Assembly: GCA_021816885.1 (NCBI GenBank)
Contig: JAKAWS010000008.1
Span: 1-48,594, forward strand
Origin: Microcaldota archaeon
Lineage (GTDB): Archaea > Micrarchaeota > Micrarchaeia > Micrarchaeales > Micrarchaeaceae
Direction: 5' to 3'
DNA: 48,594 bases
This document shows positions 1-48,594 of the stretch, one piece after another. A program made the translations under genes and the position numbers. Under the pieces are notes generated by a model, which was not told the origin of the DNA, made no database searches, and saw only the letters and a list, made by a program, of their open reading frames with translations. How positions within the stretch are numbered: position 1 is the first letter of the stretch; the number at the start of each line of letters is the position of its first letter.

Positions 1-11
1 ATGTTTAATAT

Positions 12-419
12 TTAATACGTCTTTAGATCCAAACCGGAAATTTGTACGAAATGCTTCTTATTTCTGCTCACTAGTTTTATGTTATAATATAATGCTGTGG
101 CACCAATATAAATGTCATTTATTCCAATAGGTTTTCCCTCTTTAGTGACTTCTGCCTGAATTTTAGAACTAACATTTGCTATATCCTCGGTAAATGGAAT
201 TGCTTTAAATTTACTTAAGTCCCTGTTCGCAGATTCAAGCTTATCTTTAAGATTATCCTTTCCGTTATATGTAAGGTATACACCAAGCAAATATTCGTGA
301 ATAGATATGACGGAAAGTGCGGGCTGTTCCCCGATTTCATCTAGTTCAGTTGCGATATTCGCTGATCCGGTTTGCCCGTTGACCAAATCTATCAAAAAGT
401 CCGTATCGAAAAGTATCAA
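12..419 (-). CDS. vapC: VapC-type PIN-domain toxin
   Basis: A 135-residue PIN-domain ribonuclease, the usual length of VapC toxins. The N-terminus reads ILFDTDFLIDLVNG, giving the first acidic residue of the PIN site (Asp5). Further acidic residues lie at mid-protein (EYLLGVYL, with Glu42) and near the C-terminus (INDIYIGATAL, about residue 100). VapC toxins are Mg-dependent RNases that cut tRNA or rRNA unless bound by the cognate antitoxin. The gene starts 4 nt after the stop of the antitoxin gene at 424-645, so the two form one transcript. The RNA target cannot be told from sequence. Confidence 0.9.
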   Translation of the reverse strand: MILFDTDFLIDLVNGQTGSANIATELDEIGEQPALSVISIHEYLLGVYLTYNGKDNLKDKLESANRDLSKFKAIPFTEDIANVSSKIQAEVTKEGKPIGINDIYIGATALYYNIKLVSRNKKHFVQISGLDLKTY

Positions 420-423
420 GAAA

Positions 424-645
424 TCATCCGGCTAATTTGGATATGGTTACGGCCTCCGTCTTCTTTATCTTCGCCTTTACTTTCTTCCAGTCCTCTGTAC
501 TAATCGTCTTGCTTCCGACAATATCGGAAAGCTTGGATGTGCCTTCAAGGCTTCTTTTTATCACTTTAGAAAAGCTCTCGTCTGGCCTCTTCGCTCTCTT
601 TAAAAGCAAATAGACCTCACCCGAGACCGCTATTACTTTCGCCAT
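424..645 (-). CDS. vapB: VapB-type antitoxin
   Basis: A 73-residue protein directly upstream of vapC. The N-terminal half (MAKVIAVSGEVYLLLKRAK) resembles the short DNA-binding part of archaeal VapB antitoxins of the DUF217 group. The C-terminal half is charged and rich in Lys and Glu, as expected for a toxin-binding tail. It should neutralise the PIN toxin and repress its own promoter. A 12-bp perfect palindrome lies 9 nt upstream of the start codon, between it and a TATA-like sequence, and fits autoregulation. Assignment rests on size, context and the N-terminal motif. Confidence 0.8.
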   Translation of the reverse strand: MAKVIAVSGEVYLLLKRAKRPDESFSKVIKRSLEGTSKLSDIVGSKTISTEDWKKVKAKIKKTEAVTISKLAG

Positions 646-653
646 ATCTTATA

Positions 654-665
654 TATATGCATATA
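654..665. promoter_or_regulatory. palindromic operator candidate of the vapBC module
   Basis: TATATGCATATA is a perfect 12-bp palindrome just upstream of the vapB start. A TATA-like TTTATATG (minus strand, about 669-676) sits behind it. A VapB-VapC complex bound here would block transcription start. The AT-rich context makes a chance palindrome possible. Confidence 0.45.
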
Positions 666-717
666 CATATAAATACCTATTTGCAACTTCGTCTAGGGTC
701 TTAAAAAATTTACTATT

Positions 718-737
718 TGCTCCTATCGGGATTTGGA
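718..737 (-). repeat. partial copy of the tRNA-Glu 3' end (att-like direct repeat)
   Basis: These 20 bases match 1487-1506, the 3' end of tRNA-Glu(CTC), at 19 of 20 positions. The match starts exactly at the discriminator base and runs through the acceptor 3' strand into the T-loop. Homology stops on both sides. It lies downstream of the intact tRNA (in tRNA orientation), with the RHH/RelE module between. This is the layout left when an element integrates at a tRNA 3' end. No integrase gene is visible. Confidence 0.65.
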
Positions 738-771
738 TAGGGGCCACCATCACCATGTTTTAAAAAATTGG

Positions 772-1041
772 TCAGAAACCACCCTTATACCATTTCTCAT
801 ATTCCTTGTGTGTGCCAACAAAATAGAATCGCACTTTCTTATTTTCTTCAAATATTCTGTAAATGATCCTATACTGCCCTATTTCATCCACAAAGAACGG
901 ACTTTTCTTCAGATGTCTTTTGGTCGGATAAACAAGGATTTTTGCAATTTTCTTAGAGATTCTCTCTTTGATATTTCTGTCCAAAAGCTGGAAATATCTT
1001 GGCCAGTCCTGATCAAACTCTGCATAATGCATGTCTATCAC
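772..1041 (-). CDS. RelE/ParE-superfamily toxin
   Basis: An 89-residue protein with the RelE/ParE pattern: an N-terminal helix with ISKKIAKI, a central strand pair QYRIIYRIFEENKKVRFYF, then VGTHKEYEKWYK at the end. RelE toxins cut mRNA in the ribosomal A site, whereas ParE toxins act on gyrase; sequence alone does not decide. The start codon overlaps the stop of the upstream RHH antitoxin gene by 4 nt, which implies translational coupling. The module lies between tRNA-Glu and a partial tRNA copy. Confidence 0.85.
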   Translation of the reverse strand: MIDMHYAEFDQDWPRYFQLLDRNIKERISKKIAKILVYPTKRHLKKSPFFVDEIGQYRIIYRIFEENKKVRFYFVGTHKEYEKWYKGGF

Positions 1042-1280
1042 TTGACATGCTTAGCATATATGCCTAGGGCCTGCCTTGTGTTCAGCACTCGCCTTCGACC
1101 TCCCCTTATCTCGTTATCAATCAGATCAAGCTTCCCCTTTACCAAAAGCCCTTCGTTTACTCGTTTTTCGCCAAAATCAAGTATGGCTAATCTTATTGCC
1201 TCTGATTTGGTATTGGCATAGCCCTCTTCGATCATCATATCTAGAATTTGCTGCACCCTGCCCCTTAAGGTAACATTCAT
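1038..1280 (-). CDS. ribbon-helix-helix antitoxin partner of the RelE-like toxin
   Basis: About 80 residues from the ATG at 1280. The start MNVTLRGRVQQILDMMIEEG, followed by ANTKSEAIRLAILDF, is a classic MetJ/Arc-type ribbon-helix-helix: a beta strand (NVTLRGR), helix 1, a turn with Thr-Lys-Ser-Glu-Ala, helix 2. The C-terminal half (RGGRRRVLNTRQALG) would bind the toxin. A longer reading to 1349 has no homology in its first 23 residues, so 1280 is preferred. A TTTAAAT promoter element lies about 35 nt upstream. It should repress its own operon and block the toxin at 772-1041. Confidence 0.85.
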   Translation of the reverse strand: MNVTLRGRVQQILDMMIEEGYANTKSEAIRLAILDFGEKRVNEGLLVKGKLDLIDNEIRGGRRRVLNTRQALGIYAKHVK

Positions 1281-1486
1281 TTTATCACATCGATATAAGT
1301 TATAGGCACAACCTGATTTAAATATGTTTAGTTTATGCATAATTTTCATACATTAATGATATTCGATCTTGTCTGTTCCCTAGTCTGTTGTATACTCCTT
1401 TTGTCTTTTTCTTCAACCAGAACACCAGTATTTTATGCATTCGTTTGGAGCAAAATATCCATCCCATATATAACTCCACAAAAAAG

Positions 1487-1561
1487 TGCTCCTGTCGGGA
1501 TTTGGACCCGAGTTTCGGCCTTGAGAGGGCCGCGTCCTTGACCGAGCTAGACGACAGGAGC
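1487..1561 (-). tRNA. tRNA-Glu(CTC)
   Basis: The minus strand folds into a full cloverleaf of 75 nt without CCA. Acceptor GCTCCTG pairs with CAGGAGC; D-stem GTCT with GGAC; anticodon stem CGGCC with GGCCG around loop CTCTCAA (anticodon CTC); T-stem TCGGG with CCCGA around TCCAAAT; discriminator A. A T-run follows the 3' end. It begins 9 nt after the stop of the gene at 1571-2335 on the same strand. Its last 20 bases recur at 718-737. Confidence 0.95.
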
Positions 1562-1570
1562 TCAGTTTCT

Positions 1571-2335
1571 TCATTTCCTCCTTATTCTTGATGGGTTAGT
1601 ATCTATCGGCAGCACCGCGCTGTTTAAGAACCCGATCATATTCTTGTTGGGCATACTCTCTATATGCCTTATTATGTCTCCATTCCCTGTTGCTATCTTA
1701 GTGTAATCTGCGTCCATGTCTATTTCATGCAGAAGCTCTATTATCTTGTCCATCAGCTCTATTATCGCGGGCTCTGTTGCCCTGTATTGCTGCGAACCTA
1801 TTCCTCTTGATTCCATATATTTGCTCAGTTCTACTGCGTTCCTCGCATGCCTTGCTATGAAACTTGTGGGCTTCCTCCTCACCTCAGATAGGATTGTCTC
1901 GTATGTCTCTTCTCTAGGTTTCTCTAGGTCGGCCATTAGTGCCGGGAATATGAACATGTTGTCCATGCTGTTGTTCGGGTTGCTTACGAATTCGTCCACG
2001 CATCCAGACATATAGCCCTTGAGTTCCTCTTTCCCGGCCTCATAGAAGAGATCAACGTAGCTCTTTACGCAATTTGTTATGGTGTGGCCAATCACCCCGT
2101 AGATCTCGATATCTCCTGACTGCATCTGTGATGAGAGCCTTTTTAGCTTTGTTACGCTCCTGGAGAGCCCCTTGGCAGGAATTGAGTTGGATTTTGTCTT
2201 TAGCTTTGCCATCGCGTATGCGGAGAAGAGAAGAACTGGCTTTATGGATAGCATATTGACCGCATTTATGGTCATCTCTGTCTTGGCCGTCGAACGTATC
2301 TGCCTCAGTTCCGCGCGCCTCCTCTGCCTCTCCAA
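1571..2335 (-). CDS. uncharacterised soluble helical protein
   Basis: 254 residues with no domain I recognise. It has a basic N-terminus (MERQRRRAELRQI), no clear membrane helix or signal peptide, and is predicted to be mostly helical, with patches such as YKKL-like basic stretches (LSRSVTKLKRL) and acidic helices (IIELMDKIIELLHEIDMD). A TTTAAATA-type promoter element lies about 30 nt upstream (2370-2380). It ends 9 nt before tRNA-Glu on the same strand, so the tRNA may be cotranscribed. Function unknown; probably lineage-restricted. Confidence 0.7.
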   Translation of the reverse strand: MERQRRRAELRQIRSTAKTEMTINAVNMLSIKPVLLFSAYAMAKLKTKSNSIPAKGLSRSVTKLKRLSSQMQSGDIEIYGVIGHTITNCVKSYVDLFYEAGKEELKGYMSGCVDEFVSNPNNSMDNMFIFPALMADLEKPREETYETILSEVRRKPTSFIARHARNAVELSKYMESRGIGSQQYRATEPAIIELMDKIIELLHEIDMDADYTKIATGNGDIIRHIESMPNKNMIGFLNSAVLPIDTNPSRIRRK

Positions 2336-2409
2336 ATTTACCCCCGAATGATAAAGAGAAGGGGGTACAGGTATTTAAACTTTGAGAGATACGTCCGCTT
2401 TTCGTTTTT

Positions 2410-3462
2410 CTACACTTGGCCCAGCGCATATCCTATAGAGGCATTAAGTCTTGTCGATATTGTCTCGTATTCGCCGTTCACTATGAACTCCGGAGTCGTG
2501 GTTATGTTGTAGAACTGGGCAAAAAGCGACTGATAATATAGAGGCTTTGCAGAATTAAGCACGCATTCCCTCATGTATGTGTAATTTATCCCTGATTGAT
2601 TTGTTATCGTGTCTAGACTGGAGACCGGCACAGGATTCCCGGTAAACGCAACTGAGGTGTAATTCATGAAACTTGGGAATTCGGTCTGGTTGGACGCGCA
2701 GAATATGTATGATGCAAGCGCCTGCGTTTCCACAATGCCGAATGATTGATACTTGCTCTGCGCTGTGGCAGTGAATATGAAGTCATACTTAGGTGTTATC
2801 TCATTGCCGAATGTCTTGGATGCGTTTATCATCGCTTCTATGGCTCTCACAGAATCCTTCGAGTACGGATCTACCACTAGATTGATTGGTATGGGTTTCG
2901 ATGTGGTTGAAGCCACATGGCCCGCAAGTTTGACTGTGCCGTTCGCAATCACATAATCGTTGCTCGTATACGAAGGCGGTATCGTCTGTGACAAAGACTC
3001 GTTTAGGCTGAGGTTCTTGTTTAGCACGAGGAACATACCCACAGTCTGGTTCGTGTATGGGTCAATGTATGGGGTATATACAAACCACTTCTGCGAGACC
3101 GGCGTGTATATCGCGTTGTATTCGCTAGGTATAGTATAGTAAGGTATCAGCGAGAGAGATGTATTGCTTGACAGATACCCTGCGATTATCTTCTTTGCGG
3201 ACATTAGCGCTGCGCTTGAGTTGTACGATTGGGATGCGCATGTGCCGTTTACCACCCCGTATTCGCAGTTAACCAGCTTGACAGCACTGAACCTTGAGAG
3301 AGATAATGCCAGACCGACCAGCACCACTACAAGTACTATCAATGTTATATGAAGGTAGTCCAGCCCGCCCCGCCTTGTCGCCGATTTCACTATGAACGCA
3401 GGTGTTGCCTTCTTTATTACAATCTTCGACTGTTTTATTTTCTTCTCTTCCATATCTATCAT
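2410..3462 (-). CDS. membrane-anchored DsbA/thioredoxin-like protein lacking the CxxC site
   Basis: About 350 residues: a basic cytoplasmic N-terminus, one membrane anchor near residues 37-58 (ITLIVLVVVLVGLAL), then a large Asn/Ser/Thr-rich exported region with many N-glycosylation sequons. The C-terminal part looks like a DsbA fold: strand INLVVDPYS at the place of the active site, a helical insert, and TTTPEFIVNGEYE, the cis-Pro strand typical of DsbA-like proteins. Where a CPYC-type motif should follow the first strand the sequence is DPYSKDS, so redox activity is doubtful. Remaining cysteines (VNCEYG, TCAS, FCAS, RECV) could be structural. The start is GTG 3465, ATG 3462 or ATG 3453; it lies 3-15 nt after the 3' end of tRNA-Arg, which suggests a shared transcript. 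Confidence 0.65.
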   Translation of the reverse strand: MIDMEEKKIKQSKIVIKKATPAFIVKSATRRGGLDYLHITLIVLVVVLVGLALSLSRFSAVKLVNCEYGVVNGTCASQSYNSSAALMSAKKIIAGYLSSNTSLSLIPYYTIPSEYNAIYTPVSQKWFVYTPYIDPYTNQTVGMFLVLNKNLSLNESLSQTIPPSYTSNDYVIANGTVKLAGHVASTTSKPIPINLVVDPYSKDSVRAIEAMINASKTFGNEITPKYDFIFTATAQSKYQSFGIVETQALASYIFCASNQTEFPSFMNYTSVAFTGNPVPVSSLDTITNQSGINYTYMRECVLNSAKPLYYQSLFAQFYNITTTPEFIVNGEYETISTRLNASIGYALGQV

Positions 3463-3467
3463 CACTA

Positions 3468-3560
3468 CGGGCCTGGCGGGATTTTCATAACCTTGTTATT
3501 TTGAACCCGCGACCTCTACCTTAGGAGGGTATCGCTCTATCCAAGCTGAGCTACAGGCCC
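3468..3560 (-). tRNA. tRNA-Arg(CCT) with an 18-nt intron in the T-loop
   Basis: Acceptor GGGCCTG pairs with CAGGCCC, D-stem GCTC with GAGC, anticodon loop CTCCTAA gives CCT, T-stem GCGGG pairs with CCCGC, discriminator G. The gene is 93 nt instead of 75 because the T-loop, normally TTCAAAT, holds 18 extra bases. The insert forms hairpin ATAAC-AAG-GTTAT, and TTC can pair with GAA outside it, leaving three-base bulges (AAA and AAT) on opposite strands. That is bulge-helix-bulge geometry for tRNA-splicing endonuclease. The exact splice points are ambiguous because of flanking A residues. Base 27-43 is an A-G mismatch. Confidence 0.9.
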
Positions 3561-3582
3561 TGGGTATCTTTATCCGCATATC

Positions 3583-3590
3583 ATTAAATA
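3583..3590 (-). promoter_or_regulatory. TATA box of tRNA-Arg(CCT)
   Basis: On the minus strand this reads TATTTAAT and is centred about 26 nt upstream of the first tRNA base, the usual archaeal distance. It probably also serves the membrane protein gene that starts within 15 nt of the tRNA 3' end. Confidence 0.6.
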
Positions 3591-3742
3591 GTTTGTTGAT
3601 TCGTTCTGCTTGGGACAACAGCCATCCATCTGGTTATCCGTTAATCTTTTGTGCCTTTTCATTGTAATATTATCAGCTTGGAAAGATTATTTACATGGCT
3701 ATAATTCAAATTGACCTGTTACAAAACGAACGATCGATTATT

Positions 3743-5746
3743 ATGGAGAAAGACGGCACATTGAGGTTTGCGATATTCCTGATTGCTTTAACAATCCTCT
3801 CTAGCATGGCCCAGATCTCGATAGCTCAACAGACCAATACTGTTACGGCAAACGTCGTCGTAGTGTGCCCGTTCAGCGTAAGGCTCACACCTCAATCCTT
3901 GTATCCGCAAGTAGGCAACATAATAGTGAACTACACCGTTGTGAGCACAGCTGCATGCAACGCCACAGTAACCGGAACCGCCCGTTTCTATAATCCTTCC
4001 TATCCAGCCAATTCAGTTGTGCTGAATATCTCGGCAAAGAGCTCAAACTCCATATCGGAATACCAGCTGGAGTTCAACTCTCTTCTGCTGTATCCGGGAA
4101 GAGAGACTGCGCAGTTGACGCTCAAGGATCCGCAAACAAACCAGACAAACTTGTCCACAAAGACGTTTGAGCTGGTTGGGGCAGCAAACTTGAGCATAGT
4201 GAACCTGTCGGTTCCTGGCGTATATGTAGGATCCCCGGCATATTTCTATATGAGCGTACTGAATGCAGGCGGCTATTCCGCCAGCAATATAATAGCGCAC
4301 TGGAAGGTCACAGGCCCGGCGACATACTCGGCAAACATACCGATAAATCCGATGGCAGGGCAGAATGCCACAGAGAACATCTCTTCAGAGCAGAACAACA
4401 TAACATCGCTGCCTGGAACGTACAGTCTCATCTTATACCTCTCGTACGAATCTATAGGGATGGGCAAGAGGACAAAAAACTACAGCGTATCGTATACCGT
4501 ATTACAGCACAGGCAGAACTCCGGTGCTCCGACATCTCTTCCTCCCCCGAATATATCTACATCTAAGCCATTGCTCACCATAGAATCCACCCCGGTGCTA
4601 ATATCTGGTGCCATCGCGACCTCCATCTCATATATCAAGATAAAGAACGGCGGCAACTCGACGGAGCAAGTGAACATTACGGTCCCGAAATACAGCTTCC
4701 TTTCGCTCTCGGCGACCAGCATATCCCTGCTGCCTAACGAAAGCGTATATGTGCAGCTTGCGCTGAACCGGAATAACGTAACTGGTAGTTATGTGATACC
4801 AATCAATATAACAGCTACATCTGGCGGACTGACTAATACACAGAAGGAATTCATTATGTACAGGTCGCAGAACGAATCGCGTTCCCAGCCGATAATCTCA
4901 ACACAGATAAACCTCCTAAACGGAACTGGAAATGCACTCGGTACGATACAGATAACAGCCCCGAACGCGACCCCGATAAATAACATATACGTAAAGACCA
5001 GTCTTCCGGTAGGCATCGCATCCAACATATCGGATATAAGCGCATACGGTCTTCCGAGCACAATAAACGGAAGCGATGGCCGGTTTAACATAACATGGAA
5101 TGTGCCTTATGTAGGGAGCGGCGGAAGCGTCTATGCTTATTTCACGATCAGAAGGCCGCAGAGCATATCATCTATACCATCGCTGGACAACACCGTTTTT
5201 CAGCCTTCAACGCCGCAAAGAAGCATTTTGAAGATCATAAGCGCATCAGTCCCTTCCGCGCATCCTAATTCTACAATAAAGATAAAGGCCACGATTCTCT
5301 ATACCGGAACATCGGCGCAGCAATTATACGTACAGCTCTCTCCTCCAATAAACGCCACGGTTTCGAACCAGTCGCAGGTGTTCACAGTGACCCCGGACAG
5401 CCTCATATATGTCGAGTTCCTTGAGGCCGTAGGCAACTATAATGGTACATTAATTAATACACTCCAGGCGAGCACCAACGGTTCTGTACAGCAGGAGAGC
5501 ATATCGGCATTCGTGACCCCACTTCCCCCCATACAGACTACTGCGCCGGTGTCAACACAAGGGGCAGGGATATCAAAATATCTGCCTGCCAATACGGATC
5601 AGATAATAGGTGCGATAGTAACATTATTGATTATTGCAGTTATACTGATAAGTGCACGTAAAGGCACAGGGTGGATGACGGCGAAGAGGCATGGGGGAGA
5701 GCTCGCAAGAATAAACGAGAGGATAAAGAAGGGTAGCTATAGATGA
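3743..5746 (+). CDS. large exported surface protein with CARDB/NEW3-like repeats and C-terminal anchor
   Basis: About 667 residues from ATG 3743; a longer reading to 3695 adds 16 residues before the charged n-region and is less likely. An N-terminal signal (RFAIFLIALTILSSMAQIS) precedes an exported region of Ig-like beta repeats. Several read like CARDB/NEW3 units (for example VGSPAYFYMSVLNAGGYSA, and ISYIKIKNGGNSTEQVNITV). Asn-X-Ser/Thr sequons are abundant. Near the C-terminus a single membrane helix (IGAIVTLLIIAVILISA) is followed by a short basic tail. It is probably a cell-surface or S-layer-associated protein. The stop overlaps the start of the MinD-like gene by 4 nt, so the two are coupled. 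Confidence 0.8.
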   Translation: MEKDGTLRFAIFLIALTILSSMAQISIAQQTNTVTANVVVVCPFSVRLTPQSLYPQVGNIIVNYTVVSTAACNATVTGTARFYNPSYPANSVVLNISAKSSNSISEYQLEFNSLLLYPGRETAQLTLKDPQTNQTNLSTKTFELVGAANLSIVNLSVPGVYVGSPAYFYMSVLNAGGYSASNIIAHWKVTGPATYSANIPINPMAGQNATENISSEQNNITSLPGTYSLILYLSYESIGMGKRTKNYSVSYTVLQHRQNSGAPTSLPPPNISTSKPLLTIESTPVLISGAIATSISYIKIKNGGNSTEQVNITVPKYSFLSLSATSISLLPNESVYVQLALNRNNVTGSYVIPINITATSGGLTNTQKEFIMYRSQNESRSQPIISTQINLLNGTGNALGTIQITAPNATPINNIYVKTSLPVGIASNISDISAYGLPSTINGSDGRFNITWNVPYVGSGGSVYAYFTIRRPQSISSIPSLDNTVFQPSTPQRSILKIISASVPSAHPNSTIKIKATILYTGTSAQQLYVQLSPPINATVSNQSQVFTVTPDSLIYVEFLEAVGNYNGTLINTLQASTNGSVQQESISAFVTPLPPIQTTAPVSTQGAGISKYLPANTDQIIGAIVTLLIIAVILISARKGTGWMTAKRHGGELARINERIKKGSYR

Positions 5747-7128
5747 GACACCAGATAATCGGAGTGATGTCGCAGAAGGGCGGGGTAGGGAAGACCACTA
5801 TAGCAGTAAATCTTGCGGTAATGCTAAGGCTTAAGGGATACGAAACCTTAATAGTAGACTTGGACACATTCAACCCCTCCGTAGGCATACATTTAGGGAT
5901 GCACGAGTCCGAAGACGGATTAGAGAAGTTCATGACTGGCTCGAAAGGGATAAACGAGTTCTTGACTGTACATGCACCATCAGGATTGCATGTGCTCCTG
6001 GGATCGATAGACTCTCCGCAGTATAATCTTACGGACGTAGGCGCACGCAAGCTCAGAAAAGAGATAGTGAAATCGGCGTACGATTTTGTGGTACTTGACA
6101 CCCCTCCTGGTCCGGCATCCAAAGAGATTGCAAGAGAGCTCATAGACGAGGCTTTGATAATCACCACTCCTGATATGCCAAGCTGCACTAGTGCGTTCAG
6201 GATAGCTGCGCGCCTTGATCAATTAGCCAAGCGGCACTCCTTAATAATCAACAAAAGGAGGTCGAAGATGTATGAGATAAGCGAGAGGACAATACATGCA
6301 GAGTACAAAGGCAGGATATATGGAGTCATAGCGGAAGACGAACGCATTATAGCTAGCGTAGGGGAGCATATCCCTGCAGTGCTTCTCTACCACAACATAG
6401 CTTTCTCGAGAAGTATAAGCAGGATAGCGGAAGAGTACGCGGATGGCTCTGGCAGAAGTTCAAAAGGGATCAAAAGACCCGGTTCGAATGTGAACGTTAT
6501 AACAAGCACATTCTCAAGAATTTTTGGGAGATGGAAGCCTCCCCACGAGCCAGAGAAGGTATATAAACCAGAGGGTCGAACTACTAGTGCTAAAACTTTA
6601 ACAAATCTATATAGTAGTGATAGAATGAAGAATAGTAATATTAACAGATGGCAGATTGCCAGTATAATAGTCTTAACCATGGCGTTCTTCGCGGTGCTTT
6701 TCTTGCATCCGAATGTCGCGTATGCAAGCTCATCGAACGAGATCGTAAACGCGAACGTGGTGGTCCCATCCACGTGTTATCTGTCAGCAGCACCGAATAC
6801 AATAACGTTCGGTTCTGTACCTCCTGGTTCGAACTATGCAGACAACGTGCTTGTGACAGGATCTGATACCAACGGCAACGTGAACTCATACCTATTCGTC
6901 AGCGGAGGTAACTGGATTGCCACATCGCAGTTCGGCGTGACCAACACAATATGGAACCCGACCTCCCAGGTAACGTACACAGGCACAGCACTTACAACGT
7001 CACCCGCCAATACTGCAATATTAGTACCTTTCGGCTCGTCCAACACGATATACTTCGGAATGGAAGTTCCTGGAGGGACGCCATCAGGCACATACACGCA
7101 GACAATAACTCTGTACGCGAGCTGCTAA
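5743..7128 (+). CDS. MinD/ParA-like ATPase joined in frame to a membrane-anchored exported domain
   Basis: 461 residues in one uninterrupted frame. Residues 1-250 are a MinD/ParA-type P-loop ATPase: deviant Walker A QKGGVGKTT, A' LIVDLDTFNPSVG, Walker B FVVLDTPPGP. Residues about 255-270 (ITSTFSRIFGRWK) resemble the amphipathic membrane-targeting helix that ends MinD proteins. After a linker comes Met295, then a signal/anchor helix (IASIIVLTMAFFAVLFL) and about 140 residues of exported beta domain (PNTITFGSVPPGSNYADNV). Either this is a true fusion carrying an ATPase inside and a beta domain outside, or two genes whose separating stop was lost. A TATA-like TATATAAA at 6560-6567 and Met295 at 6625 would allow separate expression of the second part. 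Confidence 0.75.
   Translation: MRHQIIGVMSQKGGVGKTTIAVNLAVMLRLKGYETLIVDLDTFNPSVGIHLGMHESEDGLEKFMTGSKGINEFLTVHAPSGLHVLLGSIDSPQYNLTDVGARKLRKEIVKSAYDFVVLDTPPGPASKEIARELIDEALIITTPDMPSCTSAFRIAARLDQLAKRHSLIINKRRSKMYEISERTIHAEYKGRIYGVIAEDERIIASVGEHIPAVLLYHNIAFSRSISRIAEEYADGSGRSSKGIKRPGSNVNVITSTFSRIFGRWKPPHEPEKVYKPEGRTTSAKTLTNLYSSDRMKNSNINRWQIASIIVLTMAFFAVLFLHPNVAYASSSNEIVNANVVVPSTCYLSAAPNTITFGSVPPGSNYADNVLVTGSDTNGNVNSYLFVSGGNWIATSQFGVTNTIWNPTSQVTYTGTALTTSPANTAILVPFGSSNTIYFGMEVPGGTPSGTYTQTITLYASC
6560..6567 (+). promoter_or_regulatory. possible internal TATA box before the exported domain
   Basis: TATATAAA lies inside the MinD-fusion reading frame. Transcription from it would start near 6590, about 35 nt upstream of the in-frame ATG at 6625 that begins a complete signal-peptide-like sequence. 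It could make the exported domain a separate product. It may also be a chance match in coding DNA. Confidence 0.4.
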
Positions 7129-7160
7129 AGCTCCGTGCAGTTTTTTCTTTTTAATTTTTA

Positions 7161-7868
7161 ATGTTTCTCAATAAAACCAATGATAAGATGGGGCAGACAA
7201 AGAACAACAAAAGATACATTCTCGCTTCCTTCGCAGTTCTATTAATCTTAATCCCGACAATCCTTCTTGCGCTATCAAACGCGCAAATAGGTGAAGTGGC
7301 AGGTCCGATAAACTTCAATGTGAGCCTGGGTTCGTCTCAGTCGCTCCAATACACGATTGTGAACGGAGGCGGCACTCCCATAAACTTCTACATAAAGGCT
7401 GCGATAACCTCAAGCATAAAGAACGAGACTACTCCGACGATAACCGCAAACCCGGTAAACGGGACTATATTGCCACACCAACAGTTCCCGATAAACCTTA
7501 CTGTGCTGATGCCGTCAAGCGACAAACCTGGCCTCACATGGCAGGGAACAGTGCAGGCACTGGAAGCATCTAACCTCACCGCACAGGGGGGGGGAGCAGT
7601 AATACAGACAGGTGTGCTGAAAGGGATAATGGTAGAATCCGCAAAGCCCAAAGGTCTGCCTATAGAGTATGTAATCATATTCGTAGCTGTGGTCGCAGTA
7701 GTATTGATACTTTCGTACTACTTATTCATCAGAAGAAAGAAACCGAGCAGGAGAAAAGCGATTAGAAGAAAGAAACCGAGGCGGCGGAAAGCGATCAGAA
7801 GAAAGAAATCGAGCAGGAGAAAAGCGATTAGAAGAAAGAAACCGAGGCTGCGGAAAGCGAAAGGCTAG
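7161..7868 (+). CDS. surface membrane protein with tandem Arg/Lys cytoplasmic tail
   Basis: 235 residues (an alternative ATG at 7188 gives 226). A signal sequence (YILASFAVLLILIPTILLA) is followed by an exported NEW3-like beta domain (SQSLQYTIVNGGGTPINFYI), a membrane helix (VIIFVAVVAVVLILSYYLF), and a cytoplasmic tail made of four 11-residue repeats of RRKKPSRRKAI type. The tail is almost only Arg, Lys, Ser, Pro and Ala and could bind nucleic acid, ribosomes or acidic lipid heads. The gene lies 32 nt after the MinD fusion and a T-rich stretch, in the same direction, so this is a three-gene surface cluster. The exact role is unknown. Confidence 0.75.
   Translation: MFLNKTNDKMGQTKNNKRYILASFAVLLILIPTILLALSNAQIGEVAGPINFNVSLGSSQSLQYTIVNGGGTPINFYIKAAITSSIKNETTPTITANPVNGTILPHQQFPINLTVLMPSSDKPGLTWQGTVQALEASNLTAQGGGAVIQTGVLKGIMVESAKPKGLPIEYVIIFVAVVAVVLILSYYLFIRRKKPSRRKAIRRKKPRRRKAIRRKKSSRRKAIRRKKPRLRKAKG
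7731..7862 (+). repeat. four tandem 33-bp repeats (ABAB order) coding the basic tail
   Basis: Four 33-bp units begin at 7731, 7764, 7797 and 7830. Units 1 and 3 are nearly identical and units 2 and 4 are nearly identical, so the last event looks like duplication of a 66-bp pair. Each unit starts AGAAGAAAGAAA. The repeat number could vary between strains without breaking the frame. Confidence 0.9.
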
Positions 7869-7912
7869 CTAGACCAGCTCGCCATTAGAGGTATCCTTTG
7901 GGCTGATTCCCA

Positions 7913-9784
7913 TTACATCGCTTCTAGTCTCTTAATCCCAAGAAGATCCATGATCAGCCCGGCTACCTCCCTGAATGCTATTACAATGCCCAGCCTTGCC
8001 CTCCTTTCTTCGGCAGTATCAGCCTTCGAGACCTGCTTGGCTTCGTAGAACTTCCCAAACAGCGCGCATAGCTCGTTCAAGTATGCTGCGAGTATGTGCG
8101 GTTTCATCTCTTCTGATGCCTTCGATACCTGTTCCCAATATGCCGCTATTTTCTTTATTAAGTCAAACTCCGTATCGCTTATTTTATAGTTCTCGGCGAT
8201 GATGGGCGCCTCTTTGACAGAAGCGACTATTCTGTTCGCCCTTGTATACATATATTGGCAGTAGGGCCCTGAATTTCCTTCGAAGTTGAGCGCCCTTTCC
8301 CATGAGAAGACAATCTTCTTCTCATACGAGATCTTGAGGAATTCAAACCTTATCGCAGCCATCGCAACCGCGTCGGCGATCCTCTCTCGCTCTTTTTCGC
8401 TTATCTCGTCCCTTGGCGAGACCAGTTCCCTGGCTTTAGCCACAGCTTCACTGATTAAGTCATCGGCAGTAAATCCAATCCAGCTTCCCTTCCTTCCGGA
8501 AAGCACTCCCCCCTCCAGATCCACTGTGCCGTATGGGATGTGGACAAACCTTGCCTTCTTTGCCATATTCCCTATTATCAGCCCCACCAGATCCTGCTCA
8601 TAGCTCTGTCTTGAATCTATCGGGTTTATCGCAGTCTCTGCGCCACCAAATTCCATTGGTTCGCCGTCCTTTGCTGTTGAATAAACTGGAGAACCGTTCG
8701 GCTGCTCTATGAACTTTTTGAACCTCATTTGCGTTCTTATCAGTCCGAATTTCCACATATGGAAGGCCAGATCTTTTGAGAAGTAGCCAGGGGTGCCGTT
8801 GCTCCTTACCAATACCTTTGTTGTCTCTTGAAGCCCTGTCATAGACTCTGGTGCTCCCTTAAGCTTCTTTATATCTATTATTATGCAGCCTGCGTATTTT
8901 CCCTCCTTGGGCCTTTCTGTTATGTGTTCCTTGTCTAAATTCTCAATCGCCTTCTCAAGCAGCTTGTTGGCCAGTATTGCACTCTCCCATACCATCACAT
9001 TATGGAATATGCCCATCTTGAATAATGTATCATACTCGGCCTTCAGGAAACTTTCAACCATATCTTGCAACAGTTTAGACTCGTATGTGCCGCTCTGCTC
9101 CATCAACTCAGACGTCTTTTTTACCTCGTCCATTACCGATTGGTCGGCCTTTATCTTCTGGTTTACCGTGACATATATTTCTCCTAACATGTGGTCATAC
9201 TTTTTGGAGGGGTTGAATGTAATCCCTATCCTTTCCATATTCATGACTCCCCAAAGCGCCTCTGCTGCCTGCAGGCCTAAGTCGTCTATGTAATCTTCGC
9301 GTTCTACCTCGTATCCCGTTGTCTCTAATATATTCGATATCGAATCGCCGAGCAGGGCGCTCCTTACATGGCCTATATGCAGCGGATGGGCAGGGTTGAT
9401 ACTTGGATATTCAGCTATTACCTTGGCCCTTTTTGCGCCTTTTTCATCCGCCCATCCCCTCTTTGTTACCTCATCGAGCACACCTGAGAAGAAGATGTTC
9501 CTTTCCAGATGGAAGTTTATGAAGCCATTCTCGAATGATACGCGCTCGACAGAGCTTATCGCTTTTGTGTTTCTGATTATCTCGTTCCCTATATCCGATG
9601 GAGCCTTTGAATGCGCTTTTGCGAGCTTCATTGCTATGGTTGATGATATATCGGAATACTTTTCTGCAAATGATATAGAGGCTGCCGCTTCCTCCTTAGT
9701 CACATTGTATCCGGATCTGTTTGAGGCTGCAACGACCTCATCAGCTATTCGCTCTTTTATTGCCTGATACTCCGTTTTTACCAT
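7913..9784 (-). CDS. argS: arginyl-tRNA synthetase
   Basis: 623 residues, within the normal range for ArgRS. It charges tRNA-Arg with arginine for translation. The class I signature is present as HPLHIGHVRSALLGD near residue 137. The KMSKS region appears as the degenerate LSGRKGSWIG, as in many ArgRS enzymes. The C-terminal helical anticodon-binding (DALR) domain includes NFEGNSGPYCQYMYTRANRI. The N-terminal Add-1-like domain is present. It is transcribed divergently from the AbrB-like gene. Two tRNA-Arg genes lie in the same window. Confidence 0.97.
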   Translation of the reverse strand: MVKTEYQAIKERIADEVVAASNRSGYNVTKEEAAASISFAEKYSDISSTIAMKLAKAHSKAPSDIGNEIIRNTKAISSVERVSFENGFINFHLERNIFFSGVLDEVTKRGWADEKGAKRAKVIAEYPSINPAHPLHIGHVRSALLGDSISNILETTGYEVEREDYIDDLGLQAAEALWGVMNMERIGITFNPSKKYDHMLGEIYVTVNQKIKADQSVMDEVKKTSELMEQSGTYESKLLQDMVESFLKAEYDTLFKMGIFHNVMVWESAILANKLLEKAIENLDKEHITERPKEGKYAGCIIIDIKKLKGAPESMTGLQETTKVLVRSNGTPGYFSKDLAFHMWKFGLIRTQMRFKKFIEQPNGSPVYSTAKDGEPMEFGGAETAINPIDSRQSYEQDLVGLIIGNMAKKARFVHIPYGTVDLEGGVLSGRKGSWIGFTADDLISEAVAKARELVSPRDEISEKERERIADAVAMAAIRFEFLKISYEKKIVFSWERALNFEGNSGPYCQYMYTRANRIVASVKEAPIIAENYKISDTEFDLIKKIAAYWEQVSKASEEMKPHILAAYLNELCALFGKFYEAKQVSKADTAEERRARLGIVIAFREVAGLIMDLLGIKRLEAM

Positions 9785-9828
9785 CTACAAACACCCCTAT
9801 TACGAAACCTTTTAGCTTTTCCTTTCTA

Positions 9829-9840
9829 TTATTAATATAT
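9829..9840 (+). promoter_or_regulatory. TATA box upstream of the AbrB-like gene
   Basis: TATTAATATAT is centred about 26 nt before a GTG at 9862. This implies a transcript starting near 9861 and a leaderless GTG start, which is out of frame with the gene as it stands (see the AbrB-like entry). Confidence 0.5.
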
Positions 9841-9908
9841 TGATTGTTTTATAAGATTGCGGTGATTATATCCCTTCTAAGGTTTACAAATATAAAGATA
9901 AGCTACTG

Positions 9909-10739
9909 GTGTACCTCCCGAGAGACGTAGTATACAACCTGAAGATAAAGGATGGAGACCTTCTTGATTTCATAAAAAATGGGGATTACTATATCCTTGC
10001 CGCGTCAGATTTCCTTCTGGAGAAAATAACCGCACAGAAAGGCCAGAAAGTCGAACAGAAAAGGACAATATCTGAAGAGGAATTGGTTGTCCTGAAGAAG
10101 CTTGACTCGCTCAGATACAAGAACCGTACTGAGGAGGTTGTGGCGCAAATGCTTGAAAAAGGCGAGAAGGCAGTGCTCAACAGCCTGATAAGTAAGAGGT
10201 ATGTTGTACCGCTGAAGAGCAGAGAAGACACGATATACAACATAAACGACGACATATACAAAAGATTTCTGGTAAAGGATTGGGCAGCGTTCGAGAAGTT
10301 TTCGAAAAGGGGCGCAGCTACCCCGAAAGAGGAAAGGGAAATGGCAATACCAGAGGTTAAGGCAGAAAAGATTGACCAGAAGGCGGCAACCCAGATAAAC
10401 GAGGACATAACAGAAGAACTCAGAAGAAATGGGTATCTTGTCATACCCGGAGTGTCTGAAGCTGAGAGTGCGTCCTTGAGGCTGGAAGGCGAGATAAGAA
10501 GCGGGCTTGTGATTGGCACCCGGGCATTCAACAAGAAGTATTACATAGTGTATAGGTCCTTTATGAATAAGCATTCCCCCGCGATAATAAGCGCGCTGCG
10601 CAAGAAAGACACGAGCACAGACGAGCTCGCAAAGATGACCGGCTTGGATTTGGACGGTGTCAGATCCATCATGTTCATATTGTCCGAAAGGGGGGAGGTC
10701 ATGGAGAAGAGGCACGACTTCTTTAGTCTAATAGATTAG
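9909..10739 (+). CDS. AbrB-like N-domain DNA-binding protein, 5' end possibly frameshifted
   Basis: 276 residues from the first in-frame start (GTG 9909). The N-terminus VYLPRDVVYNLKIKDGD is the second half of an AbrB/SpoVT swapped-hairpin DNA-binding domain. The first half (IPSKVYKYKDKLL) is encoded directly upstream in the same frame, but no ATG, GTG or TTG precedes it before a stop at 9852. A leaderless GTG at 9862 would supply the start if two bases were removed within the ATAT at about 9867-9870. The rest is charged and helical and ends with a winged-helix-like segment (STDELAKMTGLDLDGVRSIM). A regulatory role is likely. It lies 8 nt upstream of thrS and probably shares its transcript. 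Confidence 0.7.
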   Translation: MYLPRDVVYNLKIKDGDLLDFIKNGDYYILAASDFLLEKITAQKGQKVEQKRTISEEELVVLKKLDSLRYKNRTEEVVAQMLEKGEKAVLNSLISKRYVVPLKSREDTIYNINDDIYKRFLVKDWAAFEKFSKRGAATPKEEREMAIPEVKAEKIDQKAATQINEDITEELRRNGYLVIPGVSEAESASLRLEGEIRSGLVIGTRAFNKKYYIVYRSFMNKHSPAIISALRKKDTSTDELAKMTGLDLDGVRSIMFILSERGEVMEKRHDFFSLID

Positions 10740-10747
10740 GCGGTTTG

Positions 10748-12445
10748 ATGAAGGTATTACAGCTTGATTTGGAGTCAGTAGAGTATGAATCTATTAAGCC
10801 CGAATCAAGAATATATGAAGAGGACGTCGATAAATCCGGCAGATTTAAAGACGTGGTAATGCTACTGGTATCTGTAGAGAGGGGTGACACTACTGAAATT
10901 GCGGCTGAAGCCATGAAGGATGCGGTTGCGTTTGCGACCAAACAGAAGTCAGAAAGCATACTGATATACCCGTTTGCACACTTGAGCACAGATCTCGAAA
11001 GCCCGGAGCTCTCTCTCAAGATAATAAAATCTATGAGGGAATACGAGTCCTTGATTAAGATGCACTACGCGCCTTTCGGCTGGAACAAAAAGCTTAAACT
11101 TGAGATAAAGGGGCACCCTCTCGCAGAACAATCAAGGTCTTACGGCAAATCCGTATCAGAAAACATATCTAAGGAGCCGAAGAGACTTGACCGAAAAACA
11201 ATGGACAGGTCGATAGTGCGCAAGAGCGATTGGTCGGGACTGCCAGAAACGGACCATAGGAGCATAGGCGAGAAGCTCAACCTATACAGCGCGCAGGAAA
11301 TATCTCCAGGTATGGTCTATTGGCATAGTAAAGGTTATACGATATACAGAGAGCTGGTAAAGTTCCTTAGAGAGAAATACGAAGCGTACGACTACGCCGA
11401 GATAAGTACGCCTTCTATGGCGAACCTTGCGCTCTGGGATGTAAGCGGCCATTATGGGCACTATAAGGAAAACATGTTCATCGTAGACGACGAGGGATCC
11501 GGAATGGGGCTTAAACCGATGAACTGCCCATCTACGATAATGATATACAAGACAAAGAAATGGAGCTACAGAGAGCTGCCTTTCAGGACTGTGATATTTG
11601 ATAGGCTCTACAGAAAGGAGCTGAGCGGGGTCCTTGGGGGACTGACGAGAGTGCAGGAATTCAGCCAGGATGATGGGCACATATTTGCCGCTGATGAGCA
11701 GTTAGATGCCGAACTTGAGACAGTAATAAGGTTCATAAAAGAGGTTTACTCGGTGCTTGGGTTTAAGTACTCGCCTAAACTCTCCACCAAGAATTCGCAG
11801 AATTATATTGGAGATGATGAATTATGGGCAGACGCCACTAAACGGCTGGCAAATGCCTTGGAGAAGAACGGGATGGAGTATGAGGTTATGGAAGGAGATG
11901 CTAGCTTCTACGGACCGAAGATTGATTTCTATGTGATAGACGCTGCCGGAAAGGGATGGCAGTGCGCAACCATGCAACTCGATTATCAGCTGCCCCGTAG
12001 GTTCGGCATAACTTACACCGGCGAGGATGGAGAAGAACACACCCCTGCGATGATACACAGAGCTGTCCTGGGGAGCCTTGAACGTTTCATAGGAGTCTTT
12101 GTAGAGATGACACAGGGTCGCTTTCCTTTGTGGCTATCTCCTGAACAGATAAGGGTAATATCCATATCAGAGAACTATGCCGAATACGCAAGGAGCGTGC
12201 ATAGGTCATTGAAGGAAGCCCATATAAGGGCCGTGCTTGATGTCTCTGATAGGACCCTTGATTATAAGATAAGAGAGGCACAGATGGAGAAAGTTCCGTA
12301 CTCTGTCATCATCGGAAAAAGAGAGGAAGAGACACAGAGCGTGACAATCAGGGACAGAACAGGCAGGCAAGAGAAGATGGGAATCAGCGAGCTCGTCGCA
12401 AAGCTAAACCTAGAAATATCCGCCAGGGCAGGCGGCCCGGCCTAA
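10748..12445 (+). CDS. thrS: threonyl-tRNA synthetase, archaeal type
   Basis: 565 residues. The N-terminal domain of about 140 residues (KVLQLDLESVEYESIKP, and IYPFAHLS) is the archaeal DTD-like editing domain, which removes serine mischarged on tRNA-Thr. It is unlike the bacterial TGS/SAD arrangement. The class II core follows with motif 2 region YRKELSGVLGGLTRVQEFSQ and the zinc-site residues Cys, His and His (MNCPSTIMIY; DDGHIF; MIHRAVLGSLER). The anticodon-binding domain closes the protein. ATG 10748 is preferred over the ATG one codon earlier. The 3' end overlaps the convergent NMD3-like gene by 4 nt. Confidence 0.96.
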   Translation: MKVLQLDLESVEYESIKPESRIYEEDVDKSGRFKDVVMLLVSVERGDTTEIAAEAMKDAVAFATKQKSESILIYPFAHLSTDLESPELSLKIIKSMREYESLIKMHYAPFGWNKKLKLEIKGHPLAEQSRSYGKSVSENISKEPKRLDRKTMDRSIVRKSDWSGLPETDHRSIGEKLNLYSAQEISPGMVYWHSKGYTIYRELVKFLREKYEAYDYAEISTPSMANLALWDVSGHYGHYKENMFIVDDEGSGMGLKPMNCPSTIMIYKTKKWSYRELPFRTVIFDRLYRKELSGVLGGLTRVQEFSQDDGHIFAADEQLDAELETVIRFIKEVYSVLGFKYSPKLSTKNSQNYIGDDELWADATKRLANALEKNGMEYEVMEGDASFYGPKIDFYVIDAAGKGWQCATMQLDYQLPRRFGITYTGEDGEEHTPAMIHRAVLGSLERFIGVFVEMTQGRFPLWLSPEQIRVISISENYAEYARSVHRSLKEAHIRAVLDVSDRTLDYKIREAQMEKVPYSVIIGKREEETQSVTIRDRTGRQEKMGISELVAKLNLEISARAGGPA

Positions 12446-13110
12446 TCTTCAGACTTAACAACATCCAGATTCAGGCTGAATGTGACCCTGTATAGTTTCT
12501 TTCCGTTCTTCATCCCTGCAAGCGTATATGATTTTTTAGGCCGGTGCTCTTTGTATAGGTCAAAGAACGAAGACATCTTCTTCCTGTCCTCGACATATAG
12601 ATCTATCCCGTTCCGCAGATCGAGCCTTTTTGCTATGAAACTGTCCCTTTTTTCGATAAACCGGGTTATCTTGTCGGACATTCTCGATACTGCGGATCGC
12701 TCACCCCTTATCTGGACTATCGCCTGATAATAGCCGGAGTTTTGCCTGGAACACTTTGTGCACGTCACCATGTGCCTCTTTATCATTATCTTCTTCTCGA
12801 ACACCAGTTCATCCTTTCCTGCCATATAATTGAACCGTGCTATTGCCGCGTGACTTCCCGACGGGTGTACCGAACTTACCCTTATCTCTTTATTTTTTAT
12901 CTCTCGCTGCAGTATTTCCGACATGGCCTTTTGTTCACTGGCCAAGAACTCATTTATCCCCTTTATCTTTCCACATACCTTGCATTCGCTGAGCGCGATT
13001 GACTCGGGCACTTCCTTTGAGATCAGTTTTATCATGCAGAACTCGCAGAATTCGCCGATGAACCTTGCATCTTCGGTTGATCTATCGCATGTAGGGCAGT
13101 ATCTTATCAT
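12442..13110 (-). CDS. NMD3-family zinc protein
   Basis: 222 residues. The N-terminus has a pair of CxxC motifs (YCPTCDRS and FCEFCMIK) and a further pair (ECKVCGKI, TCTKCSRQ), as in the zinc-binding N-terminal part of NMD3. The region HMVTCTKCSRQNSGYYQAIV is characteristic. In eukaryotes NMD3 is the 60S export adaptor; archaeal homologues are thought to act in large-subunit maturation. The eukaryotic C-terminal nuclear transport part is absent, as in other archaea. It lies upstream of secD in the opposite order on the same strand, with 8 nt between the secD stop and this start. Confidence 0.85.
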   Translation of the reverse strand: MIRYCPTCDRSTEDARFIGEFCEFCMIKLISKEVPESIALSECKVCGKIKGINEFLASEQKAMSEILQREIKNKEIRVSSVHPSGSHAAIARFNYMAGKDELVFEKKIMIKRHMVTCTKCSRQNSGYYQAIVQIRGERSAVSRMSDKITRFIEKRDSFIAKRLDLRNGIDLYVEDRKKMSSFFDLYKEHRPKKSYTLAGMKNGKKLYRVTFSLNLDVVKSED

Positions 13111-13118
13111 TTGCTTAC

Positions 13119-14708
13119 CTATTGTTCCTCGCCAAAGTGCCTGCTCACTATCGCACCGTAGGCCGGCCTTGTTATCAACACGCCCATGAGCGCCCCTATT
13201 ATAGTAGATTCTGAAAAACCGACCACCTGGGTAAGAGAAGTCGAAAAGAACAGCGGTAGCATTGCTATCACTATTAGTATAGCGTCCATCCAGACTATAT
13301 AGAAGGCATGGCCCAGTACAACTCTTGATGAGCTCTTTCCTTTCTCTTTTGATATTATCTCGTCCGTGATTATTATCTGTGCGTCTATCCCGGTGCCGAC
13401 TACGGCTATCATACCGGCGAGTGCTGCAAGGTCTATCGTTCCTACAAGCCCTATTATTGATACTATTATGAAAAGCTCCATGAGTGTTGTGAGGAGTATG
13501 GGTCCGATAAGGAATATGCGCCTATATCTCACTACTATCATTATCGATACGAATATCATAGCCAATATGAGGGCCAGTAGGCTTACCTGGAATGCGGATT
13601 TGCCTAGAGTAGATGAAAGAGTCGTTGGGGTGTTAACCACTACACCGACAGGCAACGCGCCGCCGCTCAGTATGCTTGCGATATCTTTTGACTGGTTATT
13701 AGCGTAGGCGATTCTAGCAGTAGGAGAGAGCGTGCTTGGAGCAACGCCTGATATCTGATAGCTCTCACTTATCGTACCGTTAGTGATGCCTGGATTGAGC
13801 AGCGGCGATGAGAGCAGACCGACTGCAGGCCATGATTCTATTATTGTCTGGTTGACTGATATCTGGAGGTACTGCGGAGTCATGTTAGCCCTGCTCTCTT
13901 CCTGTATGGAGACGTTATCGGAAGACATCAGCTTCAGCATCTGCGATGATCCCGGGATATCGGTTATTACCCTATTGTATCTTCCGGATTTGATGTAGTT
14001 TGTGAGGCTCTGTAGTGTCGAGTTCACAGAATTGCTTGACACCACGACAGGTATAGTGTCATTTGCGAAGTACAGCGCGGAATCCATTGCGCTCAGCGCC
14101 TGCTGCTGTGATATGCCGGATGTCAGGTTTCCGACAGACGATCCATTGATAAGCACTATCGAGTTCTGCGGCCTGTCCAAAAACATGTATAAAGGCTGGT
14201 TCGCCTGACCGTAGACCGTCTTCGCGAACGCTGTGGCTGATTGCTGCGTTATGTAGAATGTTACTCCCCATTGAACGGTCCCATTTGATTCTGTAGATGG
14301 GATTATACCTATGCTGCCATTGAGTATGTCCTGCCCGTTTATCGCCTCTTTTCCTGCGACTATGCCATCGAACCTCCCTTGGCTCTCTATGACTGATATT
14401 GTGGAGTTGATTTCTGCGGGAGTGGTAGACGGGAGCAGTATGTCTATCTCTGAATTGCCTATCGGCTCGACGATTATCTCCTTAAGGCCGAACTTTGACG
14501 CACGTTGCGTTATGATGGACTGTATTGTTGACATCGTTGTCGTGTTTACACTATGTTGCAACGTGAGCGGTATCTCTGTGCCGCCTATGAACTCTATTCC
14601 AAGGTGCAACCCGAAATGCAGGTCCAGGAGAAGGAACATTACCGATATCACTATCAGTATCAGTATGCGCCTATCCTTCAAGTAAGACTTTAGGTTGCTC
14701 ATGATCAT
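13119..14708 (-). CDS. secD: protein translocase subunit SecD
   Basis: About 529 residues. An N-terminal membrane helix (ILIVISVMFLLLDL) leads into the family motif LHLGIEFIGGTEIPL. A large P1-type exported domain follows, then five membrane helices with the proton-pathway motif VGTGIDAQIIITDE in the second last block. SecD and SecF use the proton gradient to pull exported proteins from the Sec61/SecY channel. The ATG overlaps the secF stop codon as ATGA, giving tight coupling; an alternative ATG is at 14702. Archaea lack SecA, so this complex is a main late-stage export driver. Confidence 0.95.
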   Translation of the reverse strand: MIMSNLKSYLKDRRILILIVISVMFLLLDLHFGLHLGIEFIGGTEIPLTLQHSVNTTTMSTIQSIITQRASKFGLKEIIVEPIGNSEIDILLPSTTPAEINSTISVIESQGRFDGIVAGKEAINGQDILNGSIGIIPSTESNGTVQWGVTFYITQQSATAFAKTVYGQANQPLYMFLDRPQNSIVLINGSSVGNLTSGISQQQALSAMDSALYFANDTIPVVVSSNSVNSTLQSLTNYIKSGRYNRVITDIPGSSQMLKLMSSDNVSIQEESRANMTPQYLQISVNQTIIESWPAVGLLSSPLLNPGITNGTISESYQISGVAPSTLSPTARIAYANNQSKDIASILSGGALPVGVVVNTPTTLSSTLGKSAFQVSLLALILAMIFVSIMIVVRYRRIFLIGPILLTTLMELFIIVSIIGLVGTIDLAALAGMIAVVGTGIDAQIIITDEIISKEKGKSSSRVVLGHAFYIVWMDAILIVIAMLPLFFSTSLTQVVGFSESTIIGALMGVLITRPAYGAIVSRHFGEEQ

Positions 14709-15853
14709 CGCCTCCTATCCTTTCTTTGTTTATACCACAGTATGAACACAGTGTTGCCAAGCCATGTTGTCGCTATGTCCGCAATAAGGCCGAAGAGCGC
14801 AACTCCGGCTATTTCTATGTATGTCGGTATGAATACGATATATGCAACGATAAACAGGGTCAGGAACGATATGACTGCTGCTACAGTCATGGTTGCACCG
14901 GTCTTGAACGTGGACATGGCACGCGCTTGCGGCGTCTCGTCGGTCCTTTTAAGTATCCTCACAGCCGATAGGACGTCTGTGTCTATGGAATAACCGAGCA
15001 ACATAAGCAGCCCACCTATCGATGCGACGCCTAATGGTATGCCGAACGCCCCCATCGCTCCCAATGCTATTATTATGTCATTTGCTGCGCCGAACACTAC
15101 TGCAATAGACGGGATCGGGCTCCTAAATATTATGAATACAGTTATTCCGACAAGTACGAATGCGATTATTATTATTGTACGTAGCTGTCCGAGGAAGAAT
15201 TGGCCTACCTGTGCCGCCTCCTCGTTGTATGAGTATGTTGTAAAGGGGATGATGCTCTTGAGCTTGCTTATTACACGACTCTTGTATATCGATGTCGCAT
15301 TTCCATATATAGACGCTGCCATGTCCGCCATCTCTACTCCTGATGTGGAATTATATGTTACCGGTACTCCAATTATAGGCGTGAGCGCCGAGACCTCTTT
15401 GTTTAACGATGAGGACATCAGTCCCAGATTTTTGGTCTCGTTCGACTGTGAGGACCTTGCCCCCAATATTGCCGTCTGGTTGTTTGCTTCGCTTGCATTT
15501 GACAGTATTGTAGAGTATCTCGCGGCGGCAAGTGCTGACGCTGAATAATTTGCATAATATGCGTTCACCTCTTGTTCGTATCCAAGTGCACTCGTTATAC
15601 TCTGGTTTGGTGGTATTGTTATTGAGAATGAACTGCCGAATTTCTGGACAGTTGATCCAGGGATTAAGGCGTCTATCGCCCTTGTCGCGGCATCTACGCT
15701 CATAGATGCATTAGTGCTTATCTGTATGTTTGTGCCGCCGGTGAGTGTAGAATCAAGGTGTATCTTTGGGATAAACAGCAGGCTTATCAGTAGTAGCGCT
15801 ATCGGTATTATCGGAAATAGCCTGTGGTTTTTTGTCTCGTAGATATTGAACAT
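14705..15853 (-). CDS. secF: protein translocase subunit SecF
   Basis: 382 residues, longer than the usual 290-320. TM1 (FPIIPIALLLISLLF) is followed by the SecF signature LDSTLTGGTNIQI. The extra length lies in the exported loop between TM1 and TM2, which is rich in Ala, Ser and Asn. The C-terminal five-helix block contains GIPLGVASIGGLLMLLGYSI and DTDVLSAVRI, equivalent to the SecD proton-path helix. It precedes secD with overlapping stop and start, the reverse of the usual bacterial D-F order but common in archaea. Confidence 0.94.
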   Translation of the reverse strand: MFNIYETKNHRLFPIIPIALLLISLLFIPKIHLDSTLTGGTNIQISTNASMSVDAATRAIDALIPGSTVQKFGSSFSITIPPNQSITSALGYEQEVNAYYANYSASALAAARYSTILSNASEANNQTAILGARSSQSNETKNLGLMSSSLNKEVSALTPIIGVPVTYNSTSGVEMADMAASIYGNATSIYKSRVISKLKSIIPFTTYSYNEEAAQVGQFFLGQLRTIIIIAFVLVGITVFIIFRSPIPSIAVVFGAANDIIIALGAMGAFGIPLGVASIGGLLMLLGYSIDTDVLSAVRILKRTDETPQARAMSTFKTGATMTVAAVISFLTLFIVAYIVFIPTYIEIAGVALFGLIADIATTWLGNTVFILWYKQRKDRRR

Positions 15854-15897
15854 TCAATCTTCTCTAAATCGGGCCGGAAAAATAAAAGACCGTAAAT

Positions 15898-16197
15898 CTA
15901 TGCATATTTCTTCATCAGCTTTAAGTGAAGAGATTTGCTAAATCCGTATAGTATAAGGAATATAGACAAAACCACCACGGCTGATCCAAAGAACCGCATT
16001 ATGCCCTGTGCAGTAGGCACCGAATCATATAACATCACTCCCGCGATGAAGATATATACCGCCCAGAAGAGAGACTTGAAGATGTGCCATGCAGAGTGCT
16101 TCTCGTCGTAGTGAAGCTTCCTTGTAAACCACATTTCAGGATCTATAGATATTATATCTCTTCTTGCAGATGAGCCTCTTTCGTTTTTGCTCTGCAT
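15898..16197 (-). CDS. small two-helix membrane protein
   Basis: 99 residues. A charged cytoplasmic N-terminus of about 40 residues (RRDIISIDPEMWFTRKLHYD) is followed by two membrane helices (LFWAVYIFIAGVMLYD and GSAVVVLSIFLILYGF) and a short basic end. No family recognised. A TTTAAAAG promoter element on the minus strand at about 16231-16239 overlaps the thiI stop codon and would start the transcript a few bases before ATG 16197. It lies 44 nt upstream of secF in the same direction, so it may belong to the export operon. Confidence 0.7.
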   Translation of the reverse strand: MQSKNERGSSARRDIISIDPEMWFTRKLHYDEKHSAWHIFKSLFWAVYIFIAGVMLYDSVPTAQGIMRFFGSAVVVLSIFLILYGFSKSLHLKLMKKYA

Positions 16198-16233
16198 TTT
16201 ATCACTTTTAGGTATCTTTAACCGAAAAAGCTT

Positions 16234-17400
16234 TTAAACTGTGTTCTCTGTCAGTGCGCCGAAAAATATCGTTTTGCCTTTCTTTAGGGTTGAAGCGGCA
16301 GCCTCGTCTAGCCCTTTTAGCGCGTAGGTCTTGTCTATTGCCTTTCTGCTGGCGGCCGTAGCCGGATTCTTCGAATGGAAGGCGCACACATCCCTGTATT
16401 CCAGTATGGATGTATCATAGGTCATAATGCGTTTTGCTATGCCGACAATCTCCTCTTTGTCAAAGCAGATTAGAGGTCGTATTACCAAGCGGGATGTCTT
16501 AGAGGATGAGATGCCGAGGTTTGTCAATGTCTGGGACGAGACTTGGGCGAGGCTTTCGCCGGTCACTATGGCGTCGCATTCCTCCTTATCCGCCAGCATA
16601 TCAGCCAACCCCATCATGAAACTCTTAAACAGGACCATCTCGTTCTTTGGGTCAGTACCAAGTATCTTGGATTCGAAGATGTACGATGGAAGCAGGTATA
16701 TTTTCGCCACGTCAGAATATCTGGACAGCTCTGTGAGCAGCGGCCCCATCTTCGAGTTAAGCGCGTTCTTGTAGTCTTTGAATGGATGTATGTGAAGGTA
16801 CACAACCTCAAGACCTCTTTTCATGGCGTAGAATGCAGCTACGGGGGAGTCTATCCCACCGGATATCAGGACGACGGCCCTGCCAGAAGAACCGTACGGC
16901 ATGCCCCCCAGCCCTTTTATCTTTTCTGTGTAGATGTACGTCTCGTGCTTGTCTGGATTTACCATAATTATATTTTCTGAAGAGCTGTCCGGAGTAAATG
17001 GGAGGGAATCCTTCACTTTCAGTAACTCGCTCACTATATCGCTTGATGTAAACCCTAGCCCCTTGAATGAACGATGTGCCTCTATCCTAACATTTTTGCC
17101 GGAGAGGTTTGCTTTCTTTGACGCAGATACAACGCCCTTCAGTATGTGCTTGAGTTCACTCTTTACCACGTAAGCCTCTCCATACCATGAGATGCCGAAG
17201 ACGTATGCCAAAGCTTTCTTTACAGTTGCTGTCTCTCTGGCAGGAGCGTATATCATGAACCTGTCCCTCTTTGCGACTATCCTGCTGTTTGTGGTTTTGA
17301 GCTTGCGCTCTATCGAGGTCTTGAGCTTCCTTACAAAGATATACCTGTTTCCGCCTTTCAGCCAGAGCTCTCCGAAACGTACGATTATTACTTTATCCAT
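16234..17400 (-). CDS. thiI: tRNA 4-thiouridine synthase ThiI, without rhodanese domain
   Basis: About 388 residues from ATG 17400 (MDKVIIVRFGELWLKGGNR). Domain order: N-terminal ferredoxin-like domain, THUMP domain (about residues 60-165), and a PP-loop ATPase with VVLISGGIDSPVAAFYAM. The enzyme adenylates U8 of tRNA and inserts sulfur. The C-terminal rhodanese domain of E. coli ThiI is absent, as in most archaea. Cysteines at ICFDKEE and DVCAFHSKNP may be catalytic. The reading upstream to 17454 adds 18 residues without homology, so the ATG at 17400 is chosen. Divergent from secE. Confidence 0.95.
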   Translation of the reverse strand: MDKVIIVRFGELWLKGGNRYIFVRKLKTSIERKLKTTNSRIVAKRDRFMIYAPARETATVKKALAYVFGISWYGEAYVVKSELKHILKGVVSASKKANLSGKNVRIEAHRSFKGLGFTSSDIVSELLKVKDSLPFTPDSSSENIIMVNPDKHETYIYTEKIKGLGGMPYGSSGRAVVLISGGIDSPVAAFYAMKRGLEVVYLHIHPFKDYKNALNSKMGPLLTELSRYSDVAKIYLLPSYIFESKILGTDPKNEMVLFKSFMMGLADMLADKEECDAIVTGESLAQVSSQTLTNLGISSSKTSRLVIRPLICFDKEEIVGIAKRIMTYDTSILEYRDVCAFHSKNPATAASRKAIDKTYALKGLDEAAASTLKKGKTIFFGALTENTV

Positions 17401-17506
17401 ATACACTGCCAAATAACATATTCCGGATTCAGATGTCAACTTCCTAAGATACAACCGACAGATTTACTATTTATGCCTTTGCATAGAATCATATCTTGGT
17501 GAACAT

Positions 17507-17704
17507 TTGAACATTTCTTCGAAGTTGAAGAACTTTATTCAGAATTCCAGGCATATAATCAGCATAAGCTATAAACCGAATAGGGCTGAGTTCAACAGGA
17601 GCGCCAAGATAATAATACTGGGAATATTGATTGTCGGCTCACTGGGCTTTTTTATAGCACTGATAATCTCTCTGGCAGTCACTGGCGGACTCTCTCTCAT
17701 ATGA
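17507..17704 (+). CDS. secE: Sec61-gamma/SecE translocon subunit
   Basis: 65 residues, the usual size of archaeal SecE. An amphipathic N-terminal helix (LKNFIQNSRHIISISYKPNR) carries the conserved kinked segment, followed by one membrane helix (IIILGILIVGSLGFFIALII). It clamps the SecY channel. The start is TTG; GGTGA lies 3 nt upstream as a ribosome-binding site, and no ATG or GTG is in frame nearby. It is followed after 10 nt by the NFACT-R gene. Confidence 0.9.
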   Translation: MNISSKLKNFIQNSRHIISISYKPNRAEFNRSAKIIILGILIVGSLGFFIALIISLAVTGGLSLI

Positions 17705-17714
17705 CGGGATATCG

Positions 17715-18482
17715 GTGGAATTGAGCGTTGATTTCGAGAGCAGTGCGCAAAAGAACGCCGGAGAGTACTACAAAACCGCACAAAAGCTTGAGAAGAAGCT
17801 GGCAGGTCTTGAGAAAGCCATGGCTGCGCTGGAAGATAGATATGACGGCATCGAGAGGACCATTGTTGCAGAGAAAAAGAAGCTTGTGGTAAGGAAGGAA
17901 CAAAAATGGTACGAAAAGTTCAATTGGTTTTATACTAGCGAGGGCTTTCTGGTAATAGGGGGAAGAGATGCCCACCAGAACGAGCTTGTGAACTCCAGGT
18001 ATTTCAATGAGGGAGACCTTTTTTTCCATGCAGACATACATGGAGGATCTGTCACAGTATTAGTAGAAGGAGAGAAGGCACATAAGGCAAGCAAGGAGGA
18101 AGCTGCGCAGTTTGCTGGCTGTCATTCCAGCGCTTGGCAGAGCATGCTCAAGGGGGTTGATGTCTATTCGCTTAGGAGAGGACAAATAAGCAAATCGACA
18201 GAGAAAGGATCGCTAGGCACAGGCAGTTTCCTAATGAAGGGAGAACGGGAATGGTATAGGTCTGTTAAGCTTGAACTGATTGCGTTTGTGCAGGATGAAA
18301 TGCTGAATGTGGTGCCATCCAGTACTTTTGGAGAAAAAAAAGGGGAGACAAACCATGTGACCATAGCCCAGGGGGAGATGAAAAAGTCTGATGCTGCGAA
18401 GAGCGTATCTAAGCGCTTGGGGTTCGGAGAGCTTGACCTTATAATGAGGATGCTGCCATCCGGCACGTTCATGGTCAGGTAA
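17715..18482 (+). CDS. NFACT-R domain protein (RqcH-like C-terminal part only)
   Basis: 255 residues from GTG 17715. Residues about 15-65 form a coiled coil (KTAQKLEKKLAGLEKAMAAL). The NFACT-R (DUF814) domain follows: KWYEKFNWFYTSEGFLVIGG, GRDAHQNELV, DLFFHADIHGGSVTVL. Full-length NFACT proteins such as RqcH/Rqc2 bind stalled 60S/50S subunits and tRNA. The N-terminal NFACT-N and HhH domains, needed for that, are absent here, and the protein is less than half the usual length. Stand-alone NFACT-R proteins have been linked to tRNA modification. thiI lies divergently just upstream, which could reflect this. It lies 10 nt after secE. Confidence 0.85.
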   Translation: MELSVDFESSAQKNAGEYYKTAQKLEKKLAGLEKAMAALEDRYDGIERTIVAEKKKLVVRKEQKWYEKFNWFYTSEGFLVIGGRDAHQNELVNSRYFNEGDLFFHADIHGGSVTVLVEGEKAHKASKEEAAQFAGCHSSAWQSMLKGVDVYSLRRGQISKSTEKGSLGTGSFLMKGEREWYRSVKLELIAFVQDEMLNVVPSSTFGEKKGETNHVTIAQGEMKKSDAAKSVSKRLGFGELDLIMRMLPSGTFMVR

Positions 18483-18500
18483 ATGTACCCACCAACTGCA

Positions 18501-18872
18501 CTACACTATCCTTCCATCGACAGAGATTTTCATTGCCTGCTTCCCGGCAGCCTTTAATCTGTGCCATAGTTTCGTGTCGTTGGTCAAGAAGATGCACCTT
18601 GCAGAGTTAATTTCCACCATCCAGTCGTCCGGGCGTTGCTCGTCGTCCTCTACAGGTATATTGTTGTGGAAGACAGAGCGCAATCCTGCCGCTGCTTCCC
18701 TCCCTTTCTTAGACCTGATGGTGGATATGCGCTTTAGCTCTGAGACGACCCCTTCTGAGACGCATACTGTACGGTCGGGGAAGACGGCCTTCGTTATGCT
18801 AAAAATATCCTTCCGGTTATGCATCGCGAATATTATCGAGCTTGTGTCTACCAATACAAGGTCCTTCAGCAT
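18501..18872 (-). CDS. PIN-domain nuclease of the FCF1/Utp24-like archaeal type
   Basis: About 123 residues from ATG 18872 (MLKDLVLVDTSSIIFAMHNR); the reading upstream to 19022 has no homology and overlaps the divergent gene. The PIN core shows VLVDTSSIIF, a Glu in GVVSELKRI, and FLTNDTKLWHRLKA near the end. The segment DIFSITKAVF and the helix KKGREAAAGL resemble archaeal FCF1/Utp24-like PIN proteins, which cut pre-rRNA, more than VapC toxins. No antitoxin gene is next to it, which supports a housekeeping role. Family placement is tentative. Confidence 0.7.
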   Translation of the reverse strand: MLKDLVLVDTSSIIFAMHNRKDIFSITKAVFPDRTVCVSEGVVSELKRISTIRSKKGREAAAGLRSVFHNNIPVEDDEQRPDDWMVEINSARCIFLTNDTKLWHRLKAAGKQAMKISVDGRIV

Positions 18873-18905
18873 ACCGATAATAATATTTACAACCTTTATA
18901 GAGTT

Positions 18906-19319
18906 ATGGATGAGCAACTTGAAAAGGAGGCAATAATTCTTCGCGGCACGAAGACGATTGCTGTGGTAGGCTGTTCTAGGGAGGAAGGCAAACCCAGCCA
19001 CGACATTCCGGCGTATATGCAAAGCGTGGGTTTTAGGATAGTGCCGGTAAATCCGAGCGCAGATACCATATTGGGAGAAAAATGCTACAAACAGATAAAG
19101 GAAATACCGTTTAAGGTGGACCTTGTGGACGTGTTTCGCCCTGCAAGAGAAGCTTTAACAGTGACAAAAGAGGCTTACGAGGCCGGAATCCAGAGAGTAT
19201 GGCTGCAGTTAGGAATATACAGCAAGGAAGCGGAGGACTTCGCGATGTCGAATGGAATGGATTTTGTGATGGACAGATGCATCATGGTCGAATACAACAA
19301 ACTGAAAGATATACTCTAG
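18906..19319 (+). CDS. CoA-binding domain protein (YccU-like)
   Basis: 137 residues from ATG 18906. A Rossmann-type CoA-binding fold: TKTIAVVGCSREEGKPSHDI, then GFRIVPVNPSADTILGEKCY, KVDLVDVFRPAREALTV, and RVWLQLGIYSKEAEDFA. This is the usual length and motif set of YccU/COG1832 proteins. They bind CoA, but the physiological role is not established. The start region overlaps no other gene, and the divergent PIN gene starts 33 nt away. It ends next to the convergent DUF488 gene. Confidence 0.9.
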   Translation: MDEQLEKEAIILRGTKTIAVVGCSREEGKPSHDIPAYMQSVGFRIVPVNPSADTILGEKCYKQIKEIPFKVDLVDVFRPAREALTVTKEAYEAGIQRVWLQLGIYSKEAEDFAMSNGMDFVMDRCIMVEYNKLKDIL

Positions 19320-19694
19320 CTATTCGAAGGCATCAGGATTCCTTTCGCTCAGCGTCTTCTGCAGCGCTACCCACACTACCGCAGCATCATTCTTTTCATG
19401 GTCGTCTTTGTTGAACAAAAGTGTGACTGTGTCTGTATGTATTGCAATATCGACGAGCTTTCTGAATGGAGTTGAATCTTTCATCTCCTTTGTATACCTC
19501 TTCTCGTACTCCGACCATTTTCCAGGATTGTGCAACAGCCATCTATGAAGCTCTTCTGACGGCCCGATTCTTTTCAGCCATATATCGACGTGCTGAGAAC
19601 TTCGTCTCATCCCGCGCGGCCAACGCCTCTCTATTAGTATGCGGACCCCGTCATGGATATCTGGTTTGTCGTATATCCATTTTATTCTAATCAT
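19320..19694 (-). CDS. DUF488 (YeaO-like) protein
   Basis: 124 residues. The motif ILIERRWPRGMRRS, followed by WLKRIGPSEELHRWL, NPGKWSEYEKRY and TVTLLFNKDDHEKNDAAVV, matches the DUF488/YeaO family across its full length. The biochemical role is unknown; structure-based work suggests a nucleotide- or nucleic-acid-related fold. The gene converges on the CoA-binding gene with no spacing. Confidence 0.9.
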   Translation of the reverse strand: MIRIKWIYDKPDIHDGVRILIERRWPRGMRRSSQHVDIWLKRIGPSEELHRWLLHNPGKWSEYEKRYTKEMKDSTPFRKLVDIAIHTDTVTLLFNKDDHEKNDAAVVWVALQKTLSERNPDAFE

Positions 19695-19851
19695 ATGATA
19701 GATTGTTTACGAAGCCCTTTAAACACTTTTCATTCTCGTTTTGGTTCGGTGCGCGCGCACTTCCGCTTATCTTTTTGTGTTCTCGTTATACCATAACCTT
19801 TTTAAGCACTATCTGATAAGATTTATCAAAGGCGACTTAATAGGTGAAATA

Positions 19852-20217
19852 ATGGGACTTTTCGACAAGCTTGGAAAAGGGCTAGGAAACTACAACGGGA
19901 TAAATGTAGAAGAGTATATGAACTCTGCTGAGATGAAGGATGTAGATTTGATGAACGAACCGGCTGACTTCTATGTCAAGCCAGTGCTCCTAAAGGACGA
20001 GAACGACATCAATGTCATAGAAGCGGAGCTCAACAAAAAGAACATCGTGCTTCTGAACGTTACAGAGCTTGGAAAGAGGCCGAATACGCTGAAGAAGATA
20101 GTCGAGACACTGAAGGGCTATGTAGAGAAAACAGGAGGGGACATCGCGATGATAAGCGCTGACCGTATGCTGCTCACACCTTCAAAGGTAAAGATAGTAA
20201 AGAGCAAGAAGGGTTAG
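19852..20217 (+). CDS. sepF: archaeal SepF-like cell-division protein
   Basis: 121 residues from ATG 19852 (MGLFDKLGKGLG). The N-terminus is an amphipathic membrane-binding helix. The C-terminal domain (YVKPVLLKDENDINVIEAEL, IVLLNVTELGKRPNTLKKIV, GDIAMISADRMLLTPSKVKI) is the SepF beta-alpha fold. In archaea SepF anchors FtsZ to the membrane. GGTGA 5 nt before the ATG supports this start; an upstream reading to 19741 is not homologous. ftsZ is not in this window. Confidence 0.92.
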   Translation: MGLFDKLGKGLGNYNGINVEEYMNSAEMKDVDLMNEPADFYVKPVLLKDENDINVIEAELNKKNIVLLNVTELGKRPNTLKKIVETLKGYVEKTGGDIAMISADRMLLTPSKVKIVKSKKG

Positions 20218-20945
20218 GTCTTCCTGGCTCTTTGTTGCTTTGCTGTTTTGTTTTTGCCGTTGTTGGGCTTCCTCCTTTTAATCGAGAATATTGCGGCGAT
20301 CGTCTTAAGTTCGCCGGAGCTGGGGTTTGCTCTTGCGATAAGCCTGTTGAACGTGCGCTCTATCGCCTCTTTGTCCCGGACATGAGGCTGTTCGCTTAGG
20401 AAAAGCTCCAGCTGCTTTGATATCTGCCGCATTTCTGTTACAGAGCTCGTAGATTTCGGGATTGCGCCGAGGCTTGACCTAGAGAACTCGTACAGGATTA
20501 TTGCCAATGCATGAGAAATGTTGAGAGTGGGATAGTCCTGGCTTGACTCTATACATATGTTTATCGGCAATAACCCTAACTCGTCTTTGTCTAGCCCAGT
20601 ATCATCCCTTCCGAGCACTATCGCTATTTTTCTGTGGTCGTTGGAACGTGCCAGGCGAACCGCCTTTTCTGCAGAGCATACATTGTAACGAGCACGCTCC
20701 GTCTTGTGCCAGATGGCCGTAGTTCCGATAGGGAAGTAACCGGATGTCGCAGCCTTTATCGAACCGAATCGTTTGGCTGACCTTATTACGCTTACAGCAT
20801 GCTTAGAGAACTTTATTGCGTCAGGTCCCTTTGGGTTGCATCGAGGTCGTACCACTGCAAGGTCAACCAACCCGAAATTTTTCATGACCCTGGCAATGTA
20901 ACCGAGGTTTGACTCCCAAAGCGGCTCAACGGATACGACCCTCAT
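20214..20945 (-). CDS. trmJ: SPOUT methyltransferase of the TrmJ family
   Basis: About 243 residues from ATG 20945. SPOUT motifs: N-terminal VSVEPLWESNLGYIARVMKN, motif 2 KIAIVLGRDDTGLDKDELG, and motif 3 YPTLNISHALAIILYE forming the trefoil-knot SAM site. TrmJ methylates the 2'-hydroxyl of residue 32 in tRNA. A basic C-terminal extension (KRRKPNNGKNKTAKQQRARK) may help bind RNA. An earlier GTG at 20978 overlaps the stop of the CPBP gene and cannot be excluded. It converges with sepF, overlapping by 4 nt. Confidence 0.9.
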   Translation of the reverse strand: MRVVSVEPLWESNLGYIARVMKNFGLVDLAVVRPRCNPKGPDAIKFSKHAVSVIRSAKRFGSIKAATSGYFPIGTTAIWHKTERARYNVCSAEKAVRLARSNDHRKIAIVLGRDDTGLDKDELGLLPINICIESSQDYPTLNISHALAIILYEFSRSSLGAIPKSTSSVTEMRQISKQLELFLSEQPHVRDKEAIERTFNRLIARANPSSGELKTIAAIFSIKRRKPNNGKNKTAKQQRARKT

Positions 20946-20977
20946 CTTTACAGCTTTGCTGTCTATCACTCTGATCA

Positions 20978-21703
20978 CTATAGAAGAAACAATGAGGTTA
21001 TCGCCAGCGCGTTTATCAGGGCGTGGGCGAGTACCGTCGAGTAAAGGGAACCGCTTCTCTTGAAAATGTATCCTGCGAACAGACCGTACAGGAATGCACC
21101 AATAAGCTCTGCTATCGATAGGTAGGATAAGTGCATTATAGCAAATGCCAGTGCGCTGAACACTATTCCTATCCTCGGGACTAAGAATCCCCTAAACAAT
21201 ATCTCTTCATTGAACGGCGCTATTGTAAAGGTAAAGATAAAGAACCATAATGGAAAGCCAGTGTATATCGCAACTATGTTCGTCGGCAGCGAAATGTTTG
21301 TTATTGCCTCAAAAGCCCCCATCCCTATCTCCACAGCGAATATCGCAATGAAGAGCGTGACTCCTAGGGCAATGTTCCTAAGCGTAAGTTTTTCGCGACC
21401 GAGCCCCAAAGACCTTATGACCTGGCGGGCGCCGCCTTTTTTCCTTATCATATACGTAAAGACAAGGAGAGGAAAGATGAACGAGAAAGCGGCGCTTGCG
21501 TATGCTTCGTACTGTATCTGCGTAATCAGCCCTTCTGCGTAAAGATAACCTGAGAAAACGACTACGGATATTGCAAGTATAAGAAGAGATACGAAGACGA
21601 CGAACTCTTTATATACACGGTCCTGAGAATGGTTCGGCAATGGACTGGTTCTGGAGCCTTTTGCAGATATGCGCTTGTGGATTGCCAATCTACCGCCCGT
21701 CAT
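20978..21703 (-). CDS. CPBP-family intramembrane metalloprotease (CAAX-like)
   Basis: 241 residues with about seven membrane helices. The CPBP motifs are present: [13 protein letters not shown] (Glu-Glu...Arg), [10 protein letters not shown] (His), and [10 protein letters not shown] (His...Asn). These metal-bound residues face the membrane interior. In eukaryotes the family includes Rce1, which cleaves prenylated CAAX proteins; archaeal substrates are unknown. The N-terminal 35 residues are soluble and basic. The ATG overlaps the eS31 stop codon (ATGA), so it is coupled to the ribosomal cluster. Confidence 0.9.
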
Positions 21704-21858
21704 TTCTGCGGCTCATGCCTCTTGAATTCAGTATATCCACACTTGCCACAAGTCAGCCTGTCGGTGTGTTCGGCCATCCTAGAGCTGCATTTTGGACACA
21801 TCTTTCCGGGTCGGTACTCCCGACCTTTACTTTTTTTCTCCTTTTTTTGCTCAGCCAA
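21700..21858 (-). CDS. rps27ae: 30S ribosomal protein eS31 (S27Ae)
   Basis: 52 residues from a TTG start at 21858: [31 protein letters not shown], then [14 protein letters not shown]. The four cysteines (CPKC and CGKC) form the zinc ribbon of S27Ae. Length equals the family norm. AGGTG lies about 7 nt upstream as ribosome-binding site. The stop overlaps the next gene's ATG, and it starts 8 nt after the eS24 stop, so it belongs to an aIF5A-eS24-eS31-CPBP run. Confidence 0.93.
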
Positions 21859-21866
21859 AAAAACAC

Positions 21867-22187
21867 CTACTGGACTTCAGAGGCTTTGACCTCTTGCTTT
21901 TCTGCCGCGGCGCGCTTGGCTTTCCTGTCTAGAAGGTACTTTGGTTCGTACCTCCTCATCTTCTTCTCGTCTTCATAGTAGTGTATGTAGGCAATCTGCC
22001 TCCGCGTTCCAAAGGGCTGTTCAAGCTTTACGACCACCACCAGGTCGGGATTCATACTCATCTTTTTGGAGACTTCGGTGGTGACCTCTTTTATTGAAGG
22101 GGTGCTCCCAGTGCTGGTTATATAGCATTCTATCTCCTTCCTCGAGAGTGTGCTGTTCTCGGTTTCACTTCTTATTTTTATCTCCAT
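21867..22187 (-). CDS. rps24e: 30S ribosomal protein eS24
   Basis: 106 residues from ATG 22187 ([20 protein letters not shown]). The core [20 protein letters not shown] and [19 protein letters not shown] match eS24 over its length. The C-terminus is rich in Lys, Ala and Glu. A longer reading to 22214 overlaps the end of the aIF5A gene and starts in non-homologous sequence. eS24 followed by eS31 is a usual archaeal pair. Confidence 0.94.
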
Positions 22188-22203
22188 AAGATCATCACCA
22201 TTA

Positions 22204-22605
22204 TCATGCAGCAATCCTAGATATCTGCTTTTGGCCCATTACCTCGGTAATCTCAAGTTCGGCACCAGCAGATATCTTGCCGGAAAGATCTGTAGGTATC
22301 GGCAGTTCATATATCTCAAAATTCTCCGAATCCATAAGTTGTGCGCTGTTTCCCGTTATAGACACGACCTGCGCTTTTCTCTTCTTAAGTATTGGTACAT
22401 CGACCTCGTCTGCGCTTGTCTTGAGCAGCGTCTTCTTCTGACCATCAAATATTCCTATCGCAGTTATCCTTACCTTGGCGGCACCGTGCTTGCCCGGAGT
22501 GCTTGTCTCCATGTCTACGACTCTGCAAGGTATGCCCTCGATGACTATATATCTGCCGGGTTTCAGTTTTTTGACTGATTCCTTTAGGATTTCGATATCG
22601 TCCAT
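22204..22605 (-). CDS. eif5a: translation factor aIF5A
   Basis: 133 residues from ATG 22605 (MDDIEILKESVKKLKPGRY). The hypusination loop reads TSTPGKHGAAK; the Lys in GKHG is the residue modified to hypusine or deoxyhypusine. The C-terminal half is the OB-fold. aIF5A helps ribosomes pass Pro-rich and other stalling sequences. An in-frame ATG at 22629 adds 8 residues and is less likely. It heads the eS24-eS31 run. Confidence 0.96.
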   Translation of the reverse strand: MDDIEILKESVKKLKPGRYIVIEGIPCRVVDMETSTPGKHGAAKVRITAIGIFDGQKKTLLKTSADEVDVPILKKRKAQVVSITGNSAQLMDSENFEIYELPIPTDLSGKISAGAELEITEVMGQKQISRIAA

Positions 22606-22756
22606 GTGAATTACTGAGTGATTAGACAAAGGATTTGCTACGATAAGGTATATATCTGTATCGATAATATTTTCTACCGCTGAACAGCAGTTCCAAAAGG
22701 GTTTGTTGTCGAGTTTTTAGCTAGATACTTACACCACGGGTCAGATTAGTGTAATT

Positions 22757-22775
22757 TGACTCATGCCATGAGTCA
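22757..22775. promoter_or_regulatory. inverted repeat abutting the TATA box of pilin gene 1
   Basis: TGACTCAT-GCC-ATGAGTCA is a perfect 8-bp inverted repeat with a 3-nt spacer. It ends 2 nt before the TATA-like TTTATAG at 22778-22784, over the expected BRE. A regulator bound here would compete with TFB or recruit it. The second pilin gene has no matching site. Confidence 0.55.
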
Positions 22776-22777
22776 CA

Positions 22778-22784
22778 TTTATAG
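22778..22784 (+). promoter_or_regulatory. TATA box of pilin gene 1
   Basis: TTTATAG; transcription would start near 22807. The first ATG after that (22806) opens a 15-codon frame whose TGA overlaps the pilin ATG at 22853 (TGATG), so the pilin may be translated by re-initiation. Confidence 0.45.
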
Positions 22785-22852
22785 ATTTTCCATGCCTTTG
22801 TGGAAATGGCTTCTGAGATAGCTTTTTATGTTTTCTTTGATTACATATTGTG

Positions 22853-23887
<1,035 letters not shown>

Positions 23888-24067
23888 TCAAACAGACAGT
23901 ACTTCCTATTCTTGATGAACTGCCTCTGCGCTCTATATATCTTTCTAAGATAATCGAAACATATACCGGTGTATTAACCTACACAAGTTCATAGACATCC
24001 GAGTATAGTGCACTGTGATCTGAACCTTACGGAAAGGCTTTAATATCGATTTATCCATAAGATAGAT

Positions 24068-24280
24068 ATGGCGATTTCAAGAACAGAAATGCAGATGATA
24101 GAGAAGAAGCTTGATAATATGGAGATAGAGGCAAAGAAGCTGCGTGCATTGTTAGTGCCAATGGTGAAGATAAGCAGAAGGGAAAGAGAAGAGATAGAAA
24201 AAATAAAAGATGAGATGGCGAAGGGAGATAAGATAGGTGGAAGACAATTGATAAAAAAAATGAGAGAAAAAACAGGCTGA
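24068..24280 (+). CDS. antitoxin candidate paired with RelE-like toxin
   Basis: 70 residues, highly charged and helical (IEKKLDNMEIEAKKLRALL, then RREREEIEKIKDEM). No DNA-binding motif is certain. It lies 4 nt upstream of a RelE/ParE-type toxin gene and has the size of small helical antitoxins. A TTTAATAT promoter element lies about 30 nt upstream of ATG 24068. The module is inserted between the two pilin paralogues. Confidence 0.7.
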   Translation: MAISRTEMQMIEKKLDNMEIEAKKLRALLVPMVKISRREREEIEKIKDEMAKGDKIGGRQLIKKMREKTG

Positions 24281-24284
24281 TTCT

Positions 24285-24542
24285 TTGTTTCACGTTGATG
24301 TGTCCAAAAAAGCTGGAAAATCCGCTTTGGACATGCCAGCACACTATCAAACTCGTTTAGAGGAGCTTATCCTAACATTAGAAAATGAACCTGTCCCTGC
24401 AAAATTATACGACATTAAGAAGATAGACACTGATGAGTATAGGATAAGAATTGGGGGCATCCGGATAATATATGACGTTTACTGGGATAAAGAGCTTATA
24501 GAAGTCATCAAAATTGAATGGCGGAGCAAGGCATACAAATAA
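24285..24542 (+). CDS. RelE/ParE-superfamily toxin
   Basis: 85 residues from TTG 24285. The pattern KKAGKSALDMPAHYQTRLEE, then DIKKIDTDEYRIRIGGIRII and YDVYWDKELIEVIKIEWRS, is the RelE/ParE core: a helix pair followed by a beta-sheet with Arg residues. It follows the antitoxin candidate with a 4-nt gap. Being between the pilin copies, the module could select against loss of this region by recombination. Confidence 0.85.
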   Translation: MFHVDVSKKAGKSALDMPAHYQTRLEELILTLENEPVPAKLYDIKKIDTDEYRIRIGGIRIIYDVYWDKELIEVIKIEWRSKAYK

Positions 24543-24793
24543 TGTTATTGGTATAAGCGAATGACCTCCCTATAGGCTAACGCTCGTAGTATCAGGGAAG
24601 CACACAGCAACTACATCGCTAGTTTCTTCTGTCCTGAAATGTCCTGCTTCTTATGTAGTTCTTGACTATTGTTTTGTTCTTTGACCCAACACTCTGTATT
24701 CAGTGCTCCAGAAATTTCCGCGCAGATACCTCGGCCTATGGTTTGGAATCGCCTAACTGCTTCGCTTGAGGAAAATCCTTTTCAAAAACAAAA
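24543..24793. other. non-coding stretch after the toxin gene
   Basis: No start-to-stop gene is seen. On the minus strand 24611-24786 is open for about 55 codons without a start codon; it contains QTIGRGI and ends in a Lys/Gln-rich tail. This faintly recalls the C-terminus of IS605-type TnpB (IGRGTPE-like), but the match is too short to be firm. Confidence 0.3.
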
Positions 24794-24802
24794 TTTATTA
24801 AA
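24794..24802 (+). promoter_or_regulatory. TATA box of pilin gene 2
   Basis: TTTATTAAA; the transcript should begin near 24825, just before ATG 24830. That ATG opens a frame that enters the (AC)15 tract out of phase with the pilin and stops at 24938. The in-frame alternative is GTG 24862. Confidence 0.5.
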
Positions 24803-24861
24803 CTCGTACTACATTAATTGTGTGAGAACATGTTTGAGATTGTGTTAGGACGGGTTTCGGA

Positions 24862-25839
<978 letters not shown>

Positions 25840-25907
25840 TCGAATTGCGGTTTCCCAAAACAGGCTCAAGCTTTTATATACGTTTCTCCACAATAAAACA
25901 AGTTGTG

Positions 25908-26642
25908 ATGCTAATGGCAGTGCCCAAACCTTCAATAAACAAGAAGGAATATATTATAACGCAGATAGTTCACGAGACTCCTGATGTGGACATATTCTAC
26001 CTGACACCTCCTGATAACCAACTGCTGAATTTCGATCCCGGCATGTTTGTAATGCTTACTTACTTGTCTGCATCGCCAAAATTAGAGATAACTAGGGCCT
26101 TTTCTATTGCCTCTTCCCCGAACACCTCTGTTTTGGATTTCTATATACACATGATCCACGGCCAGCTAACCTCCAAACTAGAGGGCTCCAAAATCGGTGA
26201 CCGGCTCCTTGTGACGGGCCCATACGGGCAATTCAGGTTCATTCCCTCCGAGGACAAGAAAGTACTCTTCATAGCAGGGGGAACCGGCCTTGCACCTATG
26301 ATGTCGATGCTCAAACAGATAAGCGACCAATCTGCAGGAACAGATGTTGTGATGCTCTACAGTGTAAGATACCCTAACGAGATAATACGGAAGGAAGAGC
26401 TCAAAGAGCTTGAATCCAGGATAACGCTTAAGAACGTGATTACCGTCACACGCCAAAGCGACCTGCCATGGGAAGGTGAGCGCGGCCGCATCAACAGCGA
26501 GATGATAAAAAGGCACTGCGTAGACTGCGGAGAGCGGACTGTCTATATTTGCGGTCCTCTAGAATTCGTGAAGGCGATGAAGCAGGCTGCGAACGAGCTT
26601 GGGATAAGTAATGTTAAGGTGAAGGCTGACGTCTGGGGATGA
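25908..26642 (+). CDS. FNR-like FAD/NAD(P)-binding oxidoreductase
   Basis: About 244 residues from ATG 25908 (GTG 25905 or ATG 25914 also possible; a longer open frame upstream overlaps the pilin gene and is not homologous). FAD domain: TRAFSIASSPN. NAD(P) domain: FIAGGTGLAPMMSMLKQ, VVMLYSVRYPNEII and YICGPLEFVKAMKQA. It lacks the C-terminal plant-type ferredoxin or Fe-S domain found in several relatives. It likely passes electrons between NAD(P)H and an unknown carrier. TTTTATATA at 25872-25880 places the transcript start right at the start codon, so it is probably leaderless. Confidence 0.9.
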   Translation: MLMAVPKPSINKKEYIITQIVHETPDVDIFYLTPPDNQLLNFDPGMFVMLTYLSASPKLEITRAFSIASSPNTSVLDFYIHMIHGQLTSKLEGSKIGDRLLVTGPYGQFRFIPSEDKKVLFIAGGTGLAPMMSMLKQISDQSAGTDVVMLYSVRYPNEIIRKEELKELESRITLKNVITVTRQSDLPWEGERGRINSEMIKRHCVDCGERTVYICGPLEFVKAMKQAANELGISNVKVKADVWG

Positions 26643-26690
26643 TTTATCCGATCATGAAGCTTGCTTGATCCGGACCCGCCTGCATCTGCA

Positions 26691-27389
26691 CTAAATCTTT
26701 CCGAGCCTCGTCTCTAACTCTTCTGTGCTCAGCTTAGTCGTAAGTATGGGTATCTTCTCTATCTGCGCTATCTTTATTGCAAGCTTATCTACATTCACTA
26801 TGCCCTGTATCAGCACCAATTTTGGCTTTATCGGCGCCACCCTTATCACTATCATCGGCGACCTGCCTGTTGACACATTCTCGAATATGAAAACCCTCTC
26901 AGTGGTAGAGCCAAACAGCTTTGGATATTCGGAAGGCATCATGTCCAATATGACTCTTAAGCTATCCACTTTCGTGTACCCAAAGATCTTTATGTTGTCC
27001 AGGTAGGTATGCCCGGCTACTGCCTTGCCCTCCACTATCCTGAGCAAGTCTGTTCCAGACAACGGTGCCACAAAATCGTGCACTACATATATGGGCTTAT
27101 CGTTTTTTTGCTCTGCTGAGAACTTGGAAAGGTTCTGTATAACAGTCCCTCCTCTCTCATCATCCATTTTCATCAGTGCATTGACAAACCTTCTTATCAC
27201 TCCAACTCCCGGGCTTAGCCTTCTGCTGCTCTCATAGTCGCTTATTGTGGAGGTCGATATCTTTATCTCCTTGGAGAGATCAACCTGTGATATTCCAAAG
27301 AGCTCCCTCCACTTTTTCATCACGCTTCCGGGATTCTCAGATATTGCTATCTCTCCGGCAATCCTTTCGGCTATTTCGTTAGAGACCAT
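26691..27389 (-). CDS. archaeal HTH transcriptional regulator (XRE-type N-domain, COG1709-like)
   Basis: 232 residues. Residues about 25-70 form a Cro/XRE-type helix-turn-helix: WRELFGISQVDLSKEIKIS, TSTISDYESSRR. The remaining 150 residues are a conserved-looking ligand domain with VIRVAPIKPKLVLIQGIVNV and ending LSTEELETRLGKI. The arrangement matches the predicted archaeal regulators grouped as COG1709. Target genes unknown. It is followed in the same direction, from the other side, by a membrane protein gene ending 10 nt before its start. Confidence 0.85.
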   Translation of the reverse strand: MVSNEIAERIAGEIAISENPGSVMKKWRELFGISQVDLSKEIKISTSTISDYESSRRLSPGVGVIRRFVNALMKMDDERGGTVIQNLSKFSAEQKNDKPIYVVHDFVAPLSGTDLLRIVEGKAVAGHTYLDNIKIFGYTKVDSLRVILDMMPSEYPKLFGSTTERVFIFENVSTGRSPMIVIRVAPIKPKLVLIQGIVNVDKLAIKIAQIEKIPILTTKLSTEELETRLGKI

Positions 27390-27399
27390 AACACCCGCC

Positions 27400-28230
27400 C
27401 TATCTTTTCTTTACTCTCTTCTTTCTCCTGATATTTCCTGCTGCACCTTTTTTAACTGTGCGCTTCTTTCCTTTTGTGCTGCCAGAATTCAATTTCGTTC
27501 CTACTCTTTCATTCTCGTATAGTTTATCTATCTCCTCTTCTGACATCCCGTTCTTGACCGGAGATTCGTCCGTGCTGTTTTTCCTTCTTCTGATAAATCC
27601 ATACACCACGACTGCGATTCCAAATATTATGGCCAGACCGCCAGTCTCTCCCACAAGTCTCTCGGAGTTCAATGCTCCTGCGAACTTCTGATATTTTGCA
27701 GCATCGCTCTGGTTCCTATAGAAATTCTGCAGATATACGATTCCGATGGATACTTCGTTCGCAGAGGCAGCGCTTCCGTTTGTATTGTCTGCTACCAGAT
27801 AATAGATCCCGTCCTTCGGCGGCTGGCTCTGGTTTTTGGTGTATTCATACTCTAGTCCGGAACGATAGGAGATTGGAAAGGATGAGTTAGTCGCATTCCT
27901 ATACACAAACAATGTCCCCTTCCCTTCCAGGGATACTGCCTCGGCATACATAGATGGTGAGTTGCTGCTCTCGAAGAGCCCGTACGCACTACTATTCATC
28001 AGGTAGAAGTTGATTCTGTCTGTGGACCGTGCCAAGAAGAAGAGCCCAGTGCTGTTAGAGTAATTGAAAGCCATGGTGTATGTGCTGTTTGGCTTTATTG
28101 TGGCGTTAATGTTGCTTGTAAGGTTGGCGGCAGAGTTGTATACTTGCCCCGAGCCAATAAATAGATCATACATTATCAAGACTACGGCTATGAGTATGAT
28201 TGCAAGCCCTATGGTTATGATGCGCCTCAT
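27400..28230 (-). CDS. membrane protein with exported loop and basic cytoplasmic tail
   Basis: About 276 residues from ATG 28230 (MRRIITIGLAIILIAVVL); the longer reading to 28308 overlaps the divergent gene. One membrane anchor, an exported domain of about 160 residues rich in Asn, Ser and Tyr with many glycosylation sequons, a second helix (GLAIIFGIAVVVYGFI), then a cytoplasmic tail of about 75 residues ending in Lys/Arg clusters (KKGAAGNIRRKKRVKKR). This topology resembles the protein at 7161-7868. Function unknown. Confidence 0.7.
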   Translation of the reverse strand: MRRIITIGLAIILIAVVLIMYDLFIGSGQVYNSAANLTSNINATIKPNSTYTMAFNYSNSTGLFFLARSTDRINFYLMNSSAYGLFESSNSPSMYAEAVSLEGKGTLFVYRNATNSSFPISYRSGLEYEYTKNQSQPPKDGIYYLVADNTNGSAASANEVSIGIVYLQNFYRNQSDAAKYQKFAGALNSERLVGETGGLAIIFGIAVVVYGFIRRRKNSTDESPVKNGMSEEEIDKLYENERVGTKLNSGSTKGKKRTVKKGAAGNIRRKKRVKKR

Positions 28231-28293
28231 CGTATCAGAAGAGATTATCAGGAAACTAATATAAATTATCAGTATCGAATCAATTATGGTGTT

Positions 28294-29352
28294 TTGCTGA
28301 AAGCACAATTTAAGTCAGAGCTTAAGGCCTCTGTTTCCGAACCGCAGAAACTGAAGGGGATTGAAAGGGTCATCCACAGCATCGACGCCAAACAGAGGAA
28401 GTCTATAATGTTGATCCTCTTTTTTGTCCTGATCGGTCTGGCCGCGATATCTATAATAGTCAGGGAGGTAACCCCTGCCACAGGCATCAATTCATGCAAA
28501 TCCATACTCTACTCAGCGCAAAAGTATGGTTGTTTCGAACAGCTTGCGCTATCCAGCGGCAACATCAGCGTTTGTTCCTATCTTCCTAGCGGGGAGGTGC
28601 AGGGCTGCGTGAACCAGACGGCCCTAAAGGGCGCCGGATTGAGCGCCTGTAGAGAAGAGACCAACTCCTCAATAGCTAACGAATGCATATACAATATGAG
28701 CGTATCTGTCGGGCTGTCCTCCTATTGTACACAGATATCCAACCAAAGTCTTGAATCCGGATGCATATACAATGCCGCGACTTCAGGATACCTAGACAAT
28801 GGGTCTTACTGCTCAGAAATATTAAATACGAGCGAGAGTTCGGACTGTCGTATTATATATGGCTATGACACTGCATTAAAGCAGATGAACAGGACTTACT
28901 GCGATGTTCTGCCAAACGCCGTATACAACAGCCTTCCAACGTCTGTGCTTGTCGGCAGCTATCCCAAACTGTCAAATCTCTCTTTTATAGAAGAAGTCTC
29001 ATTCTCTAACCTCACCTACAATCAGCTGTGTCATTATAGCATATCTTATCTGTCCGGTACCCAAGCCAATGCTTCTATAATCTCTCCGCCAAATGCAACC
29101 TCCGAAAATCTAAGCGCAATATGCTCAAGTTCAAACAGCACATTGCGCTCATCACCGGCCTGCTACTTCACGAATCTGATAGACAACGCGTCTCTTTCGA
29201 ACAATCCCAAGGCATGCCTGGCAGCCAACAACACAAATTACGCAAACATCTGTATACTTGCTGTTGCATACAAGTACCACAATTCTACTGACTGCAGGTA
29301 CGCCACAGATAATTCCATAAAGGGTATCTGCATATCTAATACGACCAATTGA
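28294..29352 (+). CDS. Cys-rich exported repeat protein with N-terminal anchor
   Basis: 352 residues from TTG 28294. A charged N-terminus of about 35 residues, one membrane helix (IMLILFFVLIGLAAISII), then an exported domain with regularly spaced cysteines. At least four degenerate units of about 28-32 residues repeat a pattern such as CTQISNQSLESGCIYNAA and CREETNSSIANECIYN, so disulfide-stabilised helical pairs are likely. N-glycosylation sequons are frequent. The cysteine pairs suggest an oxidising outside environment. No known family. The DHH gene starts 10 nt after its stop. Confidence 0.75.
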   Translation: MLKAQFKSELKASVSEPQKLKGIERVIHSIDAKQRKSIMLILFFVLIGLAAISIIVREVTPATGINSCKSILYSAQKYGCFEQLALSSGNISVCSYLPSGEVQGCVNQTALKGAGLSACREETNSSIANECIYNMSVSVGLSSYCTQISNQSLESGCIYNAATSGYLDNGSYCSEILNTSESSDCRIIYGYDTALKQMNRTYCDVLPNAVYNSLPTSVLVGSYPKLSNLSFIEEVSFSNLTYNQLCHYSISYLSGTQANASIISPPNATSENLSAICSSSNSTLRSSPACYFTNLIDNASLSNNPKACLAANNTNYANICILAVAYKYHNSTDCRYATDNSIKGICISNTTN

Positions 29353-29362
29353 GTTGTAAACT

Positions 29363-30754
29363 ATGGCAAAGGTAAAAGGTATCGTTACGTCCATCAGGGA
29401 GCTGAGCAGCTCCAACTGCATATACTGGATAATCCTTCCTGGAATCGGCCGCACGATAAGGATAAGGAGTCCTACGAGGTTGGGACTGATGGATGCTGTG
29501 GAGCTGGAGATAATCGACGCAGAAGACGATAAGACATGCGATGTTGAATCGATAGGGACTGTATCTCAATCAGAATACGTCTCTGCCAGAGATTCGATGC
29601 TCAGCTCCTTGGGGATACACAAGCCCACCATTCCAGATATAGGGCCGGCAGGCAATGCCATGGCGACCGCGCTCATCGAGCAAATAATGGACGCAGCATC
29701 AAGAATCGGAAGAAATATAGTGTCAGGCGCGCCCATATCGGTGCATTTCCACTCTGATGGAGACGGATCGACAGGGGCGATTGGCCTGTCTAGGGGATTC
29801 AAGGCTGTTGCGCATAAGATAAGTTCCGAACACAAAGCAATAAAGTGGGATGCGGTCCGCGGTGTAGCGTATACCGAAGAGAGTTTCTACTCAGACGAAA
29901 TGTTTTTCAAGAGCTTTTTGAGCGTCGAGCGGCCTATGGCCATAATGACAGACTTTGGTACCACCCCTGAAAGCAATGCTTCTTCAGGGAAGCTAGCCGG
30001 GATATCTGATATAATATGGATAGACCACCACCCTATTGATAAGGGTTTTGAGAGACCTCCGGCTTATTACATAAACCCCTGGGACCATCACGGAGATTCC
30101 AGCCTTACTGCAGGGTTCATAACATGTATGCTCGCAAGCTCGTTCGGCGAGAATCTTGAAGAAATGATGCTGGTCTCGTTGTTAAGCGATCACAGCAGCC
30201 TTGCAAAGGCCGACAAAGACAAAGAGGAGATCGCAGCCGTGTTGGATGCGATAAACATACATAACCCTGACGGGCTCCCTACAACCCCCCAATATATGGA
30301 ATCAGTGCTCTCAGATAAAACAAAGTTCTCCTACGTGCTTTCAGAATCAAGAGAGCAGATGTCGGCGGCAATATCTATCGGCCTAAAAAAGGGGAGGACG
30401 CTTAAGAGCAGCAAAGGTTTCCTGATATTTGTATTGGACTTTGAGAAGATAGCCAAGATGAGGTTCAATTACATCAAGATGGGAAAATACACCTCTGAGC
30501 TCCATTCCGCTATCGAGAAAGGGCAGGAGCCCGCGGTGACTGTCGTCTATCATAAGAGATATATATCTGCTAGGGCAAGCCACCGCGTCGCATCTACCTC
30601 AATCCTTTTAGATACTGTAAGGAAGATGTCGGAAGATAAAGAAGAGGTCGAAAATGGCGGAGGACACAACGAAGCGGCAAGCATGCGCCTTGTGGGCAGC
30701 GACGCAGAACAGGTGACGAAGAAGTTTGTCTCATATCTTGGAGGCGCATTCTAA
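29363..30754 (+). CDS. DHH-family phosphoesterase (archaeal RecJ-like)
   Basis: 463 residues. N-terminal OB-like domain (about 1-55), then the DHH motifs: I SVHFHSDGDGSTGAIGL, II IMTDFGTTPES, III IWIDHHPIDKG, IV SLLSDHSSLA. The DHHA1 domain near the C-terminus contains ENGGGHNEAASM. It should be a Mn-dependent 5'-3' exonuclease or nanoRNase. Archaeal RecJ-like proteins join GINS in the replisome (GAN) or act in RNA decay. It overlaps by 4 nt the convergent RFC gene, which fits a replication-linked neighbourhood. Confidence 0.88.
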   Translation: MAKVKGIVTSIRELSSSNCIYWIILPGIGRTIRIRSPTRLGLMDAVELEIIDAEDDKTCDVESIGTVSQSEYVSARDSMLSSLGIHKPTIPDIGPAGNAMATALIEQIMDAASRIGRNIVSGAPISVHFHSDGDGSTGAIGLSRGFKAVAHKISSEHKAIKWDAVRGVAYTEESFYSDEMFFKSFLSVERPMAIMTDFGTTPESNASSGKLAGISDIIWIDHHPIDKGFERPPAYYINPWDHHGDSSLTAGFITCMLASSFGENLEEMMLVSLLSDHSSLAKADKDKEEIAAVLDAINIHNPDGLPTTPQYMESVLSDKTKFSYVLSESREQMSAAISIGLKKGRTLKSSKGFLIFVLDFEKIAKMRFNYIKMGKYTSELHSAIEKGQEPAVTVVYHKRYISARASHRVASTSILLDTVRKMSEDKEEVENGGGHNEAASMRLVGSDAEQVTKKFVSYLGGAF

Positions 30755-31986
30755 AACGCGTGCCTCGAGGTCGAAGCTACAGCATCTACCTCTTTATCAG
30801 AGAGCTCAAAGTGCCTTTCGAAGAACCTGTAGACCTCGTCCTTCTCGATGCCCGCATCTGTTGCTTTTCTTATTATTTTCGACAGCACCGGTATGTAATC
30901 GCTTATTATGTATCTGGAGTTTGAATGTATTCTCCCCTTAAGCTTGTCCGCTATCGCATACAGGGCAGTCCTGTCAGCCTTGTTCCCACTGAGATCCTTT
31001 ACCACTTTCGGAAAAGAGTATCTCTTTGAAGTTGAACAGCCTCTCTCTTTCGATATCGATACTCCTGCAGACATCAAGGCATTCATATATCTCCAATATG
31101 TATAATAGCCAGACCTCGAGGCCCTTGACGAGTAAATGGTAGAAGCAGCAAGCATTTCGTACGCTTTTGATATGGACGGATTATCTACGTATCTATTTGG
31201 TATGTTCTCATCTATCCAGTTTGTGAGCATGCTATTGTCTACATCTGAGTACATGACCGCCCTCATCGGAGCTCCGATGGTATGCGATAAAAATATCCTG
31301 TCCAATGTGGTGAATATATCGCTTTTCTTATCCCTTACCCCGATAACTTCGACGTCGTCTTCAGGCGCGCCTGACATAACATAAAGGTCGTTTATCCCGC
31401 TCCTTACGTCCCCATCACACATCTTTGCTATCCATGCGATGGTCCTGTCGGATACCATTATCCCGGTCTCTTTTGATATCCTGCTGAGGAGTTCCGATAT
31501 CGCTGACTGGCTCGGCTTCTTGAACCCGGTCGGAATTGTCTTGTTTCTCAGGAAGGTTATCCTTTGGTCCCACATATCATTGGCAATGAACACTACAGGA
31601 GCCCGTGGTTCCTTTATCATCGAAAGTATTGTTGAAGAAGCGCCCTTGTCATGGCGACCGCTAAGCTCATCTATCTCGTCAAAGAGAATAAAGCTGCCAT
31701 TGCCGAATATGGGCCTAGTGCCGAGCGCGGGCAGCACCCGTGTCGCCAGCTTCTTGCTGTCTCTGTAGTCGCTAGCATTTAACTCTATCAAGTTCATGGA
31801 TTCCTCCTTTGCTATCAGGCGCACCGCAGTGCTCTTTCCCGTGCCGGTAGGCCCATATACAATCAAAGGCTTCTTACTTCCGCCGCTCCAAAAGCTGCGT
31901 ACGAAACTCCTTATCGCAGCAACAGCATCCTCATTACCTATAATCTGTTTAGAAGAATTTAACCTATACATATCGTCTATCTGCAA
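30751..31986 (-). CDS. rfcL: replication factor C large subunit
   Basis: 411 residues. AAA+ core: Walker A VYGPTGTGKSTAV, Walker B SFILFDEIDELSG, sensor VVFIANDMWD. The lid has GDVRSGINDLYVM. The C-terminal collar is present, but the PIP-box-like tail is not obvious. RfcL with RfcS loads the PCNA clamp. Its length is near that of short archaeal RfcL proteins. The start LNSSKQIIGNEDAVAAIRSF is typical. Confidence 0.88.
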   Translation of the reverse strand: MQIDDMYRLNSSKQIIGNEDAVAAIRSFVRSFWSGGSKKPLIVYGPTGTGKSTAVRLIAKEESMNLIELNASDYRDSKKLATRVLPALGTRPIFGNGSFILFDEIDELSGRHDKGASSTILSMIKEPRAPVVFIANDMWDQRITFLRNKTIPTGFKKPSQSAISELLSRISKETGIMVSDRTIAWIAKMCDGDVRSGINDLYVMSGAPEDDVEVIGVRDKKSDIFTTLDRIFLSHTIGAPMRAVMYSDVDNSMLTNWIDENIPNRYVDNPSISKAYEMLAASTIYSSRASRSGYYTYWRYMNALMSAGVSISKERGCSTSKRYSFPKVVKDLSGNKADRTALYAIADKLKGRIHSNSRYIISDYIPVLSKIIRKATDAGIEKDEVYRFFERHFELSDKEVDAVASTSRHAF

Positions 31987-32124
31987 AATTATCGCCTTGT
32001 TCCTATGCGGTATAGGAATTTACCTATGCAATCGTTGTGACCTCTCCCGCCTTATAAGCCTTGAGAGAACTCATATAGGCGTATGGGATTGCATATTTTT
32101 ATACTTTGCCACGATAAAATCCAG

Positions 32125-32163
32125 TGATATTTCTCCACGACTTAAAAGTCACGGTTTTCTTGC
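32125..32163 (-). mobile_element. IS200/IS605-like end hairpin (relic)
   Basis: On the minus strand: GCAAGAAAACC, then a 9-bp hairpin CCGTGACTT-TT-AAGTCGTGG, then AGAAAT. It follows the pattern GAAAACC-hairpin-GG-A found at the right ends of archaeal IS605-type elements, where it also forms the 3' scaffold of TnpB-associated RNA. No transposase gene is attached. Confidence 0.45.
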
Positions 32164-32250
32164 ATCAACACATAAAGCGCAGCCCTTTGCAAGATATCGC
32201 GCCACCGATGGGGATTTAAACCATTATGTTAAAGATTGTATTAACAAAGT

Positions 32251-32290
32251 GGGCGGGAAACCTCCAGTTTATCGGCTGGATGAGAATGGT
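32251..32290 (+). mobile_element. IS200/IS605-like end hairpin (relic)
   Basis: GGGCGGGAAACC, a weaker hairpin TCCAG-CTGGA with an 8-nt loop, then ATGAGAATGG. It has the same layout as 39869-39906 and the opposite orientation to 32125-32163, so the pair borders about 165 bp pointing outward. Confidence 0.4.
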
Positions 32291-32301
32291 CCGCATAAAG
32301 G

Positions 32302-32309
32302 TATATAAA
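32302..32309 (+). promoter_or_regulatory. TATA box, probable promoter of the polyprenol operon or a leader RNA
   Basis: TATATAAA is a strong archaeal TATA match. The transcript would start near 32333, about 285 nt before the uppS start. The leader contains the 8-bp hairpin GTTGGATT-ATCCC-AATCCAAC at 32363-32383 and others. It may be a long regulatory leader or a separate RNA. Confidence 0.5.
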
Positions 32310-32617
32310 ATGCAAGACAAAACAGATAATGATTATCAAAAGGCAATAGAATACACTGTCAAGTTGGATTATCCCAATCCAACATTATGTGGTCGGCGAA
32401 TACACCAGAACTCCGCAAACCGGAGCGTTGTGTACGTCGAGCCCGCAAAAATAGCAGATATAAAAGGCATGGTTATGAGTCCAATCCAGAAAATCCACGC
32501 CGTCTTAGAATGCGCAAGAACAGAACTTCCAATCAAATGCATTCCGATGATGAATGCAACAGCAAGAAACAGCCGGAAGCCGCGTTCCGGAAGCGGGAAG
32601 ATACTGGGTGCTAAAAT

Positions 32618-33340
32618 ATGGTAGATAATAATAGAAAGCTGTCAGTTGCCCCAAAACACCTCGCACTTATACCCGACGGTAACCGGAGATGGTCCAAATC
32701 CCACCGTCTCAGCTTATCCAACGGCTACGAATCCGGCATAAAGAAGTTTGTGGATTTCAGTATATGGCTAAGGGGCTTTGGCGCCTCCACGGTCACGGTA
32801 TGGGCGCTGTCTACCGAAAACATAAAGAACAGGAGTGGCACTGAACTGTCAGTGCTCTACAGGCTGTATAAGAAGGCATCGTATGACAAGGACATCATAT
32901 CCAAATTAGAGAAGAATGACACAAAGGTCGTTGTAACTGGTGAGCTGGATAAGATACCAAGCGGAGTAAGAAAAGCGCTCAAGCACATAGAGCAAATTAC
33001 CTCTAAGAACAAATCTTTCACCATAAATCTACTTATTGCATATGGGGGACGGGACGATATACTGCATGCGGTAAAAGACATAGTAAAGGCCAAGGCAACC
33101 AACAAGATAAAACAGATAAACGAGAGCATAATCGAAAAATACATGATAAGCTCGGCAATTCCCAATCCTGATCTGATAATAAGGACATCTGGAGAGTTTA
33201 GGACTTCGGGTTTCCTGCCATGGCAGTCCTCCTACTCAGAGCTTTATTTCAGCAAGAAATACTGGCCAGACTTTAATATAAGGGACCTTAAGACCGCAAT
33301 TAAGGATTACTCCTACAGACAGAGGAGATACGGCAAGTAA
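32618..33340 (+). CDS. uppS: cis-prenyltransferase (undecaprenyl/polyprenyl diphosphate synthase)
   Basis: 240 residues. Family motifs: HLALIPDGNRRWSKSHRL with the catalytic Asp, VTVWALSTENIKNR, INLLIAYGGRDDI, and near the C-terminus RTSGEFRTSGFLPWQSSYSE. It extends a prenyl diphosphate with cis isoprene units to the polyprenyl (dolichol-type) carrier used for glycosylation. GGTG lies about 12 nt before the ATG. It heads an operon with a DUF2070 membrane protein and a dolichol-kinase-like protein. Confidence 0.96.
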   Translation: MVDNNRKLSVAPKHLALIPDGNRRWSKSHRLSLSNGYESGIKKFVDFSIWLRGFGASTVTVWALSTENIKNRSGTELSVLYRLYKKASYDKDIISKLEKNDTKVVVTGELDKIPSGVRKALKHIEQITSKNKSFTINLLIAYGGRDDILHAVKDIVKAKATNKIKQINESIIEKYMISSAIPNPDLIIRTSGEFRTSGFLPWQSSYSELYFSKKYWPDFNIRDLKTAIKDYSYRQRRYGK

Positions 33341-33351
33341 GCGGGAATCAG

Positions 33352-35175
33352 ATGGCCGATATACCACTAAGTAACATAAGCCTTTTCTCAAGATGGAGAC
33401 ACCTGCCTAGGACAGAGATCCAATCTATTGTACTTTTGGTGTTAAGCGTCTTAATTGGCATAGGATCAGTGGCCGTGCTGTATCACCGTACCGGAATAGG
33501 CATAGAAAGCGTGCTAGTAGAGGGCGCCACAATAGGGATAATAGGGATAACAATACCGCCCATGCTAACAGTCATAACGATAAAGACGCTTCAAAGGCGG
33601 GTATTATCAAAATATATAATGGCGATAGCGTCGTTCGCCACTTTCTGTTACGGGATCCTATTTTTATTGGCATCATCCATATTCGCTATAACTGGCTCAT
33701 ACGTATATCTTTTTTCTATAGTGCTGGTATCGGATGCAGGCATATTTCTCCTCTGGTTCTTCATAAGTAAGATCTTTTTAAACCAAAGGGCGCGTGCAGT
33801 CCCGTTTGCGCTGATACAGCCCACGCTAAACGCGTTATTCCTGATTCCGACCTCAAGGATACTCATACAGAAGGCGATACCGCTCAGTACAATCTTCATA
33901 AAACTTTATGCTGGAATTCTAATATTCATAATCGTCGGCTACATTGTAGCCTACCTTATAGATTCGCCAATCAAGAAAGGGCTGGGAATAAGTGGCATCG
34001 ACATCTTCTCTCAAGTGTTACAGAACTGGATATTCGAAGCGAATGTGAAACTCTCCAGTACTAAGAGGATCGAAGTTGATGTCGACACCGCGGCGCTCGC
34101 GTTCAAACGGAAGGACGGTAGTTGCAAATCCACAATGTTCGTCCCAAAGATCCACTATGGTCTTCTCGGCACTATCGGAAGCAGCGATTTTCCAAGGATG
34201 CTCGAAAGGCATGCTATATCCAAATATAGCTCTCAGGCATTTATAATGCATTCTACAGTGACAGAGGAACGCAATGCATTCTCAAGCGACCAGTTTGCAC
34301 AAATAAAGAGCGCGATGGATACCTGCATATCCAACTCGACAAAGCTCAATGGCGGAATAGAAGTGTATGAGAGCTCATATGGAGGATGCACAGTCAAACT
34401 TATCAAATTCGGCAATGCTGCATTAGCGACCCTGACCAGAGCGCCAAAGGTGACAGAAGATATAACATACGAAGCCGGGATGATAATCCAAAAAGAGCTC
34501 GAGAAGGTCGTCCAGTTTCCGATACTTGTTGATGCGCACAATTCGAGATTCGAATCGGCCAGCGAACGCGAGCTTGCCGGGATAAACACGAATTCTAAAG
34601 AGTTAGGCTGTTACATACAAGCAATAAAAGGGATAAAGAGGCCCATCGCCTACTCATCGAAGGTGAGGGTTGGAACGTCGAGCGTTGATATATACACCAA
34701 ATTAGAAAGGCCAAAAGATATCGCTCCGGGGATGATGAACCTAATAATATTCGAAGTAAACCGCAGGAGATTCTGCATGCTTCAGTTCAATGCAAACAAC
34801 ATGTTGCCGAGACTGAGGGATTCCATAAGGAATCTAATAAAGAAGGAATACGGGATTGAGGCAGAGGTATACACCACCGACACCCATGCAGTCAATTCCC
34901 TTCAAGACATGGCAGAGAACCTTTTGGGAAACCGCACAGGGTTCAAAAGCCTAAAACCGATTATAGAAAAGGCGGTCGAAGAAGCTAAGAGCAATATGGA
35001 GGTGGTATCTATACATTACGGAGACTTTACAGTAAGGAAGTTTAGGATATGGGGACTTGACAGGGATTCACTTGTCAACGTAATTAAATCAATGCTTTCA
35101 ATAACCAAGATACTGGTGCCATTGACAATAACGCTAGGTTTCTTCTTCGCTGCATTGGTGGTCGCGCTCATATAG
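33352..35175 (+). CDS. DUF2070-family archaeal membrane protein
   Basis: 607 residues. The first 210 residues hold about six membrane helices (IQSIVLLVLSVLIGIGSVAV, YVYLFSIVLVSDAGIFLLWF and others). A large soluble domain of about 370 residues follows, with VPKIHYGLLGTIGSSDFPRM and EVNRRRFCMLQFNANNM, then a C-terminal helix (ILVPLTITLGFFFAALVV). This is the layout of DUF2070/COG3356, found in many archaea but without known function. It starts 11 nt after uppS and ends 2 nt before the kinase-like gene, so a role in lipid-carrier metabolism or handling is plausible from context. Confidence 0.85.
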   Translation: MADIPLSNISLFSRWRHLPRTEIQSIVLLVLSVLIGIGSVAVLYHRTGIGIESVLVEGATIGIIGITIPPMLTVITIKTLQRRVLSKYIMAIASFATFCYGILFLLASSIFAITGSYVYLFSIVLVSDAGIFLLWFFISKIFLNQRARAVPFALIQPTLNALFLIPTSRILIQKAIPLSTIFIKLYAGILIFIIVGYIVAYLIDSPIKKGLGISGIDIFSQVLQNWIFEANVKLSSTKRIEVDVDTAALAFKRKDGSCKSTMFVPKIHYGLLGTIGSSDFPRMLERHAISKYSSQAFIMHSTVTEERNAFSSDQFAQIKSAMDTCISNSTKLNGGIEVYESSYGGCTVKLIKFGNAALATLTRAPKVTEDITYEAGMIIQKELEKVVQFPILVDAHNSRFESASERELAGINTNSKELGCYIQAIKGIKRPIAYSSKVRVGTSSVDIYTKLERPKDIAPGMMNLIIFEVNRRRFCMLQFNANNMLPRLRDSIRNLIKKEYGIEAEVYTTDTHAVNSLQDMAENLLGNRTGFKSLKPIIEKAVEEAKSNMEVVSIHYGDFTVRKFRIWGLDRDSLVNVIKSMLSITKILVPLTITLGFFFAALVVALI

Positions 35176-35177
35176 GT

Positions 35178-36161
35178 ATGAATATGTACACCATATCTCA
35201 GACATGGGAGCTGTCTGCGTTGTTAGCTGCATTTGTCGTTCCATTATATTATTCGTATCTCTGCTCGCTCAAGGAACGCGCCTTAAGGTCCCGAAGCGCT
35301 GTCGGAAGATACCTTCCATTGCTATCATTCGCAGCATCCTTGTTGTACTTTACGACATTAGGGCTGCAGCCGATATATATAGTCTTATTCAGTCTCGGAG
35401 CAATGTTCGCGTCCTTTATAGGTTCATACACCTCAAAAGGCTACTATACTTATTCGTCAATAGTCCTTGTCGCAGCAATAATGCTCTTTTTGATAGAGAA
35501 CAAGCAGGTTCCAGCCTACCTCCTACGTGCGTTTGGAATAGGTATAATACCAACACTGGTGTATTTTGGCACAGTAGCGCAAAAGGCCGCCGCCAATCGC
35601 ATAAAACATCGTACGGTCGAGATAGAAAGAGACATCACGCAGATAATAATCGGCATAATAACAATAAGCATTGTTGCGTTTGTCGGCTTTTATATACAAT
35701 ACCTATTTTGGCTGTCTTTGCTCATATTTGTGATTATAATATCTACAGCCCGGTATCCGTCAAACAGGATAACCAAGACGCTTATGAAGATAGAAAAGCC
35801 CTATGCTAGGTATGGGAACGGCGGCCTGTTACTGGTCGGCGGAAGCTTGCTGATTGTGGGATTCATACACAGGTCAGATTACCTGTTTTTCTTCCTTTCA
35901 TTGATACTGTTCGCTGATCCGTTAGCCACGCTGGTCGGACTGACAGTGAAAGGGCCACGGCTGCCTTACAGCAGGAGTAAAAGGCTGTCTGGCACGCTTG
36001 CATTCTTTTTATTCGGGAGTATTACTGGATACTTGCTGATAGGAGTTTATGCGATACCGCTTTCATTTGTGGTCGCAATAGCGGAGAGCTCTTCAGGGGC
36101 ACTGGATGACAATGTGCTTATAGCCGTGCTATCCGTCGTGTTATACTATTTGGTAGTGTAA
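35178..36161 (+). CDS. polytopic CTP-dependent polyprenol (dolichol) kinase-like protein
   Basis: 327 residues with about nine membrane helices. The C-terminal third has the SEC59/DGK1 family pattern: LFADPLATLVGLTVKGPR, SKRLSGTLAFFLFGSITG, VAIAESSSGALDDNVLIAV (the Glu...DDN motif). Such enzymes phosphorylate dolichol or diacylglycerol with CTP. Beside uppS, phosphorylation of polyprenol to the active carrier is the natural reading. Two bases separate it from the DUF2070 gene. Confidence 0.8.
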   Translation: MNMYTISQTWELSALLAAFVVPLYYSYLCSLKERALRSRSAVGRYLPLLSFAASLLYFTTLGLQPIYIVLFSLGAMFASFIGSYTSKGYYTYSSIVLVAAIMLFLIENKQVPAYLLRAFGIGIIPTLVYFGTVAQKAAANRIKHRTVEIERDITQIIIGIITISIVAFVGFYIQYLFWLSLLIFVIIISTARYPSNRITKTLMKIEKPYARYGNGGLLLVGGSLLIVGFIHRSDYLFFFLSLILFADPLATLVGLTVKGPRLPYSRSKRLSGTLAFFLFGSITGYLLIGVYAIPLSFVVAIAESSSGALDDNVLIAVLSVVLYYLVV

Positions 36162-36183
36162 CTGTAGCGTCCTGCATGTTCGC

Positions 36184-37035
36184 TCAGATACCGCATTTCT
36201 TCATTATTTTTACGAGCGCCTCCTTATTTGAAAAGTCGTCGCCGTCCTCATTTACCGGAGTCTCCATGACGAAGCAGCCCTGCCTAAACCTTTTCTCAGA
36301 AAAGAAATTTTCGAATCCCTTTTCCCCTATAAAACCTTTCCCTATATGCCAATGCCTGTCTTTCGTGCTTCCGAGATCGAACTTGGAATCGTTGAGATGC
36401 ACGAGCTTGAGCTTGTCCATCCCTATGCTGTCCTCTATCTCATCCACCATTGCTTTTAGCGAGCCTTTATCCCGTATGTCATAGCCCGCAGCAAAGGCAT
36501 GGCATGTATCAAGGCATATTCCAATATTCTTTGTTTCAACCCCGTTCACCACAACCGCTATCTCGCTGAATTTTGCTCCGACATTGTTCGTATAACCGGA
36601 CGTATTCTCTAATAAGAGAGTCAGCTTACCTAGGCTGCCGGAGACCGAGTCTATTCCCTTTATTATGCTGTGGGAGCCAAATCCGAATCCCTTTCCCAAA
36701 TGCGAGCCTAAGTGAAGCACTAGATATCCAATATCTAGCTCGTTGCAGTTGTCTATGTTGGCCTGTAGCATCTTTATGCTCTTATTAAAAACATCCCTGT
36801 TCGGAGAGGCGAGATTGCAAAGATACGGTATGTGGGCAAACGGTATCGTGTCATACTGCTTGAGGTAGTTAGAGAAGAGTGCAGCGTCGTCTTTATCCGG
36901 CCTATTCTGCTTCCAACTTCTGCTGCTTGCGGTAAACAACTGGAACGTTCTGAACCCGCTCTTGCCGGCCTCAAGCGCCGAGTTTGATATTCCCCCAGAA
37001 ATCGACATATGAAATCCGTATCTTATCAAAATCAC
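36184..37035 (-). CDS. nfo: endonuclease IV (AP endonuclease)
   Basis: 283 residues from GTG 37035. TIM-barrel with the metal ligands of Nfo: FGFGSH..., LVLHLGSH, LLLENTSG, GICLDTCHAFAAGYD, LVHLNDSKFDLGSTKDRHWH, GKGFIGEKGF, FVMETPV. It cuts DNA 5' to abasic sites in base excision repair, using three zinc ions. Full length. It converges with the kinase-like gene and is divergent from the histone gene. Confidence 0.95.
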   Translation of the reverse strand: MILIRYGFHMSISGGISNSALEAGKSGFRTFQLFTASSRSWKQNRPDKDDAALFSNYLKQYDTIPFAHIPYLCNLASPNRDVFNKSIKMLQANIDNCNELDIGYLVLHLGSHLGKGFGFGSHSIIKGIDSVSGSLGKLTLLLENTSGYTNNVGAKFSEIAVVVNGVETKNIGICLDTCHAFAAGYDIRDKGSLKAMVDEIEDSIGMDKLKLVHLNDSKFDLGSTKDRHWHIGKGFIGEKGFENFFSEKRFRQGCFVMETPVNEDGDDFSNKEALVKIMKKCGI

Positions 37036-37134
37036 GCCTCAAAACACAATGAATGCCGCTAATCAAAGATGTCTAACCCCATTTAAAAGCCTTCCTTATT
37101 AACCCTATATGCTTCTCTTGATGGGTGTGGTAAT

Positions 37135-37425
37135 ATGGTTAAGAAATGTTTCAGTCTCTACGATATAGAAGAATTCTTGAGGGAAGCGGGCGCCGAATCG
37201 TTCAACGAAAAAACGGTATTCTCACTGAAGAAAGAACTGGAAGAACTTACAAACGAGATCGTATCATCGGCGCAATCATACGCGAACTATGCAGGAAGGA
37301 AGAGCACAATAAAGGAATCGGACGTTAAGATGGTCATAGAGAATGGATCTACTGGACTAATCCTAAAGAGGTCGCACAGGCATCATACCGCTCGCAAAAT
37401 GTTCACAAGAGATTCAGGCCTTTGA
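37135..37425 (+). CDS. archaeal histone with C-terminal tail
   Basis: 96 residues. Residues 1-67 form one histone fold: helix 1 YDIEEFLREAGAE, helix 2 KTVFSLKKELEELTNEIVSS, then GRKSTIKESDVKMVIE as loop 2 and helix 3. The surface RKST loop matches the DNA-binding loop. About 28 residues beyond the fold (RSHRHHTARKMFTRDSG) form a basic, His-rich tail. Most archaeal histones stop near 67 residues, so the tail is unusual, though tailed forms are known in some DPANN and Asgard lineages. The end overlaps the convergent gene by 23 nt. Confidence 0.9.
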   Translation: MVKKCFSLYDIEEFLREAGAESFNEKTVFSLKKELEELTNEIVSSAQSYANYAGRKSTIKESDVKMVIENGSTGLILKRSHRHHTARKMFTRDSGL

Positions 37426-38461
37426 GCGCGAAAGCCAGAACTACGAACCCGAACTCCATCAGCCACATAAGCGCAGAGATCTGCCACTCGTTAAATTTTC
37501 CTGAATTCATGATTATGTGCGTCCAACTATAAATTTTTCTGTCATAAGGAGCCGCAAATGTTCCATCAGCCCTTCTCTTTCCAAGCGTCGTGACCTTGAA
37601 TCTCTTTCTTGCATGCAGAACGAACTCGATTATCCAAGGAAGGAAGATTATTATCCCGAAGGATTCCATGTTTCCGAGTATCATAGCGCTTACAAGACCT
37701 GTCCCAACAGCATACGTGAAGCTGTCCCCGCTAAGTATTTTTGCGGGATATCTGTTATAAAAGAAGAATCCGAGTATGGAGGCGAATAGGACAATAGAAA
37801 GGAGCGCACCGATATATGTGCCGAAATACACGCTGTATATGAAGAGCCCGAGGCTGGTTATCAGTCCCCCGCCTGCTGCCATCCCGTTTCCGCTTTCTAC
37901 CAGGTTAAAGGCATTAGACGCGAATATCACGGCAAGAGGTATTATGACTAATGGGTAGACTATCCCAAAATTCACTATGCCGATGAACGGCAAATGGATC
38001 AGAGATATGCCGGCGTTGACTGCCATGAGTGGTATTGCACCAAAAAGTGTGAGCAAGGGTTTCTGCCACTGTTTAAGCCCGGCTCTTATGTCTTTCATGT
38101 CAGTTGACTGTACCTGGTGTCTTTTTACATTTATGTCATCTATGAAACCAACCAGGGAGATCATGAGGACGGCAATCACGCTGGCAAAAAGGTACTGCAG
38201 CGAGGCTACCGGAATGTATAAAGGACTGGATGGATTGGGGAAAGAGCCCCCGAAAGAATACGCAAGTATCCCAACAGCAAAGCCTAAGGCAACAGCAACT
38301 CCGCCGCTGCTTGCTATTACCACGGGCTTTTTCTTGTTCTTATCTATTCCGACTACTCCGGCGCCTCTCATATAAGAAATAAGGAACCTAGTCACGATAA
38401 GCGATACTGCGAGCGCAATGAGCGCCGGAACAAGTATGGTGAGGTACGTGTGGTACATCAA
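37403..38461 (-). CDS. GlcNAc-1-phosphate transferase of the AglH/Alg7/MraY family
   Basis: 352 residues with about ten membrane helices. Motifs: KPVVIASSGGVAVALGFAVG, MISLVGFIDDINVKRHQ, ASNAFNLVESGNGMAAGG, YNRYPAKILSGDSFTYAVG, and ARKRFKVTTLGKRRADG. It transfers GlcNAc-1-phosphate (or a related sugar phosphate) from UDP-sugar to polyprenyl phosphate, the first step of N-glycan assembly. It would use the carrier made by UppS and the kinase-like protein. The usual NxxNxxDG reads NAFNLVESG here, with Glu for Asp. Confidence 0.9.
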   Translation of the reverse strand: MMYHTYLTILVPALIALAVSLIVTRFLISYMRGAGVVGIDKNKKKPVVIASSGGVAVALGFAVGILAYSFGGSFPNPSSPLYIPVASLQYLFASVIAVLMISLVGFIDDINVKRHQVQSTDMKDIRAGLKQWQKPLLTLFGAIPLMAVNAGISLIHLPFIGIVNFGIVYPLVIIPLAVIFASNAFNLVESGNGMAAGGGLITSLGLFIYSVYFGTYIGALLSIVLFASILGFFFYNRYPAKILSGDSFTYAVGTGLVSAMILGNMESFGIIIFLPWIIEFVLHARKRFKVTTLGKRRADGTFAAPYDRKIYSWTHIIMNSGKFNEWQISALMWLMEFGFVVLAFALKGLNLL

Positions 38462-38519
38462 AACACGATAATGTTGGTACGCAGAACGTTTAATTACTTA
38501 CGCTTGAATTAACATACGT

Positions 38520-38593
38520 GCCCTTGTAGTATAGCTTGGATAGAATATGGGCTTGCGGAGCCTGGGACCCGGGTTCAAATCCCGGCAAGGGCG
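38520..38593 (+). tRNA. tRNA-Arg(GCG)
   Basis: Acceptor GCCCTTG pairs fully with CAAGGGC. The anticodon loop TTGCGGA gives GCG; stem TGGGC pairs with GCCTG with wobbles. T-stem CCGGG pairs with CCCGG around TTCAAAT. Discriminator G. The D-stem (GTAT with GAAT) has one A-A mismatch, and the variable loop is 4 nt. Length 74 nt, no intron. It is the second tRNA-Arg in the window. Confidence 0.9.
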
Positions 38594-38608
38594 TCAACCA
38601 CAAACGCA

Positions 38609-38947
38609 TCAGGCAAAATTTATTGGAACGTCTTCTTCCAGTCTTAAGAACTGCCTCAGATTTTCTGCAACTTTTCCCTGCTCCGCTTTGTCTATTTTAG
38701 TTACATATGGGTTGCCGTCACTACCTATTCTCCTTGCAAATATGCCGGATGGGAAGATTGCAAGTGTCTCACGCTCGGTACCTTCTGCCGTAGAAGCCCT
38801 TATCTTTGATAGCCGATATAGCACACTTTCACCATTCCCGATTCTGCATAGTCCCCAGCTCTCTCCTACGGAGTAAGACTTGTGCTGTTGCTCTGCTTCA
38901 TGCCTTGCATTAGGGTTATTTATTATAACCTTAAATTCTTCCACCAT
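38609..38947 (-). CDS. small uncharacterised soluble protein
   Basis: About 112 residues from ATG 38947 (MVEEFKVIINNPNARHEAEQ); an earlier start at 38959 adds four residues. The region SVGESWGLCRIGNGESVLYR and ETLAIFPSGIFARRI suggests a small beta-rich domain. No family recognised. It converges on tRNA-Arg(GCG), 15 nt away, at the border of the accessory stretch that follows. Confidence 0.6.
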   Translation of the reverse strand: MVEEFKVIINNPNARHEAEQQHKSYSVGESWGLCRIGNGESVLYRLSKIRASTAEGTERETLAIFPSGIFARRIGSDGNPYVTKIDKAEQGKVAENLRQFLRLEEDVPINFA

Positions 38948-39021
38948 GTCATCACACAAGTATTACTTTTTTCAGTTATTTAAGCTTTTAGTGGGGGTTA
39001 GCCAAATGTGAATATCAAGGG

Positions 39022-39051
39022 AATTCCCTTTACTTTGTAGGGAGTTGAAAC
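39022..39051 (+). repeat. single CRISPR-repeat-like sequence
   Basis: Thirty bases with an 8-bp near-palindrome (AATTCCCT and AGGGAGTT, one G-T pair) around a 9-nt loop, ending in GAAAC, as many type I/III CRISPR repeats do. Only one copy is present and there are no cas genes, so it is not an array. Confidence 0.3.
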
Positions 39052-39180
39052 CCAAGAGATATTTCTTTTTCTATCAATATATTTTCAGCGGCAGAGTGAC
39101 TGCGGATTTGATGTAGCCGGACATTTCTACCACCGAAGTGTTTGTATGAACAATCTAGCATGTTTAATTCCTCCTCCTAG

Positions 39181-39234
39181 CACCTGACGCCGCAACAAGT
39201 CAGTTAACGTTGCGGTGTGATACATAAACAGGTG
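39181..39234. other. two-part inverted repeat downstream of the pentapeptide gene
   Basis: CACCTG pairs with CAGGTG outside, and ACGCCGCAAC pairs with GTTGCGGTGT inside (12-nt loop AAGTCAGTTAAC), with ten unpaired bases on one side. The 39000-39269 gap holds this and the CRISPR-like repeat but no gene I can see. It may be a structured RNA, a protein site or a small element end. Confidence 0.5.
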
Positions 39235-39269
39235 TAAAAAAGACCTTGTCGTTTTTGTTTGCGGAGCCA

Positions 39270-39818
39270 TCATCTACGAAGGTATTCAGATACTACTTCA
39301 AACTGTTTGGCTCCCTCTCTCTTTTGAATCTCCAATATAGTTTTCTCTTGTTCCTTGGTTACTTTCGTATTTCTAAAAATTGCAGTTTCTAAACAATATG
39401 CCAATTCCAGGTATCTCGCCCCTCTAAGGTCCGCCCTCTCAAGGTTCGCCCTCCCGAGGTCCGCTCCCTCAAGGTTCGCTCTCCCGAGGTCCGACCCCTC
39501 AAGGTTCGTCCTCCCGAGGTCCGCTCTCTCAAGGTTCGCCCCTCTAAGGTACGCAGCAAAAAGGTCCGCACCCCAAAGGTTTGCCCTCCTAAGGTTCGTT
39601 CCCTCAAGGTTCGTTCCCTCAAGGTTCGCGCCCCAAAGGTCCGCTCCCTCAAGGTTCGCACGCCTAAAGTCCACCCCCCAAAGGTTCGCAGATCTCTCAA
39701 ACACCACATTTGTAAAGTCACGTCTGCCTTTTTCATGCGCAGTCTTAAACTCATCTGCACTCATCGGTTTTGTGCCTGTCACTTCAACGGTCCCGCTTTG
39801 CTTTTGTATTCTGGACAT
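39270..39818 (-). CDS. pentapeptide-repeat protein
   Basis: 182 residues. Residues about 38-140 are some 20 pentapeptides of the A(D/N)LxG type (for example RANLEGADLWGANLEGTNLE), which fold into a right-handed quadrilateral beta-helix. The C-terminus is helical (VTKEQEKTILEIQKREGAKQ). Such proteins have many roles, including DNA mimicry of gyrase; none can be assigned. The coding DNA carries 15-bp tandem similarity, so the repeat number may change. It lies in a stretch with IS605-like sequence and may have been acquired. Confidence 0.92.
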   Translation of the reverse strand: MSRIQKQSGTVEVTGTKPMSADEFKTAHEKGRRDFTNVVFERSANLWGVDFRRANLEGADLWGANLEGTNLEGTNLRRANLWGADLFAAYLRGANLERADLGRTNLEGSDLGRANLEGADLGRANLERADLRGARYLELAYCLETAIFRNTKVTKEQEKTILEIQKREGAKQFEVVSEYLRR

Positions 39819-39868
39819 ATTCTCACTCTGATTAGATAACTGCTTTCCAAATATCTATAAGTGTATAG

Positions 39869-39906
39869 CGGGAAAACCCACCTCTTTCAAAGGCGGGATG
39901 AAAGCG
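39869..39906 (+). mobile_element. IS200/IS605-like right end (relic)
   Basis: GCGGGAAAACC, a hairpin CCCACCT-CTTTCAA-AGGCGGG, then ATGAAAGCG. This is close to the end sequence shared by archaeal IS605-group elements, which also forms the 3' scaffold of TnpB guide RNA. A perfect 7-bp hairpin (ATGCCAA/TTGGCAT) follows at 39933-39952. No tnpA or tnpB gene is found in the window. Confidence 0.5.
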
Positions 39907-40048
39907 AATGCAGAAACAAAGATTTCTCTTCTATGCCAAGATCTTTTGGCATCGCATCTCCTCTTTTATCCTAAACGCCATACTGGACAAAGGCGTTGCC
40001 GCACAAGAGGTAAACGGGATGTCTCTTAGGCACATAAAGCCGGCAAAT

Positions 40049-40681
40049 TCACAGAGGGTCAGTGCTCTCCCTTATCTCTTCTATCGCTTTGTTGTCGTGC
40101 GAATATATATACGGCGATAAATCCAGATCCTTTGGGCTCTTCTGCAGCTTTCTGGTATAAATCTCACGCAGATGTTTCGCTACCTCATCGCTATATGCCT
40201 TCCAATCTATTCCCAAAGACTCAACATACAGTTTCTCTATCCCGTCAGCCATCTCGTGTGCATATGGATATTCATACGCATCGTCAGTAAGCCATTTTTC
40301 GGTTACCTCGTGGTGCCTTCCTATGCTTTCCAGTGTGTTGACCTCCTTGCCCGCTATATCTAGAACTTTCGGAAAGTTCCTATCCATATAGATTGTTTTG
40401 CCGTCGTTGGAATAACCTCCTGTGTACTTGATGTCATAATTCGTGCTTATCTTGACATCTGCACCGGATTTCTTTAAGATCAGAGCGCCAATAACCGCGC
40501 CGTTGTACATCAGGCTATTGCCATTAAGCTGTAACTTCTCGCCATTTGATATTATCTGTTTTGATGTGGCTTTTATGTACGTAGGCAGTGCATAATTCAA
40601 CGCTACGATTATAATCTCGCCCTCTTTCCCCTCCTTGTGTATTCTATGCTCTACCGCTACATACTCCTCCATAAAATCCAA
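40049..40681 (-). CDS. uncharacterised protein with a His/Glu-rich motif
   Basis: 210 residues. The N-terminal half is a beta-rich domain (EIIIVALNYALPTY, KLQLNGNSLMYNGAVIGALI). The C-terminal half has YMDRNFPKVLDIAGKEV, then SIGRHHEVTEKWLTDD and YPYAHEMADGIEKLYVES. The spaced His-Glu...His-Glu residues recall metal-binding motifs of small phage-like proteins with a HEAVE-type helix, but no family is certain. It has no membrane segment. It lies in the accessory stretch. Confidence 0.6.
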   Translation of the reverse strand: MDFMEEYVAVEHRIHKEGKEGEIIIVALNYALPTYIKATSKQIISNGEKLQLNGNSLMYNGAVIGALILKKSGADVKISTNYDIKYTGGYSNDGKTIYMDRNFPKVLDIAGKEVNTLESIGRHHEVTEKWLTDDAYEYPYAHEMADGIEKLYVESLGIDWKAYSDEVAKHLREIYTRKLQKSPKDLDLSPYIYSHDNKAIEEIRESTDPL

Positions 40682-40779
40682 GCGACATTACATCTTAAAA
40701 CTTATAAGTGTTGTCATGGCATTGCTATCGATTCGGTGCACAAGAAGATTGTAAAGGTATGCTTGCGCGAGATCGCTTC

Positions 40780-41355
40780 CTAATAAATGTCAAGGAACAT
40801 CTTGTCGTTGAACTCGTACGCCGTCGAATTCTCATCTATCCCTATGAGTTTTAGCATATCCTCTTTCTTCGGGAACGCTTTTGCCTCTTCATTTATGTCT
40901 AATAGGTAGATACTGTTGTTAAACTCGTAGTACACATACGCCTTTCTCTCATCGTCCCTTATGTTTATCAGCACTTTTGTGGAGGGGTTGCCGAGTCTTA
41001 TCAGCAGGCTGCACAGGAGTATGTTGCTGTCTATGCTGTCTCCCAGCCTGAACTTTATGGTCTCGTCCGGAAGTATCCAGAACTGCACCGGGAGCAATAT
41101 CTCATCTACTGTTTCCCTGACGAATTCCTGCGCTCTAATGCTCGCATCATAGAAGTTCGCTTCGTATATGTAACTTTCCCCTTTTATCTCATCAGCAGTC
41201 CTAGAGACAAGCGGGCTCTCCGGAGTCACGAGCCTAGGTAACTCCGCAACCGATAGGTTTTCCTTCTCCTCTATGTAGTCCCTATACCTCAATATCACAG
41301 CCAGATAAAGCTGATTAAGCCTGTCCTTGAAGTCGTTCTCTCCCTTGTCGTCCAT
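40780..41355 (-). CDS. transglutaminase-fold-like protein without catalytic Cys
   Basis: 191 residues, soluble. The central segment FRLGDSIDSNILLCSLLIRLG resembles the core of transglutaminase-like proteins (GDCxDxAxLLxxLLRxLG), followed by a strand VLINIRDDERKAYVYYEF, where the family carries its His, and IYLLDI for the Asp strand. Here the catalytic Cys is Ser and no His follows at the expected place, so it should be inactive or non-hydrolytic. Assignment rests on pattern only. Confidence 0.5.
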   Translation of the reverse strand: MDDKGENDFKDRLNQLYLAVILRYRDYIEEKENLSVAELPRLVTPESPLVSRTADEIKGESYIYEANFYDASIRAQEFVRETVDEILLPVQFWILPDETIKFRLGDSIDSNILLCSLLIRLGNPSTKVLINIRDDERKAYVYYEFNNSIYLLDINEEAKAFPKKEDMLKLIGIDENSTAYEFNDKMFLDIY

Positions 41356-41406
41356 CTCTATTCTGGTAATAAAGTATTAGAAAAATCTATAATTCCTTGT
41401 ATACCA

Positions 41407-43041
41407 TTACCTGAATCCCATTAAAGCGTCTCTTTCTTTATCCCCTATCTTAGAGAACAGCTGTACCGGCTCATTATTCGGGATGAACCCAAGACTATCT
41501 TCAAGCATCCCAAATTGCGGTTCGATCTTTATTCCAAAATTTTGAAGTATCATAGATCCTGCTTTAGGGGCATATGGCCAGAGCATTACCCCAACATACT
41601 TGCAAATGTGTAGCACATCGTTCATCACAGCAGAAAATCCTTCAGCGTCATTGCACTTTGCAAGTTCCCATGGCATCTTTGCACTCATTATCTCGTTCCC
41701 CAAGTCGGCAAGTTCTACAACACACCTCAATGACTCCCTCATCTTCACGTTCTCAAAATTCCTAACATAACCATCGAGAACCGTTCTGAGCTTATTTCCA
41801 ATTTCAGTGCTTACGCTCTCTCCTACAAGTAACGTTTTGTTTCTCGATGAGATGACTATGGCCCTGTTGATCAAGTTTCCGATTTTGTCATTCATTATCT
41901 TGTTCACTATTTCAAATATCAAATCTTCAGATAACTCCGTGTCAGATGTCTCCGGCATCAGGTAAGAAAGTACAAATCTCCACTGCTCTGCGCCCATCAC
42001 CTCTAACGCGTTCTCTATGTTAAGCCCGTTCCCCCTGCTTTTCGAGAACTTCATCTTTCCGGAATTAAGGTATTCATATACCATTATCCTTGCCGGCAGC
42101 GCGTATCCCTGGCGCGCGCCAATCAGTATCCCTGGCCATATTACCGTATGGAACTCTATGTTGTCCTTGCCCATGAATTGCACCAGCTCGGTATCGCTTC
42201 CCATCCAGTACGCTTCAGATTCCTTTGCGGACCATTCGTTCGTTATCCCTATATACCCTATAACGGCATCGAACCATACATAGAAGACCTTGTCTTCGAA
42301 TCCCTTCTTCGGTACCGTAAACCCCCATTTAAGGTCTCTTGTTATTTGTCTTGGCTTCAGTCCGAGTTCTACAAAGCTTGTTGTCTTATTGAGCGCGTTC
42401 TTGCTGATGTTTCCCTTTATCCTATCTACAAAACCAACAATGCCATCAGACAGCTTGGGTAGGTCAAGCGCTAGGTTCGTCGTGCTCCTGAACTCTATCT
42501 CGTTCTTACCGCATATGCTGCATTTTGGATTGATTATTTCCTGGGGGTCAAGTAGCTTGCCACAGTCATCGCACTGATCTCCCCTAGCATGTGTACCAGC
42601 GCAGTATGGACATCTCCCCTCTATCATCCTGTCCGGGACGAACCTCTTATCAAAGTTGCAATAAGCCTGCACAGCCTCCTCGCTGCATATATACCCATTC
42701 CTGTCCAAAGCCTCGAACAATTTGTATACTGCCTTCTTATTCTCCTCGGTATGCGTCTTGCCGTAATACGTGAAATCGCATTCCATTTCTTCCAGCGCTC
42801 TTTTTGTACGCGCATGCATCATATCAGCGAACTTTTCCGGACCGATATTGTTCCTTATCGCACTGAGTTCTATCGGTGTCCCATGCTGGTCGGAGCCGCA
42901 TATGAAGATATGCTCAATCCCTGCCATTTTAAGATATCTGCTATAGAGGTCTGCAGGCAGGATAGACCCTACGAGATTCCCGAGATGGGGCATGCCGTTT
43001 ATATACGGCAGTGCCGATGTCACTATTATCCTTCTTCCCAT
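41407..43041 (-). CDS. metG: methionyl-tRNA synthetase
   Basis: 544 residues. Class I signatures: HIGH as NGMPHLGNLVGS, KMSKS as KMKFSKSRGNGL. Two zinc knuckles (RCPYCAGTHARGDQCDDCGK, then PKCSICGK). The C-terminal anticodon-binding helical domain is present; the additional EMAP/Arc1p-like tRNA-binding domain is absent. It charges initiator and elongator tRNA-Met. TTTAAATA-type promoter sequence lies about 45 nt upstream (minus strand, near 43085-43094). Confidence 0.97.
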   Translation of the reverse strand: MGRRIIVTSALPYINGMPHLGNLVGSILPADLYSRYLKMAGIEHIFICGSDQHGTPIELSAIRNNIGPEKFADMMHARTKRALEEMECDFTYYGKTHTEENKKAVYKLFEALDRNGYICSEEAVQAYCNFDKRFVPDRMIEGRCPYCAGTHARGDQCDDCGKLLDPQEIINPKCSICGKNEIEFRSTTNLALDLPKLSDGIVGFVDRIKGNISKNALNKTTSFVELGLKPRQITRDLKWGFTVPKKGFEDKVFYVWFDAVIGYIGITNEWSAKESEAYWMGSDTELVQFMGKDNIEFHTVIWPGILIGARQGYALPARIMVYEYLNSGKMKFSKSRGNGLNIENALEVMGAEQWRFVLSYLMPETSDTELSEDLIFEIVNKIMNDKIGNLINRAIVISSRNKTLLVGESVSTEIGNKLRTVLDGYVRNFENVKMRESLRCVVELADLGNEIMSAKMPWELAKCNDAEGFSAVMNDVLHICKYVGVMLWPYAPKAGSMILQNFGIKIEPQFGMLEDSLGFIPNNEPVQLFSKIGDKERDALMGFR

Positions 43042-43181
43042 TCTATCATCCTGCGGTTCCTCTATTTCTGAATATGCTCAACCTTTTAAATACGTTAATG
43101 TCCACTTATTACCCGCCCTCTATTTATAGATTCGGCTGATTGTTATTTAGAGTGCGCTCTTAGGAGTTTTTACGTGGTAGG

Positions 43182-45233
43182 ATGCCTGAAGATTCATTGA
43201 AGGAAAGGTTTGACGAGTTCTTCAGTCAGTATTACAAGAGGCAGATAGAGGACATGATTATAGCCTTCCCAGAGATCCGCTCTCTGAAAGTAGAGATGCA
43301 GGATATAGAGGAATTTGATCCCGATATAGCCACAGAGCTGATAGAGCGGCCTGACATGATACTGCAGGCGGCAAATGACTCTCTAAAGTCAAAGCTAGAG
43401 GGCGTATCTATGGACATCTACGAGCCGCATGTCAGGATTATAAACCAGAGGGTAAACTTTCCGCTTGTACAAGACGTTGGCTCTGCATACATCGGGAAAC
43501 TCATAACCATAGACAGCCTTATAGTAAAGAGAACTGAGATAATACCAAGAGTAAGGATTGGCATATATGAATGTACGCATTGCAATGAGAGGACCATAGT
43601 CAGGATAGACCGGGATCAGATACCTGCCATATGCCCCCAGTGCAAGAGACGCCCCCTGAAAATGATAGAAGACGGTTCTAGGTTCACCAATCTCCAGAAA
43701 GTATCTGTGCAAGACCCTCTAGAGAAGCTACATGGCAGCACCCCGACATGGCAGCTTGAGGTCTGGCTTCATGACGACCTGGTCAACACGATAATACCGG
43801 GGGATAGAGTAGAGATAACCGGCATACTCAGAATAAGGCCGAAGCAGAACAAGAGGGTAAAAGACGAGACGCTCTATGCTATGTTCTTGGATACGGTCGG
43901 TACAGTCCAGAACCAGAAAGAGTTTGCTGAGATAGATATATCCGAGGAAGAAGAGCGGAACATAATAGAGCTGTCGAAAGATCCCAACATATTCGAGAAG
44001 ATAGGGAGGTCGATAGCACCGTCAGTATACGGCTACGGTGAGATAAAACAGGCAGTCGCACTTCAGCTGTTCGGAGGAACGCCTGGAAAACTGCTAGTAG
44101 ACGGCGGACTTATAAGGAGCGATATGCACATTCTGCTCATAGGGGATCCGGGAAGCGCAAAGACAAGAATATTGCAATCGGTATCGAAGCTAGTCCCAAA
44201 GGGGATATACGTAAGCGGAAAGTCAGTCACTGGCGGTGGTCTCACGGCTGTTGCAGAGAGAGACGAGTTCTCTGAAGGCGGCTGGACGCTGAAGGCGGGC
44301 GCCATGGTGCTCGGCAGCGGCGGGATTGTGGCTATAGACGAGTTCGATAAGATAGGGGAAGAGGACCGCGCATCATTGCACGAAGCGCTCGAATCGCAGA
44401 CAATCAGCGTTGCTAAGGCAGGTATAGTTGCATCTTTCAACGCGAAGGCAGCGGTAATTGCTGCTGCAAACCCTAAGTTCGGAAGATTCGACAAGAACTC
44501 ATACCCGTCCGAGCAGTTCGATATTCCTCCTACGCTTCTCTCCAGGTTCGATCTAATATTCCCAATAATAGATTTCATGGACTCGGAGCAGGACAAAAAC
44601 ATAGCAAGACACATACTTATACAGCATGAGGCTGCCGGCGCGATGATTGCTCAAGTCCAGGGAGTGGCGCAAGTCGAACAACCTCCGCTTGACGGAAATC
44701 TTCTCAGAAAATACATAGCGCATGCGCGAAAAAACATACACCCGCGCCTGACCGAGGAAGCGTCAAACCTCATAATGGATTACTATGTTAACTTAAGGAA
44801 AGATGCGGCAAACCTCGGCGCCATTCCGATAACGCCGAGACAGATAGAGGGTATAATAAGGATGTCAGAGGCCAGCGCCAAGGCGCGCCTTGATGGTACT
44901 GTGATAAGACAAGACGCCGAGCTTGCAATCTCGCTCAACGAATACATGCTAAAGACTGTCGCGACAGATAGGGAAGGCCGCCGCGACATAGATACCATAC
45001 TCACAGGCATACCGAGAGAAAAGATAAATAGGATAAACGCGATATTGAATATAATCAAAACGCTCGAGCAGGATGAAAAGACAGCTAGATTGAAGAGAGT
45101 GCTGGAAGAATCGGACAAGGCAGGGATAGATGCACAGGCCGCGATGAGGCTCATAGAGGAGCTTGAGAAATCAGGAGATATATTTATGCCTAAGCAGGGA
45201 GAGTTAAGGACAGTCAGGCACGATGCGGAGTAG
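43182..45233 (+). CDS. mcm: MCM replicative helicase
   Basis: 683 residues, normal archaeal length. N-terminal domain with a zinc knuckle (YECTHCNE and ICPQCKRR) and OB-fold beta-hairpin. AAA+ core: Walker A LIGDPGSAKTRILQ, Walker B VAIDEFDKIGEED, sensor 1 IAAANPKFGRFD, Arg finger TLLSRFDLIF. C-terminal winged helix at the end. It unwinds DNA ahead of the replisome. TTTATA at about 43119-43124 is a promoter candidate. The 3' end overlaps the presenilin gene by 11 nt. Confidence 0.97.
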   Translation: MPEDSLKERFDEFFSQYYKRQIEDMIIAFPEIRSLKVEMQDIEEFDPDIATELIERPDMILQAANDSLKSKLEGVSMDIYEPHVRIINQRVNFPLVQDVGSAYIGKLITIDSLIVKRTEIIPRVRIGIYECTHCNERTIVRIDRDQIPAICPQCKRRPLKMIEDGSRFTNLQKVSVQDPLEKLHGSTPTWQLEVWLHDDLVNTIIPGDRVEITGILRIRPKQNKRVKDETLYAMFLDTVGTVQNQKEFAEIDISEEEERNIIELSKDPNIFEKIGRSIAPSVYGYGEIKQAVALQLFGGTPGKLLVDGGLIRSDMHILLIGDPGSAKTRILQSVSKLVPKGIYVSGKSVTGGGLTAVAERDEFSEGGWTLKAGAMVLGSGGIVAIDEFDKIGEEDRASLHEALESQTISVAKAGIVASFNAKAAVIAAANPKFGRFDKNSYPSEQFDIPPTLLSRFDLIFPIIDFMDSEQDKNIARHILIQHEAAGAMIAQVQGVAQVEQPPLDGNLLRKYIAHARKNIHPRLTEEASNLIMDYYVNLRKDAANLGAIPITPRQIEGIIRMSEASAKARLDGTVIRQDAELAISLNEYMLKTVATDREGRRDIDTILTGIPREKINRINAILNIIKTLEQDEKTARLKRVLEESDKAGIDAQAAMRLIEELEKSGDIFMPKQGELRTVRHDAE

Positions 45234-46227
45234 TGGTAGATTGAGCCTTAAACTTATAGAATACAGGCAGATGATCCAGATACTCGCAATATTCATGCTG
45301 GTGCAGTTCGCCGGCATATTGCTTGCCACGCAGCTGTTCAACAACCAAACCTATTCATCTGCCACAGCAAACCAGTTATCAAACACTCCTATATCAGCTC
45401 TGTTCTTCGTGTTTTACATAATCGTCCTCACCGCACTTATACTGGTGATATTCAGGTACTTCAAGGCCGACAAGATAATCGTCCTATGGGAGAGAGCCAT
45501 AATATTAATAACATGTTTCTTCGTGTTCTACTTGATTATGTCCTCCATCTCCTCTGGCATCGGCTACACTCCACCTCAATATCTGTTCTCGGGAATAGCG
45601 GCAGTCCTTGCTTTCCTATTCTTATACGAAAAGGTACGCAAGCCTGGCCTAAAGAACTCCGCAGCGATAATATCCAGCATAGGGGTAGGTCTCATACTCG
45701 GGCTCGGCTTTGGACCAGTCGCGGCCCTGTTCCTAATCATGATACTTGCGGTCTACGACTTTATTGCGGTATTCATAACGAAGCATATGATAACTCTTGC
45801 CAATGTTGCGATGCAGAACAATCTTGCACTTATGGTTGATGTGAATGAGTATGCGGCAGTCCCGAAGAGCAGCATGAGCAAAGAGCAACTTTCAGCATAC
45901 GACAAAGCGGTCAGGGAGAATCAGATAAAGATACCAAAAGAGGTAAGCGGCGCGGTCGCAAAGGGCAATATAACGATACCTGCAAGCGTAGGGCTCGGCA
46001 CAGGCGACCTTGCGGTCCCGTTGATGGTCGCCATCTCCTCTTACAAACTGTACCTTAATTTCACTCTTAGCATATTCATAGCGATAGGCGGAACATTCGG
46101 CCTTATCCTTACTATGTTCATCTTAAGAAGATACAAGCGGGCGCTGCCGGCCATACCTCCGATTCTGTTTGGGATACTTTGTTCGCTGTTGGCTTACTTT
46201 TTGGTATTCGCAAAGCCTCCGTTCTAG
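45223..46227 (+). CDS. presenilin/signal-peptide-peptidase-like intramembrane aspartyl protease
   Basis: 334 residues with nine predicted membrane helices. The two catalytic Asp motifs are YD (IMILAVYDFIAVFITK) and GxGD (VGLGTGDLAVPLMV), followed by the PAL-type motif as ALPAIPPILFG. This matches archaeal presenilin homologues (PSH). It cleaves membrane helices, probably remnant signal peptides. The ATG lies inside the end of mcm, so it is coupled to it. Confidence 0.92.
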   Translation: MRSSGRLSLKLIEYRQMIQILAIFMLVQFAGILLATQLFNNQTYSSATANQLSNTPISALFFVFYIIVLTALILVIFRYFKADKIIVLWERAIILITCFFVFYLIMSSISSGIGYTPPQYLFSGIAAVLAFLFLYEKVRKPGLKNSAAIISSIGVGLILGLGFGPVAALFLIMILAVYDFIAVFITKHMITLANVAMQNNLALMVDVNEYAAVPKSSMSKEQLSAYDKAVRENQIKIPKEVSGAVAKGNITIPASVGLGTGDLAVPLMVAISSYKLYLNFTLSIFIAIGGTFGLILTMFILRRYKRALPAIPPILFGILCSLLAYFLVFAKPPF

Positions 46228-46344
46228 CTAAACCTTCACCGCCAAGTCGAGGGAGCCCGAACATCCGCACTTTCTTCTATCATCTGTCTTTTTTATAATC
46301 TCCGAAAGGAGAATCTCCAGCTTGTCAAGATTGCGCTTAAACGT
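46228..46344 (-). CDS. possible small Cys-containing protein with non-standard start
   Basis: About 38 residues reading FKRNLDKLEILLSEIIKK, then RRKCGCSGSLDLAVKV. A TATA-like TTTTTAAA on the minus strand (46370-46377) and GAGGAG upstream would fit a gene, but the frame has no ATG, GTG or TTG; ACG at 46344 stands where an ATG is expected. It may be a decayed gene or use a rare start. The stop abuts that of the presenilin gene. Confidence 0.3.
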   Translation of the reverse strand, partial: TFKRNLDKLEILLSEIIKKTDDRRKCGCSGSLDLAVKV

Positions 46345-46628
46345 TTTCTCCTCAAGTAAAGAATGATGGGTTTAAAAACCTTTTCAGACATAAGTAGGTG
46401 GTGTAAGGATATGGATCACGCAGGAACTGGAGACAAATGGTAGGGTGTAACATACGGTCGACCCATAGTCTCTCTTTCTTTAGATTGTCAGATATACTTT
46501 CAATTGCTAATTGGCTTTCAGACGGTTCGTAGTGATAGGTTTAGTGATAATCCTTCTTCCGCAAAGATTGGTTCTATTTGGCCTTGTTAGAAGCAAATGT
46601 TTGATAGGCGGTATGCAAATAGGACTAA
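46345..46628. other. intergenic region with divergent TATA-like sequence and a 10-codon frame
   Basis: GGTTTAAAAACC-type sequence at 46370-46380 could work in both directions. Rightward, AGGTGGTG at 46396-46403 precedes ATG 46411, which opens a 10-residue peptide (MDHAGTGDKW) ending at 46443. This may be a leader peptide or a small RNA. Open frames further right are hydrophobic but look like noise. Confidence 0.35.
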
Positions 46629-47948
46629 CTATTGGTAATCCTTTTTCTTGGATGGTTCAGCTCTGTGCAATTCTATTAACCATTCGTATTCTCGTGTATA
46701 CCTGATATCGAACCTCCTATAACATATTGAACCCAATATTATATTTGATACAACAAGTTCTCTTATCTCTATTCCCTTTACCTTTGATTTCCACTCCTGT
46801 TTTATCTCTTCGAGTTTATCGATGTCCTGTACTGGCACTGAGAGCAAGAAGCCTGAAGGGTTTTGTATGAAGCTATAAATTGAGTACTTGCCTGCAATCT
46901 GTGCCATGCTTATTCTCTCCATAAAGGCATCTGCCATTGATTCGTTATAGAGGGCACCGTTAACAATGTTAATAAGTAATATGATGTCGTATTTTTTAGG
47001 CAGGGCAGTCATGTTTATTGTTATTCTTTTTATCACATTCCTATCCACCATTTTGTAGTAAAGATACCTGGAGTGCCCCTTATCCCAGCCGAGCTTCTCA
47101 TCCAAATCTGCAAACGATGCACCACCATCCTTGTTTATCTCTCTCAACAGCAGGAATTCCTTATTGCTGATACTGCCCTTCGGACATTTCGGTTCCTCTT
47201 TTGTTCTTTTCCAGATTGTCCTACCTAGTAAATCAAAAAATTTGTCTCTTAGGGGCATGGAAATATCAGGGATAGAAAGCGGTGTTGTGTACCACTCTGC
47301 ATCATAGTCTTTGAGGAGAGTTTCCGTTTTCATATAAAAGACAAGATTTCCTAACAGATCGTTGTCCATAGAGTATAAGAATATTGCTAAGTGGTAGTCT
47401 CCTGTTGTCGATACCACTAGCTGCACTTCTGGTATGGCCTCAAGTGCTTTTCTTATCTCTTCTAAAGACGGGACCTTCTTTCTGAACCGTACAAAAGATA
47501 CGAAGCTGTTGAAGGTTATATTCAACATGTTTATCTCTGGCATGTATTTTATTCCGAACCTCTCTTCCAGCTTTCTTATTCTGTATTCAGTTGCGTTGCT
47601 GCTTAACCCTACTGACTTCGCTATCTTCTGGGCCGGCGCTCTCCCATTCATGCTCAGGAATGTGAGTATTCCGAGATCTTGTTCTGTTAGCTCTGTGCGT
47701 GCGTTGTCTTCTATCGTCTCTTTCCTTTCGATGACTTCTTTCTTCCTGTGCCGTGCAGGAATTAGTACCCCGTCTTCTGTTATGATCCCCAGATAAATCT
47801 GTTTGCTGTAGTTCGTGTTGTCCTTTATTATCTTATATTCGTATAACAGGTATTTTCCTGCGTTCGACCTTTTTATCTCTAGGTATGGGCTGTACTCCCT
47901 CTTGAGCCTGTTTAGCACCCACGTTACGTCTTCCGGGAGTTCCTGCAT
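46629..47948 (-). CDS. two-unit Lrp/AsnC-like transcriptional regulator
   Basis: 439 residues. An N-terminal domain of about 90 residues (VTWVLNRLKREYSPYLEI) of unknown type is followed by two helix-turn-helix plus ligand-domain units. HTH 1: ILTFLSMNGRAPAQKIAKSV, GLSSNATEYRIRKLEE; then a RAM-like sheet with VQLVVSTTGDYHLAIFL. HTH 2: EFLLLREINKDGGASFADL, DEKLGWDKGHSRYLYYKM; then another sheet. Lrp-type proteins usually have one such unit of about 150 residues, so this is a tandem duplication within one chain. The ATG is at the predicted transcript start. Palindromes upstream suggest self-control. Confidence 0.75.
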   Translation of the reverse strand: MQELPEDVTWVLNRLKREYSPYLEIKRSNAGKYLLYEYKIIKDNTNYSKQIYLGIITEDGVLIPARHRKKEVIERKETIEDNARTELTEQDLGILTFLSMNGRAPAQKIAKSVGLSSNATEYRIRKLEERFGIKYMPEINMLNITFNSFVSFVRFRKKVPSLEEIRKALEAIPEVQLVVSTTGDYHLAIFLYSMDNDLLGNLVFYMKTETLLKDYDAEWYTTPLSIPDISMPLRDKFFDLLGRTIWKRTKEEPKCPKGSISNKEFLLLREINKDGGASFADLDEKLGWDKGHSRYLYYKMVDRNVIKRITINMTALPKKYDIILLINIVNGALYNESMADAFMERISMAQIAGKYSIYSFIQNPSGFLLSVPVQDIDKLEEIKQEWKSKVKGIEIRELVVSNIILGSICYRRFDIRYTREYEWLIELHRAEPSKKKDYQ

Positions 47949-47972
47949 ACATATATATCTTATGTTATGTAT
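47947..47972. promoter_or_regulatory. inverted repeat over start and promoter of the Lrp-like gene
   Basis: ATACATA and TATGTAT form a perfect 7-bp inverted repeat with a 12-nt spacer. It covers the start codon and reaches the TATA-like TTTTTATA (minus strand, about 47970-47977). It fits an autoregulatory operator for a dimeric regulator. Confidence 0.5.
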
Positions 47973-48057
47973 AAAAACGTTTCTTTTTGTCTTGCCAAAA
48001 ATGTTGTTTGTTTTCGGCTCTTTTTTCTCTTAGTCACCACAATTTTTCAGAAAAAAT

Positions 48058-48077
48058 GGAAAATATGTGTATTTTCC
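48058..48077. promoter_or_regulatory. perfect 20-bp palindromic site in the intergenic region
   Basis: GGAAAATA-TGTG-TATTTTCC: perfect 8-bp arms with a 4-nt spacer. It lies about 110 bp upstream of the Lrp-like gene and 250 bp upstream of the gene at 48327. It is a good candidate binding site for the adjacent regulator. Confidence 0.55.
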
Positions 48078-48263
48078 TATTATTTGATGCGCTCGCGAAG
48101 CATTTGCACAGGTTGTCCGTATATACAAGTTTGTTCAAATATTATATTGGTATTGGGATGGGGTTAAGCATGTCTGATTGGGGGCTTCTACATTGTATAG
48201 GCCGTACCTTTCTTTTCTTACCCACTACATTACCAGAGAGAGGATCCATAGTCCTACACCCAC

Positions 48264-48284
48264 ACAGGCAGCCTTGCTGCCTGT
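48264..48284 (+). terminator. 9-bp hairpin followed by a pyrimidine tract
   Basis: ACAGGCAGC-CTT-GCTGCCTGT is a perfect hairpin followed by a long C/T-rich run. It could end a short transcript starting near 48170 (TATA-like ATATTATATT at 48139-48148) or act in the leader of the next gene. Archaeal termination relies mainly on T-runs, so the role is uncertain. Confidence 0.4.
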
Positions 48285-48326
48285 CTTCTCCTCTCTCCTC
48301 TTTCTCTTATGTTAACTAACCTTGGG

Positions 48327-48594
48327 ATGAAAATGGATGAGAAAAAAATATCTTTCCTGAAAGCGTATGTCAGGATGAAAATAAGGACAGACCCGAACGC
48401 CCGCAGTTTTTTGGAGGATGGGACTGTCACTATGGATGGTAAGTGTTACCATCAGTATTTCTTTCTGGATCCTCAGGATGCGGATCCTCCGCGTCTTGCC
48501 AATCTAGTCTACCTTAATGGTGAGTCTGTCGAAAACGTTTATACCGAGAAATCAAGGAATGGTATACGCGTAAGAGTGAGCTTCTTCGGTCCCA
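48327..48594 (+). CDS. uncharacterised protein, cut by the window end
   Basis: Open from ATG 48327 (alternative ATG 48333) to the window edge, 89 codons seen. The translated part (MKMDEKKISFLKAYVRMKIR, DPNARSFLEDGTVTMDGKCY, YFFLDPQDADPPRLANLVYL) is soluble and mixed in charge. No family recognised. The upstream 378-bp gap holds palindromes and a hairpin, described above. It is divergent from the Lrp-like regulator and could be its target. Confidence 0.6.
   Translation, partial: MKMDEKKISFLKAYVRMKIRTDPNARSFLEDGTVTMDGKCYHQYFFLDPQDADPPRLANLVYLNGESVENVYTEKSRNGIRVRVSFFGP

Follow-up and report, generated by a model that had tools for sequence, protein, structure and literature searches.

A tRNA-Arg(CCT) gene interrupted in its T-loop

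The analysed window is a 48,594-nt stretch from the genome of a Micrarchaeota-type archaeon (G000; 795 kb, 93.65% complete), which we compared with the genomes of 58 relatives. Its minus strand carries a gene for tRNA-Arg(CCT), which reads GGGCCTGTAGCTCAGCTTGGATAGAGCGATACCCTCCTAAGGTAGAGGTCGCGGGTTCAAA-ATAACAAGGTTATGAAAA-TCCCGCCAGGCCCG in strand order over 3560..3468 (Table 1). A 7-bp acceptor stem (GGGCCTG/CAGGCCC), a D-arm, a T-stem (GCGGG/CCCGC) and the anticodon loop CTCCTAA are present, and the anticodon CCT specifies arginine (codon AGG). The T-loop measures 25 nt compared with the usual 7 nt, an excess of 18 nt. ARAGORN missed the gene in the unspliced sequence, and the Rfam tRNA model scored it just at the gathering score (29.0 bits) while skipping the T-arm. 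Upon excision of 18 nt in silico, the complete cloverleaf was restored and ARAGORN called a tRNA-Arg(cct). The loop left by this excision, TTCAAAT, equals that of intron-less orthologs, which make the insert itself certain. An earlier reading made from the letters of the window (hereafter the sequence-only reading) had described 18 nt inserted into the T-loop of a tRNA-Arg(CCT) at 3468-3560 and a cloverleaf that is complete only after their removal, and our results bear out both statements.

The uncharacterised gene just downstream of the tRNA encodes a membrane-anchored protein that is conserved right after tRNA-Arg(CCT) across the family and by eye looks thioredoxin/DsbA-like toward its C-terminus. 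Two toxin-antitoxin-like gene pairs (PIN domain; ParE/HigB-like) are located on the minus strand of the window at 12-645 and 772-1349, near tRNA-Glu(CTC) and tRNA-Arg(CCT).

Table 1 Features of the tRNA-Arg(CCT) locus, in coordinates of the window.
Feature	Position	Strand	Remarks
tRNA-Arg(CCT) gene	3560..3468	minus	93 nt unspliced, 75 nt spliced; CCA not encoded
Exon 1, ending in GCGGGTTCAAA, up to tRNA position 59	3500..3560	minus	100% identity with the sister species
18-nt intron ATAACAAGGTTATGAAAA, tRNA positions 59/60	3482..3499	minus	junction predicted from the bulge-cutting rule
Exon 2 TCCCGCCAGGCCCG, position 60 to discriminator G73	3468..3481	minus	
Anticodon CCT	3523..3525	minus	
Central 4-bp helix, 5' strand TTCA, exonic	3502..3505	minus	partner TGAA at 3484..3487
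Central helix, 3' strand TGAA, intronic	3484..3487	minus	
5' bulge AA^A with putative 5' splice site	3499..3501	minus	
3' bulge AA^T with putative 3' splice site	3481..3483	minus	
Distal intron hairpin TAAC-AAG-GTTA	3488..3498	minus	C-G pair replaced by T-A in the sister species
TATA-like box CTATTTAATGATAT	3578..3591	minus	18 to 31 nt upstream of the tRNA; kept in the sister species
Uncharacterised gene just downstream of tRNA-Arg(CCT)	2410..3465	minus	no Pfam match

A search for further copies yielded one candidate, which ARAGORN in intron mode labelled tRNA-Arg(cct) and assigned a 65-nt intron (L045, 172-309). We rejected this candidate: read by hand, it is a tRNA-Trp(CCA) whose anticodon loop is interrupted by a long intron containing a TGATGA box C-like motif. 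According to the sequence-only reading, a second intact Arg(CCT) gene would have marked the interrupted one as a pseudogene. No such gene was found in the assembly, which is ~94% complete, and the exons of the interrupted gene are under constraint: the sister species, the sole genome of the same genus in the comparison, matches it at all 75 exon bases, whereas the 60 nt upstream retain 19/60 ungapped identities, apart from the TATA-like box. A decayed pseudogene would agree with the failure of ARAGORN to detect the gene and has a precedent in a degenerate tRNA copy elsewhere in the genome (L177, described below), but in view of the intact exons and the single copy we consider it barely credible.

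A predicted strict bulge-helix-bulge motif

Together with the loop, the insert can fold into a strict bulge-helix-bulge (BHB) motif, in which the T-stem is followed by a 3-nt bulge (AAT), a 4-bp central helix (TTCA/TGAA), a second 3-nt bulge (AAA) and a 4-bp distal helix (TAAC/GTTA). The sequence-only reading had proposed a BHB-like shape with the same two bulges, and these stand; its helices (TTC/GAA and ATAAC/GTTAT) are one base off. By chance, 7e-5 of shuffles of the insert and 3e-4 of random 18-mers produce a strict BHB whose distal helix has 4 bp. Archaeal splicing endonucleases (EndA) cut after the second base of each 3-nt bulge. Cuts at these points would remove 18 nt (3499..3482) and leave TTCAAAT, thereby placing the intron between tRNA positions 59 and 60.

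Judged by this one gene, the exact junction is ambiguous within a run of A residues. Folding energies are not decisive either, since the T-arm folded by itself reaches its minimum free energy (MFE) in a structure devoid of the central helix (-10.7 vs -8.9 kcal/mol) and the strict register differs from that of the sequence-only reading by 0.5 kcal/mol. The decision instead comes from comparison. Of 44 homologous loops, 43 have a T opposite A57, irrespective of the first intron base (A in 27, T in 9, C in 4 and G in 4), which favours the TTCA/TGAA register. Removal at another junction, for example 56/57 or 58/59, by way of the relaxed motif that the 3-bp register of the sequence-only reading implies, would profit from the A-run, which renders several junctions equal in sequence, and from an energy within 0.5 kcal/mol of the strict register. 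Given the nearly invariant T opposite A57, such a junction appears unlikely, and we retain 59/60 as the predicted site.

Variable inserts within a conserved predicted fold

Among the relatives, the intron sequence varies while exons and BHB are conserved. In the sister species, the intron reads ATAATTAAATTATGAAAA and shows four differences, two of which are located in the hairpin loop while the other two constitute a compensatory change from C-G to T-A at the loop-closing pair. Our parser resolved the Arg(CCT) gene in 43 genomes, 28 with an insert and 15 with an uninterrupted TTCAAAT loop; two genomes that it missed (G013 and G023) both contain an insert when read directly, resulting in a total of 30/45. 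As determined by tblastn, the gene at 2410..3465 also follows tRNA-Arg(CCT) in ten other insert-bearing loci and in six loci without an insert, so the same site occurs with and without the intron. On a tree of this downstream gene, two changes of intron state could suffice, and gains and losses stay unordered.

The inserts in 44 Arg(CCT) and Arg(TCT) loops range from 12 to 43 nt in length. A full 4-bp central helix is found in 39 of these 44 loops, against a mean of 0.85 and a maximum of 5 over 500 rounds of shuffling, and 24 of them possess a distal helix of at least 3 bp (mean 2.5 and maximum 8 after shuffling). Homologous inserts have unrelated hairpins, in contrast to the bulges of 3 nt and the 4-bp helix, which are held constant. 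This pattern bears on the question of whether the insert might be retained, giving a mature tRNA with an extended T-loop hairpin, that is, an expansion segment instead of an intron. The MFE fold, which forms a hairpin within the loop, would suit such an extension. However, an extension needs neither the bulges nor the 4-bp helix, yet both are fixed across inserts of widely differing length and hairpin, and 15 orthologs lack the insert altogether. Furthermore, a T-loop of 25 nt would be expected to disturb the D-loop/T-loop elbow of the tRNA. Retention is therefore highly unlikely, and we favour removal of the insert as an intron.

Splicing enzymes encoded in the genome

The sequence-only reading had invoked the three-unit endonuclease of ARMAN-type archaea and proposed looking for the endonuclease type in the genome. 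A full-length relative of the ARMAN-2 enzyme is indeed encoded (contig C12, 386 aa), aligning end to end with ARMAN-2 EndA (4fz2) at an E-value of 2e-164. It contains the N-terminal and catalytic EndA Pfam domains and displays the three-unit (epsilon-2) architecture, a single chain of ~390 aa with N-terminal, catalytic and C-terminal units. Residues kept relative to 4fz2 include Y160 and K161 of the ARMAN-specific loop, the catalytic triad Y236/H251/K282, R275 and W384 (for residue roles see PMC12397907 and PMC6379350). An RtcB ligase is encoded as well. The broad specificity reported for the endonuclease, also part of the earlier claim, is not needed for the Arg(CCT) intron, because its motif is of the strict form.

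We also considered the endonuclease type as the cause of the distribution of T-loop introns and rejected it. The long form of the endonuclease (PF01974) occurs in nearly all families of the class, even where T-loop motifs are few; the enzyme type therefore permits T-loop introns but alone neither explains nor predicts them. In two related families (f6 and f7), many genomes encode a second, short PF01974 protein (~150-210 aa) in addition to the long endonuclease; we saw no such protein in the family of the source genome.

T-loop inserts in other tRNAs of the genome

Reading low-scoring candidates by hand, we found T-loop inserts in His(GTG), Lys(CTT), Ser(GGA), Leu(CAA), Arg(TCG) and Arg(TCT) as well (L042, L017, L044, L037, L039 and L040), resulting in seven such genes including Arg(CCT). 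Six of the seven inserts show the strict central geometry at 59/60, while that in Leu(CAA) would need a relaxed motif. The central helix covaries with the exon: in His(GTG) it is TTCG/CGAA and in Lys(CTT) TCCA/TGGA, both of which represent two-sided compensatory changes.

Several neighbouring observations concern the same set of tRNAs. The Lys(CTT) gene adjoins the splicing endonuclease gene, and Ser(GGA) seems to contain an additional anticodon-loop intron. The tRNA-Gln(CTG) and tRNA-Leu(TAA) genes (L041 and L043) seem to carry D-loop introns of ~20 nt. On contig C17, an Arg(TCG) gene with a 30-nt T-loop intron (L168, match 10574-10614) is followed ~0.7 kb downstream by a degenerate copy (L177, match 11297-11337) with an identical intron bar one substitution, a tRNA pseudogene that still has its intron.

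Prevalence across the phylum

To describe the frequency of such introns, we scanned 295 genomes of the phylum with the pattern GGTTCAAN{5,35}TGRAAATCC, which requires the TTCA/TGRA helix. The motif was present in 160 of the 295 genomes, compared with 2 for the reversed control. Counted by hand, it occurs in 65 of 83 genomes of the own family, 55 of 78 of the sister family and 40 of 134 of all others. The statement of the sequence-only reading that T-loop introns are rare outside Thermoproteales is thus wrong for this lineage, where the source genome by itself has seven genes with such inserts.

From ten genomes of the own family, 30 matches were examined, 28 of which ARAGORN called as tRNAs after excision. 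Their assigned identities comprise Arg(CCT/TCT/TCG), Ala(GGC), Lys and His, and some have long variable arms; the latter look like Ser genes and are probably misnamed by ARAGORN. The remaining two matches were one degenerate Arg(TCG) copy and one non-tRNA. The 952,257-bp genome G010 holds at least three T-loop introns, and the 989,838-bp genome G031 has one of 21 nt, located in Arg(CCT).

Within one genome, the introns of different tRNAs resemble each other more than expected by chance (permutation p < 1 in 2000, with one pair in the test being a degenerate gene copy). In G025, Arg(CCT) and Arg(TCT) have identical 13-nt T-loop introns (L158 and L167); the introns of Ala(GGC) and Arg(TCG) in G013 are similar, and similar pairs also occur in G018 and G019. 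This likeness hints at copying of introns between genes, for which gene conversion would be the alternative.

Discussion

In our interpretation, the tRNA-Arg(CCT) gene is functional and present in a single copy, and its T-loop harbours at 59/60 an 18-nt BHB intron that would be spliced by EndA and RtcB; we assign this reading a probability of about 0.94. In the precursor, the T-loop segment TTCA would pair with the intronic TGAA, and the resulting helix would be stacked between the T-stem and the 4-bp intron hairpin. Such stacking may make both bulges (AAA and AAT, 3 nt each) accessible to the three-unit splicing endonuclease, which would cleave each one behind its second base; ligation of the exons by an RtcB-type enzyme would then yield the normal loop TTCAAAT.

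Both the site and the size of this intron have precedents, given that 59/60 is among the published noncanonical intron sites of archaeal tRNAs and that the introns reviewed there span 11-129 nt with medians mostly of 12-25 nt (PMC4090602). The description of the intron as tiny in the sequence-only reading is therefore misleading, 18 nt being a typical length.

On a wider scale, small BHB introns may preferentially land at 59/60 throughout the whole order and be gained, lost and copied between Arg, Ala, His, Lys and Ser genes within a genome. This would constitute an independent counterpart of the intron transposition in Thermoproteales, set in tiny host-dependent archaea. We put this forward tentatively and hold it to be somewhat less probable than its negation. 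Our literature search, which covered neither the main ARMAN-2 paper (NAR 2011) nor preprints, found no work on T-loop introns across this order.

For annotation, the findings mean that tRNAs which appear to be missing according to a standard gene finder are present and interrupted in the T-loop. Should the motif count be a fair guide to how common T-loop introns are in this order, tRNAs may be undercounted in many of its genomes. At a single orthologous site, the order further provides dozens of comparisons with and without an intron, which could serve to test how such introns arise, disappear and move; for the splicing enzyme of this lineage, a structure with RNA has already been solved.

Compared with known systems, the intron matches the noncanonical BHB introns of archaea (Marck and Grosjean 2003; Sugahara 2008; PMC4090602) in its two 3-nt bulges, 4-bp helix, variable hairpin, position at 59/60 and length. 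It differs in its host, a Micrarchaeota-type archaeon, whereas the rich sources named in that review are Crenarchaeota and Nanoarchaeota, and in the repeated use of 59/60 within this order, mostly with the strict motif. A second parallel is with ARMAN-1 and ARMAN-2 (Fujishima 2011; Hirata 2012; PMC12397907), related organisms that share the endonuclease architecture and active-site residues and are already counted among the archaea with multiply interrupted tRNAs (PMC4033280). An expansion of tRNA introns together with intron transposition is described for Thermoproteales (Fujishima 2010, as cited in PMC4090602). Unlike that group, the present case involves another archaeal lineage, another endonuclease type and short introns only, whose likeness gene conversion might also explain; what both have in common is the occurrence of similar introns in different tRNAs of one genome.
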